Of a stretch of 64,000 bases of DNA, positions 1-64,000 are shown one piece after another. Every line of letters starts with the position of its first letter. The stretch's first letter is position 1. The translations under genes and the position numbers were made by a program. The notes below the pieces were generated by a model. That model was given only the letters and a program-made list of their open reading frames with translations. It had not been told where the DNA came from and did not search any database. The stretch covers positions 219,931 through 283,930 of the forward strand of contig JAUJOR010000002.1 of NCBI GenBank assembly GCA_030447525.1, written 5' to 3'. The stretch comes from Chloroflexota bacterium (GTDB lineage Bacteria; Chloroflexota; UBA11872; UBA12225).

Positions 1-2
1 GC

Positions 3-89
3 TGGCCGGACGGACAGCGGATCTTGCTCGGCAAAGGCATCCTCTCGGACGAGCTCGACCTGTGGACAAGACCGCCTCCGACTGAGTAG
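3..89 (+). CDS. C-terminal end of an unidentified protein (5' truncated)
   Basis: The window opens inside an open frame that ends at TAG 87-89. The 28 visible residues include DGQRILLGKG and end in TRPPPTE. The DG-R-I pattern resembles a blade of a TolB or WD40-like propeller, but this is too short for a family call. A second frame is also open until TGA 83-85, so the frame choice rests on residue composition only. Confidence 0.3.
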   Translation, partial: WPDGQRILLGKGILSDELDLWTRPPPTE

Positions 90-246
90 TCTCCCTTGCT
101 GGGGGCGCGTCTCTGACACGGAGAGACCGTGGCGCCACACGTGCACACAGTGGCTTTCGTCTGACGTTAGCGACCAGCGAAGGTCAGCGATTGATGTTGC
201 GGGCACCTGTGGGGATCCGTGGTGCAATACCCGAAGGATAGGTGAA

Positions 247-978
247 ATGGGCATCTTAGACCGAATGTCGACCATCTTGCGCGCCAACATTAACGCCATG
301 CTCGACCAGGCCGAGGATCCAGAGAAGACGCTCGATCAGCTGATTCGTGATATGGGCGACGCCATCGGCCAGGCGCGCGGACAGGTGGCTGAGATGATCG
401 CCCAGGAAAAGCTCCTGGAAGCGGATATGGAGCGGAATAACAGCCTCGCCCGGGAGTGGGGTCAAAAGGCCGAGCTGGCTGTCAGCCGGGGGGCCGACGA
501 CCTGGCCAAGGAAGCCTTGCGCCGCAAGATTGACTACGAACGCAACGCCCATGCCTATGCCAGCCAGCTCCAGTCGCAGCAAGAGGTGGTGTTCAAGCTC
601 AAGCACGACCTGGAGCAGCTGGAAACCAAGTATGAGGGTGCTGTCCGCAACCGGGAGGCCCTGATCTCCCGCCATCGCCGCGCCGTTGCCCAGCAGAAGG
701 TGGCCCAGACGGCGGCCCAGCTGAACACCATGGACCCCACATCTGAGCTGGCACGCATGGAAGACCGCATCCGCATGGAGGAGGCCCGGGCCGCCGCCAT
801 CACGGAGGTAAACCGCCGTTCCAGCCTGGAGGATCAGTTCTCTGCCCTGGAAGGGGACAGCGAGCTTGACCGCCAGCTGGCCGACCTGCGGTCAAAGGTA
901 CGGGGCGGGGCATTGCCCGGCGGGGACCAGCCGGCAAGCCTCCCCGGCAGCACCACCCCTCCCGGCTCCGGTTCCTAG
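247..978 (+). CDS. pspA: PspA/IM30 family membrane-stress protein
   Basis: A 243-residue, almost wholly helical protein starting MGILDRMSTI, the typical PspA/IM30/Vipp1 opening with an N-terminal amphipathic helix. Residues about 20-205 form long charged heptad-rich coiled coils; the tail after about 210 is Gly/Pro/Ser-rich and probably disordered. PspA-family proteins are peripheral membrane proteins that oligomerise on the inner leaflet and protect it under envelope stress. The ATG follows AAGGATAGGTGAA. No pspB/C or PspF-like regulator is adjacent, so control is not evident. The gene is single and converges on the cytochrome operon. Confidence 0.93.
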   Translation: MGILDRMSTILRANINAMLDQAEDPEKTLDQLIRDMGDAIGQARGQVAEMIAQEKLLEADMERNNSLAREWGQKAELAVSRGADDLAKEALRRKIDYERNAHAYASQLQSQQEVVFKLKHDLEQLETKYEGAVRNREALISRHRRAVAQQKVAQTAAQLNTMDPTSELARMEDRIRMEEARAAAITEVNRRSSLEDQFSALEGDSELDRQLADLRSKVRGGALPGGDQPASLPGSTTPPGSGS

Positions 979-998
979 CGCCGCCTCAAGCGATGACT

Positions 999-1048
999 GC
1001 AGCGCAGCAGCGTTCCACCGCCTGTCTGGCGGAACACTGTTGCGCTGC
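999..1048. terminator. Long hairpin between convergent genes (bidirectional terminator candidate)
   Basis: Arms 999-1019 and 1028-1048 pair over about 20 positions with two mismatches and one G-T pair, starting GCAGCGCA and closing TGCGCTGC. It lies 20 bases after pspA and before the tail of the convergent cytochrome c gene. There is no T-tract, so it may stop RNA polymerase with help or protect mRNA 3' ends. Confidence 0.55.
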
Positions 1049-1101
1049 CTTGCCCCAGCGCTACGCCACGCTGAGCCCTGCGCAACGCCTCCCCATCCCC
1101 A

Positions 1102-1141
1102 GCTTAGCGTAGCGTCTCCAGGCTTAGCGTAGCGTCTCCAG
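1102..1141. repeat. Perfect 20-bp tandem duplication across the cytochrome c stop codon
   Basis: GCTTAGCGTAGCGTCTCCAG occurs twice with no gap (1102-1121 and 1122-1141). Read on the minus strand, the upstream copy encodes the last residues (LETLR), the TAA stop (1126-1124) and two more bases. The other copy repeats this as untranslated sequence, out of frame. Confidence 0.95.
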
Positions 1142-2002
1142 GTAGGAGGCAATAGCCTCGAGGTATTCATCGCGCAGGTTGTAGGGGGGCATGGTCGTCC
1201 CCGGCTTATGCTGCGCCGGGTTGGCCACCCATCGCTTCATGTTCTCACGGGTAAAGTCCAGCACCCCGGCGATACGGCGATTGGCGATCCCGTCCAGGGC
1301 AGGGCCGACGGTCCCCCGAGCCGACGTCCCGGCCACGGCGTGGCAGGATGAGCAGGCCCCCGCGGTTACGATGAGCTTGCCCGTGGCCACCGGATCGGTG
1401 ATCGGGGCTTCCGTGGGTACGGCAACGCTCTCGGCCCGGATGATGTCCGCCACCAGGTCCCAGCGCCCGCCGGTGATCAAGAGGTTGATCTCGTTGATCA
1501 TCTCGTAGTTCAGCGGGCCACCGTTGCTCACGCCCCAGGCCGGCATCACCGCACCGCGGCCATTCTCCACCGTCTGGGCGATCATCTTGACGTTGGCCTT
1601 GTGCTGGTCGGCATCGTTCGACTGGAGCTCCGGTGTGTTCAAGGGCTTGCCTGGGAGGCTGACGTTCTCTAGATAGCCCTTGCCCTCGGCCCCGTGGCAG
1701 CTAAGGCAATACTGAACGTAGGTGTGCGCCCCGTTGTGCTGGGCGAACTCGAGCTGGCGCTCCGCCGCCTGGGTCTGGCGGAAAGGCTCGTTAGCCCCGT
1801 AGGCCATGAAAAGCAGGAAGCTTTCCACCAGGACGACCATGGCCAGGAGGATCTTGCGGCTCATGCCCGAAGTGCTGAGCACGGGATCGATCTGCGTGTC
1901 CGGCGCATCGGCCGGGACGGTGACGCGTCGTGTGCGCCAGATCTCTGCCAGCACCAGCACCGGTAGCAGCAGGGCTCCGAGGACGATAGCCAGCGTCAGC
2001 AC
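1124..2002 (-). CDS. Membrane-anchored diheme cytochrome c of the cytochrome bc complex
   Basis: 292 residues. Two hydrophobic helices (about 1-20 and 47-68) anchor two cytochrome c domains outside the membrane. Heme sites are CLSCH (about residue 98) and CSSCH (about 217); likely Met ligands lie in VMPAWG and TMPPYN. It is last in the operon cyt b - cyt b C-terminal subunit - Rieske - cyt c, so it probably takes the place of cytochrome c1/f and passes electrons from the Rieske cluster to a terminal oxidase or soluble carrier. The GTG start at 2002 is preceded by AAGGAG at good spacing and chosen for that. The stop region carries a 20-bp tandem duplication. Confidence 0.9.
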   Translation of the reverse strand: MLTLAIVLGALLLPVLVLAEIWRTRRVTVPADAPDTQIDPVLSTSGMSRKILLAMVVLVESFLLFMAYGANEPFRQTQAAERQLEFAQHNGAHTYVQYCLSCHGAEGKGYLENVSLPGKPLNTPELQSNDADQHKANVKMIAQTVENGRGAVMPAWGVSNGGPLNYEMINEINLLITGGRWDLVADIIRAESVAVPTEAPITDPVATGKLIVTAGACSSCHAVAGTSARGTVGPALDGIANRRIAGVLDFTRENMKRWVANPAQHKPGTTMPPYNLRDEYLEAIASYLETLR

Positions 2003-2032
2003 CGGTCGATGCTCCTTACCGTGATCGAGGCC

Positions 2033-2563
2033 CTAGACACGCAAGGCCTGGCTGGGGTCATAGCTCTCGCGCTTCCTGATCGCCCCGGTATCCACCACCA
2101 ACCGCCCCCCCTCGTTTGAGATGCGCATGTAGTCAAGGGGGCGGGGCGCCGGGCCAAAGACGATCTGCCCGTTCTTGAGGTACGTTGAGCCGTGGCAGGG
2201 GCAGCGAAACCACCCCCGGATGGCCTGCCCTTCATAGATGAACTCGAACTCCGGACGCCAGGGCACGGTGCACCCCAGGTGTACACACTTCTGGTACAGG
2301 GCCATGAAGCCCTCCTCCAGGCGCACGAGGTAGAACTTCCCGTCCACGAAGTACTTCACGTCCCCCACCTGGTAGTCGGTAGGGGCGCCGACGGATACCC
2401 GGCTTCCAAAGGTGCCCAGCTTGCGGGGCCAGAAGAAAATGATAAAGGCCACGGCCGCCTGGAGACTGATGATCGCCATCGTCCCCCACCCGGCGAGGGC
2501 CAGGAAATTCCGCCGTGTCCCGGTTGTCGCCCCACCACCGACGCTCGCTTGCGCTGCTGCCAT
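2033..2563 (-). CDS. Rieske [2Fe-2S] protein of the cytochrome bc complex
   Basis: 176 residues with a twin-Arg-like N-terminus (TRRNFLALAGWG) and one membrane helix (about 22-45), then a Rieske fold with both cluster motifs, CVHLGC and CPCHGS, giving the two Cys and two His ligands. GPAPRPL near the end is the usual proline loop. It takes electrons from quinol at the Qo site of cytochrome b and hands them to the diheme cytochrome encoded 30 bases downstream. Length and arrangement fit b6f-type Rieske proteins. The 158 bases before the next gene upstream hold no clear reading frame. Confidence 0.95.
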   Translation of the reverse strand: MAAAQASVGGGATTGTRRNFLALAGWGTMAIISLQAAVAFIIFFWPRKLGTFGSRVSVGAPTDYQVGDVKYFVDGKFYLVRLEEGFMALYQKCVHLGCTVPWRPEFEFIYEGQAIRGWFRCPCHGSTYLKNGQIVFGPAPRPLDYMRISNEGGRLVVDTGAIRKRESYDPSQALRV

Positions 2564-2721
2564 GAGACGTTTCTCTCGTTACTTGACGTACTTGAGGGCC
2601 ACTGGCTCCGCGGCTACCCGCTCCAGCACCACCACGGGTCACCTGGCACCACCGCCCTCGTAATTGCCCCCATCGTGCAGCCCCCTCTGGAGCGTGAGCG
2701 GAGCTGCACCGGCGAGCTTGC

Positions 2722-4032
2722 TTACCCGATCCGATTCATGCCCCTGTCCCATGGCCAGAACAGCTCCATGCCCTGGCCCCGGAACGCGCTGCCGATGATA
2801 GCCAAGAGCACCCAGGTCACGGCAAAGGCGGTGAAGTACGCGATCATCACCTCCCGCACGGTGGGCCGGGTGGGGGCGATGATCAGGTACAAGCCTACGG
2901 ACACGGCCCAGATGATCGCCGTGGGCACCATCGTCTGGGTGACGATCTCAGACAGCCAGGCGGTCTTCAGGAAGGGGAGGGCAGTCTCGACTGAAGCCCG
3001 TATCCCGATGACCTTATCGATCATGATCAAGGCCAGGTTCATTACCGTGGTGTAGATGGCCGAGATCCAGAATACCCGCCTGCCCCGTGCCCCGCTGAAC
3101 CAGACGCCTGTCTCATCCGAGTTGATATCCAGGTATGGGATAGCCATCAACAGGACGACGGCCAGCGTAGGAATGATCACCCCGGCCAGGGCTGGATGCA
3201 TGTGCAGCAAGAGCTCCTGGAGGTTGAGGAAGTACCAGGGGGCCTTGGACGGATTGGGCGTGCGGTTGGGGTTGGAGTGCTCCTCCAACGGGGCGTTGAT
3301 AAACCAGGCCATCACCGTCAGGCCGATGATGAGCAGCACGGACGATATGAACTCCGGCATGAGCAGGTGAGGCCAGGTGGTGAGTTGGGCCTGCGAGCGT
3401 CGAGCTGCCGAGCGCTGCGCGGTGCGCGACACCTGGGCCCCAGGGGCCGCCGGCGTGGCCGGTCGGGCGGGGGCCGGGCGTCCGGCGCCGTTGGCCCGCC
3501 CACCGGCTGGAGCGGGGGCCGGTGGGCGGGCGGGCCGGGAGGTGCCCCCCGTCGTTGGTCCACCCGTGGTCTGCGTGACCGCTGCCTCGGCCCGTACCGC
3601 GGGGGAGCTGGCGGTGACCGCCGCCGGCTGGCTTAGCTCCCCGGTAGCGGCCAGGTCGGCAGCCGGCGCGGCCGGGGCAGAGATGACCGGTGGGGGCTCT
3701 GCCGTGGCCGCTGCCCCTTCGGTGCTTGTGACGTGAGCCGGGGCCGGCGTCCCATCCCCCGCGGCCGGCGCCGTCGACGGCCGGGCCGCACCCGCCGCCG
3801 GCCGGGCGCCGCGGTGGAGGACGTTGGCCGGAGTACCGTCGACGGCGCACTTGTTCCCGTTGTCCGCCCAGCAGTCCCGGTGCTGTGGGGTGTAGCACTT
3901 GGGACAGAGCACAGCCTGCTCGCCCGGCTGGATCGGCTTGCTGCACTTGGGGCAGGTGGAGCCTGCCCACTTCGACTCCGCGGTCGTCTGTCGAACGGAG
4001 ATTAACGCCGGCTTGGACCCGTCCGCAGCCAT
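2722..4032 (-). CDS. Cytochrome b C-terminal (subunit IV-like) domain fused to an N-terminal RING-like zinc domain
   Basis: 436 residues in three parts. Residues about 27-62 hold CPKC, a second CPKC, then HRDC and a final C: a treble-clef/prokaryotic RING-like zinc site. Residues about 75-215 are a Pro/Ala/Thr-rich linker. Residues about 222-436 match the C-terminal half of cytochrome b (b6f subunit IV) with four hydrophobic segments; the Qo-site PEWY motif appears as APWYF, a variant I associate with other bacterial split cytochromes b. It sits between cyt b6 and Rieske genes, so it completes the quinol-oxidising b subunit. The ATG follows AAGGAG and GAGGAG, so the zinc domain is translated in the same protein. 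The extra domain would face the cytoplasm; its role is unknown. Confidence 0.88.
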   Translation of the reverse strand: MAADGSKPALISVRQTTAESKWAGSTCPKCSKPIQPGEQAVLCPKCYTPQHRDCWADNGNKCAVDGTPANVLHRGARPAAGAARPSTAPAAGDGTPAPAHVTSTEGAAATAEPPPVISAPAAPAADLAATGELSQPAAVTASSPAVRAEAAVTQTTGGPTTGGTSRPARPPAPAPAGGRANGAGRPAPARPATPAAPGAQVSRTAQRSAARRSQAQLTTWPHLLMPEFISSVLLIIGLTVMAWFINAPLEEHSNPNRTPNPSKAPWYFLNLQELLLHMHPALAGVIIPTLAVVLLMAIPYLDINSDETGVWFSGARGRRVFWISAIYTTVMNLALIMIDKVIGIRASVETALPFLKTAWLSEIVTQTMVPTAIIWAVSVGLYLIIAPTRPTVREVMIAYFTAFAVTWVLLAIIGSAFRGQGMELFWPWDRGMNRIG

Positions 4033-4144
4033 CTCCTCAGCGCTCCTTCTTGTACCGTTACCGTTTCTACTGTGCTCGCCCCGTGGGGATCAGCCGCTGA
4101 GGCGCTGCTATCGCGCTCTCGAGCGTGATTCTGAAAGGCCGAGG

Positions 4145-4906
4145 CTACAGGGGCTGAGAGATACCGCCGTCCTGCCGTACCCGCCAGAAGTGCACCGCCA
4201 GGAAGAGCGACAGCACCAGCGGCAAGGCGATAACGTGGAGCGTATACCAACGGATAAGGGTGTTTTGCGAGATCTCGTAGTCCGCCAGGAGAAGCAGATT
4301 AACCTGGGGGCCGAGCAAGGGCGCCGCACCTCCCAGCGTGGCACCTACGGTGATGGCCCAGAAGGCCAGCTGGTCCCAGGGCAACAGATATCCGGTAAAA
4401 GAAAGGAGCAAGGTCAAGACAAACAAGATCACCCCTACCACCCAGTTGAACTCGCGTGGTGGCTTGTACGACCCGGTGTAGAAGACTCGGCACATGTGGA
4501 GGAACACGGTGATGACCATACCGTGCGCCGACCAGCGGTGCATGTTCCGCATCAGCATGCCAAATGTGACTACGGTCTCTAAGTCCTTGATGTCCTGATA
4601 GGCCCGAGTTACCGAAGGGACGTAGTAGAACATCAGCAAGACGCCGGTGACCGTCAGGATCAAGAAGAGCATGAACGACAGCCCCCCCAGGCACCAGGTA
4701 TAGGTCACCCTGATGGCGCCACGGGGCACGAAGTTAGGGTGCAGATGGAGGAAGACGTTCTTGGCTACCGTCATGATCCGGTTGCGCCGGTCAGTCGGGT
4801 AGCTGTAGCGGAAGATTGAGCGCCACAGGCGGCTGTTCCGCACGAACTCCGATACCTGCGTCGAGGTCGGCACCCGCACCTTAGGCGCGCCTACTCGGCT
4901 AGCCAC
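4145..4906 (-). CDS. Cytochrome b6-like N-terminal cytochrome b subunit
   Basis: 253 residues with about four membrane helices and the paired heme-binding histidines of cytochrome b: [10 protein letters not shown] and [11 protein letters not shown] on one helix pair, [10 protein letters not shown] and [12 protein letters not shown] on the other. The conserved GYLLPWDQ loop lies between. It provides both b hemes and, with the separately encoded subunit IV-like protein, forms the quinol-oxidising core. The GTG start at 4906 is preceded by GGGAG at 8 bases. It is the first gene of the four-gene operon; a -10-like box lies about 100 bases upstream. Confidence 0.95.
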
Positions 4907-5002
4907 GATCCATTCTCCCTCGGGTCACGATCCAGGAATGACGGGAATCAACGACCTGCTGGCGCCTGACGATGCATGAGCGGCCCACCAGAATGTAGGG
5001 TC

Positions 5003-5008
5003 ATTATG
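5003..5008 (-). promoter_or_regulatory. Candidate -10 box for the cytochrome bc operon
   Basis: The minus strand reads CATAAT about 96 bases before the cytochrome b start. No good -35 hexamer is visible. It abuts the hairpin that follows the phosphofructokinase gene, so one operon would end where the next begins. Confidence 0.4.
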
Positions 5009-5042
5009 GCGCCCCTACCACGGCGCCATCAAGCGGGGCGCT
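5008..5042 (-). terminator. GC hairpin after the phosphofructokinase gene
   Basis: Arms 5008-5015 and 5035-5042 form an 8-bp stem (GGCGCCCC with GGGGCGCT, one G-T pair) 13 bases after the stop codon. No T-tract follows, so termination is a proposal. Confidence 0.4.
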
Positions 5043-5054
5043 AGCCAAACGCCC

Positions 5055-6233
5055 TCATCCTAGCCGGAATGCGGGGGCCGGCGCAGGTCCGAGCAGGGGT
5101 GTGGCGTAAGCCAGAAATGCTGGGGTCACCCCAGCCACCCCTTCATCCAGGTAATCCTGGGGGAGACGGCGCTCCCGGTTGGCCACCCGCTCCAGGGCCA
5201 CGACCCCATATTCGCAGCGGTAGCTGCCCATATCCGGCCGGCCCAGGGTGATCATCTCCCCACCGTGACCGCCGGCCAGCCGCCGGGCGGCCTGGCGGCC
5301 GGCCTCTCGCGCCTCGGCCAGATCTACCGGCGAGACCAGGGCGGCGCTGGTGCGCTGAAACGTCCCCGGCTTGTTTACCCGCGCCTTGACTCCCAGGCGC
5401 GCGGTGACGAGTTGGGCCAGGGCCTCGCCAACGGCGCTGACAATGGGATGGCCGAAGCGATCGACCCCCGCTCGACCGCGGGCAACGTACTCCCCCGCCG
5501 CGTCACGGATCGTCTCGGCTGTGGCCACAACGCAGTAACCGACGCGTTGCAAGGCCGCTTCCACGCCGGCCAGGAAGGTGGCCTCATCGAAGGGCCGCTC
5601 CGGCGTGAGCAGTACGTGCGGGCCATCCGGGTCGTCCCGCTTGAGCAAGGCGCAGGCGGCCGTCAGCCAGCCGGCGTTGCGCCCCATGGTCTCCAGCACG
5701 AGCACGCGGTCATAGGTGCGCATGGCCGCCAGGTCGAGGGTGGCCTCCTGGGTGGCGACGGCCCAGTAGCGGGCGGCGCTGCCATAGCCGGGGGAATGGT
5801 CGGTCTCCACCAGGTCGTTGTCGATTGTCTTGGGGACGCCGCACACCGCCAGGTCCATGCCGGCGCCGCCGGCCGCCCGGCGCAGGCGATCCCCGGTGTC
5901 CATCGAGTCGTTGCCGCCGATATAGCAGAACCAGCGCACCCCAAGCCGGGTGAACGTCTCCAGGACGCGCCCCTCGTCCTGGGGGGCCAGCCGGTGGCGG
6001 CAACTGCCCAGGGCCGCGGCCGGGGTGCGCGCCAGGACTTCCCAATCGTCTGCGCCGAGACAGTTAAGCGGGACGACGTCACCCGCCAGCGCCCCTTCGA
6101 TCCCGTGGCGCAGGCCTACCACCTGTGGAAAGCACCCCAGGCGCGCTCCTTCTTCCAGGAGTCCGGCCAGGCTGGCGTTGATCACCGGGGTGGGGCCGCC
6201 GGACTGACCGACGAGCAGGGTGGGAAGGGTCAC
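5055..6233 (-). CDS. PPi-type phosphofructokinase (6-phosphofructokinase family)
   Basis: 392 residues, phosphofructokinase fold. The N-terminal GQSGGPTPVIN loop binds the phosphoryl donor; PKTIDND carries the catalytic Asp and the Lys typical of PPi-dependent enzymes, and GGNDS has Asp where ATP-PFKs have Gly, so diphosphate is the likely donor. METMGRNAGW-like sequence (ETMGRNAGW) contacts fructose 6-phosphate. The enzyme interconverts fructose 6-phosphate and fructose 1,6-bisphosphate. Its GTG start overlaps the threonine synthase stop by GTGA, implying translational coupling. The first Asp of the usual GGDDS is Asn here, seen in some PPi-PFK clades. Another sugar phosphate or sedoheptulose 7-phosphate as substrate cannot be excluded. 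Confidence 0.88.
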   Translation of the reverse strand: MTLPTLLVGQSGGPTPVINASLAGLLEEGARLGCFPQVVGLRHGIEGALAGDVVPLNCLGADDWEVLARTPAAALGSCRHRLAPQDEGRVLETFTRLGVRWFCYIGGNDSMDTGDRLRRAAGGAGMDLAVCGVPKTIDNDLVETDHSPGYGSAARYWAVATQEATLDLAAMRTYDRVLVLETMGRNAGWLTAACALLKRDDPDGPHVLLTPERPFDEATFLAGVEAALQRVGYCVVATAETIRDAAGEYVARGRAGVDRFGHPIVSAVGEALAQLVTARLGVKARVNKPGTFQRTSAALVSPVDLAEAREAGRQAARRLAGGHGGEMITLGRPDMGSYRCEYGVVALERVANRERRLPQDYLDEGVAGVTPAFLAYATPLLGPAPAPAFRLG

Positions 6234-7459
6234 CGGCCAATGCGTCCCTGCACCTGTGGGTCGCGCGGGTCGAGCACCTGGGGTGCGGGCGAAGGGAAGA
6301 GCTCGGCGTACTTCCAGGCCGCTCCGGTGTTGAACAGGACGATGCGGTCGTCCCGCTGTAAGGTGCCGTCTGCCAACAATTGGCGCAGGGCCGCCAGGGT
6401 GGCTCCACCCTCCGGCGCGGCGGAAACGCCTTCGGTTTGGGCGAGCACGCCCACGTCGGCCATCAGCGCGTCATCGCTCACCGTGAGCGCCGTCCCGCCG
6501 CTCTCACGGACGGCGTCCACAATCAGGTAATCCCCAATGGCGACAGGGACGCGCATCCCGCTGGCCACCGTCCGAGCGTCTGGCCACAGGTCGGCGTGGC
6601 GCTGCCCACGCCGGTATGCCTCTACGATGGGGGCGCACCCCTCGGCCTGCACGGCGATCATCTTCGGCCGGTGGGGGCCGATCCAGCCCAGCTGCTCCAT
6701 CTCCTGGAAGGCCTTCCACATGCCGACGATCCCGGTGCCGCCACCGGTGGGATAGATCAGGGCGTCCGGCAGCATCCAGTTGAGCTGCTCCGCCAGCTCG
6801 TAGCCCATCGTCTTCTTGCCTTCCTGGCGGTAGGGCTCCCGTAGGGTAGAGACGTCGAACCAACCATGAGCCGCGACGCCCTCGCGCACCAGGCGCCCAC
6901 AGTCGTTGATCAGTCCCTGCACCAGAAATAGATGGGCGCCGTACAGGGCGCACTCGGCCTTGTTGCTTTCCGGGGCGTCCACCGGCATGAAGACGTAGGC
7001 CGGCAGCCCCGCCCGGGCGGCGTAGGCCGCCAGGGCCCCCCCGGCGTTGCCGGCCGAGGGGATGGCCAGGGCCGGCGCCCCCAGCTCGCGGGCCCTTGAC
7101 ACGGCCACCGCCTGTCCGCGGGCCTTGAACGACCCCGTGGGGTTGATGCCTTCTTCCTTGATCCAAAGTTCAGGGCAGCCGAGCTCCGCGCCCAGGCGGC
7201 GGGCGTGGAGCAAGGGCGTCATCCCCTCTCCCAGGGTGACGATCGAGGCGGGGTCGCGCACCGGCAGGAGCTCGCGGTAGCGCCACAGCGTCGGCTCCCG
7301 TCCCCTCAGGGCCTCCCGCGGCAGGGTGCGACGGATGGCCTCCAGGTCATAGCGGGCGAACAGCACCTTGCCACAGGCGGGACAGACCGTCTGCGGACGG
7401 TCGGCATCTGCCTCCCGGCCGCAGTTGCTGCACTGGAGATGAGTCAGGTAGCTTTGCAT
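6230..7459 (-). CDS. thrC: Threonine synthase
   Basis: 409 residues from the chosen ATG. An N-terminal zinc ribbon (CSNC and CPAC) precedes a fold-type II PLP enzyme: PTGSFKARG holds the Schiff-base Lys, SAGNAGGALAAYA binds PLP phosphate, and PTGGGTG closes the cofactor site. It converts O-phosphohomoserine to threonine. The start at 7459 (MQSYLTHLQC) is chosen because family members begin just before the zinc ribbon and because an extended -10 box lies 26 bases upstream. No other threonine gene is nearby; it is coupled to the phosphofructokinase gene. Confidence 0.93.
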   Translation of the reverse strand: MQSYLTHLQCSNCGREADADRPQTVCPACGKVLFARYDLEAIRRTLPREALRGREPTLWRYRELLPVRDPASIVTLGEGMTPLLHARRLGAELGCPELWIKEEGINPTGSFKARGQAVAVSRARELGAPALAIPSAGNAGGALAAYAARAGLPAYVFMPVDAPESNKAECALYGAHLFLVQGLINDCGRLVREGVAAHGWFDVSTLREPYRQEGKKTMGYELAEQLNWMLPDALIYPTGGGTGIVGMWKAFQEMEQLGWIGPHRPKMIAVQAEGCAPIVEAYRRGQRHADLWPDARTVASGMRVPVAIGDYLIVDAVRESGGTALTVSDDALMADVGVLAQTEGVSAAPEGGATLAALRQLLADGTLQRDDRIVLFNTGAAWKYAELFPSPAPQVLDPRDPQVQGRIGR

Positions 7460-7484
7460 CAGGCGTCCGGGCCTAGCGCTGGGG

Positions 7485-7493
7485 ACTGTAGCA
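7485..7493 (-). promoter_or_regulatory. Extended -10 promoter of thrC
   Basis: The minus strand reads TGCTACAGT, an extended -10 (TGn plus TACAGT), 25 bases before the ATG. This gives a leader of roughly 19 bases. No -35 hexamer is evident, as expected for extended -10 promoters. Confidence 0.45.
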
Positions 7494-7696
7494 GCCACGC
7501 GCCCACTGGGGGATGCTCCCCTCTCTCTCCGCCGGCCGGCCGCGACTGAGCCTGGTGGCGACCGACCGCACCCTGACGGTTGCCCGCTGACCGCTTACCA
7601 TTCCTGCGGCTGGTACTGCAACCTCGGTTTCCAGATCGAGATACCCGAAACTGGATATCCGAGGAAGTGTTGTGGCAGTGTTCGCCGGTCCGGCCG

Positions 7697-9109
7697 TTAC
7701 TGGGGGACGCGATCCGGGAAGGCGCGCCGGTAATCGGTGCCCACATTGGCGCGCTCCACCTGAAAGTCCGCCGGATTCATGGGATCGTAGGTCAGGATAG
7801 TTCGCTGGAACACCTGGATCAGGATCTGTCGATTTGCCAAAGTTCCCTTCGTGACTACCGCCGGGATGGCCTCGGTCATCGGCAGGCCGATGTCGTGGAT
7901 CCAGCCACCGGGGAAGATATCCGCCCGGTTCATATAGGGCCAAAAGATGGGGGACACGTTGTGCCCCGGTGCCGGACGTAGAGACTGGGAGTAGGGGATG
8001 AAGACCGATCCGTCGCTATTGGGGATCGTGCCCCCGCCAAAGCTCGCCGGCGGGGCGATCCGTGCCTCTTGCTGGGCCAGGGCATTGATCTTGGCGTAGT
8101 CCAGGTTGGAAATCTCTCCCCCCACGGGCAGAGCGGCGCGGCTGGTCTGCAGCTCGTCCACCAGCAGCCCGTACTGGAACTGCCAGTTGGGGTCGTTGCT
8201 CTCCCCGGTGTGGTCCTCCATCCGTCCTTTCTCGAAGTACTGGGCGAATCGACCGGCGTAGAAGGTAGGGGGTGACGCCGTGTTCCCAAGGATGCGAAGC
8301 CCGTCGAAACGGACATAGTAGTTCAAGAAGCGAGTGTCGATGGGCCACGATCCGGGGGGGCGATCCCCGGCGTTGGCGCCCGGCAGGGTGGTGAATCCGG
8401 GCGCAGGCGTACCCGGACCAGGCGTTGCCGTCAGCCCCAGGCCCAGGGCAGACGCGGCGCCCGCCGGGCTTGGCGTCACAGCCGGTGTGGGGGACACAAG
8501 TGGGGTAGGTGTGAGCGGGGTGCGGTCGGCGGTGAGCACCTCGATCCAATCCACGTCGATCAAGCTGTCCGTGGCTGCCCCATTACGTTGCCCCAGCACC
8601 TCGATGACCAGCGTATGGGGGCGCTCGCTGTCTAGCCCCCCTTGCCACACGATCAGCTCGAAGCTTGGGTCGCCGGCCTTGTAGAGGTCGAACGGGCTAT
8701 CCGGGATCTCTACGCCGTCCACGGTGACACGCGCCCGTCCCCGATTAGGTCCCTTTACGGCGTACCACTTGAAGTACGGGCCACCAAAGCGCATGCGCAT
8801 GCGGGCGTTCTCGTCGCGCGCCTGGTGAAGCGTTCCACCACGGGCCTTGCCGTCCTGAACCGTGTTCCAGTTCCCGCTGTAGATCAAGTACGTGTCCGTG
8901 TCGTCGAAGACATAGGCAGTGGCGCCCGGCGTCGGGCTGGCGGCCGGAGTGCCGGCCTGCGCCTCTATCGCCGGTGGCGGTGGCGCCAGCAAGGCGGTAC
9001 CGAGTAGAAGGAAGGCGCACCCCAGGGTGGACCACCGCCGGGTGGACCACCGCCGGGTGGGCCACCGCAAGCGCCACTCCCCGCCACCGCTCCTCGGCTG
9101 TGCTCTCAC
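7697..9109 (-). CDS. Secreted two-domain protein with Chloroflexota-type C-terminal module
   Basis: 470 residues from a GTG at 9109 preceded by GGGAGGAAT; upstream in-frame starts lack a ribosome site. A signal peptide (about 28-50) follows an Arg/Trp-rich stretch encoded by a 15-bp tandem repeat. Then come a beta-sandwich resembling carbohydrate-binding or galactose-binding-like domains (about 65-190), a Pro/Thr/Ser-rich linker (about 195-260), and a C-terminal region with FDGLRILG, QYFEKGRMEDH, HDIGLPMTE and FQRTILTYDPMNP. I recognise these as a module repeated in exported proteins of Chloroflexota. Probably surface-located; binding role inferred, no catalytic motif seen. It is divergent from the transketolase operon. 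Confidence 0.75.
   Translation of the reverse strand: MRAQPRSGGGEWRLRWPTRRWSTRRWSTLGCAFLLLGTALLAPPPPAIEAQAGTPAASPTPGATAYVFDDTDTYLIYSGNWNTVQDGKARGGTLHQARDENARMRMRFGGPYFKWYAVKGPNRGRARVTVDGVEIPDSPFDLYKAGDPSFELIVWQGGLDSERPHTLVIEVLGQRNGAATDSLIDVDWIEVLTADRTPLTPTPLVSPTPAVTPSPAGAASALGLGLTATPGPGTPAPGFTTLPGANAGDRPPGSWPIDTRFLNYYVRFDGLRILGNTASPPTFYAGRFAQYFEKGRMEDHTGESNDPNWQFQYGLLVDELQTSRAALPVGGEISNLDYAKINALAQQEARIAPPASFGGGTIPNSDGSVFIPYSQSLRPAPGHNVSPIFWPYMNRADIFPGGWIHDIGLPMTEAIPAVVTKGTLANRQILIQVFQRTILTYDPMNPADFQVERANVGTDYRRAFPDRVPQ
9026..9068. repeat. 15-bp tandem repeat (about 2.9 copies) inside the secreted-protein gene
   Basis: GGTGGACCACCGCCG occurs at 9026-9040 and 9041-9055, with a third copy bearing one change and cut short at 9068. 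The period is a multiple of three, giving repeated T-R-R-W-S units just before the signal-peptide core. Copy number could vary without frameshift. Confidence 0.9.
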
Positions 9110-9387
9110 AATTCCTCCCAAAGACGGATCGAAGACGACGGCTGGGGTGCGTTCCAGCCTCGGCCGACGTTGGGAGTCAACGGACAACCAACGGCGTCGG
9201 GGCCGGATGACCGCGCCCAGTGTGTCCGTGAGGGCGACCTTCCGTCAACCGTTTTCGCTCGCTTTCCCGCTGCGGCCGTACGTCCGGGGGGGCTGCGTCA
9301 CCGCCTGGCCCATGCCCGCCGGCGGGCCCACGGGGGGCTCTCTCTCGCTCTGGGAGCAAGCCGCGGCGCGGGGCCTGGAACGGCGGT

Positions 9388-9410
9388 TATACTGGCACGC
9401 GAGAGGGAGG
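9388..9410 (+). promoter_or_regulatory. -10 box and ribosome site of the transketolase-nagA operon
   Basis: TATACT at 9388-9393 lies 19 bases before the ATG at 9413, and GGGAGG (9405-9410) is the ribosome site. No TTGACA-like -35 is seen. The divergent region 9110-9412 holds no other gene that I can support. Confidence 0.5.
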
Positions 9411-9412
9411 GC

Positions 9413-10288
9413 ATGGACACGACGACCGCCGCAGTGGCCTCCGACGCGCGCTCAGATGCGCCCGCCAGTACGCCTGACGTCGAGACCCTCATCGCCACGG
9501 CCCGCCGGCTGCGGCGGGACATCCTGGAGATGACGACGCACGCCGGCTCCGGCCATCCATCGAGCTCGATGTCGGCAATCGACGTTATCGTGGCCCTCTA
9601 CAGTGGCGGGATCTTACGCCACAATCCCCAGGAGCCACACGATCCTGACCGCGACCGGTTCATCCTCTCCAAGGGACACGCCTCGCCTGCCCTCTACGCC
9701 ATCCTTGCCGAGCGAGGCTACTTTGGCCATGATCTCCTGAGGACGTTGCGCCAGACGGGTAGCCCCTTGGAGGGGCATCCGAATATGCGCCGCTTGCCCG
9801 GGGTGGAGGCCTCCACGGGCTCTCTGGGGCAAGGTCTATCCATTGGCCTGGGCCACGCCTTGGCGGGGCGGATCGACGGGCGGAGCTTCCACACCTACGT
9901 CATGGTCGGGGACGGCGAGGTACAGGAGGGCCAGATCTGGGAGGCCCTCATGTCTGGGGCGCACCTGAGAGCGGACAACCTGACTCTGATCGTCGACCAT
10001 AACCAGGCCCAGCAGTCCAATATCCTGGAGCGGGTGCTGGACTACCGGCCCTTGGCGGAGAAGCTGCGCGCCTTCCACTGGCATGTGGAAGAGATCGATG
10101 GGCACGACATGCCGGCCATCCTGGCCGCCCTGGAGAGCGTGCGCCAGGTCAAGGGCCAGCCGCAGGCCATCGTTGCCCACACCGTGAAGGGCAAGGGTGT
10201 CTCGTTCGTCGAGGCGGACTGGACGTACCATGGACGGGCAATCACCAAGGACGACCTACAGAAAGCCCTTGCCGAGCTACGAGACTAG
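9413..10288 (+). CDS. Transketolase, N-terminal (thiamine diphosphate-binding) subunit
   Basis: 291 residues. HAGSGHPSSSMS, FILSKGHASPALYA and TGSLGQGLSIGLGHA are transketolase signatures; MVGDGEVQEGQIWEAL with a following N-Q (DHNQAQQ) is the Mg/ThDP motif. The gene encodes only the PP half; the next gene encodes the Pyr half, the split form common in archaea and many bacteria. The pair transfers two-carbon units in the pentose phosphate pathway. The ATG at 9413 is chosen for its GGGAGG site and its position after a TATACT box; earlier in-frame sequence does not resemble the family. Confidence 0.93.
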   Translation: MDTTTAAVASDARSDAPASTPDVETLIATARRLRRDILEMTTHAGSGHPSSSMSAIDVIVALYSGGILRHNPQEPHDPDRDRFILSKGHASPALYAILAERGYFGHDLLRTLRQTGSPLEGHPNMRRLPGVEASTGSLGQGLSIGLGHALAGRIDGRSFHTYVMVGDGEVQEGQIWEALMSGAHLRADNLTLIVDHNQAQQSNILERVLDYRPLAEKLRAFHWHVEEIDGHDMPAILAALESVRQVKGQPQAIVAHTVKGKGVSFVEADWTYHGRAITKDDLQKALAELRD

Positions 10289-10328
10289 GGCGATGTCCCA
10301 GGATCCCCGGACGGCAGGAGAGTGGTGA

Positions 10329-11309
10329 ATGGCTGCCACGGCTGAGAGGTTCGAGCTCAAGCTGGGAAAGGCGACGCGCGACGCCTTCGGCGAGGCCCTA
10401 CGGGAGCTTGCCAAGACCAACGATCGCCTGGTCGTCGTAGACGGGGACGTCAGCAACTCTACCCGCACGGAGTGGTTCGCCGCCGACCACCCGCAGCGCT
10501 TCTTCAACGTCGGGATTGCCGAGAGCAACATGGTCGGCGTGGCCGCCGGTCTGGCCGCCGCCGGCAAGATCCCGGTGGTGGCCAGCTTCGCCTGCTTTCT
10601 GCTTTGTAATGCCTACGACCAGCTGCGCATATCGGTGGCCTTCCCGCAGCTCAACGTCAAGGCCGTGGGGAGCCATGCCGGTATCTCCATCGGCGAGGAT
10701 GGCCCCTCCCAGATGGCCATCGAGGACATCGCCCTGGCCTGCGCCCTGCCCGGATTCGCCGTGCTCGCCCCGGCGGATGAGGTGGCCACGCGCGTCGCCG
10801 TGCGGGCAATGCTAGAGCACGACGGCCCAGTCTACCTGCGCGTCGGCCGCCCCAAGGCACCGGTGGTGTACGGGAGCGAAGCAGACTTCCCTTTCCAGAT
10901 CGGTCAGGCGGTGCGCCTGCGCCAGGGGAACGACGTGACCATCGTGGCCAACGGCCTGATGGTGGCCGCCGCGCTGCAAGCCCACGACCGGCTCGCCGAG
11001 ACGGGCGTGAGCGCCCGCGTCCTGGACATGCCCAGCGTCAAGCCACTGGATGAGGCGGCCCTAGATGAGGCGGCCCGAGAGACGGGGGCCATCGTCGTCG
11101 CCGAAGAGCACCTCGCGCATGGCGGCCTGGGGAGCGTGGTGGCCACGGCCGTGGCCGGCCTGCGCCCCTGTCCCATTGCCTTCGTCAACCTCGGTGACAC
11201 CTTTGCCGAATCCGGGCCCGGGGACGAGCTCCTCGAGAAGTACGGCCTCACCGCTGCGGACATCGTACGGGGGGCCAACCGGGCAGTGGCGGCCAAGCGC
11301 CAGGGGTAG
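10329..11309 (+). CDS. Transketolase, C-terminal (pyrimidine-binding) subunit
   Basis: 326 residues with the Pyr domain (GIAESNMVGVAAGLAAAGK, carrying the ThDP-activating Glu), AGISIGEDGPSQMAIEDIA and a C-terminal swivel domain (DMPSVKPLDE). It completes the active site with the upstream subunit, 40 bases away. AGGAGAG precedes the ATG. The nagA start lies 4 bases after its stop, indicating one transcript for pentose phosphate and amino-sugar functions. Confidence 0.92.
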   Translation: MAATAERFELKLGKATRDAFGEALRELAKTNDRLVVVDGDVSNSTRTEWFAADHPQRFFNVGIAESNMVGVAAGLAAAGKIPVVASFACFLLCNAYDQLRISVAFPQLNVKAVGSHAGISIGEDGPSQMAIEDIALACALPGFAVLAPADEVATRVAVRAMLEHDGPVYLRVGRPKAPVVYGSEADFPFQIGQAVRLRQGNDVTIVANGLMVAAALQAHDRLAETGVSARVLDMPSVKPLDEAALDEAARETGAIVVAEEHLAHGGLGSVVATAVAGLRPCPIAFVNLGDTFAESGPGDELLEKYGLTAADIVRGANRAVAAKRQG

Positions 11310-11313
11310 GGAC

Positions 11314-12651
11314 ATGCCCGCTGCGCCGGCGGGGCCGTGGGGCGGGGTGGGGACGGCCGGCGGGGAGACACGCCCGGGCGGCCCCGACCGAAGCCCTGCC
11401 GGAACCTGCACCTACGTCCTCGCCGGGAGCGTGCTCTCCGCCTCGGGCGCTATGCCCGGGGCAGTCCAGGGCATGGCGCGTCCGTCGGTGGGGGGAGCTG
11501 GTGTGACCGCCGTGACGGGAGAAGGGACTTCCGCAGGGGGTTGGGGAGGGCTGGTGCTGCAGGGGGACCGCATCGCCCGCCTGCTCCCGGCCGACGAAGT
11601 CCCCATTGCCGGGGCGGCCGTGCTGGACTTCCGCCCCCATCTCCTGGCCCCAGGAACGCTGGACGTCCACATCCATGGGGGGATAGGCTGCAGCTTCTCT
11701 TCCGGCCCGGCCGAGGACTCGCTGGCGGTCTGCCGCTACCTGGTCAGCACCGGAGCAACCGCCCTTCTTCCTACCATCACCGGCTCGTGGGACGAGCTGC
11801 TCGCCGCCCTGACCAAGCTGGCTGGCCTGGCCGCCGGCGGCGGTGTCGGTCAGACGCCGGACGGGGCCCGGATCGTGGGCATCCACGTCGAAGGGCCGTA
11901 CCTCAACCCGGCGCGCAAGGGGGCCATCGACCCGGCCACGATGCGCCCTCCCCATGTGGACGAGCTGCGCCGCCTCCAGAATGTGGCCGGCGGATGGATC
12001 AAGATGATGACCGTCGCCCCGGAATTGCCCGGCGCCCTGGCCGTGATCGAGGAGGCCGTGCGTCTAGGGATCGTCCCCTCCATTGGCCATTCGGAGGCCC
12101 CCTACGAAACCGTGATCGCCGCCGCCGCGGCCGGGGCCCGCAAGTCCACCCATACGTACAACGCCATGCGTCCCCTGCAGCATCGCGATCCCGGCACGGT
12201 GGGGGGTATCTTGGCCGACGATAGCCTCGTGGCCGAGCTTATCGCCGACGGCGTGCACGTCCACCTCGGCGCGATGCGCGTCTTACTCAAGGCCAAAGGG
12301 GCGCCTGGCACCCTCCTGGTCACCGACGCCGTTCGCTATGCCGGGCTGCCCGACGGCGTGTACGAGCCCCTGGACCGGAGGCGCCTCACCGTGGCGCAGG
12401 GGATTGCCAGAATGGACGACGGTACGATCGCCGGGAGCGTCTCGCCCATGGACCGCAACCTACGCCTCCTGCGCGACGCGGCCGGCGTTGGAGTAGCGGA
12501 CCTGTTCACTATGGCCGCCGCCGTCCCGGCTGGCCTCCTCGGCCTGACCCGTAAGGGAATCCTGGCCGCCGGCGCCGACGCCGACTTCGCCGTCTACGAC
12601 TCCGGACTGCGCTGCATGGCCACGTTCGTCGCCGGCCAGCGGGTCTTCTGA
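11314..12651 (+). CDS. nagA: N-acetylglucosamine-6-phosphate deacetylase
   Basis: 445 residues. The amidohydrolase barrel carries HIHGG, the metal-binding Glu in VEGPYLNP, His in IGHSEA and STHTYNAM, and the catalytic Asp in VTDAVRYAG. It removes acetate from GlcNAc-6-phosphate, giving glucosamine-6-phosphate for NagB, which is encoded 15 kb away on the other strand with anmK. The N-terminal 75 residues are Gly/Pro/Ala-rich and longer than usual; a later start is possible, but AGGGGTAGGGAC stands just before this ATG, 4 bases after the transketolase stop. Confidence 0.9.
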   Translation: MPAAPAGPWGGVGTAGGETRPGGPDRSPAGTCTYVLAGSVLSASGAMPGAVQGMARPSVGGAGVTAVTGEGTSAGGWGGLVLQGDRIARLLPADEVPIAGAAVLDFRPHLLAPGTLDVHIHGGIGCSFSSGPAEDSLAVCRYLVSTGATALLPTITGSWDELLAALTKLAGLAAGGGVGQTPDGARIVGIHVEGPYLNPARKGAIDPATMRPPHVDELRRLQNVAGGWIKMMTVAPELPGALAVIEEAVRLGIVPSIGHSEAPYETVIAAAAAGARKSTHTYNAMRPLQHRDPGTVGGILADDSLVAELIADGVHVHLGAMRVLLKAKGAPGTLLVTDAVRYAGLPDGVYEPLDRRRLTVAQGIARMDDGTIAGSVSPMDRNLRLLRDAAGVGVADLFTMAAAVPAGLLGLTRKGILAAGADADFAVYDSGLRCMATFVAGQRVF

Positions 12652-12890
12652 CGCCCCTTGAGCCCCCGCCGGCGACGTGCGCCGGTTCCCGTTGCGCTTC
12701 AGATCGTTGCGTTGATTGCCATCGCCTTTCCAGGAGGCATCCGCGCTCAGGGGTGTGGTTGCCGACGCCACGGTCAGCCGTACAAGGGAACCTCCCGGGC
12801 AGCGGCGACTTGCAGGGTGTGCCGGCCGCGGTTCATAGTGACGGCGCGGTCGGGCGTTTAGCCGGACCTGAAGGGAGGTGAAGTCAAACG

Positions 12891-13127
12891 ATGGAGGACA
12901 GGGACGGACGCGGCGCGGGCGATGCCGAGGCCCCCCGGACGGCGCAGCCCGCCGGGCCGGAGGGAGCGGGGGAGACGCCGTCGCTCTTGCCGTCGGTCGA
13001 GCGGGGGCAGGGACTTGTCGAGTACGCCTTAATCATCTTCTTGGTTGCAATTGTTGTTATTGCCATCCTGCTCTTGCTCGGCCCGCAGATCGGGCGCGTG
13101 TTCAACTCGATCTACGACACGATCTAG
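12891..13127 (+). CDS. Flp/TadE-type type IVb pilin
   Basis: 78 residues. The sequence GQGLVEYALIIFLVAIVV has the Flp prepilin pattern: a processing site before a Glu at position +5 and one long hydrophobic helix. The helix is followed by a short tail. The leader of about 40 residues is long and Pro/Gly-rich for this family. GGGAGGTG stands 10 bases before the ATG. No prepilin peptidase, CpaA-F or TadE genes are in the window, so assembly factors must be elsewhere. The preceding 239 bases hold no gene I can support. Confidence 0.82.
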   Translation: MEDRDGRGAGDAEAPRTAQPAGPEGAGETPSLLPSVERGQGLVEYALIIFLVAIVVIAILLLLGPQIGRVFNSIYDTI

Positions 13128-13193
13128 CACTGCAACGAGGGATTCTAGATCACCGGCTATCACCCCGTTCCAGCTAGAAGTCTCGTTGCGGTG
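13128..13193 (+). other. Nested hairpin starting directly at the pilin stop codon
   Basis: The outer stem 13128-13139 with 13182-13193 is 12 bp with one G-T pair (CACTGCAACGAG with CTCGTTGCGGTG). An inner stem TTCTAG (13143-13148) pairs with CTAGAA (13174-13179). It begins on the base after TAG and lies before a separate terminator, so it may stabilise the pilin mRNA 3' end or be a processing site. Confidence 0.55.
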
Positions 13194-13210
13194 CTGGGAG
13201 CAGCGCCAAC

Positions 13211-13267
13211 GGGCGGCGGGCAGGCAGGTCGTTTCTTGACCGGTACCTGCCTGCTGCCCGTGCTTTT
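13211..13267 (+). terminator. Intrinsic terminator of the pilin gene
   Basis: GCAGGCAGGT (13220-13229) pairs perfectly with ACCTGCCTGC (13245-13254); outer GGGC/GCCC pairing extends it. The stem is followed within a few bases by TTTT at 13264-13267. Confidence 0.6.
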
Positions 13268-13306
13268 CTGTCCCCTGCGCTTGAATGCTTCCGGCGCGCC
13301 CCCGCG

Positions 13307-14380
13307 TCAGGCCAGGCCGGCTAACCGTACCTCGCGACCTTCTCTTGCCGAGAGGGTGCAGGCATACGTCAGGTGAAAGGTCTCTAACCCGTCGGCGTAG
13401 TCTGAGAGAATGGCGCTGCCGTCTCCACTGCGCACCGCCTCGACGAACACCTGGTTCATGCGTACGTTCGGGTCGCCCTCCGCGGTGAGCACTTCCGGCT
13501 GCTGACCCGGGCGAAACACCGTCAGGCCCCCGGTGCTGACCATCACCGCCATGTCCTTGGCAATGATGTGGATTGGACCAGAGAGGTTCGGGGGTGAACC
13601 CTGGCCGGGCTGCAGGGCGCAGGAGTTGACGATCGAGCCGACGGCGCCGTTGATAAAGCGCACGCTGGCGGCCTGAACGTCGGCGATGTCCAGGTCCGGG
13701 ACGTCCTTGAGCAGGACGGTATTGGCCGTGGCAAAGGCAGACTCGACCTCTCCGGCAAGATAGCGCATCAGGTCCACGCCGTGGGTGTGCTGCTCGATGA
13801 GCATCCCTCCGGAGCGGTCCTGCACCCGCCACCACGGGGTGGCCGGGAGCCCGCCGAGGCGGATGGCCATCACTAGGCCGATGGGCACGCCTTCCAGAAT
13901 GCGCCGCGCATGCTGCACCGCCGTGCTGTAGCGCAGCTGGTAGCCGACGCAGGAGATAACCCCCTCTTGAGCGATGTGATCGCGGATCTCACGGCCCTCG
14001 GTGGGGGCCAGTGCGACCGGCTTCTCGACGAAGATGGCCTTCCCTGCGTCGATGATGGCGTGCTCGATAGCCCCGTGGGCGAAAGGAGGCAGACTGACGT
14101 ACACCGCATCCAGCTCCGTACCCTCCAGCATCCGCTGGACGTCCGGGTACACGGCCGGCCGGAGGGCCTTGGCCCGCTCGGCTATGCCAGGCGCCCCAGG
14201 TGTGGCCGTGCCATCCCCAAGGCGATCCTTGACCCGCTGTACCGCCTGCTGGCAGCGGGGAGGATCAATGTCACATAGGGCCGCTACCTCCGCCTCCGGG
14301 ATCTGCATCAGATCGAGCATCTCCCGCACCGTGCGTCCCCCGGCGCCGACGAAGCCGATTCGTACCACCTTGTCTGGCAT
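13307..14380 (-). CDS. Gfo/Idh/MocA family NAD(P)-dependent oxidoreductase
   Basis: 357 residues. A Rossmann domain opens with RIGFVGAGGRTVREML, EKPVAL carries the family EKP motif, and HTHGVDLMRYLAG is the C-terminal catalytic region with its His. Family members oxidise or reduce sugars, inositols and related compounds; the substrate is not readable. The ATG at 14380 is chosen because AAGGAG stands 9 bases upstream and the Rossmann motif follows at residue 6. Single gene; its neighbours give no pathway, although other carbohydrate genes lie within 10 kb. Confidence 0.88.
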   Translation of the reverse strand: MPDKVVRIGFVGAGGRTVREMLDLMQIPEAEVAALCDIDPPRCQQAVQRVKDRLGDGTATPGAPGIAERAKALRPAVYPDVQRMLEGTELDAVYVSLPPFAHGAIEHAIIDAGKAIFVEKPVALAPTEGREIRDHIAQEGVISCVGYQLRYSTAVQHARRILEGVPIGLVMAIRLGGLPATPWWRVQDRSGGMLIEQHTHGVDLMRYLAGEVESAFATANTVLLKDVPDLDIADVQAASVRFINGAVGSIVNSCALQPGQGSPPNLSGPIHIIAKDMAVMVSTGGLTVFRPGQQPEVLTAEGDPNVRMNQVFVEAVRSGDGSAILSDYADGLETFHLTYACTLSAREGREVRLAGLA

Positions 14381-14533
14381 CCCCTGCTCTCCTTTCCTTT
14401 CCTCTCGGATCGCTACGCGCCTGCTGACCGCTCCCGACGGGTCAGGACGGGGCGATCGGCGCGGCCCACATGGTGGCACGCCGCTTGCCCGTCATTCCAG
14501 GGCAGGCGCGAGCAAGGCGCCGGGAGGGGCTCC

Positions 14534-14920
14534 ATGGAACGGTCGAGCGATACGACGGGTGGCCGGGAGCAGAAGGGCGAGCACAGCCTGGAGGATCTCA
14601 TCGGCGCCCTGCGTCGTGAGTTCGGGACACGCTACGAAGAGTCCTACGAGCGTGGCAAGCGTGATTTTCGCGACGCCCTGGTCAAGCACCTGGGGCTGGA
14701 TCAGGACAGCGCCTCCGGCATCGTAGATGACCTAGAGGAGGCCCAGGCCATCCGCTTCAAGTCTGCCGGGAGCAGCTCGCCTCGGGAGGGAGACGGACCG
14801 CGTGTGGGGCTCTTCGACGAGCCGGGCCCGCAGGTAGCTGACGACCGCCAGCCGAACTACGGCGGGCGCTACTGGGCCGTCGGGACGGACGAAGACGTCG
14901 ATCTCCCCGGGGCCGTCTAG
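14534..14920 (+). CDS. Small hypothetical acidic protein
   Basis: 128 residues, unrecognised. The first 80 are helical and charged (SLEDLIGALRREFGTRYEES), the rest rich in Gly, Pro and Asp and probably disordered. There is no signal peptide or membrane segment. GGGAGGGG six bases before the ATG supports translation. It stands alone between the oxidoreductase (divergent) and the histidine kinase (convergent). Confidence 0.6.
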   Translation: MERSSDTTGGREQKGEHSLEDLIGALRREFGTRYEESYERGKRDFRDALVKHLGLDQDSASGIVDDLEEAQAIRFKSAGSSSPREGDGPRVGLFDEPGPQVADDRQPNYGGRYWAVGTDEDVDLPGAV

Positions 14921-14956
14921 GCCCGGCCCCCAGCGGATGGGGGTGGGGCCTAGACG

Positions 14957-14972
14957 AGACGTCAAGACGTCA
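14957..14972. repeat. 8-bp tandem duplication starting with the histidine kinase stop codon
   Basis: On the minus strand TGACGTCT occurs twice in tandem; the first TGA is the stop (14972-14970). Short, but it repeats the arrangement seen at other stops in the window. Confidence 0.75.
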
Positions 14973-16622
14973 GCCCGTGTTGGAGGCGAGGGAAACGGGG
15001 GCGTCGGCGGGGGGGCGCGGTGTACCGCTCGCCGGGTGGGGGGTGCGCCCCTGAGCCTGCAAGGGCAAGGTGACCACAAAGGACGTCCCGCCCTCTGATG
15101 TGCTGGCGACGTCGATTGTTCCCTCGTGGCGCTGGGCCACTTCCTGGGCAATGGCTAGGCCCAGGCCGCTACCCTCCACCGCCCGGGCACGGGATTTGTC
15201 GACGCGGTAGAAGCGGTCGAAGATATGCGGCAAGTCTGACGCCGGGATGAGACTCCCGGTGTTATGTACGGTGATGACGAGCCGTGGACCGGAGACGCGG
15301 GCACTGATGGTGATCGTCCCGCCCTCGGGCGTGTACTTGCCGGCGTTCTCTAACAGGTTGCCGAACAGGTGGTCGAGCTCGTCGGCATCCCCCTGCACCG
15401 GGGGGATGTCGGGGATGTCCAGATTGATGGAGAGGTCGCGCAGCTCGGCGCTGAGCCGCAGGCGGCGTACGGCCTCACGGAGCAGCGCTGCTACATCCAC
15501 CGAGTGGTGGGTGCCGGTGACTTCGCGCGATTCGACGCGCGAAAGGTAGAGGAGATCCTCCACCAGGCGACGCATACGCACGGCTTCCTCGTTGATGATC
15601 TGCCCGGCCTCGGCCGCGCCAGCGTCACCGCGGAGTGCTCCCTCCAGGAGGGCCTGGGAAAAGCCCTGGATCGACGTCAGGGGAGTGCGCAGCTCGTGGG
15701 AGGCGTTGGCCAGGAAGTCCCGCAGGGCCTGCTGCGAGCGCTCCACCTCGCGAGACATGAGGTTGAAGGAGGTGGCCAGGCGGGCCACCTCGTCACCCCC
15801 GCGAACAGGGATCTGCTGGCGCAGGTCGCCCCGGGCCATACCGTCGGCGGCCTGCGTCATGTGCCGCAAAGGTCGGGTGATGGAGCGGGAAAGCCACAAG
15901 GCGACGGCGACGGACACAGGGACGGAGACGAACGCCGCCAGGCCCAGCCCCGGCGCCAACTCACGCCAGGCGGCCGCCAGGCTGCGCTCCGGGATGGCCA
16001 GGACGACGCGGTAGGCGGGGACGGCCGGCCGGCGAGGCCCCCCCCGGTCCGGGAAGTCTGGGCGGCCATCCACCGGACCTGTCGGTGCCAGCGGTGTCTC
16101 AGCGGGCCCGGGCGCCGGTAAGGGCGTGGTGATGAGCGTATAAGGACGGCCCGGGGAGCCGGCCACCTGGGTCCAGACCAGCGCCCGCCAGCGGAAAAAA
16201 AGGGGCCGCCCGGGGTGTACCCGGCGGTCACCCGGGTCGGGCAGGTCGAGCCTCTCGCCGCTAAACCCTTCCTCGGCCCCGCCTAGAGGGGCCGGACGTT
16301 CGACCAGAACGCGGTTCTGGGCGTCGACAATGAGGATGCGTACCGGCTGCCCCTGCGGCGCGGCGAGCTGGCTGCCCAGGACGTCGCCGATGTCCGCGGG
16401 GCGGGCGCCCTGCACTTCGAGCTGCCGCCCAAGCAGGGAAGCAGCCACCGCTACCTCGCTCAGGCGATCAACCGTGAGCCGCCGCTGGTAGTCCTGAATG
16501 AGCCACAGGACGGCCCCACCGGCGGAGAGGAGCGTTACCAGAATGACCAGCACAAAGGCCGCCAGCAAGCGGGTATTGATGCTCCCGAACAGGGTCCCTG
16601 ACGGGGTGCCCGGCGGCGTCAC
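14970..16622 (-). CDS. Membrane sensor histidine kinase
   Basis: 550 residues. Transmembrane helices at about 18-42 and 228-250 flank a Pro/Gly-rich extracytoplasmic sensor region. A HAMP domain follows (SRSITRPLRHM), then HisKA with the phospho-acceptor in FLANASHELRTPL, and HATPase_c with N box NLLENAGKYTPEGG, F box IFDRFYRVD and G box GSGLGLAIAQ. It autophosphorylates on His and passes phosphate to the response regulator encoded upstream; its GTG start overlaps that stop by GTGA. The signal sensed is not evident. Confidence 0.93.
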   Translation of the reverse strand: MTPPGTPSGTLFGSINTRLLAAFVLVILVTLLSAGGAVLWLIQDYQRRLTVDRLSEVAVAASLLGRQLEVQGARPADIGDVLGSQLAAPQGQPVRILIVDAQNRVLVERPAPLGGAEEGFSGERLDLPDPGDRRVHPGRPLFFRWRALVWTQVAGSPGRPYTLITTPLPAPGPAETPLAPTGPVDGRPDFPDRGGPRRPAVPAYRVVLAIPERSLAAAWRELAPGLGLAAFVSVPVSVAVALWLSRSITRPLRHMTQAADGMARGDLRQQIPVRGGDEVARLATSFNLMSREVERSQQALRDFLANASHELRTPLTSIQGFSQALLEGALRGDAGAAEAGQIINEEAVRMRRLVEDLLYLSRVESREVTGTHHSVDVAALLREAVRRLRLSAELRDLSINLDIPDIPPVQGDADELDHLFGNLLENAGKYTPEGGTITISARVSGPRLVITVHNTGSLIPASDLPHIFDRFYRVDKSRARAVEGSGLGLAIAQEVAQRHEGTIDVASTSEGGTSFVVTLPLQAQGRTPHPASGTPRPPADAPVSLASNTG

Positions 16623-17431
16623 CGGCCGTCTCCCCCCGCGGCGTCCTCGGGGGTACCTGGTACCCCGGGTACCGGGGCAGCACCACTCGACGTTGCGCCA
16701 TCCAGGGGGACAGGCCCCGCCACACCGAGCGCTGGCGGTGCCGGTGGCGTGTCCACGGGTGGCGCGACCAGCTTGTAGCCCAGACCCCGCACCGTCTGCA
16801 CTTGCGCCCTGCTACCGGAGAGCTTGTCTCGCAGCCAGGTCACGTGGACGTCCACCGTGCGGCTGTCGCCAAAGTACTCGTAGCCCCACACCCGGCTGAG
16901 GAGGGACTCGCGGGTCAGGACACGCCCCTGTTCCTGGGCCAGCGCTAGGAGGAGGTCGAACTCCTTGGCGCGCAGCTGCACCGAACGCCCGGCCACGGTG
17001 ACTTCGCGCCGGGCAGGGTCGATGCGGATGTCCCCGCTCTCGACGGCCACGTCCTCGTCCAGTGGATGCTGGGTGCGGCGCAGGACGGCCTTGACACGGG
17101 CGACCAGTTCCCGCGGGTTGAAGGGCTTGGTGACATAGTCGTCGGCACCCAGCTCGAGACCGACGATCTTGTCTACGTCATCGGTGCGGGCGGTGAGCAT
17201 GATCACCGGGATGTTGCTTTCCTTGCGCAGCCGGCGGCAGACCTCCCAGCCGTCCAGCCGTGGCATCATCAAGTCCAGGACGATCAAGTCTGGGCGCAGG
17301 CGACGGGCCTTATCCAGGGCCTCCTGCCCATCGGCGGCCGTCTCCACCCGGAAGCCCTCGTTGGAGAGATAGAGCTTGATCAGCTGGACGATGTGCTTTT
17401 CGTCGTCCGCAACTACTATGGTGGTGGGCAT
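16619..17431 (-). CDS. OmpR/PhoB-family response regulator
   Basis: 270 residues. The receiver domain (VVADDEKHI; phospho-acceptor Asp in LIVLDLMMPRLDG; Lys in YVTKPFNPRE) is followed by a winged-helix DNA-binding domain (LRAKEFDLLLALA and SRTVDVHVTWLRDKL). The tail after about 235 is Pro/Ala-rich. The ATG at 17431 was chosen because the receiver starts 5 residues later and GAGAGGGAG stands upstream. First gene of the two-component operon. A repeat at 17545-17571 in its upstream region could be its own operator. Confidence 0.93.
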   Translation of the reverse strand: MPTTIVVADDEKHIVQLIKLYLSNEGFRVETAADGQEALDKARRLRPDLIVLDLMMPRLDGWEVCRRLRKESNIPVIMLTARTDDVDKIVGLELGADDYVTKPFNPRELVARVKAVLRRTQHPLDEDVAVESGDIRIDPARREVTVAGRSVQLRAKEFDLLLALAQEQGRVLTRESLLSRVWGYEYFGDSRTVDVHVTWLRDKLSGSRAQVQTVRGLGYKLVAPPVDTPPAPPALGVAGPVPLDGATSSGAAPVPGVPGTPEDAAGGDGR

Positions 17432-17830
17432 GCCCCTGCCGCTCCCTCTCTTGGCACCCGTTCTCGAGCTGACCGCAGAGGGCTTCCGCCAGCGACCCTC
17501 CACCGCTAGCCTGCCAGGGCGCGACTAACATCAGATTGGTAGAGTGTTAACATCCTGATAAATCTGTTACCGCTGTGGTAGCCTGCCAGACCCCGGCAAT
17601 CCAGGTCGGTGGGGCGCTCGTATATCCCAGTGACCGGCGATGGTGCTTGCGTGCGAACAGCCCCCTCCACGCGGTGCCTTCGCCGGTCCTTAGCATAATC
17701 TTACGTTGATCCGGTCATCCCGGAGCGTTGACCACGTCCCGCCGGCGCCCGTAAGATGGCCATTGCGCTCGCGGTCGCGTCGTAAGATTGGGCGCCGCCC
17801 GGCGCCGGGCGGCCCGGAGGAGGTTACACG
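17432..17830. other. Divergent intergenic region with a direct-repeat operator candidate
   Basis: No gene is supported here. TGTTAAC (17545-17551), TGATAAA (17556-17562) and TGTTACC (17565-17571) form three similar AT-rich heptads at 11- and 9-base steps. This resembles the spaced heptads bound by PhoB/OmpR regulators, and it is an AT-rich island in very GC-rich sequence. No clear -10/-35 pair is seen. Confidence 0.3.
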
Positions 17831-18361
17831 GTGGGAATCTTGGACAAGCTCTTCGGCGGTAGCTCCGCCAAGCGCCGCCAGGCGGACGAAGAGGCATATC
17901 AGCGCGAGTACGAGCTGCAGGTCGCCCATCTCAAAGAGCTGTTGGACGAGTTCAGCCAGGCCGAGCGGGTGAACGCCAAACCCTACCGCGAGCTCTCCGT
18001 CGGCGAGACCAAGATTGGGAAGACGCCAGCCATCGAGTATCTGGTGAATAGCAGCGCCGTGCGGCTGTACAACCTCCTTCCCATGGAGATGATGCGCCAG
18101 GCGGCGCTGATCGACGCCAAGGCCATGCGGCTGGACGATCTTCCAGAGGGCGAAGAGGTCGGCGAGCTAATCGAGGTCAGGCCCCAGGACGTGGCGGCCG
18201 TCGAGCATGGGGCGATCAACCTGGGTCCGGTGGACGCCTGGAAACGGGCGCAAGGGCAGCGCTGGCGCTTCTTCATCGAGCTGAGCTACAGCGCAGCTGC
18301 GGGCAGCGGGCGCGGGGGCATCCAGACGCGCTACTTTATCGTCGACGGCACCCTGGCGTAG
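17831..18361 (+). CDS. Conserved hypothetical cytoplasmic protein
   Basis: 176 residues, unrecognised. It begins MGILDKLFGG with a charged helix (about 10-50) and continues as a mixed alpha/beta domain ending in TRYFIVDGTLA. No signal peptide, membrane helix or catalytic motif is seen. The GTG start is supported by GGAGGAGG 7 bases upstream. It is divergent from the two-component operon and could belong to its regulon, which is inference only. Confidence 0.65.
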   Translation: MGILDKLFGGSSAKRRQADEEAYQREYELQVAHLKELLDEFSQAERVNAKPYRELSVGETKIGKTPAIEYLVNSSAVRLYNLLPMEMMRQAALIDAKAMRLDDLPEGEEVGELIEVRPQDVAAVEHGAINLGPVDAWKRAQGQRWRFFIELSYSAAAGSGRGGIQTRYFIVDGTLA

Positions 18362-18610
18362 CCCCTGCAGGGCGGGCCATCACCCGCGACGGCTTCGCCC
18401 GTCCTGCCGGTCTGCCGCCCTCGTCCTTCGGTAGCTGCAGCGTGGTAATCGTTCCGGTTCAGCCACCGACGCGGTAGCCCCCGCTGCGGCGTTCGCCTCC
18501 CGAAGTCAGCCGCGACCGGGCCAACAAGTGCCGGAGGGCCTCCGGCGGCGAGCGTCCGCACCAGCCTAGGAGCGCTCACCTGTTTCCTAGACTGCCCGTT
18601 TGACCAGGCA

Positions 18611-20353
18611 GTGACCATCGCCCGCCGACCTCCGATTGGTAGCCCCTCCTCTGGTACTCTCGCCCCTGGTACCCCTGGTACCCGCCCCTTCGGCGCTCTG
18701 GCCCGGCGTGGCGCCGCCCTGCTGGTGGCACTGTGTGCCACGCTGGCTTCGGCCAAGCCGTTGGGAGCCCAGGTGCCGGCACCGTCGTCTGGCAACCTTC
18801 AAGTGGCAACGGCATCCTACGTCGGGGCGACCGGGGCCGTGGCAACGGCCGTGGACGTTGCCTCGGACGGGACAACGGTGGTCGGTGGCGTCGCCGGGCG
18901 GGAGCCAGTCGAGGGCAGTGAGTCCGCGGGAGGTCCGTCCCCGCTTCAGCTCCTCGGCGGCGGAGCCGGCCTGGTCGCCCGGCTTGGCGTGGCGGCTCAT
19001 GGCGGACCGGGGGGCTTTGGAAACGCCAGCGGCCCCGGCGGCGCGCAGCTCCTTTCCCTGACCCGACTCCCCGGGCCGGTCGAAGACCTCCGGGTCAACG
19101 CCAGTGGGGCCATCGCCGTGTGTGGTGAGTTCGGCGTCGCCGTCCTGGACGCCCTGGCGAGCGCCGTGCAGTGGGCGGACACGCCAGGCCCGGTGCGCCG
19201 CTGCGCCTTCGGCGAAGATGGGACGGTGGCCGCCATCGTTGGGCCCTTGCTCTACGTCTATGGCCCGGGGGGCGCCTTGCTGGCGAGCTGGCCCGCCGGT
19301 GGCTCATTGCAGAACGACGTGGCCATCGACTCGCAGCGTGGCCTGGTGTTCGCCACCGGCTACAGCAATCGGCGAACGGTGCCTGGCGGGACGGTGCAGG
19401 TGGCCTTTCTCCGAGCCTGGTCGTTCAGCGGCGCCCCCGTGTGGGCAGACTACGATCCCCCGGTGGAGCGGCTAGGAGCCTGGCGCGCGGACACGCGTGG
19501 CGTGCGCGTCAGCCTGGGACGGGACGGCAAGCTGTACTTTGCAGCCGAAAGCGCCGGGGGGAACTCAATCTTTACGCGGCAGCCGCGCAACGTCGCCCAG
19601 GGGCTGGCCGACGAGCAGCTCGTGCGCACAGACGTGTTTACTAACCCGTGGTACAAGACCACGTCGAACCACATCACCTGGCTCGGTCGCTACGATCCTG
19701 CCGATGGTACGCTGGACAAGGGCCAATTCATCCTCGCTCGCCTGGACGCCGACAGCGTGCGAGGCAACACCATTCGGCCGCGGGCGATCACCGCCGACGA
19801 AGAGGGTCGCGTCTATCTGGCCGGCGTGACAACCGCCAGCATCCACAATCGCGACGCGCGCTCAATCTCAGGCATCCCAGTGGGGCCATATGCCGGGACG
19901 GAGGCCTTTGTCCTCGTGCTCCAACCGGACTTCCGGCGACGCCTCTTGTGGACGACGTTCACTGCCCCCCCACCTTCCGGCGCCGACCTGACACACGATT
20001 CCGTGGCCACCGGCGTCGGCGTGCGCAACGGGATTGCCGCCCTCGCGGCCACCTTGTCCCGGGGGGCGCTGCTGACGGTGAATGCTATCCCCGGAGCGGG
20101 GGCCGCGCCGGGTGCGAATGCGCCGCCGGGTGCGGTCAGCGCCACGGCCACGTCCCTGCCGCGCCCGAGCAGTGGGGCGACGGCGACTCTCCCTGGCGGG
20201 GGCGCGCCGGCGGGTGCGGTTCCTACCGCCACCTCTGGAGCGGCCCTGCCCATGCCCCTGGGGCCTGCCACTTCCGGGGCCTCGCGAGGGTACGTCGCCG
20301 TGTGGCCGCGCAGCGCCGAGGTCGACGACCAGTCCATTCAGGGGCTGGAGTGA
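18611..20353 (+). CDS. Secreted beta-propeller-like protein
   Basis: 580 residues from a GTG with a weak ribosome site; a downstream start is possible. A signal peptide lies at about 32-54 (ALLVALCATLASA). The body shows repeated short beta-strand units of the type D-G-T-V-x-x-V-G and EEGRVYLAGVTT, like SBBP/NHL-type propellers, with a Pro/Ala/Gly/Thr-rich low-complexity segment at about 490-560. No enzyme motif was found. The first codons contain a 9-bp tandem repeat (18664-18681). Monocistronic in appearance; 252 bases after it hold no gene. Confidence 0.65.
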   Translation: MTIARRPPIGSPSSGTLAPGTPGTRPFGALARRGAALLVALCATLASAKPLGAQVPAPSSGNLQVATASYVGATGAVATAVDVASDGTTVVGGVAGREPVEGSESAGGPSPLQLLGGGAGLVARLGVAAHGGPGGFGNASGPGGAQLLSLTRLPGPVEDLRVNASGAIAVCGEFGVAVLDALASAVQWADTPGPVRRCAFGEDGTVAAIVGPLLYVYGPGGALLASWPAGGSLQNDVAIDSQRGLVFATGYSNRRTVPGGTVQVAFLRAWSFSGAPVWADYDPPVERLGAWRADTRGVRVSLGRDGKLYFAAESAGGNSIFTRQPRNVAQGLADEQLVRTDVFTNPWYKTTSNHITWLGRYDPADGTLDKGQFILARLDADSVRGNTIRPRAITADEEGRVYLAGVTTASIHNRDARSISGIPVGPYAGTEAFVLVLQPDFRRRLLWTTFTAPPPSGADLTHDSVATGVGVRNGIAALAATLSRGALLTVNAIPGAGAAPGANAPPGAVSATATSLPRPSSGATATLPGGGAPAGAVPTATSGAALPMPLGPATSGASRGYVAVWPRSAEVDDQSIQGLE

Positions 20354-20591
20354 CCTGCCACCCGTGAGCGCTCCCGTCGGCGAGGACTCTCCTTCCCCGC
20401 TCCAGGCGCCGTGGCCGCCCTACCGGACAGCTCGAGCGTCAGGCTGCCGTCTCGCACGCCACTCCCTGGTCAGCGCCCTTGCGTGCGCCAGGAATGTGGC
20501 CCCCTAGGCAGGCCGGGACCTGCCACCGCCCTGATGCTCCATCTCCGGGCCCGGCGGCGGCCGGCCCGATGACGCCAGGGAATGGGGGATG

Positions 20592-20597
20592 TACTAT
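20592..20597 (+). promoter_or_regulatory. -10 box placed for a leaderless transcript
   Basis: TACTAT ends 8 bases before the ATG at 20606, and no Shine-Dalgarno sequence lies between. Transcription would start at or next to the start codon. Confidence 0.45.
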
Positions 20598-20605
20598 AGG
20601 CCCCC

Positions 20606-21688
20606 ATGAAGATCACCGATGTGACGACGACGGAGTTCTCCCTCGGCCAGGTAGAGCGGCCGTTCTGGAACTCCATCATCCGCACAACGAGCAAGGGCTT
20701 TTCTCGGGTGGAGGTACATACCGACGAAGGGATCACCGGGATGTCCTTCGGCGGGCATCGTAGCCACCTCCTGGGGCGCTTCAGGGAGCTGCTGATCGGC
20801 CAGGACCCACTCTGCGCGGAGGGCTGCTGGGAGCGGTTGTACTCCCATAACCGGAAGCCGGTGGCCAAGGGGGAGTACATCTCCGCCATGGGGGTGATGG
20901 ACATCGCCCTGTGGGACCTGCGTGGAAAGGCCCTGGGGCAGCCATGTTGGAAGCTCCTCGGGGGTCACCGGCAGCGGGTGCCGGTGTACGCCGCCGGAGG
21001 CTACTACGAGGAGGGGAAAGGCATCTCCGAGTTGGTGGCCGAGATGGAGGGCTTCCTGCGCCACGGCTACCGAGCGGTGAAGATGAAGGTAGGCTGGCCG
21101 GGAGCGGGGTTGAAGAAAGACGCCGAGCGCGTACGGGCGGTGCGCCAGGCTATCGGACCGGACGTGGACCTGCTGGTGGACGTCAACAACGCCTGGGACG
21201 CCACAACGGCGATCCGCTTCGGCCGGATGATCGAGCCTTACGAGCCGTACTGGCTCGAAGAGCCGACCCCGGCGGACGACTATCGTGGTCAGGCGGCCAT
21301 CTGCGCCGCCCTGGACATCCCCGTGGCCAGCGGGGAGAACGAGTTCACTCGCTGGGGCTTCCGTGACCTGCTCGACGCCAAGGCGGTAGACATCGTCCAG
21401 GCCGACCCTCGTACGTGTGGCGGGTTTACCGAGTGGCTCAAGATCGCCGCTCTGGCGTCGGCCTATCATCTCCCGATGGCCCCGCACGGGGGACCACACG
21501 TGGGGGCGCATTGTGTCGGGGCAGTGGCCAACGGCCTGATCGTTGAAAGTTACGTCCACTCAATCCAGGGGCACCTCAACGAGTTCGTCGCCCCACCAGA
21601 CATCCGTGACGGCTACGTCACCCTGCCGGATGCCCCGGGGCTGGGGCTGCAGTGGGAAGAGGCTGCCATCAAGCGTCGCCTGGGCTAG
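20606..21688 (+). CDS. Enolase-superfamily sugar-acid dehydratase (mandelate racemase/muconate lactonizing type)
   Basis: 360 residues. The capping domain precedes a barrel with KMKVGWPG (catalytic K-x-K region), VDVNNAWDA (metal Asp), WLEEPTPADDY and SGENEFTRWGF (metal Glu residues), VQADPRTCGG, and a C-terminal MAPHGGPHVGAH His. This layout fits the D-galactonate/mannonate/rhamnonate dehydratase or mandelate racemase subgroups; the exact acid sugar is uncertain. An orphan sugar-binding protein and a mannonate dehydratase remnant lie within 4 kb, consistent with a partly decayed sugar-acid locus. Confidence 0.85.
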   Translation: MKITDVTTTEFSLGQVERPFWNSIIRTTSKGFSRVEVHTDEGITGMSFGGHRSHLLGRFRELLIGQDPLCAEGCWERLYSHNRKPVAKGEYISAMGVMDIALWDLRGKALGQPCWKLLGGHRQRVPVYAAGGYYEEGKGISELVAEMEGFLRHGYRAVKMKVGWPGAGLKKDAERVRAVRQAIGPDVDLLVDVNNAWDATTAIRFGRMIEPYEPYWLEEPTPADDYRGQAAICAALDIPVASGENEFTRWGFRDLLDAKAVDIVQADPRTCGGFTEWLKIAALASAYHLPMAPHGGPHVGAHCVGAVANGLIVESYVHSIQGHLNEFVAPPDIRDGYVTLPDAPGLGLQWEEAAIKRRLG

Positions 21689-21828
21689 GCCCGCCGCCGG
21701 GCACACCGCTAGAGCGGACTAGCCTCACCCCGGCCGAGCGCCCTTTGCCACGCCGTCTCCCGCGCCCGGGAACTGACGTGCGCGTGGGGACGCGTTCGGC
21801 GAGAGCCCCTGCCACGGATCAGCCGCGC

Positions 21829-21862
21829 CACCTGGAGGCCGTCCGGGGACGGCCTCCAGGTG
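21829..21862. terminator. 16-bp perfect inverted repeat at the solute-binding protein gene end
   Basis: Arms 21829-21844 and 21847-21862 are perfectly complementary (CACCTGGAGGCCGTCC and its complement) with two central bases; three more pairs extend it after one mismatch. It starts 4 bases after the minus-strand stop and lies between convergent genes, so it may serve both. No T-tract. Confidence 0.6.
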
Positions 21863-21865
21863 ACG

Positions 21866-23296
21866 CTAGCGCTTCTTCCAGGTGATCGCCTGGCGGCAGT
21901 TGCCGAACTTGACCTGGGCGTTGGCGACGCGGTTGGCCTCCAGCATGGCCTCCCGGGCCGTCTTCTCGCGGTTCATGGCCGCCTTGAGCTGCTCGTCCTG
22001 CAGGCGCACGGCTTCCAGACCGTTCCAATGGTAGAAGGACGTGCGGAAGAGTCCTGTCTTCAGCGGCTCGAGAAATGACTGCATGTGCTTCGGCGGCGCC
22101 TTGAGAAAGGTGCCCGGATCCTCGGCCGCCTTGCGCAGGGCGGGGATCAGCAGCTTGTTCTGGGCCATGACCTGCTGCATCACGTCGCCCCCGATAAACT
22201 TGGCCACGGCATAGGCCTGGTCAGGGTGCTTCGTCTTGGCGTACACCTGCGTCGTGTCGGCGTCGGAGTGGCCGATAAACGGCGTTGCCTTGGTGCCGGT
22301 AGGATAGGGCACCACATCCCACTCGAACTTGTCCCCGATCTGCTGCTGGTAGAGCGTCAGCCGGCCGGTAGATTCCTGACGAAAGCCGATGGTGCCGGCG
22401 ATGAAGGGCTCATTCGAGGGTGACTGCTGGGCCAGCGGTGCCCATTCATTGGGACCGACCATGACTTTCTGCTCATTGACCAGCTTCACCAGGAACTCGT
22501 AGGCCTCGATGCTCTTGGGGTCGTCCAAGGTGTAGCGCATCTTCTCCACGTCGTAGGTCTCTCCGCCGTTGGAGGTCATCCACATCTGGTAGTTGCGGTC
22601 GATGTTGCTAATGCCGTTGCCGTCCACGGCCAGGCCGTAGCTACCCTGTGGGTACTCCCCCCCGGCCGGCTTGGTCACCGTCTTGGCCACGTCCAGGAAC
22701 TCAGTCCACGTCCACTGCCCGTTGTACTTGTCCCATGGATCCGGCGCGCCGTACTTTTGGAGCAGCGACTTGTTATAGGCCAGGAGCATCCCGGTGATGT
22801 AGAAGGGGATGGCGTAGGTCTTGCCGCACCACTGCTCCACCCCGATCAGGTAATAGTCCTTGGCCAGGTCGATCTTGTCCGTCTTGAGGCGCGGCGTCAG
22901 GTCGAGCAGGGCGCCCGAGTCGACGTACTTGGCGGTGCTCCACACGTCATGAATAAAGGTGTCCGGCGCGCTGTCGGCGGCGATCTGCGTGTTGAGCTTG
23001 TCACGGTGATCGCCGGCGAAGACCACGTTGAGCTTGACGTTAGGGTTGCGCTCGCGAAAGACGCGAAACGCCGGCTCCATGATCTCTAGGCGTTGCTGCG
23101 GGAAAAACGTCTGATACGTGATGTCCGCCGGCGCGCCGCTTGGGCCGGGCTTGAGGTCGCCGGCCTGACCGCTGGGACCGGACTGCCCGCAGGCCGCCAA
23201 AGACAGCGCTGCGCCGGTCACCCCCTGAAGGAGCAGGGCGCGACGCTTGGTTGCCCCCTGGGCTATCCGCCCCTGTGATTCCGAGTCTCTAGGCAC
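21866..23296 (-). CDS. Extracellular sugar-binding lipoprotein of an ABC importer (family 1)
   Basis: 476 residues. The N-terminus has twin Arg (TKRRALLLQG) and a lipobox (LSLAAC), so it is an exported, lipid-anchored protein. The mature part has the family 1 solute-binding layout: FRVFRERNPNVKL, ADSAPDTFIHD, LLDLTPRL, YAIPFYITGMLLAYNK and FIAGTIGFRQES. It should bind a carbohydrate for ABC import. No permease or ATPase gene adjoins it, so partners are elsewhere or lost. The GTG start is supported by GGAGG 10 bases upstream. Confidence 0.88.
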   Translation of the reverse strand: MPRDSESQGRIAQGATKRRALLLQGVTGAALSLAACGQSGPSGQAGDLKPGPSGAPADITYQTFFPQQRLEIMEPAFRVFRERNPNVKLNVVFAGDHRDKLNTQIAADSAPDTFIHDVWSTAKYVDSGALLDLTPRLKTDKIDLAKDYYLIGVEQWCGKTYAIPFYITGMLLAYNKSLLQKYGAPDPWDKYNGQWTWTEFLDVAKTVTKPAGGEYPQGSYGLAVDGNGISNIDRNYQMWMTSNGGETYDVEKMRYTLDDPKSIEAYEFLVKLVNEQKVMVGPNEWAPLAQQSPSNEPFIAGTIGFRQESTGRLTLYQQQIGDKFEWDVVPYPTGTKATPFIGHSDADTTQVYAKTKHPDQAYAVAKFIGGDVMQQVMAQNKLLIPALRKAAEDPGTFLKAPPKHMQSFLEPLKTGLFRTSFYHWNGLEAVRLQDEQLKAAMNREKTAREAMLEANRVANAQVKFGNCRQAITWKKR

Positions 23297-23457
23297 TGTG
23301 CTCTGGCCTCCATTTCTGGTTCCCTCGCTCCGACCGTCCTCATGGTCGCACCCGCAGCATATCCCGCGGCGGCGCCGCGCGTCCGGCGCCTCGGCTCAGC
23401 TCCTGATCGCTCCATGATTCACTGCATACCGGCCAGGGAGCCCCGACGCCCGCTAGG

Positions 23458-23559
23458 GTGCAGCGAGCAACCTAGCCGGCGGCACTCCCGGGATCGGTGC
23501 ATCCCCGGCGTTGTGGAGCCCGAGTCGGGTGTGCAGCGAGCAACGTGGCCGGCGGCGCT
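23458..23559. repeat. Two 29-base direct repeats with conserved hairpin potential
   Basis: Copies at 23458-23486 and 23531-23559 match at 26 of 29 positions and begin GTGCAGCGAGCAAC. In each, GTGC at the 5' edge can pair with GCAC (copy 1) or GCGC (copy 2), followed by a bulged T and further pairing. The A/G difference keeps pairing, which hints at an RNA structure. Confidence 0.6.
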
Positions 23560-23717
23560 ACCGGAAGGCCCCGGTAGTACTGGTAGTACTGGTGTGCGGA
23601 GACCTCTGGGCAGGGCAGCCGATGGATGGGGCCGGCTCAGTGACAGCCTCGGAGGACAGCCTCGGAGCGGTACAACGGGGACGCTCCCGGCCGGCTGCCA
23701 AGAAGCATCGATGGAAC

Positions 23718-23761
23718 CGCATGGGCCCCCAGGCACCAATTGGTGCCTGGGGGCCCATGCG
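23718..23761. repeat. 44-base perfect palindrome
   Basis: Positions 23718-23739 are the exact reverse complement of 23740-23761, centred on CCAATTGG, with no loop. It lies 36 bases past the stop of the minus-strand CmpX/MscS-like gene. A terminator role is possible, but the lack of a loop and of a T-tract is unusual; it could also be a protein-binding site or cruciform. Confidence 0.95.
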
Positions 23762-23796
23762 CGGCGAGCCCCGGAGCGATGGACCGGGGCTGTTGG

Positions 23797-24591
23797 CTAG
23801 CCGACGCGAGTGCTGGGTGTCCCGCTGTAAGCCTGCGGGGTGGAGTCACCTTCTTGGCTACGCGCGGCATCGGCCACTCTAGAAGCCTTTTCGGCCACTT
23901 CACCGCGCTTGCTGTACCAATCCTCCAGGATGCGGGAAGCGACCTCTCGCCCCCCCAACCCGAAGGCCAGGGCAAAGGCCACGGCGAAGGTGCCGAGCAG
24001 CGCCGTCCATAGGGTGTTGATGATGGTAGGGGCGATCTGCAGCTGGTCGAGGGCGATCAACGAGGCGAACGTCAGTACGGCCGCTCGGGCGATGGTGCCC
24101 AGGATGTTGGGGTCACCGATGCGGGCTGTGCCGCTGGCGCCCCGCACGAGGTTGGCCACGAAGTTGGCAATCAAGGCCCCCAGCAGGAGGACGATCATGG
24201 CCACCACGACGTTGGGGATAAAGGCGACGATCTGATTGATTACCACGTTGACCTGCGTCAACCCAAAGGCGTTAAACGCCGCCCCGATAAAGATCAGCAG
24301 GAGGAACCAATAGGCCAGTCGGCCGACGACAGCTGCCGGGTCCATCCGCACCCCTGCCTTGATCAGGAACTGGTCGATCTCCGCCCGATCCGCCACTTGA
24401 TTGAACCGCACCGCCCGCAGGCCGCGGCTCACCAGCCCTTCCACCGCCTTGGCGATGATCCAGCCCACCAGTAGGATCACCAGCGCACCCAGCAGGCGGG
24501 GGATAAACCCCAACAGCTGGCTCACTGCCCCGGCCAGGGCAAGAAATATGGCGTCTCCCCAGTTGGTGACCGTTGCGAGCGTTCCGTCCAT
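23797..24591 (-). CDS. CmpX/MscS-related integral membrane protein
   Basis: 264 residues with about five hydrophobic helices. Gly/Ala-rich segments such as RLLGALVILLVGWIIAKA and VVVAMIVLLLGALIANFVA are paired conserved TM-helix repeats found in CmpX-like proteins and in some mechanosensitive-channel relatives. AFALAFGLGGREVASR resembles the MscS pore-to-beta-domain junction, but the MscS beta domain is absent. Probable inner-membrane channel-like or structural protein. AGGAGAGG precedes the ATG. Monocistronic. Confidence 0.78.
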   Translation of the reverse strand: MDGTLATVTNWGDAIFLALAGAVSQLLGFIPRLLGALVILLVGWIIAKAVEGLVSRGLRAVRFNQVADRAEIDQFLIKAGVRMDPAAVVGRLAYWFLLLIFIGAAFNAFGLTQVNVVINQIVAFIPNVVVAMIVLLLGALIANFVANLVRGASGTARIGDPNILGTIARAAVLTFASLIALDQLQIAPTIINTLWTALLGTFAVAFALAFGLGGREVASRILEDWYSKRGEVAEKASRVADAARSQEGDSTPQAYSGTPSTRVG

Positions 24592-24838
24592 TTCGTACCT
24601 CTCCTACATAGCTGACAATTGCAACACCGCCGGCGTCACATCCGCCTCTTAACGGCCTCTATGCGCTCCCGCCGCGGGCTGCGGCTGAGGCGCGCTGCCC
24701 TAACATCACCGTGCAAAAGCACCGTGCGCCGGGCCCCGGTCTGCCGTGGCGCACCGCCATTGCCATCTTAACGACGCGGCCGCGGCCGGTGACGCGGCCG
24801 CCGCGTCTACACACCCGGGAAGGCCAGTGCCCGGCGCC

Positions 24839-25024
24839 CTAGCCGGGGGAGATCTCCAGGGCGGCCAGCAGGGCTGTTGAGTAGCCGGCCTCGTCGACAT
24901 ACCCAGGCTCGACGACGCCCGGCACGTTCCGCTCATCGTGGATGTCGAAGCCGTCGGCGCCGGCGTGCGCGGCGAAGCGGATGTAGTCGTCTGAGAGATC
25001 GCGCTGGCGTAAGAGCACCTTCAC
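24839..25024 (-). pseudogene. Truncated N-terminal remnant of a mannonate dehydratase (UxuA-like)
   Basis: 61 residues, starting at GTG that overlaps the DedA stop (GTGA). Residues such as LSDDYIRFAAHAGADGFDIH and ERNVPGVVEPGYVDEAG match the beginning of UxuA-type mannonate dehydratases as I recall them, but those proteins are 300-400 residues. After ALEISPG the frame stops, and no continuation is visible in other frames of the next 250 bases, which are low-complexity and GC-rich. A true small protein is less likely. Confidence 0.55.
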
Positions 25025-25794
25025 GGCCGGCGGTCTCCGTCAGAACCTGGAGGGCGAGCGGCCGTGGCCGGCACGTCCTGGGTCACGGGCACGACCGAGC
25101 GCCGGAAGATGCCCGCCGGCTCCGCCGTGCGCCACTGTCGCGCCAGGGCACCGACGATGGTGCCGGCGAGCGCCTGGCCCAGTATGAGCGCGACGAACAC
25201 GGCGGCGAGAGCGACGCCGGCCCCGCTCAGTGCCACCTGCAGCCGTTGCGCCTCCCCAGCGGCGAAGTAGCCGATGGCGCAGAATAAGACGCTCCACAAC
25301 CCGGCGGCGACGGACTGCCCGAGCAGGAAGGCGCCGAACGACCAGCGACTGGCCCCGCTGGCGACGGCGATCGAGGAGCGCCCCGGGCCGGCCAGGTTCG
25401 CCAGCAGGATGGCCCACCACCCCCAGCGACGCATGAACCGCTGCGACGTGCGCAGCAGGCGCCGCCAGCGTCGGGCCAGGCGCCAGGGGGCCCTTTCCGG
25501 GACGAGGCGGCGCCCGGCAACGCGCCCCAGCCAGTAGTCCAGCGTCGCCCCCAGGGTCATGCCCAGCCAGGCCGTGACCGCTACCGAAGCCAGACCGGCC
25601 GGTCCCTGGTCACGTACGGCGTACCCGGCCAAGACTACGGCCGTGCCACCGGGCAACAGGGCCCCCACGCCTATCAGGCTCTCCACGAGAGCGGCCAGAA
25701 AGGCGAAGAGCGGGGCATTGCGTCCGCACAGGGCCAGCGCCTGCTCCAAGACGTGAGAAACGGCGGTCACCGCCTCCGGAGCCGCTGCAACCAT
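25021..25794 (-). CDS. DedA/VTT-domain membrane protein
   Basis: 257 residues with about five membrane segments. The VTT signature is visible: an early E-L-P-G-G-type loop (VESLIGVGALLPGGTAVVLAGY), the re-entrant LGATLDYWLGRVAGR region, and the second Gly/Arg-containing loop (LANLAGPGRSSIAVASG). DedA proteins are proposed proton-dependent or lipid-scrambling membrane transporters. The ATG at 25794 is preferred over an upstream GTG because AAAGG is correctly spaced only for the ATG. Coupled to the downstream UxuA remnant. Confidence 0.82.
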   Translation of the reverse strand: MVAAAPEAVTAVSHVLEQALALCGRNAPLFAFLAALVESLIGVGALLPGGTAVVLAGYAVRDQGPAGLASVAVTAWLGMTLGATLDYWLGRVAGRRLVPERAPWRLARRWRRLLRTSQRFMRRWGWWAILLANLAGPGRSSIAVASGASRWSFGAFLLGQSVAAGLWSVLFCAIGYFAAGEAQRLQVALSGAGVALAAVFVALILGQALAGTIVGALARQWRTAEPAGIFRRSVVPVTQDVPATAARPPGSDGDRRP

Positions 25795-26188
25795 GGGACG
25801 CACCCTTTCTCGGCCTACGAGGTTAGCTGCCGGGTTCGGGCGAAGAGTGACGCCCTACGGGTCGTGGATGCAGGGCCCGGCGCGAACCGTACCAGGTGCG
25901 GCTCCACTTCCAGATTCACCCCAGGTGGTTGGGTCCCCCGCTGCCCCGCCGTTGGGGGCATTCAGCCAGACAATCGTTATGACGGCAAGTGTACGAGAGG
26001 TACCATGCCACCGCAACTCGTGCGTCGGCTCTCGGGTGTGGGAGGTGGCAGAGGAGGCGCCGGCCACCGCCAGGGGCGAACAGGATCAGAGGGGCCGCAA
26101 TGCTACCATACTGTGTACATCGTCTCCCCATGACCTGAGGGCGTTGGCGCGGCACAGGGCACTCGCACTACAAGAGGACGAGACCATC
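25795..26188. other. Divergent intergenic region upstream of argS
   Basis: No gene is supported. TGCTACCAT at 26101-26109 resembles an extended -10 (TGn plus TACCAT) for argS, giving a leader of about 70 bases. I see no T-box specifier or antiterminator sequence. The open frame running through it in phase with argS has no ribosome site and no resemblance to an ArgRS N-terminus. Confidence 0.35.
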
Positions 26189-27910
26189 GTGGTACGCGAG
26201 GAGATCAGCAGGCTGTTGCAGGGGGCGGCCGCGGCCGCCCAGCAAAGCGGCCTGTTGCCTCAGGTGACTCTTCCGGAGATCACGGTAGAGCCGCCGCAGC
26301 GCCCCGAGCACGGGGATTACGCCACCAACCTGGCCCTGCGCCTGGCGCGGAGCGCGCGCATGGCCCCGTCGCAGATCGCTCGGATCCTGATCCAGTCGCT
26401 GCCGGCCAACGATGTCATCGCTCGCGCCGAAGTGGCCGGCGCCGGCTTCATCAACATCGTCCTGCGTCCGGAGTGGGTGTCGGCGCAGCTGGAGGGGATC
26501 CTCGCCCACGGTCAGCGCTTTGTGCACAACGACCAGGGGCAGGGCCGGCGCGTCCAGGTGGAGTTCGTCTCGGCCAATCCTACGGAACGGTGCCACGCCG
26601 GGAGCGGCCGGGCGGCCGCCCTGGGGGACTCGCTGGCGAATCTCCTGGCCCTTTCCGGCTGGCAGGTGCAGCGAGAGTACCTGGTCAACGACGCTGGCGG
26701 GCGCTTGCAGGCCCTGGGGGAGACGATCCTGGCTCGCTATCTCCAGGCCCTCGGCCATCCGGCCGAGGTGCCACAGGACGGCTACCACGGGGAGTTCTTG
26801 CGCCAGCTAGGGCAGGAGCTCGCGGCCGAGCTCGGCGACCAGATCATGGAGTTGGGCCACGACGCAGCCGTCACCCACCTGGCGCGGCTGGCGGTGGAGC
26901 GGATCGTGGCCCTCCACAAGGCGGACATGGACGCCCTGGGCGTCCACTTCGACACGTGGTTCAGAGAGCAGGCACTGCACGACCATGGGGAGGTGGCGGC
27001 CACCGTCGAGCTGCTCCGTGAGCGGGGCTACGTCTCCGAGCGCGAGGGGGCGGTGTGGTTCTCCAGCACCGCCCTTGGTGACGACAAGGACAACGTCCTG
27101 ATTCGCAGCAACGGCGTCCCGGGATATCTCGCCGCCGACATCGCCTACCACCGGGACAAGTTCGTCCGGCGGGGCTTCGAGCGCGTGATCGACGTGTGGG
27201 GTGCCGACCATCAAGGGCACGTCAGCCGCATGAAGGCCGGCGTGCAGGCCATCGGCGTTGACCCTGACCGCCTGACGATCATCATTCACCAGCTCGTCAC
27301 GCTGCGCCGCGGGGGGGAGGTGGTCAAGCTCAGCAAGCGCACGGGGAACATCGTCGCGCTGGCGGACGTGATCGAAGAGGTGGGGCGGGACGCCTGCCGC
27401 TTCTTCTTTCTGGCTCGCTCCCCGGAAAGCCAGATGGAGTTCGACCTTGACCTGGCGAAGGAGGAATCGGAAGAGAACCCCGTCTTCTACGTCCAGTACT
27501 CCCATGCCCGCACGGCCAGCGTGCTGGAAAAGGCCGAGCAGCGGGGGATTAGCCCCCAGGCATGGGGTCTCGGCGCCCCAGACGTGGCCGTGCTGCAGCA
27601 CCCGGCTGAGCTGGCCCTGGCGCGCTTCCTGCTGCGCTACCCGGAGGTGATCTACGACGCCGCCGCCCAGCTGGAGCCTCACCGGCTAACGTTCTTCGCC
27701 CAGGAGCTGGCCCGTATCTTCAATGCCTTTTACCGCGATTGCCGCGTCCTGCCTTCGGAACGCAGCCCTCACGACCCGCCATTGCCGGTCAGCGCCGCCC
27801 GCCTGCGCCTGGTGGCCGCGGCACAACAGGTCCTGGCTCACGTCCTTGGCGTCATCGGGGTCACGGCTCCCAGGCACATGGCGCGCGTGGAGGAAGAAGT
27901 CCTGGCCTGA
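26189..27910 (+). CDS. argS: Arginyl-tRNA synthetase
   Basis: 573 residues, class I synthetase. The N-terminal additive domain runs from VVREEISRLLQ; VQVEFVSANPT leads to the HIGH region; YLVNDAGGRLQALGE, VWGADHQGHVSRM, VKLSKRTGNIV (KMSKS equivalent) and FYVQYSHARTASVLEKAE are ArgRS landmarks, and the C-terminal helical DALR-type domain is present. It charges tRNA-Arg. The GTG at 26189 gives the normal family start. Oddity: the HIGH motif reads HAGS and the preceding residues TERC in place of the usual TGPL. A 10-bp duplication spans the stop. Confidence 0.93.
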   Translation: MVREEISRLLQGAAAAAQQSGLLPQVTLPEITVEPPQRPEHGDYATNLALRLARSARMAPSQIARILIQSLPANDVIARAEVAGAGFINIVLRPEWVSAQLEGILAHGQRFVHNDQGQGRRVQVEFVSANPTERCHAGSGRAAALGDSLANLLALSGWQVQREYLVNDAGGRLQALGETILARYLQALGHPAEVPQDGYHGEFLRQLGQELAAELGDQIMELGHDAAVTHLARLAVERIVALHKADMDALGVHFDTWFREQALHDHGEVAATVELLRERGYVSEREGAVWFSSTALGDDKDNVLIRSNGVPGYLAADIAYHRDKFVRRGFERVIDVWGADHQGHVSRMKAGVQAIGVDPDRLTIIIHQLVTLRRGGEVVKLSKRTGNIVALADVIEEVGRDACRFFFLARSPESQMEFDLDLAKEESEENPVFYVQYSHARTASVLEKAEQRGISPQAWGLGAPDVAVLQHPAELALARFLLRYPEVIYDAAAQLEPHRLTFFAQELARIFNAFYRDCRVLPSERSPHDPPLPVSAARLRLVAAAQQVLAHVLGVIGVTAPRHMARVEEEVLA

Positions 27911-27921
27911 GCTGGCCTGAG
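27902..27921. repeat. 10-bp tandem duplication across the argS stop codon
   Basis: CTGGCCTGAG is repeated exactly at 27902-27911 and 27912-27921. The first copy contains the TGA stop (27908-27910); the second is out of frame. Confidence 0.9.
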
Positions 27922-28051
27922 TCGGGCCCTTGCCGGGGCCTTGGCGAGCGTCTAACCTGAAAATGGCCTGCGCTACGCTGACACCGACCTCTGGTGGGCC
28001 ATCTTCATCCCCCGACGGTGCTCCGCAGGAGCATGGGCAACTGTTGCGCAT

Positions 28052-28807
28052 CTACCCATGGCCGGCCGCGGCACGGTCGAGGACGAGAGTGACGTCCCGG
28101 TGGAGCTGGAGCGCTGACGCGGGGTGGCGCGTGGTCACCTTCCCGCCGAACGCCCTTTCCAGGGCCAGCCGCTTCTCGGTGCCATTGGCGAGCAGCAGGA
28201 TGCCGCGCGCCCGCAGGATTGTCCCCATACCCATGGTATACGCCCGCCGTAGCTCGCCCCGTCGGGCTGGATCGGTAGCTGCGCTCCGGGCCAGCTGCGG
28301 GAAATTGCGCCGCCAGGTCTCCTCGCTGAGCTCGGCGACGTGTGTGGCTGCGATCAGGGTGTCACCCGGCTCGTTAAAGCCCAGATGGCCGTTGACCCCC
28401 ACGCCCAGCACGGCCAGGTCGATCCCTCCGGCGGCCTCGACCGCCCCCTCGTAGCGCTTTGCCTCCTCCGCCGGGTCAGGGGCCAGGCCGTCCGGCAAAT
28501 GGCACCGCTCGGGGGCCAGATTGACCCCGCCGAAGAGGTGCCGGCGCATATAGGCGGCGTAGCTCTGGGGATGCTCGGGGCCCACACCGCAGTACTCATC
28601 GAGATTAAAGGTGGTCACCCCGGACCAGTCGGTGCCGGTACGGTGGTGCAGGGCCACCAGCTCGGCGTACGTCGCTACCGGCGTGGCGCCAGTAGGGAGC
28701 GCCAGGACGAGGCGCGGGGACTCCCTGATGGTGGCATCGATCAACCCGGCCGCTTGACGGCTCATGGCATCGTAGTCCGCGGCTACGATGCGTCGCGGGC
28801 CCTTCAT
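28052..28807 (-). CDS. nagB: Glucosamine-6-phosphate deaminase
   Basis: 251 residues. LALPTGATPVATY binds phosphate, FNLDEYCG carries the catalytic Asp, VLGVGVNGHLGFNEP the catalytic His/Glu region, and YTMGMGTIL a further family block. It converts glucosamine-6-phosphate to fructose-6-phosphate and ammonia, feeding glycolysis. Its ATG overlaps the anmK stop (ATGA), so the two are translated together. It is the next step after NagA, encoded elsewhere in the window. Confidence 0.95.
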   Translation of the reverse strand: MKGPRRIVAADYDAMSRQAAGLIDATIRESPRLVLALPTGATPVATYAELVALHHRTGTDWSGVTTFNLDEYCGVGPEHPQSYAAYMRRHLFGGVNLAPERCHLPDGLAPDPAEEAKRYEGAVEAAGGIDLAVLGVGVNGHLGFNEPGDTLIAATHVAELSEETWRRNFPQLARSAATDPARRGELRRAYTMGMGTILRARGILLLANGTEKRLALERAFGGKVTTRHPASALQLHRDVTLVLDRAAAGHG

Positions 28808-30123
28808 TGGTCGCCCGGCCCCGGCTCCGCGGGGGGGCCGTCCCGCCGGCCCGGGGCCGGGCTCTGGGCTGTGCCCCGGGAGCGAAGCGGGGGCGCGAAC
28901 AGGCGGGCCATCAGCGGGCCGTAGTTCTCGCCGGGGACGATCTTGCCCATTACCACCGGGCCGCGGGCGCCGGTGCAGCTGGGGACGGTGTTGGCCTGCC
29001 CGCGGACGGCGGCCCCCGCCAGGATGGCGAAGCTCAAAGCCTCTTTCGCCTGGCTGGGGATGCCGTAGGCCTCATGTGTCGTCAGCCTCACACCAGGCAG
29101 ACGCCGGGCCAGCGCCATCATCAACGTGGGGTTGCGCGTTCCCCCGCCGCCGGCCACTACCTCGGCCCCGGACGTGTCTGCCAATCCGGCGTCGCAGAGG
29201 GCGCGGGCGACGGTCTCAGCCGTCAGGGCCGTCGCCGTGGCCAGCAGGTCGGCGCCGGCGATCCCCAGCGACTGGGCCCGTTCCCACAGGCGGGCGGCGT
29301 AGGACGCGCCGAAACGCTCCCGTCCCGTGGTCTTGGGCGCTGGCGCGGCGAAGTAGGGATCGGCGAGCAGCTCCAGCAGCAGGGAGTTTTGCACTTCCCC
29401 TGCCGCGGCCAGGCGCCCGCCGCCATCGAACGTCTGCGCCCCACCGCTCACGCGCTGGGCCAACGCGTCTAGCACCATGTTTCCAGGGCCGGTGTCGAAG
29501 GCGATCGGCACCCGGCCGCTTTCCATTGGGGGCAGTACGGTGGCGTTGGCGATGCCGCCGAGGTTCAGCACGGCCCGCGGCGCCCGAAGTCGGCGGAAGA
29601 GCAGGGCGTCGACGTAGCTCACCAGCGGGGCACCCTGGCCACCGGCGGCCATGTCCCGCACACGGAAGTCCGCCACCGTGGTGATGCCGGTGCGCTCGGC
29701 GATTACGGCCGGCTCCCCAATCTGGAGAGTCGATCCACCCGAGGCATCGCCCTCCTCCACGCTGCCCGCCTCCCCGCAGGGCACCGGCGGTGGGAGGTGC
29801 AGGATGGTTTGCCCATGCGAGCCGATGAGATCGACGTGCGCCGGTGCCGCTCCCGCGGCCCGCAGGGTCGCCAGGGCGGCCGCGGCGAACCACTCCCCAA
29901 GGAGAACGTTCATCCGGCACACGTCCTCGACCGTGGCTCGCCTGGTATCGAAGAGGTCGAACACGGCAGCCCGCTGCTGAGTGGTAAATGGCTGCTGATG
30001 GTGGAACGCACCTTGCACTTCAGAAAGCCGTGGCCCCTCGGACACAGGGACGAGCACACCGTCAATCCCGTCGGCAGACGTACCGGACATCAGCCCCAGG
30101 ACGAGCAGTGGACGCCCTTGCAT
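28804..30123 (-). CDS. anmK: Anhydro-N-acetylmuramic acid kinase
   Basis: 439 residues. VLGLMSGTSADGIDGVLV is the AnmK opening; LIGSHGQTILHLPPP, TVADFRVRDMAAGGQGAPLV, FDTGPGNMVLD and VAGGGGTRNPTLM follow in family order (ASKHA kinase fold). It phosphorylates and opens 1,6-anhydro-MurNAc from cell-wall turnover to MurNAc-6-phosphate. A MurQ etherase would be needed to reach GlcNAc-6-phosphate, and none is in the window. A CATAAT box 8 bases before the ATG and the lack of a ribosome site suggest a leaderless mRNA. Confidence 0.95.
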   Translation of the reverse strand: MQGRPLLVLGLMSGTSADGIDGVLVPVSEGPRLSEVQGAFHHQQPFTTQQRAAVFDLFDTRRATVEDVCRMNVLLGEWFAAAALATLRAAGAAPAHVDLIGSHGQTILHLPPPVPCGEAGSVEEGDASGGSTLQIGEPAVIAERTGITTVADFRVRDMAAGGQGAPLVSYVDALLFRRLRAPRAVLNLGGIANATVLPPMESGRVPIAFDTGPGNMVLDALAQRVSGGAQTFDGGGRLAAAGEVQNSLLLELLADPYFAAPAPKTTGRERFGASYAARLWERAQSLGIAGADLLATATALTAETVARALCDAGLADTSGAEVVAGGGGTRNPTLMMALARRLPGVRLTTHEAYGIPSQAKEALSFAILAGAAVRGQANTVPSCTGARGPVVMGKIVPGENYGPLMARLFAPPLRSRGTAQSPAPGRRDGPPAEPGPGDQ

Positions 30124-30131
30124 TTCACCGG

Positions 30132-30137
30132 ATTATG
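30132..30137 (-). promoter_or_regulatory. -10 box 8 bases before the anmK start
   Basis: The minus strand reads CATAAT, then 8 bases, then ATG. This spacing would put the transcription start at the start codon. Confidence 0.45.
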
Positions 30138-30328
30138 CCGCCGGAACTGCCAGGTGGTCAGTTGCCGCGGAGCGCGCCTCGACCCCTGCGGGCCGGCAAT
30201 ACGCCAGGGGACACTAGAACATGCAACCTAAAGATAGAACAGCCGTTCATGTAGAACAGATGGACGAGTTGCAGGTAGCGCGCCACCGCCCGGCGTCCGG
30301 GCGATAGGGCTCAGGAGTTGGTACGGCG

Positions 30329-30697
30329 ATGGCAGAGACGATGATCGTGACGGGGCGGCAGGAAAGGGTGAAAGAGGGGTGGACTGCGCCGGTCGGCGTT
30401 GCCCCGGGTAGCGTCCCGGCGCCGTCCATGGCGGATACGCCGGCAGTCGGTGGGGCCGGCGTCGCGGTGCACGCCGGGGCGTGGGTGGCCGGCCTGTGCG
30501 CTGCGGTCGTCCTCTGGTCAGTGAGCTACTTGATCCGCCAGCCCGGGTTAGGGGGCGCGGACCTCCAGCCCTTCTCTCTGCTGGGTGATTTTGCCTTGGA
30601 GGGGGCAATTCTGGCCCTGGCGTGGTTGAGCCTGGTGGTGGCCGGCTGCGTCGCCCTGCTCCAGGGGACGATCGTCATCTCCAGCCCCGGCCGGTAA
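30329..30697 (+). CDS. Small membrane protein of unknown function
   Basis: 122 residues, unrecognised. Two hydrophobic segments, about 48-68 (VHAGAWVAGLCAAVVLWSVS) and 90-115, with a polar N-terminal 40 residues rich in Pro/Val/Gly. CAGGAG stands 10 bases before the ATG. It is divergent from anmK and converges on the MutL pair. No motif suggests a function. Confidence 0.6.
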   Translation: MAETMIVTGRQERVKEGWTAPVGVAPGSVPAPSMADTPAVGGAGVAVHAGAWVAGLCAAVVLWSVSYLIRQPGLGGADLQPFSLLGDFALEGAILALAWLSLVVAGCVALLQGTIVISSPGR

Positions 30698-30717
30698 AGC
30701 CTGCCGTGACCTGCCCG

Positions 30718-31917
30718 TCAAGGGATTACCTGGAGATGGGCAATGGGGACGCGAATCACGGTCCCGTGCGCCAGGCGAACGTCGGCTACCTCAGTCATGA
30801 TCTCGGACGCCAGGCGGTAAGGGCTGTCCGGGGTGCCAACGAGCTCCCCGCTGAGGCCTTGGGAGCGTCCCGCCAGGACGCGCACTCGCGTTCCCGCCGT
30901 CAGCTCCATGGTGCGCTGTGCGCCCGTACCGGCGGCGTTGCCGACCGGTACGGGCAACCCGTCCGCAAGGGAGATCAGGAGCTCGGGGGCTATGCCAGGC
31001 TCCACGCCTACCAGGGAGGCGAGCCGTCCGGCGTGGGGGCGGAGGGCTTCCCGCAGCTCCGAGGGCGCGTCGTTCGGGCCGCTGGCGAGCAGCACGACCG
31101 TCAATGGGGGCGCCGGGTGGGATGCCCAGCGCTCGCCCCGCTCCAGGCGCGCCGCCGTCCAAAGGAGATCGTCCCAGCCCAGGCGCTGGATGGTGGCATC
31201 CGCGATGCCGGGAGCCAGTATTCCCACTGCCCCCGCTTCGGCCATGGCCACCACAGTTCCTTCGTCCAGCACAAAGGCGCAGCAGACGATGGCCCCGCCC
31301 GGCTCGGATGGGAGCTCCGTGGGTGACTCCGCAAGATAGAGCTTCCCGGCCGCCGCCCGGCCGGCCCCGGCCACCCCGGCTACCGATAGGGCCGGACCTT
31401 CCACCATGACGCCGGCCGCGCCGGCGGCGACAACTTCCCCGCTGAGGTGGGCGATGACGGCGCTCTCTACCGCTTGGGGCTGGATGAAGAGGGTGCCGTG
31501 GGCCGGCGAGACGTAGCTGAGCCGGCCGCTGGCGGGCGAGCGGAGAACGCGGCGCTGCAGGCCGGCGAGTGCCCGGCGCTCGGCCAAGACATCACCTTCG
31601 GCCAACATGTCCCCAACGGCACACAGCAGGCTGGACTCAACTCGCTCAGGGGAGAGGCCCAGGATGGCAGCGGCGTCCAGGGCGGTGGCCCGGCCGGGGC
31701 GTCGCAGACGGGCAACCGCCTGGCCGGCGCTCACTTGATCACCCTGCCGCACGAGCACCTCGGCCTCGTCGGTGCCCCAGGCGCGCCGGCGGCGTACAAG
31801 CCCCTCAGTCAGCAGCGGGCGTCCAACGAACGGCGCCTGCGGGGCCATCGCCTGACCGGCAGACGGCTGGTCTGTACGATCGAGGTCGAGGAGATCGACG
31901 ATGCTGCCGGGGGTCAT
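30718..31917 (-). CDS. Conserved hypothetical protein coupled to a MutL-like gene
   Basis: 399 residues. The N-terminal third contains two short beta-hairpin segments of the biotinyl/lipoyl or RnfC barrel-sandwich type (EVLVRQGDQVSAGQAVARL and SPASGRLSYVSPAHGTLFI). The middle (VAAGAAGVMVEGPALSVAGVAG to AMAEAGAVGILAPG) resembles a domain that gathers small-molecule-binding Gly-rich loops, and the C-terminus an S1/KOW-like fold (GTRVRVLAGRSQGLSGELVG). No catalytic residues assigned. Its ATG overlaps the MutL stop (ATGA), so the two products probably act together. Confidence 0.65.
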   Translation of the reverse strand: MTPGSIVDLLDLDRTDQPSAGQAMAPQAPFVGRPLLTEGLVRRRRAWGTDEAEVLVRQGDQVSAGQAVARLRRPGRATALDAAAILGLSPERVESSLLCAVGDMLAEGDVLAERRALAGLQRRVLRSPASGRLSYVSPAHGTLFIQPQAVESAVIAHLSGEVVAAGAAGVMVEGPALSVAGVAGAGRAAAGKLYLAESPTELPSEPGGAIVCCAFVLDEGTVVAMAEAGAVGILAPGIADATIQRLGWDDLLWTAARLERGERWASHPAPPLTVVLLASGPNDAPSELREALRPHAGRLASLVGVEPGIAPELLISLADGLPVPVGNAAGTGAQRTMELTAGTRVRVLAGRSQGLSGELVGTPDSPYRLASEIMTEVADVRLAHGTVIRVPIAHLQVIP

Positions 31918-33854
31918 GGGGGCCCTCCAGACGGGCCGATGGTTTGGGCTGCGACCTCACCCGGCCGGTGGGACGGGTGGTGCACGAACGAGAACTGGGG
32001 ATACGCGCCGGTGGATTGCAGCCACTGGAGCAGCTTGGCCTGGCGTTTCTCACGCGAGCCCGGGAGGGCCAGCGGGCGACCGCGAGCGTCCACGATGATC
32101 CCGACCGCCCCCCCCTCTACCTCTGCCCGCGGCGTAGCCGCCGATCCCTGACCCAGCCCGATGTCGAAGTCACGGGCCGGCCACAGCTTGAGTGACGCCC
32201 GCTCTCCGATAGGCAAGGGGACGACTTCGATCGCCCCTACGGCAACGTCCACCGTGACCGGAGAGCGCGTGGCATAGACCACTTCCACCTTGATCGCCGG
32301 CTCACCCTCCTTGCCGGCCCCCACGGGGGCGATGCACAGCCCCAGGTTCAGTAGGCCATCACGCTCCAGGGCCGCCCCCAGCGCCGCCGGGCCATCCTGA
32401 GTCCCGATGCTCCCCAGGAGGGAGAGGGCCGTGGCGCGATCGAGCGCCAGCTGGGTCAGGGCGTCCGGCTGGACGGCGTCCAGGAGTATGAGAGCGGCTT
32501 GCGTCAAACGGGGCACGCCGGCCAGCACCCCGCCGCTCCCGATCACGAGGTCGATAGGGGGGAGGGCGGTTGCGCTACCGGTGACGCCCCCGTCCCCGCC
32601 AAGGCGGCGGGCCAGGTCTTCCAGGAGAAGGCGCAGGGCCTCGCGGGCGTAGGCGTGCTCGAGGAGCAGATCGTCAACTGTCTCGGGGACGGCGGCGGGG
32701 ATGGCCGCGCCCTGGCGGGCGTCAAGCCGCAGGGCCTCGCCGGCCACGTCTATCGGCAGCCAGGCGGAGAGGGCCTCCGTGCCGGTCTCGCGCAGGATGG
32801 TTTGTCGGCCGAGACGCAAACCGAGGTCGTCCCGCGTGGCGACCACTACCCGCCGCCGCCCGCTCTGTCCCAGGCATGCGACGGCCATGGCGTGCGCCGC
32901 CCCCAGGTCAAGCGTCAGCACGTCGACGTCATAGCGGTCGGCGATCAGGCGGGTGGCGGCGCATACCCCCTCCAGCGACGAGCCGGCGCCGCCCCCACTC
33001 CAGGCTCCCAGGCCGCCGGATGCGGAGTCCAGCCCGGCGAGGCGTTCCTCGACAAAGCGACCGGCGAGGTCCTGCACGGCCGCCCTGGGATCGTCGCCGG
33101 CCACATGCGCGCGATCGCCTTCCAGGATCGGCGATACCTGGGCGATGAATTCGGCGTCACCGATGAGCAGGACCAAGGGCCCCTGCCGGCCGAATCCGCG
33201 GGAGATCGCCTCCACGGCGGCACCGGCCAGGGCCCGCTCCGCCGGGCGCCCCCCCCCGGCGACGATCACGGCGTCAGGGGCCTGGACCTCGATCTGCCCC
33301 AGGAGGTGCTCCGGGTCACGGCCGGCCCCTTCCAGGAGCACCGGCTCCAGGAGGCGGACGGGGAGGCCCTCCAAGGAGCTCCGCAGGGCCCGGGCATCGG
33401 CCCCGCCAGGGGCGACCATGGCCAGGCGCGGCACCATGCCGGCGCTGGTCAGCAACAGGCGCTGCTCCGGCACCGGGTGTCGCTCCCGCCCGGCGCGGCG
33501 CAGGGCCTGCGTCAGGGCCTGCGCCAAGGCCTCCCCGGCCGCCGGCGTGCCGTCGCCCCCCAGGGTTGGGGCGCGGCCGAGGGCCACCAGGCGACGCTCC
33601 CCCGCGACATCCTCCAGGAGGTACACCTTCGTGTACACCGTTCCAACGTCGGCGGCCAGCAAGGCATTTCCGGTCGGATGAATCGGGGCGGCCGGCCCAC
33701 TCTCGACCTCGCCCAGGGAGGGCAGATGGGGGTCAGGGGGGGCCTCGACTCCTCTCGTAGGCGCGCGCGAGATCCCTGCCCCATCCACCTCGCTCCCCAC
33801 GTCAGCGACGGTCTCCGGCGCGCCGGCCAGACTCTGTGCCTCAGGTCCACCCAT
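31914..33854 (-). CDS. MutL-family (glutamate mutase L-like) ASKHA protein
   Basis: 646 residues. LLAADVGTVYTKVYLLE is the ASKHA phosphate-1 loop, IVAGGG and VLTLDLGAAHAMAVA are later nucleotide-fold elements, and IGSGGVLAGVPR the adenosine motif. The family is named for a protein beside B12-dependent glutamate mutase, thought to reactivate the mutase. No mutase gene is in this window. The first 60 residues are poorly conserved. TGATATCCT ends 9 bases before the ATG with no ribosome site, suggesting a leaderless mRNA. Alternative: a cell-envelope or pilus-associated ASKHA ATPase. Confidence 0.8.
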   Translation of the reverse strand: MGGPEAQSLAGAPETVADVGSEVDGAGISRAPTRGVEAPPDPHLPSLGEVESGPAAPIHPTGNALLAADVGTVYTKVYLLEDVAGERRLVALGRAPTLGGDGTPAAGEALAQALTQALRRAGRERHPVPEQRLLLTSAGMVPRLAMVAPGGADARALRSSLEGLPVRLLEPVLLEGAGRDPEHLLGQIEVQAPDAVIVAGGGRPAERALAGAAVEAISRGFGRQGPLVLLIGDAEFIAQVSPILEGDRAHVAGDDPRAAVQDLAGRFVEERLAGLDSASGGLGAWSGGGAGSSLEGVCAATRLIADRYDVDVLTLDLGAAHAMAVACLGQSGRRRVVVATRDDLGLRLGRQTILRETGTEALSAWLPIDVAGEALRLDARQGAAIPAAVPETVDDLLLEHAYAREALRLLLEDLARRLGGDGGVTGSATALPPIDLVIGSGGVLAGVPRLTQAALILLDAVQPDALTQLALDRATALSLLGSIGTQDGPAALGAALERDGLLNLGLCIAPVGAGKEGEPAIKVEVVYATRSPVTVDVAVGAIEVVPLPIGERASLKLWPARDFDIGLGQGSAATPRAEVEGGAVGIIVDARGRPLALPGSREKRQAKLLQWLQSTGAYPQFSFVHHPSHRPGEVAAQTIGPSGGPP

Positions 33855-33863
33855 ACGCCGGGC

Positions 33864-33872
33864 AGGATATCA
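33864..33872 (-). promoter_or_regulatory. Extended -10 promoter directly upstream of the MutL-like gene
   Basis: The minus strand reads TGATATCCT (TGn plus TATCCT), followed by 9 bases and the ATG. Confidence 0.4.
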
Positions 33873-34046
33873 CGCTCAGGGAACTCAGATCAGCCCGCCC
33901 CGACCCGAACCGGTTCGCCGTTCCCCCGAAAGGGGCCGGTGCGCCCGAATTGGGCCCAGCTCCCCGTTTCCCGAGGGCGCTGGTGCGGCACAGATCATGC
34001 CGGGATGTACCACCCGCCAAGGGCGCAGGCGGGGGCTCAAAACCCC

Positions 34047-34052
34047 TACAAT
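34047..34052 (+). promoter_or_regulatory. -10 box of the transporter operon
   Basis: TACAAT lies 28 bases before the ATG at 34081, followed by GGGAGAGGGAAG. No -35 match was found. Confidence 0.4.
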
Positions 34053-34080
34053 AGCCGGGAGAGGGAAGACAATACTGGGC

Positions 34081-35325
34081 ATGGAACGCGACCCTCTGGT
34101 GCGCGGCCTGCTGCTCCTCCTGGCGGCCATCAGCCTCATTTGGCTCTTTGGCTGGCTGTGGCAGGCGGTCACCCGGTTCTCAGACGTCCTGCTGCTGTTT
34201 TTTCTGGCCTGGCTGCTGGCCTTCGTGCTCGATCCGATGGCCCGCCAGCTTCAAGGCCTGAGCCTGCCACGCGTGGTGGCGGTGGGGACGGTCTACGGCG
34301 GCCTACTGGTGGTCGTCGCTGTAGTCAGTATTTCCGTTGTCCCCACGGCGGCGAATCAGCTCGTCCAGCTGGGGAACGGCCTTCCCGGACTGGCCAACGA
34401 GCTCCAGCTCCGGGCCGGGGAACTGCAGGACAACCTGGCGCGGCTGGGGGTCACCGAGGCACAGCTGGCGGACTTCTACCATGACCTGCTGGTTCGAGCC
34501 CAGATGCTGGGGGCGCGCTTGCTCACCAACGGCCTCAGCCTGGCCACGGCCATCCTCGGCACGCTACTCAACGTCACCATCGTCATCATCTTGTCCTTCT
34601 ACATCATGCTCGACGGGGAGCGCATCTCTCGACTGGCCATCGCTGCCCTCCCCCTGCGGTACCGCGTGGAAGCGGCGACGGCCCTGGAGCAGATCGACCG
34701 CACGTTCGGCGGGTTCATCCGCGGACAGCTGGTGCAGATGGCGATCTACGGGCTGGGCACGGCCGCCGTGATGGTCGCCGCCCATCTGCCCTACTACGTC
34801 GTCTTCAGCATCTTTGCCGGGGTGGCCATGATCATCCCCGTGATCGGCCCGTGGCTAGCCATGGGGCCGGTCCTGATCCTGGCCCTGACCGTCGCCCCAT
34901 CCACAGTGTGGTGGATCTTCCTGCTCCTGTTGGTGCTGCAATTCGTGGTCGTGAACCTGCTCATGCCCCGGATCATGGGGCAGAGCTTGGGACTGCACCC
35001 GTTGCTGGTCTTCGCTGCCGTACTGATTGGCAGCCGCATTGGCGGGACCTGGGGGGCCATCTTCGGCGTCCCGGCAGCGGCGATGCTCTACCTGCTGGTG
35101 CGGGCGTTTTACCAGCGGGTGCTGCTCCACATGCCCTTGTACCGTAAAGGGGCGCCCCTCTCCCCCGAGGCCCTCATCCCGTCGCCACCACCTGCGACCG
35201 AGCAGGACACCGGCCGCGGTGTGGACGTGCGGCCCCCGGCAGCAGCGCCAGCCGTGGCCGTCCAGCCCCTGCGTGCGGAGACGGGTCCTCCCTCCCCGGG
35301 GATGAGACGGAGACAGAGCGCCTGA
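34081..35325 (+). CDS. AI-2E/PerM family transporter
   Basis: 414 residues with about eight hydrophobic segments. The N-terminal pair (GLLLLLAAISLIWLFGWLW, DVLLLFFLAWLLAFVLDP), a central helical extracytoplasmic stretch (about 95-155), FGGFIRGQLVQMAIYGLG and VIPVIGPWLAMGPVLILAL are typical of the PF01594 family, which includes TqsA and Na+/H+ antiporter-like members. The substrate cannot be read. The tail after 360 is Pro/Ala-rich. Its stop overlaps the next start (TGATG), so it is coupled to the ABC exporter. Confidence 0.88.
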   Translation: MERDPLVRGLLLLLAAISLIWLFGWLWQAVTRFSDVLLLFFLAWLLAFVLDPMARQLQGLSLPRVVAVGTVYGGLLVVVAVVSISVVPTAANQLVQLGNGLPGLANELQLRAGELQDNLARLGVTEAQLADFYHDLLVRAQMLGARLLTNGLSLATAILGTLLNVTIVIILSFYIMLDGERISRLAIAALPLRYRVEAATALEQIDRTFGGFIRGQLVQMAIYGLGTAAVMVAAHLPYYVVFSIFAGVAMIIPVIGPWLAMGPVLILALTVAPSTVWWIFLLLLVLQFVVVNLLMPRIMGQSLGLHPLLVFAAVLIGSRIGGTWGAIFGVPAAAMLYLLVRAFYQRVLLHMPLYRKGAPLSPEALIPSPPPATEQDTGRGVDVRPPAAAPAVAVQPLRAETGPPSPGMRRRQSA

Positions 35326-37340
35326 TGAAGATCCTGTTACGTCTCCTGGGCTATGCCTATCGCTACCGCCTGTTCACCGTCCTGGCCTATCTGTGCCTGT
35401 TGGGGACGATTGGCTTTGGGCTGGTACAGCCGCTGATCATCCAACAGGTCATTGACCGTGGTATTGGGCAGCGTGACTCGCAGTTCTTGCTCCTGGCCGC
35501 CGTGCTCCTGGTGGTGGTGAACGTCGGGAGCAGCATCCTCAGCTTCGGTATGTCCTACCTCAACGAGTTTGTTTCTCAGCGCGTGGCGTATGACTTGAGG
35601 AACGCCCTCTACGATCATCTGCAACGTCTCTCGTCTGCCTATCACAATCGCTCCAAGACGGGGGAGCTGATGAGCCGGGTGACGTCGGACGTAGATAGCG
35701 CCCGCGTATTCACCGGCCAGGGTGTGCTGCAGATCGTGAACACGATGGTGCTGTACGTCGCCATTCTCGTCCTGATGTTCACCTTGCACTGGCGACTGGC
35801 CCTCCTCTCGCTGATCACGATGCCGTTCCTGGCCTTTACGGCCGTGCAGTATGGGACGCGCGTGCGGCCCCTGTTTAGCCGCATGCAGCGCCAGTGGGCC
35901 CAGCTCACGGCCGTGCTGCAGGAGAACATCACCGGGGTACGCGTGGTCAAGGCCTTTGCCCGGGAGGGGTTCGAGGTAGAGAAGTTCAAGCAGGAGAATC
36001 AAGTCTACCTCGAGCGCAACATCGCCGCCACGCGCCTGCAGGCCCTGGTCTATCCCCTGATGCTGTTCATCTCCAGCCTGGGGACGATCGGGATCATCTG
36101 GTACGGCGGGCAGGAGGTGATCGGGGGCGGACTCACCGTGGGCACCCTCCTGGCCTTTAACAGCTACCTGGGGAGGCTCTCCCAGCCGACGCGCATGCTC
36201 GGTTTCATTATCGGTTGGATCTCTCGAGCGACGGCCTCAGGGGAGCGGCTGTTCGAGATCCTGGACGCCCAGTCTCCGGTGCGGGAGCGCCCCGACGCCG
36301 TGCCCTTGCCCCCGGTCGAGGGACGTGTCGTCTTCGACCACGTCAGTTTCTCCTACAACGCCACAACCAATGCCACGTTGTCGGCCGCCGACGGCCCCGG
36401 GCAGCCGGTGATACAGCCGGTCGCCGAGCGCCTCACCGCAAGGGGATTCGCCGCCCCCCGGCCCCAGGATGGCGCCGGCCGCAGTTTGGAGGACCCGGCA
36501 GGCGGGAGAATGGGGGGGCGCGTCCTGCACGATGTCTCGTTCGTGGCCGAGCCCGACGAAGTTGTGGCTTTGATCGGCCATACCGGGGCAGGCAAGACCA
36601 GCATCGTCTCGCTCATCCCGCGCTTCTACGACGTTGAGGAGGGGGCGGTGCGCGTCGACGGCCATGATGTGCGCGACGTCCAGCTCCAGAGCCTGCGCCG
36701 CCAGGTGGGCATGGTGATGCAGGAGTCGCTCCTGTTCTCGGCCACGGTGGCGGAGAACATCGCCTATGGCGCCCCGGACGCGTCCATTGAGCGCATCGAG
36801 CGCGCCGCCCGGGCGGCCCAGGCCTACGAGTTCATCAGGGATCTGCCGGAAGGCTTCGAGACGAAGGTGGGCGAGCGCGGGGTGACCCTGTCTGGCGGGC
36901 AGCGCCAGCGCCTGGCCATCGCCCGCGCCCTGCTCATCGATCCCCGCATCCTGATCCTGGACGACGCCACGGCCAGCGTGGACATGCGCACCGAGTTCCA
37001 GATTCAGCAGGCGCTGCAGGGGCTGATGAAGGGCCGCACGACGTTTGTCATCGCCCAGCGTCTGAGCACCATCAAGCAGGCCGACCAGATCCTCGTCCTC
37101 GATCATGGGCGAGTCGTACAGCGCGGACGGCACGATTCCCTGATGGCCGTTGCCGGCCCCTACCGTGACATCTACGACCTGCAGCTCCGCGACCAGGAGG
37201 AGGTGATGCGGGACATGTCCGGCGCCAGGCAGGTAAACGGCGGCGGGCAGTCGGTCCCGGCCGCTACCTTATCCGCGGGCGCTCCGGTCGTCTCGTCTCT
37301 CCAGGGCCGGCAAGCACAGGTGGGCGATACACCAAGATGA
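35325..37340 (+). CDS. ABC exporter half-transporter, degenerate-site subunit
   Basis: 671 residues: a six-helix type I exporter membrane domain (about 1-310) and a nucleotide-binding domain. Walker A GHTGAGKT (about 419), signature LSGGQ (about 522), Walker B LILDDATASVD (about 543). The catalytic Glu after Walker B is Asp, as in the degenerate-site partner of heterodimeric exporters. About 50 extra residues (about 346-398, Pro/Ala/Gly-rich) interrupt the NBD between FSYN and VLHDVSF, before Walker A. It overlaps the partner gene by ATGA. Substrate unknown; lipids or drugs are usual. Confidence 0.92.
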   Translation: MKILLRLLGYAYRYRLFTVLAYLCLLGTIGFGLVQPLIIQQVIDRGIGQRDSQFLLLAAVLLVVVNVGSSILSFGMSYLNEFVSQRVAYDLRNALYDHLQRLSSAYHNRSKTGELMSRVTSDVDSARVFTGQGVLQIVNTMVLYVAILVLMFTLHWRLALLSLITMPFLAFTAVQYGTRVRPLFSRMQRQWAQLTAVLQENITGVRVVKAFAREGFEVEKFKQENQVYLERNIAATRLQALVYPLMLFISSLGTIGIIWYGGQEVIGGGLTVGTLLAFNSYLGRLSQPTRMLGFIIGWISRATASGERLFEILDAQSPVRERPDAVPLPPVEGRVVFDHVSFSYNATTNATLSAADGPGQPVIQPVAERLTARGFAAPRPQDGAGRSLEDPAGGRMGGRVLHDVSFVAEPDEVVALIGHTGAGKTSIVSLIPRFYDVEEGAVRVDGHDVRDVQLQSLRRQVGMVMQESLLFSATVAENIAYGAPDASIERIERAARAAQAYEFIRDLPEGFETKVGERGVTLSGGQRQRLAIARALLIDPRILILDDATASVDMRTEFQIQQALQGLMKGRTTFVIAQRLSTIKQADQILVLDHGRVVQRGRHDSLMAVAGPYRDIYDLQLRDQEEVMRDMSGARQVNGGGQSVPAATLSAGAPVVSSLQGRQAQVGDTPR

Positions 37341-39286
37341 GCGAGCAACGTGCGCGACCGGCAACCCAGCCGGGGCCCGAGTCAGCGCCCCAGAAGAAGA
37401 TTGAAAGGCCCGACGAAGAGGAAGAGGTCTTCGGCAAAGCCTACGACCCCCGGATCGTGCGCCGTACCTCCGCCTACGTGCGGCCGTACCGCCGGCACAT
37501 GGCTTGGGCGGTGCTGCTGATGATCTGTATCGCCGCCTCCAATCTGGTCCAGCCTTTCCTGATCAAAATGGCCATCGACGAGGCCATCACCCGGGCCGAC
37601 GTCAGGCTGCTCACCCTCACCGCCGTGGCCTTCGTCCTCAGCGCCCTGGTCAGCTGGCTGGCTACTTACGGGCAGAGCTACATCATGAGCTGGGTGGGGC
37701 AGAGCGTCTTGTTCTCCATGCGCCGCCAGCTCTTCGAACATCTACAGAAGCTCTCGTTCAATTTCTACGATCGTATGGAGGCGGGGCGGATCATGTCCCG
37801 CATGACCGGCGACGTGAATGCGTTGAACGAGTTCTTGACCAGCGGGATCGTCGCCATTGCCAGCGACCTCTTCGTCCTGATCGGCATCGTCGTGATCATG
37901 TTCGCCTTGAACTGGCAGCTGGCGGCCCTGACCCTGACCGTCGTCCCGGTGATCGCCGTTGCCACCCACCTGTACCGCAAGCGGTCGCGGCAGATGTACC
38001 GGGAGGTGCGGACGCAAAACGCCATCGTCACCGGATACCTGGCCGAGAACATCTCCGGGGTGCGGGTGGTGCAGGCCTTTGCCCGCGAGGACGTCAACCT
38101 ACGGCAGTTCGATGTGGTGAACCGGGAGAACCTGCGCCGCCTGCTCCGGGCGGCGGCGTTCTCCGCCGGCTTCGGCCCGGTGATTACGTTCGTCAGCACC
38201 GTGGCCACCGTGGTGGTCATCTGGTACGGGGGTCAGAAGGTGCTGCAGGGGGTCTTGACTATCGGCTCCCTCTACGCCTTCCTGGCCTATGTAGGGCGCT
38301 TCTTCGAGCCCATCAACGACCTTTCCGCCCGCTACAACAGCATGCAGGCGGCCATGGCCGGGGGAGAGCGAGTCTTCGAGCTCCTGGACACCCCTGCGGC
38401 CGTGCAGGACAAGCCGGGGGCTTACCCCCTACCCCCGATCCAGGGCCACGTGATCTTCGACGACGTGGTCTTCGAGTACGTCCCCGACCGCCCCGTGCTA
38501 CGGGGTGTCTCCCTGGAGGCGCAACCCGGCGATGTCATGGCCCTCGTCGGCCACACCGGGGCAGGGAAAAGCTCTATCATCAACATCCTGCTGCGCTTCT
38601 ACGACATCAAAGATGGGTCGATCACGATTGACGGTCATGACATCCGCGAGGTGACCACGGAGAGCCTGCGCCGGCAGGTGGGCCTGGTGCTGCAGGAGCC
38701 GTTTCTGTTCTCCGGGAGCCTCCGCGACAATATCCGCTATGGCAAGCTGGACGCCAGCGAAGAGCAAGTTGTTGCCGCGGCCAAGGCGGTAAATCTCCAC
38801 GACTTTATCGAGACGCTCCCCTTTGGCTATGACACGGAGGTCCAGGAGCGAGGCACCACCCTCTCGCAGGGACAGCGCCAGCTCCTCTCCTTTGCCCGGG
38901 CCCTGATCGCCGATCCGCGGATCCTGATCCTGGATGAGGCGACGTCCTCCGTAGACACGGCAACCGAGAAGCTGATCCAGAGTGCGCTCGAGGTGCTGAT
39001 GCGCGGGCGGACGAGCTTCGTTATCGCCCATCGTCTCTCCACCATCAAGGCGGCCAAAGAGATCGTTGTCCTGCACCAGGGCGAGATCATCGAGCGGGGG
39101 ACGCACAACGAGTTGCTGACCCAGGAGGGCTACTACTACAGCCTGTACTCAATGCAGTTCCGGTACCAGGAGCTTGGTCTGGAGCACAACGTCTTCGGGG
39201 GCGACGATGAGGGCGCCGCCCGGCCGGAGCAGCCCCCGACCATCCCGCCCGTCCAGCTGGCGGCAACACCGTCGCCCGGAGCCTAG
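37337..39286 (+). CDS. ABC exporter half-transporter, catalytic-site subunit
   Basis: 649 residues with the same layout as its neighbour: membrane domain (about 50-340) and NBD. Walker A GHTGAGKS (about 405), signature LSQGQ (about 508, not LSGGQ), Walker B LILDEATSSVD (about 530) with the catalytic Glu intact. Degenerate features are thus divided between the subunits (Asp in one, LSQGQ in the other), so one composite ATP site would be degenerate and the other canonical, as in TM287/288 or BmrCD. Its stop overlaps the next gene (TAGTG). Confidence 0.93.
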   Translation: MSEQRARPATQPGPESAPQKKIERPDEEEEVFGKAYDPRIVRRTSAYVRPYRRHMAWAVLLMICIAASNLVQPFLIKMAIDEAITRADVRLLTLTAVAFVLSALVSWLATYGQSYIMSWVGQSVLFSMRRQLFEHLQKLSFNFYDRMEAGRIMSRMTGDVNALNEFLTSGIVAIASDLFVLIGIVVIMFALNWQLAALTLTVVPVIAVATHLYRKRSRQMYREVRTQNAIVTGYLAENISGVRVVQAFAREDVNLRQFDVVNRENLRRLLRAAAFSAGFGPVITFVSTVATVVVIWYGGQKVLQGVLTIGSLYAFLAYVGRFFEPINDLSARYNSMQAAMAGGERVFELLDTPAAVQDKPGAYPLPPIQGHVIFDDVVFEYVPDRPVLRGVSLEAQPGDVMALVGHTGAGKSSIINILLRFYDIKDGSITIDGHDIREVTTESLRRQVGLVLQEPFLFSGSLRDNIRYGKLDASEEQVVAAAKAVNLHDFIETLPFGYDTEVQERGTTLSQGQRQLLSFARALIADPRILILDEATSSVDTATEKLIQSALEVLMRGRTSFVIAHRLSTIKAAKEIVVLHQGEIIERGTHNELLTQEGYYYSLYSMQFRYQELGLEHNVFGGDDEGAARPEQPPTIPPVQLAATPSPGA

Positions 39287-40002
39287 TGGGCCGCTGCGCG
39301 ATCGCCTGGGGATTCCTGCTCGCCGCTGCCGGGGCGCTGCTAGGAGGAACGGCCCTCGGCAGCGCCCCGGCCACCCGGCCTGATGCCCCCAGCCCTGTCC
39401 CGCCTGGGGCTGCGGCCGGTGCAGTCGTATCCCAGCCGATGATCAAGCGGGCTCAGCTGCGCTATGCCACCACCCCCAGCACCGGCGTCTGGGCCGAGCT
39501 CGATCTGATCCTGGATAACCCCCTGGTGCTGAACGCCGAGCGGACGGTGGTGCGCCTGCCGGCCGGTGCAATGGAACGCTTCAGCGTCCGGGGGAGCGAG
39601 CCGGACCTCCTCGTTCCCCCGACGGCGGAGGCAGACGGACGCTAGGCCTTCGTCTTTCCGGCGCCCGTCGACCGATCCCAGAACTGGTACCGCATCTTTC
39701 TCGCGGTGAGGGGGTCGGCAGCCGCGGGTGGGACACCACTCCCGTTGCCCATTACTCTGGCCATTGAGGGCCCTGCGGGCCAGCCGCCGGCGAGTCGCCC
39801 GCCGGAAGTGCCCCCGGCACTGGCACGGCCGCGGTTCGGGGATCGCGAGGCTGACCCCTTTCTGGTGGTGCCGGAGGTGCTGGTAGGCTGGCTTCCGCGG
39901 CGATCAGACGTACTCCTCCCCCTGTTCATGGCCACGGCCGCGGCTCTGGTGACCGCTGTCGCCGGCGGCTCCCTGGCGGCGTTCTGGCTCCTGAGACGCT
40001 GA
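39286..40002 (+). pseudogene. Membrane-anchored protein interrupted by one in-frame amber codon
   Basis: A GTG overlapping the ABC gene stop begins a signal peptide (about 3-26) and a beta-rich domain of 119 codons ending in TAG (39643-39645). The same frame then runs on for another 119 codons (AFVFPAPVDRSQNWYRIFLA) to TGA at 40000-40002, ending with a C-terminal membrane helix (about residues 212-235) and Arg-Arg. No ribosome site precedes any start in the second half, and composition is continuous across the TAG. I infer one gene with a nonsense mutation or readthrough. TAG is used as an ordinary stop elsewhere in the window. Function unknown; the operon suggests an accessory to the exporter. 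Confidence 0.7.
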
Positions 40003-40224
40003 GCCGGTAGACTGAATAGCCACCGCCGCCAAGCCCCTGCCGCGTTCGTGCCACCATTGGGCATGAATCTTGCACGCGGTGGTGCACAGTCGTACCTGGA
40101 CCGGCTTCCGTGGGAGCCGACGGTGCGGGCCGGCCGTCACTCGCGGCCGGGCCGTTGCAGCGCAGGGAGAGAGGCGCTGGGCCGGCCCCCCAGACGGCAC
40201 CCGAGATCGAAGGGGTAGGTGGCA

Positions 40225-40599
40225 GTGAGCCGCATACTGATCGTGGACGACGACCCATACATTGTAGGCATGCTTTCAGAGGCCCTGACCGACGAGGGGT
40301 ACGAGGTCACGACCGCGACACAGAGCCTGCGTGCTTTTGATCGCGCCAAGGAGTCACAGCCTGACCTGATCCTGATGGACATCATGATGCCCTACCTGGA
40401 CGGTCTAGACCAGATCAAGCTCTTGTCACTCGACGAGGACTTGAAGGACATCCCCATCATCGTGATCACCGCCAAGACGAACGCCCTGGAAGGGGTAGGC
40501 GACCTGCGCGTCATGCGGATCGTGGACTACCTCTTCAAGCCGTTCGAGATCGTGGACTTGTTGGACAAGATCCAGGCCCACGTCCCGGCGCACCGCTGA
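40225..40599 (+). CDS. Single-domain response regulator (CheY-like)
   Basis: 124 residues, receiver domain only: VDDDPYIVGM acidic pair, phospho-acceptor Asp in LILMDIMMPYLDG, Thr/Lys positions in VITAKTN and YLFKPFE. It would transmit phosphate from an unlinked kinase by protein-protein contact. AAGGGG favours the GTG at 40225; an in-frame GTG at 40219 is the alternative. No kinase adjoins it. The 216 bases before it hold no gene. Confidence 0.9.
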   Translation: MSRILIVDDDPYIVGMLSEALTDEGYEVTTATQSLRAFDRAKESQPDLILMDIMMPYLDGLDQIKLLSLDEDLKDIPIIVITAKTNALEGVGDLRVMRIVDYLFKPFEIVDLLDKIQAHVPAHR

Positions 40600-40645
40600 G
40601 GGCTACCTCGTTCTGGCCAAGGACCGGCCAGGCCGGCGCCGGCCC

Positions 40646-40654
40646 TGATATACT
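40646..40654 (+). promoter_or_regulatory. Extended -10 promoter of tRNA-Arg
   Basis: TGATATACT (TGn plus TATACT) ends 30 bases before the mature tRNA 5' end. No -35 is evident. Confidence 0.5.
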
Positions 40655-40684
40655 CCGTGACGGCTGGACTGCAACGTTCGCCAT

Positions 40685-40757
40685 GCGCCCGTAGCTCAGG
40701 GGATAGAGCGCTTGCCTCCGGAGCAAGAGGCCGCAGGTTCAATTCCTGCCGGGCGTA
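40685..40757 (+). tRNA. tRNA-Arg(CCG)
   Basis: A full cloverleaf: acceptor GCGCCCG with CGGGCGT (first pair G-T), D arm GCTCAGGGGATAGAGC, anticodon stem CTTGC/GCAAG with loop CTCCGGA (anticodon CCG, reads CGG Arg codons), T arm GCAGG-TTCAATT-CCTGC and discriminator A. CCA is not encoded (CCC follows). It is a single tRNA gene. Confidence 0.96.
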
Positions 40758-40778
40758 CCCTGGCTGGCTAGAGCAGGT

Positions 40779-40842
40779 GCATCACGCGCCGCGGGGCCCG
40801 GCCCCGGGAGGGTTTAGCCTCGCCCGTCGGGGCGCGTGGTGC
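40779..40842 (+). ncRNA. Structured element just after tRNA-Arg (candidate RNA)
   Basis: A 12-bp outer stem, 40779-40790 with 40831-40842 (one G-T pair), encloses two hairpins: CGGGGC/GCCCCG (40792-40797, 40801-40806) and GAGG/CCTC (40808-40811, 40818-40821). It lies 22 bases after the tRNA and 108 before the HTH-MBL gene. No T-tract follows. It could be a co-transcribed small RNA, a 3' processing signal or a leader of the next gene. Confidence 0.4.
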
Positions 40843-40950
40843 GTGGCAAGCCGTAGCTCGAGCGTACCCCTACATCTATCGGCTTCCCTCTTCACCGCCG
40901 CGTGAGGGGCGAACAACGCCGACAGTCTGCGCGAGGAGCCGAGGAGCCCA

Positions 40951-41784
40951 GTGCCGGGTCTTGAAGACGAGCTTGGGGACGTGGTGAAGAAGGCCCGCTC
41001 GGGCCTGGGTCTCTCCATGGCCGACCTGGCGGCTCAAAGTGGCGTCACAGAGCGGGACATCCAGGGCGTCGAGGTGTACACGGCGCATCCAGGCGCGGCC
41101 GAGGTGCGGCGCCTGGCCCAGGCCCTGGGCCTGCGTCCAGATCAGCTATGGGAGCTGGCAGAGGACTCCTGGTCGGCGCCCGATGTCCCGTGGGAGATCG
41201 GCGCGACGTTCACCGTGGACTGCCTGACGAACGACTACCCGGAGCACTGTTACGTCGTGACCGCCCCGTCCGGCGAGTGCCTCATCGTCGATCCCGGGGA
41301 TGAGGCCGAGCGTGTCCTGCAGACGGCGACGCGGGACGGCCGGCGCCCAGTGGCGATCTTGATCACCCACCGTCACCAGGACCATACCGGGGCCGTCGTG
41401 CCGGTGCAAGGCGCCAGCGGTGCCCCGGTGTATGTCCAGGCCAGCGACGTCGAGGGGGTGGCCGGCGTGCCGGCCGCCGCCGTGCGGCCGGTGGATGGGG
41501 ACACAGACGTCATCGCCGGGCCGTTCCAGGTCCAGGTGCTGCACACGCCGGGGCATACCCCCGGGAGCGCCACCTTCGTCCTCCGAGCCGGCAACGCAAC
41601 GGCTGCCTTTTGTGGCGATACCGTGTTCGCCGGCTCAGCGGGCAACGCCAGGCACAGCTACAAGGCGCTGCTCCACTCCCTGCGCCAGAAACTGGCCGCG
41701 CTCCCGCCGCAGACGGTGCTGTACCCCGGCCATGGCCCGGCGACCACCCTGGCCAACGAGCTCGCACGCAACCCCTTCTTGTAG
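40951..41784 (+). CDS. Fusion of an XRE-type HTH domain to a metallo-beta-lactamase hydrolase
   Basis: 277 residues. Residues about 5-70 are an XRE/Cro-like HTH (VVKKARSGLGLSMADLAAQSG; RRLAQALGLRPDQLWEL). Residues about 85-277 are an MBL fold of the glyoxalase II-like type: THRHQDHTG (metal ligands H-x-H-x-D-H), VLHTPGHTPGSATF, FCGDTVFAGSAG and YPGHGP. The metal site looks complete, so it should be an active hydrolase, perhaps on a thioester or phosphodiester, that also binds DNA. GAGGAGCCGAGGAG precedes the GTG. The usual fold order of this pair is unfamiliar to me. Confidence 0.85.
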   Translation: MPGLEDELGDVVKKARSGLGLSMADLAAQSGVTERDIQGVEVYTAHPGAAEVRRLAQALGLRPDQLWELAEDSWSAPDVPWEIGATFTVDCLTNDYPEHCYVVTAPSGECLIVDPGDEAERVLQTATRDGRRPVAILITHRHQDHTGAVVPVQGASGAPVYVQASDVEGVAGVPAAAVRPVDGDTDVIAGPFQVQVLHTPGHTPGSATFVLRAGNATAAFCGDTVFAGSAGNARHSYKALLHSLRQKLAALPPQTVLYPGHGPATTLANELARNPFL

Positions 41785-41930
41785 GGCTCGCCTCTCTCCT
41801 TTGACGCACTCTCGGGGAGCAGGGGAGACGTTTCGCCCGTCGGTCGGGGCGGTGCGGCGGTTGTGCCTTGCCCGCTTCTGTGTCAGCCACAGGAGCGGAC
41901 ACGCCGGGGCTGCCTGCGTGCCGCCGGCGC

Positions 41931-44105
41931 TCAGGTTGGGGTGCCGGCGGCTGGGACGAGGGCCACGGGCGCGGCCAGGGCGATACACCGGTCCCTGAAT
42001 ACCTGGGCGGGTCCATCATCTGGCCGCAGGGCCAGGCAGCGTTGAAAGCCGGCCTGCGCCTGGGCCAAACGCCCCTCCTTGTAGGCCATGACGGCCTCCT
42101 CCCAGATAACCAGGTACCCGGGAGGGAGGAGGCGATCAACCTCGTCTCGCGGACAAAGCAACTCGTAGATGGCGCTGGGCGTCTCTTTGCCTCGCAAGGT
42201 CACAAGGTCGAGGGAGCGCGTGGCAAACGTCCCGTGCACCCGTTGACGGGTGGTCTCGCCGATCATGATCGTGGTGTGGTACTCCTTATTGGCCTCCTCC
42301 AGGCGGGCCGCCAGGTTTACGGCGTCACCGACAACGGTGTAGTCGAAGCGCGTGCGGGAGCCGACATTCCCTACCGTCATCACGCCGGTGTTGATGCCCA
42401 CCCGCACGTCGAGCGTTGGAAAGCCCTGCGCCACCCAGCCCCCTTGCAGCTCCTGCAGGCGACGCACCATCTCGTAACCCGTGCGGCAGGCCAGCACGGC
42501 GTGGTCGGGCTCGTCATTCGGTGCCCCCCAGAAGGCCATGATCCCGTCGCCCATGTACTTATCCAGCACGCCCCGGTGGGCGAAGACCACGTCCGTCATC
42601 GCCGTGAGGTACTCGTTGAGGAAGAGCACCAGGCGCTCCGGAGCGATGTGCTCGGACAAGGGCGTGAAGCCACGGATGTCCGAGAACAGGACGGTCATCT
42701 CCCGTTTCTGTCCCCCCAGTCGCAGGGCCTCTGGGTCTTTGAGCACCTCCGTGAGGACGGGGGGCGACAGATACTTGCCCATGGCGTTCTTCGTCGCCCG
42801 CTGCTCTGCTTGCTCGAAGAGAATGCGGTAAAGGAGCACGACCACTGTTGTGCCCAGCATGCCCACGCCAGGGTAGACACTGTTGAGGACGATGAACGTC
42901 GTCGCTCGCTGCACTTGCTGCTCGCTCGACCAGCCGTAGTACGTGGCAAAGGCGACGTACAGGGCAAAGCAGATCCCCGTCGTCGCCCCGGCCAGCACCG
43001 GTTGCCAGCGGGCCAGCAAGATTCCGGTGAGCAGGGAGAGCGCCAGCGTCGTGGCCACCGTGGACGTCGGGCCCTGCTCCGTGAGGTAGGACCCCTGGAG
43101 GAGCATCTCTGCTGTCTGGGCATGGATCTCCACTCCGGTCATCTTGACCCCGGCACGTGAGGTCGGCACCCAGAAATCGTCGGCGAAGCCGAGGGCGGTG
43201 ACGCCGACGAAGACGACCTTGTCTTCCACCACGCTGCGGTCGAAGGTGCCCTGCAGGACGTCTTTGAACGACACGCCGGGCACGGGGGTGTCGGGCAAGA
43301 GCGCCGGGCGGTGCGACGGTGGTCCCAGGTAGTTGATCAGGACCTGGTAGGCCGGATCCGTGGGGATGCGCCGCCCGGCGAAGAGGACGTAGCCGGCGCC
43401 GAGATCGTCGAAGGGGCGAGGCCGGCGCAGGTAGGCGGCGGCCGCCTGCAAGGCCATGGCGGGGATGAGCTCGTCCCGCGCCGAGACGACGAGGGGGAGG
43501 CGGCGCACCGTCCCGTCGGCGTCGAGCGAGGTCTGGATGTGCGCCGGCGCGGGGGAACGGTTGGCGAAGGCCGGGATCGGCGCCACCACGTCTGCGAAGC
43601 GATAGGGGCCGCCGGCAGCCGGTGCAACGGGCTCCGGGGGGCTGCCCGCCCGGGCCAGGATCACGCGGCGCCCGGCTGTGCCCGTGGCCCGGCCGTCGCT
43701 CCCGGCCCCTTCCAAGGCGGCGGCCAGGTCGTCGTCCCCCGGGCAGGGTCCGGAGTTTGCGCCCGGGCAGCCTGGGGCGTCAAAGAGGAGATCGAAGACA
43801 ATCACCCGGGCGCGGGCGTCTAGCAACTGGCGCAGCACCTGCGCGTGGAGCGAACGGGGCCAGCTAAAGACGCGCCCGTAGCGCTCCCGCAGGTCGGCGA
43901 CGCTCTGGTCGTCGATTTGCACCAGGACGACGCGACTGGCGCGGTTCCCCTGGCGACTGCGGAAGATGGTGGCATCGGTGGCCAGGCCCTGCAGGCGGTC
44001 GAGGCCGGGGAAGAGGCTAAAGCGGTAAGCCAGGGCGGTCAGGCCGCCCACAACCGCGGCCAGAAGGACACACAAGAAGAGCCGCCGGCGCTCGCGTACA
44101 GTCAC
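41931..44105 (-). CDS. CHASE2-domain class III adenylate cyclase
   Basis: 724 residues. N-terminal helix (about 10-28), extracytoplasmic CHASE2 sensor (about 35-340; VVLVQIDDQSVADL, RARVIVFDLLFDAP, VVFVGVTALGFAD), three membrane helices (about 345-420), then a cyclase domain (about 440-645). Metal-binding Asp residues are in VLFSDIRGFTPLSE and YMGDGIMAFWG; Lys in LDKYMGDG and Thr in DYTVVGDAVN sit at the purine-selecting positions, the class IIIb pattern for ATP. The last 65 residues are helical (TPR-like). It should make cAMP in response to an external signal. The GTG start lacks a clear ribosome site. Confidence 0.92.
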   Translation of the reverse strand: MTVRERRRLFLCVLLAAVVGGLTALAYRFSLFPGLDRLQGLATDATIFRSRQGNRASRVVLVQIDDQSVADLRERYGRVFSWPRSLHAQVLRQLLDARARVIVFDLLFDAPGCPGANSGPCPGDDDLAAALEGAGSDGRATGTAGRRVILARAGSPPEPVAPAAGGPYRFADVVAPIPAFANRSPAPAHIQTSLDADGTVRRLPLVVSARDELIPAMALQAAAAYLRRPRPFDDLGAGYVLFAGRRIPTDPAYQVLINYLGPPSHRPALLPDTPVPGVSFKDVLQGTFDRSVVEDKVVFVGVTALGFADDFWVPTSRAGVKMTGVEIHAQTAEMLLQGSYLTEQGPTSTVATTLALSLLTGILLARWQPVLAGATTGICFALYVAFATYYGWSSEQQVQRATTFIVLNSVYPGVGMLGTTVVVLLYRILFEQAEQRATKNAMGKYLSPPVLTEVLKDPEALRLGGQKREMTVLFSDIRGFTPLSEHIAPERLVLFLNEYLTAMTDVVFAHRGVLDKYMGDGIMAFWGAPNDEPDHAVLACRTGYEMVRRLQELQGGWVAQGFPTLDVRVGINTGVMTVGNVGSRTRFDYTVVGDAVNLAARLEEANKEYHTTIMIGETTRQRVHGTFATRSLDLVTLRGKETPSAIYELLCPRDEVDRLLPPGYLVIWEEAVMAYKEGRLAQAQAGFQRCLALRPDDGPAQVFRDRCIALAAPVALVPAAGTPT

Positions 44106-44284
44106 GCACCGTCCACGTGGGTCAGGCTACACGTACCTGGCGTCGCCAGCGAGCCCCTTACGCCCCATTTTGCCCCTGAGCCCGACACCACCTACCTGCG
44201 CCCTCAGCCAGCAATAGGTCAAACGGCATAGAAATGGTCCTCGCACCAGATCAGAGTATGGCCAGTCAGCTGCAACGTGACGCA

Positions 44285-45067
44285 CTAGGCGCCGGCGGCG
44301 GCGCCGGAGAGGGCCGGCGGGCCACCGTCTCCGCCCGACTGTAGCGGGCCGGGCGTCAGGGTCAGCTCCGGCGGCGTGGCCATCCGCTCAACACGCTGCG
44401 CCGTCCAGAGGATGACGTCGGCAGCGCCCTCGAGAGGTAACGCGTCCGTGTTGATGCACAGGTCATAGCGTTGGGGATCGAGCCAGTCGGCGCCGAAGAC
44501 CTGCCGGCTGTAACGCCGGCGGTCCTGGTCACTGTCTCGGACGCGCTCGAAGGCCTGGTAGCCGGTGAGGCCCTGCGTCGTGATCAAGCGCTCGATCCGC
44601 GTCCCCCGGGAGGCGACGACGAGGACGTGCAGGACGCCCGGCTGCCCGCGTAAGGCCTCGTTCCCGCCGCGTCCAACGAAGATGACCTCGCCGGCGGCGG
44701 CTTCCGCCTGCATCGTCCGGGCCAGGAGCGTGGCATAGGCCTCCATGGCCCAATAGGCCGGGGCGACAATGCCCTGGCCACGGGCCTGCACGGGGCCGGT
44801 TGGTGGGTAGCGGTCCCCGGTGACGTCCGGCTGGTCGGGGTCGATCGGGGGCAGGGGCACGAGCCGTACGAGGTCAAGCGGACGACGCAGCATGCTGCGT
44901 CCCCGCTCGTCAAGACTGGCGAGATACGAGATAGGGATCCCGGAGCGCGCGCTCGCCTGCGTCAGCAGTTCCCGATCGAGGATACGGGCCCCAATCCGTT
45001 GGCCGAGCAGGGCGGCGAGCTCTTCACCGCCACTGCCGATCTGACGCGCTAAGGTGATGACCGGCAT
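44285..45067 (-). CDS. Cytidylate kinase-like P-loop protein
   Basis: 260 residues. VITLARQIGSGGEELAALLGQ is the modified P-loop of the cytidylate-kinase-like family (PF13189), RILDRELLTQAS follows, and IFVGRGGNEAL and HVLVVASRGTRIERL are later blocks; RRRYSRQVFGADW is the lid-like region. Members are usually of unknown substrate, so CMP kinase activity should not be assumed. The ATG at 45067 is chosen because CAGGAGGGG stands just upstream. A TATAAT box lies 118 bases upstream with a repeat array beyond it. Confidence 0.82.
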   Translation of the reverse strand: MPVITLARQIGSGGEELAALLGQRIGARILDRELLTQASARSGIPISYLASLDERGRSMLRRPLDLVRLVPLPPIDPDQPDVTGDRYPPTGPVQARGQGIVAPAYWAMEAYATLLARTMQAEAAAGEVIFVGRGGNEALRGQPGVLHVLVVASRGTRIERLITTQGLTGYQAFERVRDSDQDRRRYSRQVFGADWLDPQRYDLCINTDALPLEGAADVILWTAQRVERMATPPELTLTPGPLQSGGDGGPPALSGAAAGA

Positions 45068-45191
45068 GACCCCTCCTGCCTGGCCGACAGCTCGTTGTCC
45101 AGGTTCCTCAAGCCGGCCACGCCTCTGGCCGCGGGACGGCACGTCTGGCCATCACTGCACCGGCCGATTAGACGCGCAACTTGAAGAGGGG

Positions 45192-45197
45192 ATTATA
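45192..45197 (-). promoter_or_regulatory. Consensus -10 box of the cytidylate kinase-like gene
   Basis: The minus strand reads TATAAT, 124 bases before the start codon, implying a leader of about 118 bases. The -35 position falls inside the 16-bp repeat array and has no TTGACA match. Confidence 0.5.
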
Positions 45198-45209
45198 AAC
45201 CGGTGGACG

Positions 45210-45273
45210 CCGCTCCCGTGCCCTGCCGCTCCCGTGCCCTGCCGCTCCCGTGCCCTGCCGCTCCCGTGCCCTG
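45210..45273. repeat. Four perfect 16-bp tandem repeats at a promoter
   Basis: CCGCTCCCGTGCCCTG occurs four times without gaps or differences. It starts 12 bases upstream of the TATAAT box on the minus strand, covering the -35 position. It could be a repeated binding site or a phase-variable spacer. The rest of 45068-45386 holds no gene. Confidence 0.95.
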
Positions 45274-45386
45274 CCGGCCCCATGGCCCCGGTACTCCTCA
45301 GAGCGGGGCAGCGCTACCGTGGCTGGGAGTGCCGCGGCGGCGCTGTCCCAGGATGAGCCGGGGCCAGCCGTTGCCCTCCTGGGGGC

Positions 45387-46619
45387 TCAGATCACCCCGC
45401 CTGGCTCGGCGGCAGGGGCCCCTTCATTCCCCGGCGCCCTGGGGGGCACCGGCGGGACGGGCGGCACCGGGGGCATCACGAAGGGCGCATCAGGCGCGGC
45501 CGGGGAGGGCCGCTCCACCCACGGCTCGGCCAGCCCGACGTCGACCGAGCCGGCGGCCGTACTCACCTCTAGACGCGCCCCGGCGCCGTTGTAGCGCCCG
45601 CGGTAGCGCGGGGAGATGCGTGGACCGCTCTGCTCCCCCTGTACCCCCGGCAGATCGACGGAGATGTGCCCGGCGCTGGTCTGCGCCGAGAGATCGACTG
45701 ATGACTCCCGGGCCAGGCGGATGCGCACGCTCCCCCCTGCCGTCTTGACCCGATGCTCGCCCGAAGTCAGGCAGGCGCCGTCGATGGTGATCGAGCCTCC
45801 ACTCGTCCTGGCCTGCAAGGCTCGGGTACTCCCGCGGAAGGTGATACCGCCGCCGGAGGTGTGTAGGTCAACGGCGACCGGCCGCCCCTCGACGTCGATT
45901 CCGCCCCCGGAAGTGCGGGCCTCGACCGACCCTTCCCCCTGCTCCTTGACGTGGATGCCCCCACCGGAGGTGTGTAGCGTGACCGGACAGGCCAGGCCGT
46001 GAACGTGCAGGCCTCCGCCGGACGTGCGTAGCGAGAGCTGCCCGGCATGTTGGGGTACGCTTACCAGGAGTCGCGGCAACCGCGCGAAGTGCTCCGTACG
46101 GTACGAGCTCAAGACCACCGTGTCGCCCTTGCGCGCGGCGTACACGCCGAAGGCCGAAAGCCCTTCTCCCTCCAGATCCAGACGGGCCGGGCCACTCACC
46201 GCCCGGGCCTCGATGCCTCCGGCCTCCGCCTCCACCGTCAGGCGCGCCCCGGCCGGCAGGTCAAACGTCCCATGGTCTCCTTCGGAGAGGGTGATAGGCT
46301 CCCAGCCCTCTGCCTCGCGTTGCCGGCGGCGCTCGAGACCGGCCAGGGGGCCGGTGCTCCACGTGCCCTTCCACCCCCGGCCGCCCCAGCCCCCTTTCTG
46401 TAGGATTTCAGCCACCATGCCGGCGATCGACCCCAGGGGATCATCGGCCCGTCCGGCGCCGTGTCCCCCGGCGCCACCGTCCGGTCGGTTGGCCGAGCCC
46501 TTCCCCGCCGTCCCCACGTCCCCGGCGGCGCGCAAGGCGTCCAACAACCGGGCCCCCTCTTCAGCCGTGATCTTCCCCTCGCGAATCATCTCCAGGACCC
46601 GCATACGCTCCTCGGCCAT
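45387..46619 (-). CDS. DUF4097 beta-helix protein with SHOCT-like N-terminus
   Basis: 410 residues. The first 30 form a short helical hairpin (MRVLEMIREGKITAEEGARL) like the SHOCT/YvlB N-terminal domain; about 30-75 is Gly-rich. Residues about 110-345 are a repetitive beta-structure with many T-S-G-G-G-I/L turns, the DUF4097 fold. A Pro-rich tail has repeated P-P-V. No signal peptide, so cytoplasmic or membrane-associated. DUF4097/YvlB proteins are tied to envelope stress in Bacillus (established); the role here is inferred. The ATG at 46619 has GGAGGTGA at proper spacing. Confidence 0.85.
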   Translation of the reverse strand: MAEERMRVLEMIREGKITAEEGARLLDALRAAGDVGTAGKGSANRPDGGAGGHGAGRADDPLGSIAGMVAEILQKGGWGGRGWKGTWSTGPLAGLERRRQREAEGWEPITLSEGDHGTFDLPAGARLTVEAEAGGIEARAVSGPARLDLEGEGLSAFGVYAARKGDTVVLSSYRTEHFARLPRLLVSVPQHAGQLSLRTSGGGLHVHGLACPVTLHTSGGGIHVKEQGEGSVEARTSGGGIDVEGRPVAVDLHTSGGGITFRGSTRALQARTSGGSITIDGACLTSGEHRVKTAGGSVRIRLARESSVDLSAQTSAGHISVDLPGVQGEQSGPRISPRYRGRYNGAGARLEVSTAAGSVDVGLAEPWVERPSPAAPDAPFVMPPVPPVPPVPPRAPGNEGAPAAEPGGVI

Positions 46620-46651
46620 CGCGCTCACCTCCAGACGTTCTCAGCCCCCCC

Positions 46652-46680
46652 ATCATAAATAGCTTGCATGGTCAAGTCAA
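46652..46680 (-). promoter_or_regulatory. Near-consensus sigma70-type promoter of the DUF4097 gene
   Basis: The minus strand reads TTGACT, 17 bases, TATGAT (-35 at 46680-46675, -10 at 46657-46652), 32 bases before the ATG. It is the best promoter in the window. CATGG (46667-46671) and CCATG (46684-46688) form an inverted repeat flanking the -35 box, a possible operator. Confidence 0.75.
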
Positions 46681-46815
46681 TATCCATGATAGGGCGCTTA
46701 ACTTTGTACCCGACGGGGGCGCAGGCTAAGGTGGCGCGCCCGCCGCCCGGGGCTGGGAGTGGAGCCGGTAGCAGGGAGGAGAGGTAGGCTTCTGGGGTGG
46801 CGATGGGGCCGGATG

Positions 46816-49779
46816 CTACGACGCCGGCTCGGCTGTGGCCTGCTCCAGCTCGCGCAGGCGCTCGTCCAGGCCCCTGAGCTCATCGCCGAAGCGGCCGAAC
46901 TCCCCGCTGCGCAGGGCCTCCAGCGCCCGCTGGTAGGCGGCGCGGGCTTCACGGGCGGCGGCGCTCGCCCTGACGGTGCCGGGCGTGTCGGGTGCAGCGG
47001 CCGGTCCCGATAACGGCGACCCCGCGCCGGCCACGCCGAGGTTTGCGCCGAACAGTCGGGCCAGGCCCTCCTCGAGCGTGGATTCCATCACCAGCCGGTT
47101 GCCGGTCGCCACGATCACGCGTTTGAGCTCCGGCAGGCGACTGCCTTCCGATTGGAGATAGATCGGCTCGACGTACAGCGTGGACGCGCCGATGGGGATG
47201 ACCAGGAGGTTACCCCGCAGGACGCGCGAGCCCTCTTGGTTCCACAGCGTCAGCTGTGACGAGATAGTGGTCTCCTGGTCAATCAGGGCTTCCACCTGGG
47301 CCGGTCCGTAGATCTGGCGGTCTTTCGGGAAGCGGTACAGGACGAGCTTGCCGTAGTTCTCGCCGTCGGCCCGGGCCGCCAGCCAGGCAATCATGTTGTC
47401 CCGCCCGGCCGGGGTGAAGGGGAGCATGAGCAGGAATTCTTCTTCTACCCGGCCGCCGCCCTCCCCGGGGAGGCGCATGATCACGTAGTACGGGTCGACC
47501 GGCACCCGGTCGCTCCCCACCATCTCGACGGCCGCCCCCCAGACGTCCTCCCCGTTGTAGAACACCTGCGGATCCTGGACGTGATAGCTGCGCAGGATCT
47601 GGGCCTGCACGCGGAACAAGTCTTCCGGATAGCGTAAGTGGGCCCGCAGGGCGGCGGGCATGTGGGACAGGGGGCGGTACAGCTGGGGGAAGATGGCAGC
47701 ATAGGCCTGGATCAGTGGGTCACTCGGGTCGGCGACGTAGGCCGTCACCGAGCCATCAAAGGCATTGACCACCACCTTGGCGCTGTTACGAATGTAGTTG
47801 TACCTCGAGCGCCGCCCGGCCGACGCTTGGACGACGCCCGCCGGGGAGGGCGGTCCGGTCTCCCCCACGTCGCCCCCGGCGGCAGTGAGGGACTCCGGCG
47901 CCATCTGGGCATAGGGATAACGATCCGTGGTCGTGTAGGCGTCAAGGATCCAGTAGAGCAGCCCGTCCGCCGTCATGATGTACGGATCGCGGTCGAGCTT
48001 GAGATACGGTACCAGGCGCCGGACGCGCTCCATGATGACCCGCTGGAACAGGACGCGGCTATCGGGACGGAGGTAGTTGCTGATCAGTAGATTAAAGTCG
48101 CCAAAGTAGGCCGCCAGCGCCGCCCGGCGCCACCAGGGGCCCAGGGCGACGCCGCCGCGGCCGCTGTAGGTGGAGAAGACGTTCTGGTCGCCGCTGGGGA
48201 AATCGAACTCCTGCACCTCGGTGTTGACGATGACGTAACCCGCCGTCGCCTCACCGTAATAGATCTCTGGGCGCTCGATGGGGAGCCGCCCCACGGGGGG
48301 GAGATTCTGGAGGAAAAAGGCCGGCGTGCCGGCGCCCACGATCTGGTTCACCGGGCTCATCGCCAGACCATAGCCGTGCGTGTACTGCAAGCGCCGATTG
48401 ACCCACGTCTGTGCCTGCGCCCCCAGGCGCTCCGGGACGAGCTCGCGGGCGCTGAGCATCACTTGCCGGTACTGCCCGTCCACGACATAGCGGTCGACGT
48501 CCACGTCGCCGAACAGGTAGTAGGAGCGAATCGATTGCAGCTGGTTGAAGGCATCCTTGAGCGGGCGGTGATCCCACAGCCGGATGTTGACCAGTGAGGT
48601 GGGGTTCTGCCGGACCTCATCCGGGCGTACCGCCGGTTCGGCAGGGAAGGTCTGCTCGGTCACCGAGTCCAGGCCGTAGGCCTGGCGGGAGAAGCGAATG
48701 TTGCTCGCGATGTACGGGCGCTCCTGGCTCACCTCGGCCGGCTCCACCTGGAGGCGCTGCACCAAGAGCGGCAGGGCCCCCCGACCCAGGACGAGCACGA
48801 CGGTCGCCAGCACGGTGCCGGCCAAGGGCCAGGTGTACCGACGCCGCCAGATGGTCACCACCACCAGCAGGGCGACCAGGGCCACGCTGACGGCGAGGGC
48901 CTGCGTCGCCGGCAGTCGGGCGTGGAGATCAGTGAAGTTGGCGCCGACGATCCGCCCGTGGCGCGCGACGAGGATCTTATAGGTGCTCAGCCAGATACCG
49001 CCGGCCACCAGGGCGAGTATCGCGGCGAGCAGGGCCAGGATGTGACTGCGCATTGACCGGGCGCCATGCTGTAGGTAGTAGGGCACCCCTTTGAACGTCG
49101 GGTCGACGGCGTAGAGGGCCAGGCTGTAGAGGGCGACGGCGGCCGTGCCCGTGAGCAAGAGGCTCCACAGCAGCCAGCTGCGCCAGAACTCGATGAGCGG
49201 GAGGGTGAAGACGTAGAAGGCGACATCCCGTTGGAACACTGGGTCGGAGACGCCGAAGGGGACAGCGTGCCGCGCCCGCAGCACCGTCTCCCACTGCCCG
49301 GACGCTGCCAGGCCCATGAAGAAGGCCAGAATGCCGGCCAGCGCAAGGAGCAAGCCGTGGCCGAGGCGCGTCACCATCACCTGGGCCGCGCCCGCTCCTC
49401 CCATGGTCTCCAGCAGGTCGCTAAAGGGACGTGGCCGCTCGCTCCCGAGAGACTGCCCCGAGCGCAGGCTCCCGACGCCAAACGGACGGCCGCGTCCCCC
49501 GGGTGGCTCGACGATCCGCGCCGTAGTCCCCTGCACGAGGCGCCGGCTCAGCGACCGAGCGAGCAAGACGTTAGGGAGGAAGAGCGCCAGGAACAGCGCG
49601 GCTCCGAGGGTAGCCAGGGCCAGACGGGCGACCAGCACCGTGCTGAAGAGGGAGACGTACCCCAGGGAATCGAACCACAGGTAGTCGACGTAGAGCGCAA
49701 TGAGCCGCCTGCCGAACAGAAGCGCCAGGACGAGCAGCCCGATGGCCACAGCGCTCAGTCGTGCCCCGGCGCGTCGCAT
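46816..49779 (-). CDS. UPF0182 family large membrane protein
   Basis: 987 residues. About seven membrane helices fill the first 330 residues (ALYVDYLWFDSLGYVSLFST is the family opening). A large extracytoplasmic domain follows with WVNRRLQYTHGYGLAMSPVNQ, PEIYYGEATAGYVIVNT, PYIMTADGLLYWILDAYT and YPEDLFRVQAQILRSYHVQD. The C-terminus is acidic and helical. UPF0182 proteins occur in Actinobacteria, Cyanobacteria and Chloroflexota; their function is unknown. TAGAGT ends 6 bases before the ATG with no ribosome site, so the mRNA may be leaderless. Confidence 0.93.
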   Translation of the reverse strand: MRRAGARLSAVAIGLLVLALLFGRRLIALYVDYLWFDSLGYVSLFSTVLVARLALATLGAALFLALFLPNVLLARSLSRRLVQGTTARIVEPPGGRGRPFGVGSLRSGQSLGSERPRPFSDLLETMGGAGAAQVMVTRLGHGLLLALAGILAFFMGLAASGQWETVLRARHAVPFGVSDPVFQRDVAFYVFTLPLIEFWRSWLLWSLLLTGTAAVALYSLALYAVDPTFKGVPYYLQHGARSMRSHILALLAAILALVAGGIWLSTYKILVARHGRIVGANFTDLHARLPATQALAVSVALVALLVVVTIWRRRYTWPLAGTVLATVVLVLGRGALPLLVQRLQVEPAEVSQERPYIASNIRFSRQAYGLDSVTEQTFPAEPAVRPDEVRQNPTSLVNIRLWDHRPLKDAFNQLQSIRSYYLFGDVDVDRYVVDGQYRQVMLSARELVPERLGAQAQTWVNRRLQYTHGYGLAMSPVNQIVGAGTPAFFLQNLPPVGRLPIERPEIYYGEATAGYVIVNTEVQEFDFPSGDQNVFSTYSGRGGVALGPWWRRAALAAYFGDFNLLISNYLRPDSRVLFQRVIMERVRRLVPYLKLDRDPYIMTADGLLYWILDAYTTTDRYPYAQMAPESLTAAGGDVGETGPPSPAGVVQASAGRRSRYNYIRNSAKVVVNAFDGSVTAYVADPSDPLIQAYAAIFPQLYRPLSHMPAALRAHLRYPEDLFRVQAQILRSYHVQDPQVFYNGEDVWGAAVEMVGSDRVPVDPYYVIMRLPGEGGGRVEEEFLLMLPFTPAGRDNMIAWLAARADGENYGKLVLYRFPKDRQIYGPAQVEALIDQETTISSQLTLWNQEGSRVLRGNLLVIPIGASTLYVEPIYLQSEGSRLPELKRVIVATGNRLVMESTLEEGLARLFGANLGVAGAGSPLSGPAAAPDTPGTVRASAAAREARAAYQRALEALRSGEFGRFGDELRGLDERLRELEQATAEPAS

Positions 49780-49785
49780 GGCTTT

Positions 49786-49791
49786 ACTCTA
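49786..49791 (-). promoter_or_regulatory. -10-like box next to the UPF0182 start
   Basis: The minus strand reads TGTAGAGT, then AAAGCC, then ATG. This would start transcription on the A of ATG. Confidence 0.35.
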
Positions 49792-49973
49792 CAGCCTGGC
49801 AGTAAGGGGCAGACAGCGCCCGCAGGGGGCAGGCGAGACGCAGCCGGGAGGCCAATCTTAGCGCCGGAGGAGAGCGCCGACGGCACACTGCAAGCTCCCA
49901 TGGCCCACTCGCCCACTGGTGCTCGACCCACATGGAGGGCGAGCCGGTGCCCGTGGAACCACAGCCTGCGCCG

Positions 49974-50360
49974 TCACAGGTGCTCGACCGCTGACTCCTC
50001 CAAACCAAAGTAGTGCCCCACCTCATGCAGGATGGTCAGCCGAATTTCCTCCCGCAGGGCCTTGCGCGTGCGGCAGACGGCCAGCAGGGGGCGGCGGAAT
50101 ACGGCGATGACGTCCGGCGTGGCCATGCCGTACCCGGCAGGACGCTGGGACAAAGGCACCCCGCGGTAGACGCCAAACAAGGGGCCGGCCGGCTGAGCCT
50201 CTGGCATCCCACTGCGATCATAGTCTTCCGCCTGCGGCAGTGGCTCGACGACAATGATGATATTGTGGGCCGCGGCCTGGAAGTGCGATGGGAGGGCCTG
50301 TACCGCCCGGCGCACGTAGCGCCGGAAGCGTCCGCGGCTGACGCGCAGGCGCCGGCGCAT
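49974..50360 (-). CDS. Zincin-like metallopeptidase family protein (PF06262 type)
   Basis: 128 residues. LTILHEVGHYFGLEE is the zinc-protease H-E-x-x-H motif with the family's downstream Glu, and IIIVVEPLPQAEDYD and LFGVYRGVPLSQR are family blocks. It is a small cytoplasmic protease-like fold of unknown substrate. The ATG at 50360 follows a GTG at 50363; neither has a good ribosome site. It follows pheA by 14 bases on the same strand and is likely co-transcribed. Confidence 0.88.
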   Translation of the reverse strand: MRRRLRVSRGRFRRYVRRAVQALPSHFQAAAHNIIIVVEPLPQAEDYDRSGMPEAQPAGPLFGVYRGVPLSQRPAGYGMATPDVIAVFRRPLLAVCRTRKALREEIRLTILHEVGHYFGLEESAVEHL

Positions 50361-50374
50361 CACCCGGGGCGCCG

Positions 50375-51511
50375 CTACGCCGGTGCCTGGGGCTGATCGT
50401 CGACGCGCCGCTCGGTGGGCCAGGCCCCCAGCACCTTGACCGTGGTGCAGGGCTCCTGCATCTCCGCCAGGGCCGCGGCGGCGTTGGGCTCCTCCGGGTG
50501 TCCGACGAAGTCGACGAAGAAGACGTACTCCCAGGGCTCCCGCCGTGACGGGCGGGATTCGATCCTGGTCAGGTTGATCCCCCGGCGGGCGAAGACCGAT
50601 AAGACGTCGTGCAGGGCGCCGACACGATCACGCACGGAGAACAGGATGGAGGTCTTGTCCCGACCGCTGGGCCGGCCAACGTCCTGGCCGATGAGGAGGA
50701 AGCGGGTGGTGTTATTGGCCTGGTCCTGGATGGAGCGGGCCAGCACGGGGACGTTGTAGCGGGCGGCTGCCTCTTCTGAGCCGATGGCAGCGACGCCGGA
50801 CTCCTCGGCCGCCTGGAGTACGGCCGCCGACGTGGAGCTACTCTCCACCGTCTCCACCGCCGGGAGGTTGGTGAGCAGCCAGCGCCGGCACTGGGCCAGG
50901 GCCTGGGGATGGGAGTAGACTCGCTGCACCGACTCCAATGGACCTTGCCCTACCAGGTGATGGGTGATTCGGAGCAGGATCTCGGCGCAGATCTTGAGCG
51001 GCGAGTCGATGAACAGGTCGAGCGTCTGGCCAACCGAGCCTTCGGTAGAGTTCTCAACCGGGACGACGCCGTAGTCGGCGTTCCCCCGCTCGGTGGCGCC
51101 AAAGACGTCCTCAACCGTGCCCAGGGGGATGTAGTCCACGAAGGAGCCGAACCGCACCCTGGCCGCCCCTTCCGCGGCCCGGTGGGTATGCGTCCCCGGC
51201 GGGCCGAAGTAGGCCACGCGCAAGGGGCGCTGCAGGTGGCGCGACGCGGAAAAGATCTCCGAGTAGATGGCCCGGACGTGGGCTTCGGTCAGTGGCCCGG
51301 TGTTGGCCGCCAGGATGTGATTCAAGACCTCCTGCTCGCGGCTGGGGACATAGGTGGTGACGGCCCCCTCTCGCTTGATGCGCGCTACTTCCACCGAGGC
51401 GGCCGCCCGGCGGTTGAGCAAGTCGATCAATTGCCGATCGATGGTGTCGATCTCGTCACGGACGGCGGCCAGCGCATCGGCGGCAGGGCGCTCCCGGCCT
51501 TCTTCAAGCAT
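50375..51511 (-). CDS. pheA: Chorismate mutase / prephenate dehydratase (P-protein)
   Basis: 378 residues. Residues about 12-90 are an AroQ chorismate mutase helix bundle (VRDEIDTIDRQLIDLLNRRA; Arg/Lys/Glu active-site pattern). Residues about 98-275 are prephenate dehydratase (VAYFGPPGTHTHRAA; NADYGVVPVENSTEGSV; NNTTRFLLIG). Residues about 295-365 are an ACT domain (GALHDVLSVFARRGINLTRIESRP) for phenylalanine feedback. It makes phenylpyruvate from chorismate. The ATG at 51511 is preferred because an extended -10 box overlaps the upstream ATG (51523) and would start transcription at about 51514. Confidence 0.95.
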   Translation of the reverse strand: MLEEGRERPAADALAAVRDEIDTIDRQLIDLLNRRAAASVEVARIKREGAVTTYVPSREQEVLNHILAANTGPLTEAHVRAIYSEIFSASRHLQRPLRVAYFGPPGTHTHRAAEGAARVRFGSFVDYIPLGTVEDVFGATERGNADYGVVPVENSTEGSVGQTLDLFIDSPLKICAEILLRITHHLVGQGPLESVQRVYSHPQALAQCRRWLLTNLPAVETVESSSTSAAVLQAAEESGVAAIGSEEAAARYNVPVLARSIQDQANNTTRFLLIGQDVGRPSGRDKTSILFSVRDRVGALHDVLSVFARRGINLTRIESRPSRREPWEYVFFVDFVGHPEEPNAAAALAEMQEPCTTVKVLGAWPTERRVDDQPQAPA

Positions 51512-51521
51512 ACTCGCAGGC

Positions 51522-51530
51522 ATTCTAGCA
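51522..51530 (-). promoter_or_regulatory. Extended -10 promoter of pheA
   Basis: The minus strand reads TGCTAGAAT ending 10 bases before the ATG at 51511. The same nine bases occur on the plus strand 55 bases away for yggS. Confidence 0.5.
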
Positions 51531-51584
51531 GCGCTTATGGCTGGTTGCCGGGGCGCACGCGCGCGCGAGGTCAGCGATGGGGCG

Positions 51585-51593
51585 TGCTAGAAT
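51585..51593 (+). promoter_or_regulatory. Extended -10 promoter of yggS
   Basis: TGCTAGAAT ends 16 bases before the ATG at 51610, giving a leader of about 10 bases. It mirrors the pheA promoter. Confidence 0.5.
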
Positions 51594-51609
51594 CCCAGCA
51601 AGTAGAGAG

Positions 51610-52371
51610 ATGGAGGTCGCCATCGCTGGCCGCGCCTCGGAGGTCGCTTCTCGGGTGGCAGCCGTCCAGGACACGATCAGAGCCGCCGCCCGGCGCGCTC
51701 GGCGTGATCCGGGGACGGTGACTCTGGTGGCCGTCTCCAAGACCGTCCCGCCGGAGCGGATCCTGCCGGTGCTGGATGCGGGCATCGTCGACCTCGGAGA
51801 GAACCGTGTCCAGGAGGCTGAGGCAAAGGTCCCGGCCCTCCCGGCCACGCTGCGCTGGCACCTGGTGGGTCACCTACAAGGCAACAAAGTCAACCGCGCT
51901 CTCGACCTGTTCGCCTTGATCCACAGTGTTGATCGCCTGGAGCTAGGGCTAAGCATCGGCGAGCGGGCGCAGCGCCGCGGCCGTCCGGCGCACGTCCTGC
52001 TGCAGGTCAAGCTGACCGAGAAAGAGACCCAGTTTGGCTTCGGCGAGGCGGAGATTGCCGGCGCAGCCGGCACGCTGGCGAAAGCCGGGGGGCTGTCGCT
52101 AGACGGGTTGATGTGCATCGCCCCTGAGGCGGAGGACCCTGAGGCGACGCGTCCCTGCTTCCGCCGTCTGGCCGGCCTGTTCGGCGATCTTGCGGGAGAG
52201 ATGGGGCGCGCCGGCCACCCCTGGCGCCACCTCTCCATGGGCATGACCCACGATTACGCCGTCGCCGTCGAGGAGGGGGCCACGCTCGTGCGCGTCGGCC
52301 GGGCCATCTTCGGCGAGCGACCGGTGGCACCGCCCGAGAAGGGGCCAGAAGGACATGCCGAACGTGTTTGA
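51610..52371 (+). CDS. yggS: YggS/PLPBP family pyridoxal phosphate homeostasis protein
   Basis: 253 residues, alanine racemase-like single-domain barrel: LVAVSKTVPPERI holds the PLP-binding Lys, DLGENRVQEAEAKV, WHLVGHLQGNK and SMGMTHDYAVAVEEGATLVRVG complete the family pattern. It binds PLP without known catalysis and buffers B6 vitamers. The ATG at 51610 is taken from the promoter position. It overlaps yggT by 17 bases, the common yggS-yggT arrangement. Confidence 0.93.
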   Translation: MEVAIAGRASEVASRVAAVQDTIRAAARRARRDPGTVTLVAVSKTVPPERILPVLDAGIVDLGENRVQEAEAKVPALPATLRWHLVGHLQGNKVNRALDLFALIHSVDRLELGLSIGERAQRRGRPAHVLLQVKLTEKETQFGFGEAEIAGAAGTLAKAGGLSLDGLMCIAPEAEDPEATRPCFRRLAGLFGDLAGEMGRAGHPWRHLSMGMTHDYAVAVEEGATLVRVGRAIFGERPVAPPEKGPEGHAERV

Positions 52372-52636
52372 GATGGCCATCCGCTTCGTCAATCTCCTGG
52401 TCACTGTCCTCACCACGGCCATCTTTCTACGAGCTATTTTTTCCTGGTTCGTGCCACCTGGCAGCGACAACGTGATCATGAAGTTCCTGCGGGACGTGAC
52501 CGAGCCCGTCCTCTCCCCGTTGCGCCGCGTCCTCCCCACCATGGGCATGCTTGACTTATCGCCGTTCGTGGCCATGATCCTTCTACAAGTCATGGGGAAC
52601 ATCGTCACCCAGACGCTCCTCCCGCTGGCCCGCTAG
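52355..52636 (+). CDS. yggT: YggT family small membrane protein
   Basis: 93 residues with two hydrophobic helices and the FLRAIFSWFVPP and DVTEPVLSPLRRVLP motifs of YggT. Members are associated with osmotic tolerance, membrane curvature or cell division (YlmG); the role is not settled. It overlaps yggS by 17 bases and precedes the his genes by 89 bases. Confidence 0.92.
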   Translation: MPNVFEMAIRFVNLLVTVLTTAIFLRAIFSWFVPPGSDNVIMKFLRDVTEPVLSPLRRVLPTMGMLDLSPFVAMILLQVMGNIVTQTLLPLAR

Positions 52637-52725
52637 GGGCGGATGGCCGCCGGGTGGGGATCTAGCGCCACAGGAGAGCCGGGCGGGCTGAGCCGGCCCG
52701 GCGGGATGAGAATGGGGCACAGAGC

Positions 52726-53370
52726 GTGTTGATCGCCATCGTGGACTACGGGGCCGGCAATCTCAAGAGCGTGCAGCATGCCGCCGAGCACGTCGGGCTG
52801 CAGCCCTTGGTAACCGACGATGCGGACGTTATCGGGGTCGCCGACGGCGTCATCCTCCCAGGAGTTGGCGCGGCCGCGGATACCATGCTGAACCTAGAGC
52901 ACCGTCACCTGGTCTCTGTGGTCAAGGACGTCATTGCCCGCGGCCGTCCCTTTTTCGGGGTCTGCATGGGCCTGCAGGCCCTGTTCACGCTGAGCGAGGA
53001 GGGAGGTGCCCATCGCTGCCTAGACATCCTGCCGGGGACGGTGCGCCGCTTCCCTGGGGGATTGAGCATCCCTCATATGGGCTGGAATCAGGTACGCCAG
53101 GTGCGGGCGCACCCCTTTTTCCAGGGCATCCCCGACAACGCCAACTTCTACTTCGTGCACTCATATTACGTCGATCCCCGAGATCGACAGGTCGTCGCCG
53201 GAGAGACCGACTACGGCTTGGCCTTTCCCAGCGTGGTGATCCGGGACAACGTGCTGGCCACCCAGTTTCACCCGGAAAAGAGTGGCCGCAATGGGCTCCG
53301 CCTGTACGCCAATTTCGGGCGCATCGTGGCGGGGTCGCGCCGGGGCGTCCCGGCGGCTGTGGCCTCGTAG
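52726..53370 (+). CDS. hisH: Imidazole glycerol phosphate synthase, glutaminase subunit
   Basis: 214 residues, class I amidotransferase. The nucleophile is Cys80 in GVCMGLQ; His and Glu come from ATQFHPEKSG. VDYGAGNLKSV is the HisH opening. It supplies ammonia from glutamine to HisF. It starts at GTG 52726 with only a weak GA-rich site and begins the cluster hisH-hisA-hisF-hisIE. The last five codons including TAG are tandemly duplicated in frame. Confidence 0.95.
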   Translation: MLIAIVDYGAGNLKSVQHAAEHVGLQPLVTDDADVIGVADGVILPGVGAAADTMLNLEHRHLVSVVKDVIARGRPFFGVCMGLQALFTLSEEGGAHRCLDILPGTVRRFPGGLSIPHMGWNQVRQVRAHPFFQGIPDNANFYFVHSYYVDPRDRQVVAGETDYGLAFPSVVIRDNVLATQFHPEKSGRNGLRLYANFGRIVAGSRRGVPAAVAS

Positions 53371-53385
53371 GCTGTGGCCTCGTAA
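53356..53385. repeat. 15-bp tandem duplication across the hisH stop codon
   Basis: GCTGTGGCCTCGTAG (53356-53370) is followed by GCTGTGGCCTCGTAA (53371-53385). The period keeps frame, so a second stop (TAA) follows the first by exactly five codons. One base differs between copies. Confidence 0.93.
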
Positions 53386-53404
53386 TTCACGGTAGTCTCT
53401 GGTG

Positions 53405-54160
53405 ATGTCCGGAGCGCGCGCCGTCCGCTTCGATATCCTCCCTTCGATCGACCTCCGCGCCGGCCGGGTGGTCGACCTCCTGCAGGGCGACTTTGCCCAG
53501 GAAACGGTGTACGAGGACAGCGCCGAAGGGGTAGCCGCCGCTTTTGTGCGAGACGGCGCCCGCTGGATCCACGTGGTCGACCTGGACGGGGCCAGGGAAG
53601 GTACCCCGGCCAACCATGAGACGGTGCAGCGGATCGCCGCCGTGGCCGGGGCGGCCGGCGTCAAGCTGGAGCTCGGCGGGGGCATCCGCTCCCTGGCGGC
53701 CGCCGCGGCCGCCCTGGAGGCGGGGGCGGCGCGGGTCATCTTTGGCACGGCGGCCGTGGAGCGCCCGCAGCTCATCGCCGAGGCGGTCGGCACCTACGGC
53801 TCGGAGGCGGTCGTGGTGGCCATCGACGCCCGCGATGGATTGGTTGCCACCCGGGGATGGACGCAGCCCTCGCCGCGCCGGGCCGTCGATCTGGCCAGGG
53901 AGATGGTCGACCTGGGGGCGGTGCGCTTTATCTACACGGATATCGCCCGAGACAGCACCCTGACCGAGCCGAACTTCGCCGAGCTGGAAGCCATGGGGCG
54001 CGCCGTGCCGGCGGGCGTGATCGCCTCCGGCGGCGTCACCACGGTGGCCCAGGTCACGCGCCTGGCCCAGCTGCCCCTGGAAGGGGCCATCATCGGCAGC
54101 GCCCTGTACGCCGGGAAGATGACCCTGCGCGGCGCCCTGGGGGCCGCCGCCGAGAGGTGA
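53405..54160 (+). CDS. hisA: ProFAR isomerase (HisA)
   Basis: 251 residues, half-barrel-repeat TIM barrel. LPSIDLRAGRVVDLLQGDF carries the first catalytic Asp, IYTDIARDSTL the second, and GGGIRS and ASGGVTT bind the two phosphates. It isomerises ProFAR to PRFAR. A GTG at 53402 immediately precedes the chosen ATG; either is possible. An 11-bp imperfect duplication covers its stop. Confidence 0.94.
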   Translation: MSGARAVRFDILPSIDLRAGRVVDLLQGDFAQETVYEDSAEGVAAAFVRDGARWIHVVDLDGAREGTPANHETVQRIAAVAGAAGVKLELGGGIRSLAAAAAALEAGAARVIFGTAAVERPQLIAEAVGTYGSEAVVVAIDARDGLVATRGWTQPSPRRAVDLAREMVDLGAVRFIYTDIARDSTLTEPNFAELEAMGRAVPAGVIASGGVTTVAQVTRLAQLPLEGAIIGSALYAGKMTLRGALGAAAER

Positions 54161-54174
54161 CACAGAGGTGACCC
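54153..54174. repeat. 11-bp tandem duplication across the hisA stop codon
   Basis: AGAGGTGACAC (54153-54163) is followed by AGAGGTGACCC (54164-54174). The TGA stop is at 54158-54160. One base differs between copies; the repeat lies in the 29-base gap before hisF. Confidence 0.85.
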
Positions 54175-54189
54175 GACTGTGACGAGGGC

Positions 54190-54972
54190 ATGTTGACAAA
54201 GCGCGTGATCCCCTGTCTGGACGTCGCCCGGGGGCGCGTCGTACGGGGAGTCAAGTTCTCGGCTGACCGGGACGCCGGCGATCCGGTGGTTCTGGCGGCG
54301 CGCTACAACGAGGAAGGGGCAGACGAGCTGGTCTTCTACGACATCACCGCCTCACACGAGGGGCGCGGGATCATGCTGGACGTGCTCGAGCGCACGGCGC
54401 GGGAGGTGTTCATCCCCCTGTGCGTCGGAGGGGGACTGGCGACGGTAGAAGACATGTGGCAGGTGCTGCGTGCCGGGGCGGACAAGACCTCGATCAACTC
54501 TCGTGCCGTGCAGCAGCCGGACTTGATCAACCAGGGGGCAGAGCGCTTCGGCAGCCAGTGTATTGTCTTGTCTATCGACGCTCAGCGGGTGGTCGAGCTG
54601 GACGGCCGGCGGTGGTGGCAGGTCTACCTGAATGGGGGGCGCGTGGCCACCGGCAAGGACGCGGTTGCCTGGGCCGTGGAAGGCGCGCAGCGGGGGGCCG
54701 GGGAGCTGGTCATCAACAGCATGGACGCCGACGGGACCCGCCAGGGGTACGACCTGGATCTTCTGCGTGAGATCAACACTCGGGTGGAAGTCCCCGTGGT
54801 GGCCTCGGGCGGGGCGGGCACGCTGGAGCATTTCACTCAAGCCTTGTTCCAGGGGCAAGCCCACGCCGTGCTGGCGGCCTCCGTCTTCCACTTCGGCGTC
54901 TTCACTATCCCCCAGGTCAAGGAGCACCTCGCGGCTCACAACCTCCCGGTGCGGCTGGAGCGAGGGGGATAA
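54190..54972 (+). CDS. hisF: Imidazole glycerol phosphate synthase, cyclase subunit
   Basis: 260 residues. RVIPCLDVARGRVVRGVKF opens HisF with the catalytic Asp of CLDV; INSMDADGTRQGYDLDL has the second Asp; CVGGGLAT and ASGGAGTLEHF bind phosphates. With HisH it makes imidazole glycerol phosphate and AICAR from PRFAR. It lies 29 bases after hisA and 2 bases before hisIE. Confidence 0.96.
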   Translation: MLTKRVIPCLDVARGRVVRGVKFSADRDAGDPVVLAARYNEEGADELVFYDITASHEGRGIMLDVLERTAREVFIPLCVGGGLATVEDMWQVLRAGADKTSINSRAVQQPDLINQGAERFGSQCIVLSIDAQRVVELDGRRWWQVYLNGGRVATGKDAVAWAVEGAQRGAGELVINSMDADGTRQGYDLDLLREINTRVEVPVVASGGAGTLEHFTQALFQGQAHAVLAASVFHFGVFTIPQVKEHLAAHNLPVRLERGG

Positions 54973-54974
54973 CC

Positions 54975-55721
54975 ATGGGCCGGGGAGGGGCCGGCGGGAC
55001 ACCGGCTAACGAGCAGACCGGCGAGGGGGAGGCGGCCGCCCCTCCGGCCCCCTTGTCCATGGGGGGGATAGAGGCCATCCGCTTTGGCGCCGACGGACTG
55101 GTGCCGGCGGTCGTCCAGGACCGGCGCACCAGAGAGGTGCTCATGGTTGGCTTCATGAACCGGGACATGCTGGCGAAGACTCTGGAGACGGGGGAGGCCT
55201 GGTTCTGGAGCCGTAGCCGGCAGGAGCCGTGGCACAAGGGCGCTACATCAGGCAATTACATCCGCGTCCGCGAGGTGCGGCGCAACTGCGAGGACAACTC
55301 CCTGCTCCTGCTCACCGACCCGGTGGGACCGGTGTGTCACACTGGGGCGCAAACGTGCTACTACCGCACGCTGGACGGCCAGACGCTACGGCCGCTCCCT
55401 GCAGCAGAGCTGGGAGCGGGGGTGGGGGGAGAGGGCGACCTGACCTGGCTCTTCGAGATCCTGCGCCAGCCTGCGCGCCGGGAAGACTCTTATGTCGCCA
55501 GGCTCCTCACCGGGGGCGTCGACCGGATCGGCAAGAAGATTGGCGAGGAGGCCGCCGAGGTGATCATCGCCGCCAAGAACCGCTCCCCTGAGGAGCTCTC
55601 CTGGGAGATGGCTGACCTGTGGTTCCACTCCCTCGTCCTGCTCCTGGACGGCGGGCTGACCCCGGCGGACGTGTACCGCGTCCTGAGCCAGCGCCATCGA
55701 GAGAAGACCTCCCATCCCTGA
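54975..55721 (+). CDS. hisIE: Bifunctional PRA-CH cyclohydrolase / PRA-PH pyrophosphohydrolase
   Basis: 248 residues. Residues about 30-140 are HisI (LMVGFMNRDMLAKTLETGEAW; RNCEDNSLLL; CHTGAQTCYY with the zinc Cys and His). Residues about 155-248 are HisE (RIGKKIGEEAAEVIIAAKN, a MazG-like helical Mg site). It performs steps two and three of histidine synthesis. The first 28 residues are a Gly/Pro/Ala extension. GAGGGGG precedes the ATG. hisG, hisD, hisC and hisB are not in the window. Confidence 0.95.
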   Translation: MGRGGAGGTPANEQTGEGEAAAPPAPLSMGGIEAIRFGADGLVPAVVQDRRTREVLMVGFMNRDMLAKTLETGEAWFWSRSRQEPWHKGATSGNYIRVREVRRNCEDNSLLLLTDPVGPVCHTGAQTCYYRTLDGQTLRPLPAAELGAGVGGEGDLTWLFEILRQPARREDSYVARLLTGGVDRIGKKIGEEAAEVIIAAKNRSPEELSWEMADLWFHSLVLLLDGGLTPADVYRVLSQRHREKTSHP

Positions 55722-55809
55722 GCCGGTCAGCGCGCCATCCATACCCATTGCGCCCACCCGAAACTCAGGTCCGGGAAGGGCGGCCGGAGACCCTGGCCTC
55801 GATCCCCGG

Positions 55810-56541
55810 CTATTGGGCGCTGATGAGGTCGTTGGCCACCTTGATCAGGTCGTCCAGGGTGTAGCGGGAGGCGAGCACCGTGTCGCGGCTGAGCTCGCGC
55901 CGGACATAGTAGGCGGTCTGATCTGGGTTCAGCCCGCCGATGGCGATCGTCCCCGCTGGCCCTTGCTTCGGCGTCAGCGCCAGCGTCAGTTGGGGGTTGT
56001 CCAGCCCGAACTCCGGGGACTGGCTGGGCTCCTGGGTCACGACACGGTCGACACGCAGCGTGAACAACTGACCGAGCATCCCTTCCAGCTTGGTGGAGGG
56101 AGTCAGCTGCACCGGCCCCGGGGTCGCTTCCGACGGGGGCATCGGAGTGGGCGTCGCGGATACCCCGCCGGCGGTAAAGGTCCCGGCTCTGTCCCGGCTG
56201 TAGGTGACGCTCCCTGCCGGCGAGGTGAGGACAACCTGCTGTAGGTCGTCCACCTGGTAGGGCAGGAGACGCTTGGCGGCCTCGGCCGGCGGCGTCTCGT
56301 AACGACCCTCGAAGTACCAGGCTGCCCCGGCCGCGAGGGCGAAGAGCAGCACCAGGCCGGCGGCCAGCGGGGGGATGGGAAGGGACCAGGGGATGCCGAA
56401 GACTGTCCGCCTTGCTCCGGAGGGGCGCCCTGCCCGTGGCCCCGGGCGCACCTGGCGGGGCATCGGACGCGGTGGACGGCGAGATTGCGGTGGCGTCGCC
56501 CGTGGCGCCTCCCGAATGCGTGACGTTCTGCTCTGACTCAT
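55810..56541 (-). CDS. DUF4340 domain protein of the Gld-type ABC cluster
   Basis: 243 residues. An Arg/Pro-rich cytoplasmic start, one membrane helix (about 58-78, PLAAGLVLLFALAAGAAW) and an exported beta-rich domain (about 80-243) with the DUF4340 pattern (LTSPAGSVTYSR, FGLDNPQLTLALT, YYVRRELSRDTVLAS). DUF4340 proteins usually follow gldG-like genes, as here, and are proposed partners of that ABC system. The ATG at 56541 is preferred over 56586; neither has a strong ribosome site. Confidence 0.8.
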   Translation of the reverse strand: MSQSRTSRIREAPRATPPQSRRPPRPMPRQVRPGPRAGRPSGARRTVFGIPWSLPIPPLAAGLVLLFALAAGAAWYFEGRYETPPAEAAKRLLPYQVDDLQQVVLTSPAGSVTYSRDRAGTFTAGGVSATPTPMPPSEATPGPVQLTPSTKLEGMLGQLFTLRVDRVVTQEPSQSPEFGLDNPQLTLALTPKQGPAGTIAIGGLNPDQTAYYVRRELSRDTVLASRYTLDDLIKVANDLISAQ

Positions 56542-56666
56542 GTCCAGGTCTCTCGCGCCGCCGCCGGGAGACAGCTCTCGGCGCATTTTGCAGGAGCGCT
56601 ACCGCCGTCCATCGGCGCGCCATTGGATTCCAGGGAGGGCGACACCCTCCCCGAGGCTATCGTTCT

Positions 56667-58454
56667 CTAGCGGCGCTGCCACCAGACTGCCCCGCCGAGC
56701 AGGAGGACGGCCAGGGGGACGAACACCACCGATGTGTAAAAGACGAGCACCTGGGCCTGGTTGCTCAAGATGATCGGCGGGGCCACCGCCGGGAGGGCGC
56801 GGATGGAGATGAGTTGCTCGTCTTCGGCCAGCCAGTTCACGCTATTGACGAAGAAGTCGCGGTTGCCGAGCACCTGGCCAAAGTAGGTGTTCGCGGCGAA
56901 CTCGCTGTTCCCCACCACCACCAGGCGCCCCCTCGGCTGCCGCTCGCCGGCCGCCGGTGTCGGCGTCGCCACGGGGGTGGCCCCGGGGGCAACGCTCGGC
57001 GCGGGCTCGGTCTTGTTCACCGCCACGGCCACGGTGGCCGGCCCGATAACGTCCTCTCCTGGGTCGGGTCGGGCCGGGGCGCTAAAGTTGGTCTCCCGCC
57101 ATGACCGCTCAGTGGTACGCAGCAGGGGGACGATGGCCAGGTCGCTCCCGGCCCCCGGTTTGATCGATACCGAGCGGGTGCCGGGCATAATCAGGTCGGG
57201 CAGGCTGGTGGTAATCCGGTGGCCGGTCTGGGGCTGGGGCAACAAGGCCAGCGGGTCGCCGACGTAGTTCCGCCCGGGGTCGATCACCAGGTCGTCGCCG
57301 ACGCTGACCGACCAGCGATCGAGCAGGTCGCCGAGGCCGACGTCCTGACGCGGATCGAGCAAGAGGAGGAGCTTGCCTCCGTTGTTGAGGTAGTCGTTCA
57401 GGGCCTGGCGCTCCGGCTCGAGGAACGGGGCCCGCGGCCCGGCCACGACCACCACGGCGGCGTCCTCCGGCACGCGCTGCGCGGCCAGGAGGGAGAGCTT
57501 GTCCACGGTGTAGTTTTCGCGCTTCAGGGCCTCGACGGCGCTGTTGTAGCCGGACGGTTGGGCGGAGTCCGTATCCCGCTCCTGGTGCCCCTGAAGGAAG
57601 TAGACCTTCTTTGACTCGCTGCGGCTCAGCTTGAGCAAGGCGCTGGTGAAGTCTTGCTCCGTGACGCCGGTGACCTCCTCGCGCCGGTCGCCGGCCTGAA
57701 AAATGGTCACCGGATAGCTCTTGATGTCGAACTGCCGGGCCAGCCCGGGGCTGACGTCCGGATCCACAAACTCCACCGTTACCCGGGGGGAGCGGCGGTC
57801 ATACTGGCGTAGGAGGTCCTTCGTCCCCCGGATGAAGCTATCTTCCTGCCGGCTAGGGTAGAAGCCGGTGACTTTCACGTCCTGGTTGAGCTGGTTAAGG
57901 ATCTTCACCGACTGGTCAGAAAGGGTGTAGCGGCGCGAGGCGGTGAGGTCCCACTGAGGGGAATGGCGGTTGGCAAACCAGTTGCCCACGACCAGGAGGC
58001 CGATAAATGCGACGCTGGCGAGGGTGACGCTGCCCCCCTGCTGCGCCGTGCGCGTCCGCGTCCAGGCCAGGACCTCGGCCCACCGCGGGATCAGGTACAG
58101 CGCCCCCAGGGTGGCGGCCACGATCAGGAGAACGGCGACGTTGCGGGTCAGCGCCCCTTCAGTGTTGAAGACGACGATCGCCGCCGCCAGCAGGGCAACG
58201 GCCGCCAGACCGAGAAACCCGCTAAAGCGCTGGAAGGCCGAGGCTTCGGCATACTCCTCCTCGGCCACCGGGGCGGCTCTCGGCTCGATGACCGGCTCTG
58301 GAGCCGGTGCTGCGGCGGGCTCAGGGAGATCGTCCGGCGTTCCCCCCCCGGGTGCAGCTCCCGGGACGCGCTGGGGGCCGGCCACCCGGCGACGCCGCCG
58401 GCGCCCTCCCGGCTCTGGTGGATAGTGGCTGCTCTGGGTGTCGTCGGTGGTCAT
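56667..58454 (-). CDS. GldG-family auxiliary protein of an ABC transporter
   Basis: 595 residues. The first 85 are Arg/Pro-rich. Three membrane helices near the N-terminus (about 85-165) precede the periplasmic ABC_transp_aux domain (YTLSDQSVKILNQLNQDVKVTGFY; LRQYDRRSPRVTVEFVDPD; LNDYLNNGGKLLLLLDPR), and one helix ends the protein (about 568-590). It lies with the permease, ATPase and DUF4340 genes. Gliding-motility GldAFG and related complexes share this set; gliding should not be assumed. Substrate unknown. Confidence 0.88.
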   Translation of the reverse strand: MTTDDTQSSHYPPEPGGRRRRRRVAGPQRVPGAAPGGGTPDDLPEPAAAPAPEPVIEPRAAPVAEEEYAEASAFQRFSGFLGLAAVALLAAAIVVFNTEGALTRNVAVLLIVAATLGALYLIPRWAEVLAWTRTRTAQQGGSVTLASVAFIGLLVVGNWFANRHSPQWDLTASRRYTLSDQSVKILNQLNQDVKVTGFYPSRQEDSFIRGTKDLLRQYDRRSPRVTVEFVDPDVSPGLARQFDIKSYPVTIFQAGDRREEVTGVTEQDFTSALLKLSRSESKKVYFLQGHQERDTDSAQPSGYNSAVEALKRENYTVDKLSLLAAQRVPEDAAVVVVAGPRAPFLEPERQALNDYLNNGGKLLLLLDPRQDVGLGDLLDRWSVSVGDDLVIDPGRNYVGDPLALLPQPQTGHRITTSLPDLIMPGTRSVSIKPGAGSDLAIVPLLRTTERSWRETNFSAPARPDPGEDVIGPATVAVAVNKTEPAPSVAPGATPVATPTPAAGERQPRGRLVVVGNSEFAANTYFGQVLGNRDFFVNSVNWLAEDEQLISIRALPAVAPPIILSNQAQVLVFYTSVVFVPLAVLLLGGAVWWQRR

Positions 58455-58542
58455 AGTAGTCTCGCGCTGTGGCCGGCGCCGGCTGGAAGCGTCTGGCGGG
58501 GGCGGAGGACTTGGCTCAGGTTCGGCAGGGTGTCCTGGCGGT

Positions 58543-59280
58543 CTAGGCCCGCCAGCGGCTGGATTCCAGGACGCGGACGGTGAGGAACAGGGCCCCGGCG
58601 ATAAAGCTGAGATAAAAGACCACGTCTTTGAGGTCGATGACGCCCTGCCCGAAGTTCTGGAAGTGGTCGTTCAGCGAAAGGTAGGCCACTATGCTGGAGA
58701 GGCGCGGGCCGAGCACCCCGGCGGCGGCGCCCAGTACCCACAGCAGGAGCAGCACGCCGATCCCGACGACTCCGGCCACGATCTGGTTACGCGCCAGCGA
58801 AGAGCTAAGCATTCCCACGGCGATGAATGCACCGCCCAGCAGGACGAGACCCACATACGCCGTGATCAGGGGGCCCCACTCCGAGTTGCCATAGGCCTTG
58901 ATCACCCCCACGTACACCAGCGTCGGCAACAGCATGAGCAAGTAGACGAGATACGTGGCCAGGAACTTGCCCCAGACCACGTGACTGTCGCTGACCGGAA
59001 AGGTCATCAAGAGCTCGATCGTCCCGGTGCTCTTTTCCTCGGCCAGGAGACGCATGGTCAACACCGGAATGATCAGCAGGAGCAAGAAGGCCGTGGTCGG
59101 CAGGAGGGGGCGCAGGCTGGCCTCGGCAGAAGGGCTGGCAATGATGAGAAAGAAGATGAAGCCGTTGACCAGAAGGAATACCGCCGTGACCACGTAGGCC
59201 ATTGGCGACACCAGGTACGAGTACAGCTCCTTGCGGGTGACGGCCCAGATGGCGTTCAGCCCTTGACCAATGCCCCTCAT
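58543..59280 (-). CDS. ABC-2 type permease (GldF-like)
   Basis: 245 residues with six membrane helices and the family features YLVSPMAYVVTAVFLLVNGF and MRLLAEEKSTGTIELLMTFPVSD (the E-K-x-x-G-T-x-E-L motif of ABC-2 permeases). It overlaps the upstream ATPase gene by ATGA and forms the membrane part of the complex. The cargo is unknown. Confidence 0.92.
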   Translation of the reverse strand: MRGIGQGLNAIWAVTRKELYSYLVSPMAYVVTAVFLLVNGFIFFLIIASPSAEASLRPLLPTTAFLLLLIIPVLTMRLLAEEKSTGTIELLMTFPVSDSHVVWGKFLATYLVYLLMLLPTLVYVGVIKAYGNSEWGPLITAYVGLVLLGGAFIAVGMLSSSLARNQIVAGVVGIGVLLLLWVLGAAAGVLGPRLSSIVAYLSLNDHFQNFGQGVIDLKDVVFYLSFIAGALFLTVRVLESSRWRA

Positions 59281-60224
59281 GCCACCGGCACCCCCTCTTC
59301 AGAGGTCGTCAGCTCCCGGAAGATGTCTTCCAGGCTCAGGCTCTGTCCATGTAGCTCTTGCAGGCCCCAGCCCCCTTGCACCACGGCGGCGGCCAGCCGC
59401 TCACGCACCTCGAATCCCGGCTCGGCGTCCACCTCGTAGCGCAGCGCCCCGTTGGAGCCCGCGGCCGGCGTCACCGTGCGTACGCCGGGGACGCCCAGGA
59501 GACATTGCTCCACCTCCGGTGCCGGCCCACGCACGGCGATAGCCACTCGATCAGCCCCTACCACACGGCGGGTCAGCGCCTCGGGCGTATCCACGGCCAC
59601 CACCGCGCCCCGGTTGATGATCACCACCTTGTTACAGACCATGCTGACTTCGGGCAGGATGTGGGTACTGAGGATAATCGTGCGGTCGCCGCCCAGGTCC
59701 TTGATCAAGGAGCGGGTCTCGATGATCTGGTTCGGGTCAAGCCCCACGGTCGGCTCGTCCAGGATCAGCACCTCGGGATCGCCCAGGAGGGCCTGGGCCA
59801 GGCCGACGCGCTGGCGGTAGCCCCGAGACAGCCGGCCAATGATCGTCCCGGCGACGTGGTCGACTCGGGCGGCGTCCATCGCCCACTCCACGCTGGCGCT
59901 GCGCTGGCTCACCTGCTTGGCCCGCGCCACGAAGTCCAGGTAGGCGCTGACCGTCATGTCTGTGTACAGGGGGACGCTCTCCGGTAGGTAGCCGATGCGG
60001 CGCCGTACCTCGAGGGAGTCCTCGACGACGTCGTAGCCGGCGATGCGCGCCGTCCCGCTGGTGGGCGGGAAGTAGCCGGTGAGGATGCGCATCGTGGTGC
60101 TCTTGCCGGCCCCGTTCGGCCCCAGCAGGCCCAGGATGTCCCCCCGATCGGCCCTGAAGCTGACGTCCTGCAAGGCCACTTTAGGACCGTAGTACTTGGT
60201 CAGATTGTCTACTTCGATGATCAT
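59277..60224 (-). CDS. ABC transporter ATP-binding protein (GldA-like)
   Basis: 315 residues. Walker A LLGPNGAGKSTT, a signature reading LSRGYRQR (L-S-x-G-x-R-Q, common in this subfamily), Walker B LILDEPTVGLDP and H-loop LSTHIL are present, with a C-terminal DUF4162-like extension (about 220-315). It powers the neighbouring permease. The ATG at 60224 is chosen because the domain starts at residue 2; the open sequence upstream lacks conservation. First gene of the cluster. Confidence 0.94.
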   Translation of the reverse strand: MIIEVDNLTKYYGPKVALQDVSFRADRGDILGLLGPNGAGKSTTMRILTGYFPPTSGTARIAGYDVVEDSLEVRRRIGYLPESVPLYTDMTVSAYLDFVARAKQVSQRSASVEWAMDAARVDHVAGTIIGRLSRGYRQRVGLAQALLGDPEVLILDEPTVGLDPNQIIETRSLIKDLGGDRTIILSTHILPEVSMVCNKVVIINRGAVVAVDTPEALTRRVVGADRVAIAVRGPAPEVEQCLLGVPGVRTVTPAAGSNGALRYEVDAEPGFEVRERLAAAVVQGGWGLQELHGQSLSLEDIFRELTTSEEGVPVA

Positions 60225-60581
60225 CGATTCGTTGCCCGCTGGCCCTGGTACGCGGCTGTCGCCGCTGCACGGTGACAAAGGGCGCGGTCTGCTGAGGGCA
60301 TCACGGCGGAGGTCGCAGGCCCGGTTGCCCCACCGGCCACTGCGCTACCGGCACATGATAGTAACGCCCCCAGCCTCGACCGTGGCGTCACGGGACGGCT
60401 CTGCCAGGTAGACCGACGGCGCGACAGTCTAGCTGCATCGTAGAGCATACGCGAGAACTCCGGACGTAGATGGGGCCGTGGCGGCACGGGCCCCAAGACC
60501 CGACTCCCAGGCTGCATCCCGGGTGGTGGGGCGGCCGGGTGGTGCAGCCGACTGCTAAGCTATAGCCACTCCCGAGCCAGT
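60225..60581. other. Divergent region before rho, with leader hairpins
   Basis: No gene is supported. Hairpin GGGGCCGTG/CACGGGCCCC lies at 60472-60494. GGCTGCA (60510-60516) pairs with TGCAGCC (60543-60549) and encloses a 10-base direct repeat CCGGGTGGTG (60519-60528, 60535-60544). These could form a structured rho leader. A TACTAT-like box on the minus strand near 60357 could serve the ABC cluster. Confidence 0.4.
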
Positions 60582-61931
60582 ATGGCTGAAGAAGCCCCGA
60601 GCACACCTCGTCATCGCCGCCGGCGCAACGGCGGACGGTCGCGCCGCAGCGGCGCCGCACCGGTGCAGGCCGGGGCGCCAGCGCCTCCCGACGCGGCGGA
60701 CCCGGCCGCACAGCAGGCCGGGCCTCCCCGCGGGACACCTCCGCAACGCGTTGCTCCTCAGGGGGCGGCCCCGGCGGCCCCGCCGACCGTGGAGCTCAGC
60801 GGCTTCATCCTCGACCTCCCGGATGGCCGGACGATCTTCCGCGAGGCCGCGCGTCCGTCCTACGCCCTGCGCTCCGTCCCCGGAAGCGACGCGTTGATCA
60901 CCCCTGGCCTCTTGCTGACCTGTGGCCTCCGCCCCGGAGATCAGGCCCGCGTCCTGATCGAAGAGCGGCGCGGGCGCTCGCAAGTGGCCGACGTCCTTGA
61001 AGTCTCCGGCCTGACCCCCGCAGCCGCCGCCCAACGGCCGCGCTTCGAGGGACTTACCGCCGTACACCCCGATCGTGCCCTGCGCCTGGAGCGCTCTGGG
61101 AGCGTCACCGCCCGCGTCCTCGACCTGTTCGCCCCCCTGGGGTTCGGGAGCCGCGTCCTGGTCGTCTCCCCGCCCAAGGCGGGCAAGACGACCGTCCTGC
61201 GCGAGATCGCCCTCTCCACGATCCAGAACTATCCGGAGGTGCGCTTGCTCTGCTGCCTCGTCGGCGAGCGCCCCGAGGAGGCCACCGAGGTGACGCGACT
61301 CCTGCCCAAGCAGACCCCTGCCGGCGTCCCGGTGGAGGTGGTGGCCACTACCTTCGACGACGCCACCGCCAGCCACGCGGCCCTGGCGGAGCTGACCGCC
61401 GAGCGCGCCCGGCGCCTGGTGGAGGCCGGTCACGACGTCGTCCTCCTGGTGGACAGCATCACCCGCCTGGTACGGGCCCATAACCTGTCCCTGTCCGGGC
61501 GCGCCGCCGGGCGCACCCTCTCCGGCGGCATGGCCGCCGGGGCCATCACGCCGTCGCGGCGGTTCTTTGGCGCCGCCCGCGCCTGCGCTGAAGGTGGCTC
61601 GCTGACCGTCATCGCCTCGTGTCTCGTAGAGACCGGCAGCCGGCAGGACGACCTGGTCTACGAAGAGCTCAAGGGCACAGGGAACAGCGAGATCGTCCTC
61701 GACCGCCGGCTCGCCGAGCGACGCCTCTTCCCCGCCATCAACGTCGCCGCCACCGGCACCAGGCGCGAAGAGCTGCTCTTTGATCCCCCCCGCCTGGAGG
61801 CCGTGCGGCGCGTGCGGCGGGTGTTTGCCGGCGCCGACAACCCCCACCAGGCGATGACCCGGCTCATCGAGCGCATCGAGGCGACGCCGGATAACGAAGC
61901 CTTTCTGGCCTCCCTTCCCGGCAGCCGCTGA
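60582..61931 (+). CDS. rho: Transcription termination factor Rho (divergent)
   Basis: 449 residues. Arg/Pro/Ala-rich first 65 residues, a cold-shock-like RNA-binding domain (about 68-135), then the RecA-like ATPase: SPPKAGKTTVL (P-loop), VGERPEEATEV, VLLVDSITRLVRAHN (Walker B), SGGMAAGAITPSRRFFGAAR (Q-loop) and KGTGNSEIVLDRRLAERRLFPAI (R-loop side). It is an RNA-translocating hexamer that ends transcription. Deviations: Gly replaces Asp in the usual D-E-R-P-E-E, G-V-D-A-N-A-L is G-M-A-A-G-A-I, and the RNP1 G-F-G-F-L is replaced by GRTIFR. The N-terminal helical domain is absent. Confidence 0.88.
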   Translation: MAEEAPSTPRHRRRRNGGRSRRSGAAPVQAGAPAPPDAADPAAQQAGPPRGTPPQRVAPQGAAPAAPPTVELSGFILDLPDGRTIFREAARPSYALRSVPGSDALITPGLLLTCGLRPGDQARVLIEERRGRSQVADVLEVSGLTPAAAAQRPRFEGLTAVHPDRALRLERSGSVTARVLDLFAPLGFGSRVLVVSPPKAGKTTVLREIALSTIQNYPEVRLLCCLVGERPEEATEVTRLLPKQTPAGVPVEVVATTFDDATASHAALAELTAERARRLVEAGHDVVLLVDSITRLVRAHNLSLSGRAAGRTLSGGMAAGAITPSRRFFGAARACAEGGSLTVIASCLVETGSRQDDLVYEELKGTGNSEIVLDRRLAERRLFPAINVAATGTRREELLFDPPRLEAVRRVRRVFAGADNPHQAMTRLIERIEATPDNEAFLASLPGSR

Positions 61932-61932
61932 A

Positions 61933-61962
61933 GGGGGCGGGAGACACTCGCCTGGCGCCCCC
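61933..61962 (+). terminator. Weak hairpin after rho
   Basis: GGGGGCG (61933-61939) pairs with CGCCCCC (61956-61962) starting 1 base after the stop. The loop is 16 bases and no T-tract follows. The remaining bases to 62153 hold no gene I can support. Confidence 0.3.
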
Positions 61963-62153
61963 GGCGGGCCGGGAGCGCCCCCCGCGCCGAGCGTCCCCGC
62001 GCCGGCAGGCCACCTTGACCGGGCGCGATGTCGCGCGCCCTGCCAGCCGTCTGCCTGCCGGCGGCCGGTGACCATGAGTTGAACAGGGGCTCCCGGCGCG
62101 CAGGGCCGGGAGCCCCCGCCCGTCCGATAGCATAGGTGCAAGGGAGAGATGGA

Positions 62154-64000
62154 GTGAGCGCCGGACAGGTCAGGGGTTTCGTCCGCGTGGCCGCGGCCGT
62201 GCCACCGGTGCGGGTCACGGACTTCGTCTACAACCGCGAGCAGACGCTGGACCTGTGGCGCCAGGCCCACGCCGAGGGGGTGGCCACCGTCTTCTTCCCG
62301 GAGCTGGGGCTGACGTCCTATACCTCCGGCGACCTGCACATGGACGGCCATCTCTTACGCCTGGGCCACGAGTCGCTCGTCTGGCTCCTCCAGCGCGGGG
62401 AAGCGGAGGGGCTGCAGACGGTGGCCTTCGTTGGCATGCCCCTGTTCGTCCACCCCGGCGTCTACAACTGCGCTGTAGCTATCCAAGGGGGCAGCGTCCT
62501 GGCGGTAGTGCCCAAGGGGTTCTTGCCCAACTACGGAGAGTTCTACGAGAAGCGCCAGTTCCGTGAGGGGCGCTACGTCCCGGCGGGCTCTACCGTAGAG
62601 GTCGCTGAGCAGGTCGTCCCCTTCGGCATGGATGTCCTGTTCCACACCCAGAACGTCCCCGGGCTGGTAGTGGGGGTGGAGATCTGTGAGGACGGTTGGG
62701 TGCAGCACCCGCCCAACGCCTATCAAGCATCCGCCGGGGCTACCGTCTGTGGGAACCTCTCCGGGAGTAACTTCCTGCTCGGCAAGGCCGAGACGCGTCA
62801 CCGGCTCTGCTGGCGGGCGTCCTCCCCTGGCAAGTGCGCCTACCTCTACGCCGGCGCCGGGCCAGGGGAATCCTCGTCGGACGTGGCCTACGACGCCCAC
62901 GCCCTGATCTACGAGAATGGCCACTGCCTGGGCGAGACCACACGCTTCTCGCGCCGGCCGCAGCTCCTGGTGGCGGACGTGGATCTAGAGCTGCTCCTGC
63001 ACCAGCGGGCGACCGGCGGGACGTTCGGCGACTGCGCCGTGCACCATCAGCGCTCCTTCCGGCCGGTGCCGTTCACTGCCCATCTTCCAGAAAGCTTCCG
63101 GCCCTTGCGGCGGGCCATCGACCGACACCCCTTCGTCCCCAAGGACATCGAGACCCTGGCGACGCGGTGCTGGGAGGTGTTCGAGATCCAGACGAACGCC
63201 CTGATGACCCGCATGGAGCACTTCGAGAACCAGCGCCTCGTGCTGGCCCTCTCCGGGGGGCGGGACTCGACGCTCGCGGCCCTGGCCTGCGCCAACGCCC
63301 TGGATCAGCTGGGGCTGCCGCGGGAGCATCTCCTGTGTGTCTCGATGCCCGGCCTGGGGACGTCACAGCACACCCGCAACGCCTCGCGGATGTTGGCGCA
63401 CGCCCTGGGGGCTAGCTTCGAGGAGGAAGATATTCGCGAGGAAAGCTACCTCGTCCTGCGTGACCAGCATCACCCCGCGGTGCGGCGCTACACCGAGTGG
63501 CGAGAGCGGGCCGGGCGCGAGCACGACGCGGCCCTGTTCGTCGACTTTCTCGGCGCCCACCCGCAGTTTGCCGACGTGGAGCTGGAGAACGTGCAGGCCC
63601 GCGTGCGCAAGCTGCGGGTAATGATGAAGGCCAACCGCCACCGGGCGGTGGAGATCGGCACCGGGGACCTCTCGGAAAAGGCCCTTGGCTGGTCGACCTA
63701 CAGTGGGGACCACATCTCCATGTACGACCTGAACCCGGGGGTGCCCAAGACGCTGGTGGAGTTCGTCATCCGCTGGGTGGCCAACGAGCGCATCCAGACC
63801 TGGTCTGCCGGCGGGGACGAGTCCCTGCGCCAGGTGCTCTTCGACATCCTGGAGGCCCCCATCTCACCGGAGCTCCTACCGACGAACGCCGAAGGGCGCA
63901 TTGCCCAGCTGACGGAGAGCACCATCGGTCCCTTCCAGCTGCACGACTTTTTCCTGTACTGGTTCGTCAATCACGGCACCCGTCCCGCCCGCATCTTGTT
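62154..64000 (+). CDS. nadE: Glutamine-dependent NAD+ synthetase (3' truncated by window end)
   Basis: 615 codons are visible without a stop up to the window edge. Residues about 10-290 are a nitrilase-type glutaminase with the catalytic triad in FFPELGL (Glu), VPKGFLPNYGEFYE (Lys) and VGVEICEDGW (Cys). Residues about 340-615 are the ammonia-dependent synthetase with P-loop LALSGGRDSTLAALA and VEIGTGDLSEKALGWSTY. It amidates deamido-NAD using ammonia channelled from glutamine. The GTG start at 62154 has AGGGAGAGATGGA before it. Family members end at about 640-680 residues, so little is missing. Confidence 0.95.
   Translation, partial: MSAGQVRGFVRVAAAVPPVRVTDFVYNREQTLDLWRQAHAEGVATVFFPELGLTSYTSGDLHMDGHLLRLGHESLVWLLQRGEAEGLQTVAFVGMPLFVHPGVYNCAVAIQGGSVLAVVPKGFLPNYGEFYEKRQFREGRYVPAGSTVEVAEQVVPFGMDVLFHTQNVPGLVVGVEICEDGWVQHPPNAYQASAGATVCGNLSGSNFLLGKAETRHRLCWRASSPGKCAYLYAGAGPGESSSDVAYDAHALIYENGHCLGETTRFSRRPQLLVADVDLELLLHQRATGGTFGDCAVHHQRSFRPVPFTAHLPESFRPLRRAIDRHPFVPKDIETLATRCWEVFEIQTNALMTRMEHFENQRLVLALSGGRDSTLAALACANALDQLGLPREHLLCVSMPGLGTSQHTRNASRMLAHALGASFEEEDIREESYLVLRDQHHPAVRRYTEWRERAGREHDAALFVDFLGAHPQFADVELENVQARVRKLRVMMKANRHRAVEIGTGDLSEKALGWSTYSGDHISMYDLNPGVPKTLVEFVIRWVANERIQTWSAGGDESLRQVLFDILEAPISPELLPTNAEGRIAQLTESTIGPFQLHDFFLYWFVNHGTRPARIL

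Follow-up and report, generated by a model that had tools for sequence, protein, structure and literature searches.

A RING-on-arm module shared by subunits of complex III and 11-subunit complex I in a Chloroflexota lineage suggests a respiratory docking system

In cytochrome b6f and other split-b complexes, subunit IV (PF00032; petD-like) is encoded in an operon with the cytochrome b N-terminal half, a Rieske protein and a cytochrome c, and has a membrane half with a Qo loop. The locus analysed here has the same operon and membrane half, but its subunit IV (SubIV) starts with a RING domain and a linker of ~130 aa, and carries APWY instead of PEWY. The RING is closest to Prok-RING_1 (PF14446), with which it shares the cross-brace ligand order C2-C2-HC-C(x2-D / x4-C) and, in its model, the RING fold, all three paralogues of this genome scoring above the gathering threshold. 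It differs from Prok-RING_1 in that all copies in the family of this genome have Thr or Ala in place of the eighth and last Cys, with a conserved Asp or Glu at C62+3, and in that it is fused to respiratory subunits together with an extra conserved N-terminal strand, ISxRxTxxxSKW, preceding the RING. One of these subunits is the NuoC of an 11-subunit complex I, which has the known gene set and order without nuoEFG (PMC11238625, PMC5736913) but whose NuoC bears the RING-linker module. A precedent for a long N-terminal extension of NuoC is found in NCBIfam NF005832 (430 aa, with the NuoC part at 303-413), although no relation to the RING was seen in the match. Nothing relevant on a RING with a bc complex, NuoC with a zinc finger or a Chloroflexota supercomplex was found in open-access papers. 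To our knowledge, an accessory domain common to subunits of complex I and complex III is unprecedented.

A RING domain fused to subunit IV of a split-b bc complex

The window, that is, the whole 64,000-nucleotide stretch of Chloroflexota DNA that was analysed, encodes SubIV as a single open reading frame preceded by a good ribosome-binding site, as the earlier note had stated (Table 1). The gene runs on the minus strand; the note had named no strand. Its same-strand neighbours, a cytochrome b N-terminal half, a Rieske subunit and a two-haem cytochrome c, identify the gene as subunit IV of a split-b bc complex, and the membrane half itself matches PF00032 (Cytochrom_B_C; residues 253-324, E 4.9e-6, 27.1 bits against a cutoff of 20.7). 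This half contains five hydrophobic segments in a Kyte-Doolittle scan, with an Arg-rich stretch entering the first membrane helix and the Qo-loop motif APWY. In a Pfam search, residues 24-63 were assigned to the prokaryotic RING family Prok-RING_1 (E 1.4e-11, 44.6 bits against a cutoff of 29.1), so that PF14446 and PF00032 lie in frame in one ORF, and the fusion is as unusual for the family as had been proposed. The zinc motif had also been read exactly as C2-C2-HC-C (C27-x2-C30, C43-x2-C46, H51-x2-C54, C62), and the length given for the Pro/Ala linker before the membrane part was correct; of the 127 linker residues (79-205), 40 are Ala and 22 are Pro. An example of an N-terminal peptide of the full-length protein is PALISVRPTTAESK.

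Table 1 Features of the bc operon region in the window
Feature	Position	Strand	Description
SubIV gene	2722..4032	-	RING-linker-cytochrome b subunit IV, 436 aa; ATG at 4032
Conserved N-terminal module	3799..4011	-	residues 8-78: beta-strand ISVRQTTAESKWAG + RING
Linker	3415..3798	-	residues 79-206; Ala/Pro/Gly/Thr-rich; predicted disordered; orthologues differ in length
Cytochrome b C-terminal half (subunit IV)	2725..3414	-	residues 207-436
Qo-loop motif SKAPWYF	3232-3249	-	SubIV residues 262-267
Ribosome-binding site AAGGAG	4043..4048	-	10 nt upstream of SubIV ATG
Cytochrome b N-terminal half (cytochrome b6-like)	4145..4906	-	
Rieske iron-sulfur subunit	2033..2563	-	
Membrane-anchored cytochrome c	1124..2002	-	two CxxCH haem sites
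PspA/VIPP1-type membrane-stress gene	247-978	+	

The RING part was modelled as a single chain with AlphaFold (AF2) at a pLDDT of 82, and the top PDB matches of this model in Foldseek are the RING domains of RNF13, RNF38, RNF12 and RMR1 (probability 0.97-1.00, TM about 0.5-0.6, E only 0.008-0.04). The N-terminal module, as modelled, is a RING fold; a PDB sequence search with the module returned no significant relative. In the full-length model, which is poor overall (47.9) and was used for the linker only, the linker has a pLDDT mostly below 50. SubIV offers seven Cys/His ligands and D65, a conserved acidic residue and candidate eighth ligand; a C-x2-D ending is known in RBX1. Judged by its residues, the NuoC copy of the sister family appears to have all eight ligands.

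Selection, paralogues and distribution of the module

The RING part is under purifying selection, with dN/dS of 0.05-0.25 in most SubIV pairs and up to 0.46 in the most diverged, and with 0.82-0.96 amino-acid identity in close pairs, so it is translated; constraint on the linker is much weaker (dN/dS about 0.14-0.75), and its length varies. A translation start after the linker as the sole source of product is ruled out by these RING-part ratios together with the conservation of the module, and an assembly or frameshift artefact by the identical fusion in independently assembled genomes.

Within the order, 11 genomes, all draft assemblies, carry the module, nine of them with the SubIV core. No orthologue starting at the first membrane helix was found there: the RING or a remnant of it is present in all eight intact SubIV orthologues, and in the ninth (G010), where the contig breaks off within the gene, the last RING cysteines and the linker are still visible.

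The genome of the window (G000) was found to contain exactly three significant copies of the module, and no further RING-bearing subunit was detected in it at E <0.1. The two other RINGs are 55-58% identical to the SubIV copy and score 43.4 and 40.6 bits against Prok-RING_1. One belongs to a NuoC, encoded on the same contig 14.8 kb past the window's end and composed of a RING (E 3e-11), an Ala/Pro linker and Complex1_30kDa (PF00329, E 3e-30); its operon, nuoA-B-C-D-H-I-J-K-L-M-N, is that of an 11-subunit complex I. A second nuo operon of the same genome is of the 14-subunit type with nuoEFG, and its NuoC has no RING; an EFG-bearing operon likewise accompanies the RING-bearing one in two other genomes (G009 and G005). 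The third copy lies in a protein of ~190 aa consisting of a RING, a linker and one C-terminal membrane helix preceded by Arg-Arg, the C-terminal part of which has no Pfam match. SubIV is therefore one of three module proteins spanning two respiratory complexes, a relation beyond the view from the window alone. Recent gene conversion among the three is unsupported, with third-position identity between paralogues only 0.47-0.54. A test for co-variation of RING residues within genomes was not significant; the single suggestive site is residue 50, which is Gln in all three copies of this genome and His in the other copies of the family.

The same three RING proteins occur in other members of the family, those genomes with fewer being incomplete drafts. 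In this family and its sister family in the same order (represented by G009), the module sits on both complexes, and across the order no intact SubIV or intact 11-subunit NuoC was found without a RING or a remnant of one. In a more distant family of the same class, SubIV (G033, G024 and G015) has no RING: its start lies close to the first helix, or it forms one protein with the cytochrome b N-terminal half. The 11-subunit NuoC (G036) is also without RING, the matches to nuoB and nuoC being just 117 nt apart. Both complexes would thus have gained the module after the split from this distant family and before the common ancestor of the other two, unless the distant family lost the set. The sister-family orthologue of the one-helix protein (G009, L153/L154, C6:66.6 kb) has 77 aa, no RING and no Pfam match. 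By these comparisons, both complexes appear to have received the module as an addition specific to this lineage, and so does the third protein in the family of the window, unless the sister family lost it there. In a tree of the RINGs, built on 70 columns and with a long branch, the SubIV and NuoC RINGs of the sister family cluster together (support 97/95) and not with their orthologues, and one clade per subunit is disfavoured (p-AU 0.033 and 0.021). This grouping is a hint, and would fit either within-genome copying or concerted change.

The relatives are MAGs labelled Chloroflexi, UBA2235 among them, and their isolate names point to lakes (Baikal, La Plata), groundwater and further habitats; at class level, UBA2235 is an uncultured Chloroflexota lineage (PMC10608941). 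Outside these genomes, a pattern scan of 84,980 species recovered no relatives. In a sample of 400 genomes of the phylum, the RINGs from outside the order were all distant ones and sat on other proteins, most of them membrane proteins. In two genomes of another Chloroflexota family (L143 and L144; G168 C34 and G371 C1), two neighbouring genes each carry a distant RING of similar kind, the better match per genome consisting of a RING, a linker and one membrane helix. In other Chloroflexota proteins (L130, L132 and L133), an N-terminal RING of this kind occurs together with a single membrane helix and, at the C terminus, a domain resembling SH3 by eye.

Ligands have been lost from two copies in a patterned way. 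SubIV of the sister family (G009) lacks ligands 1, 2 and 6, and the one-helix protein of another genome (G003) lacks ligands 1, 2, 5 and 6, which are three and all four of the site-1 ligands, respectively; both retain ligands 3, 4 and 7. By hand calculation, the chance that all losses hit site 1 is about 4/56 x 1/35 = 0.002. This pattern fits a cross-brace with two separable zinc sites, and the joint loss of site-1 ligands on two occasions, with site 2 and the domain kept, suggests that the scaffold matters more than the site-1 metal.

Possible role as a cytoplasmic docking head

The loop that precedes helix E in bc complexes lies on the cytoplasmic side, and the Qo loop on the periplasmic side. 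Since APWY comes after the first SubIV helix, the SubIV RING should lie in the cytoplasm, where NuoC, a peripheral-arm subunit, also resides; the Arg-Arg before the single helix would place the third RING there too. We infer from these features that all three RING heads face the cytoplasm, at the membrane. Of the cytoplasmic zinc module proposed in the earlier note, the fusion stands as one under coding selection, and its cytoplasmic side is a prediction of this topology.

The shared RING-on-arm module on complex III, 11-subunit complex I and a small membrane protein suggests a docking system at the cytoplasmic face of the respiratory chain, which seems to be undescribed in the open-access literature. 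We give a probability of about 0.4 to the reading that the RING is a cytoplasmic docking head whose RING-RING or shared-partner contacts join the 11-subunit complex I, the split-b bc complex and the small anchor. A flexible Ala/Pro arm of roughly 60-140 residues would carry the head and set its reach, the head would make protein-protein contacts, and contacts between RINGs or to one shared partner, which could be a fourth protein, would produce a loose supercomplex; zinc would be structural and dispensable at site 1. This reading would explain a common head on unrelated subunits, a long loose arm beside a conserved head, and a bare anchor with that same head. It builds on the presence, coding selection, conservation and taxonomic spread observed above, from which location, binding and supercomplex formation are extrapolated. 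A docking site had been one of the roles suggested from SubIV alone, and it has gained in likelihood with the same module on NuoC and a third membrane protein. A stricter form, a bacterial respirasome tether in which the homologous RING heads of complex I, complex III and the free anchor assemble with one another on the cytoplasmic side and draw the 11-subunit complex I and the bc complex into clusters, is possible but doubtful. Through the shared module, the joint organisation of respiratory complexes in bacteria becomes open to tests that start from sequence. Moreover, it marks the 11-subunit and not the 14-subunit complex I of one cell, giving a lead on the associates of the 11-subunit enzyme.

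It is unlikely, though worth weighing first among the alternatives, that the RINGs do not bind one another and instead recruit one common soluble cytoplasmic protein, such as a regulator or the electron donor of the 11-subunit complex I. The position of NuoC in the peripheral arm and the 14-subunit NuoC without RING would suit such a partner. So would the lack of an NADH module in the RING-bearing complex I, a type of enzyme whose electron donor is an open question (PMC11238625). However, a donor to complex I would not explain why a quinol oxidase and a one-helix protein bear the same head, and no candidate partner gene is co-located across all genomes. We consider it distinctly less probable that the RING serves as an assembly or quality-control handle, which a chaperone or membrane protease would grip while the two complexes are being built. 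This would account for an identical tag on unrelated subunits, and the one-helix protein gene adjoins groEL in both G000 and G009, though the G009 version has no RING; but most other genomes do not retain the position beside groEL, and the handle gives no clear reason why the 14-subunit complex I does without a RING.

A redox or zinc sensor tuning quinol turnover, which the earlier note had also raised, has become improbable: seven Cys/His ligands are conserved in most copies, but the domain outlived the loss of three site-1 ligands in one paralogue and four in another, and a scaffold that survives without site 1 weakens a sensing role. About as improbable is neutral spread, in which a mobile 5' segment was copied onto three genes with no common function, for although domain copying clearly happened and the third protein gained or lost the module, the RING is under purifying selection and is retained in every intact member of the order. 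An E3-like function within a ubiquitin-like system of bacteria, to which the name of the Pfam family could point, is highly improbable, since despite the resemblance of the fold to E3 RING domains, the E2-contact hydrophobics and linchpin Arg that characterise these domains were not seen in the RING sequences, Lys, His or Arg stands between the first two Cys, the eighth Cys is lost throughout the family of the window, and a search of the 11 genomes for E2 proteins (PF00179) gave no match, a weak point as a control search was equally silent.

The Qo motif and neighbouring genes

A PEWY-type Glu at the Qo site is common, though not universal. This Glu is missing from the Qo motif in all SubIV orthologues of the window's family and its sister family, and the more distant family has xPWF variants; the altered motif may give rise to unusual quinol-site chemistry. 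In NCBIfam, the sole match of SubIV is to ExtQ, below threshold, and the cytochrome b N-terminal half scores above the cutoff for ExtP of a selenite/tellurite reduction operon (298.8 against 290 bits) even though the operon is of the Rieske/bc type, so that automatic naming may mislabel this protein. The bc operon and the PspA/VIPP1-type gene converge tail-to-tail, an arrangement also retained in the six relatives of the family that were examined.
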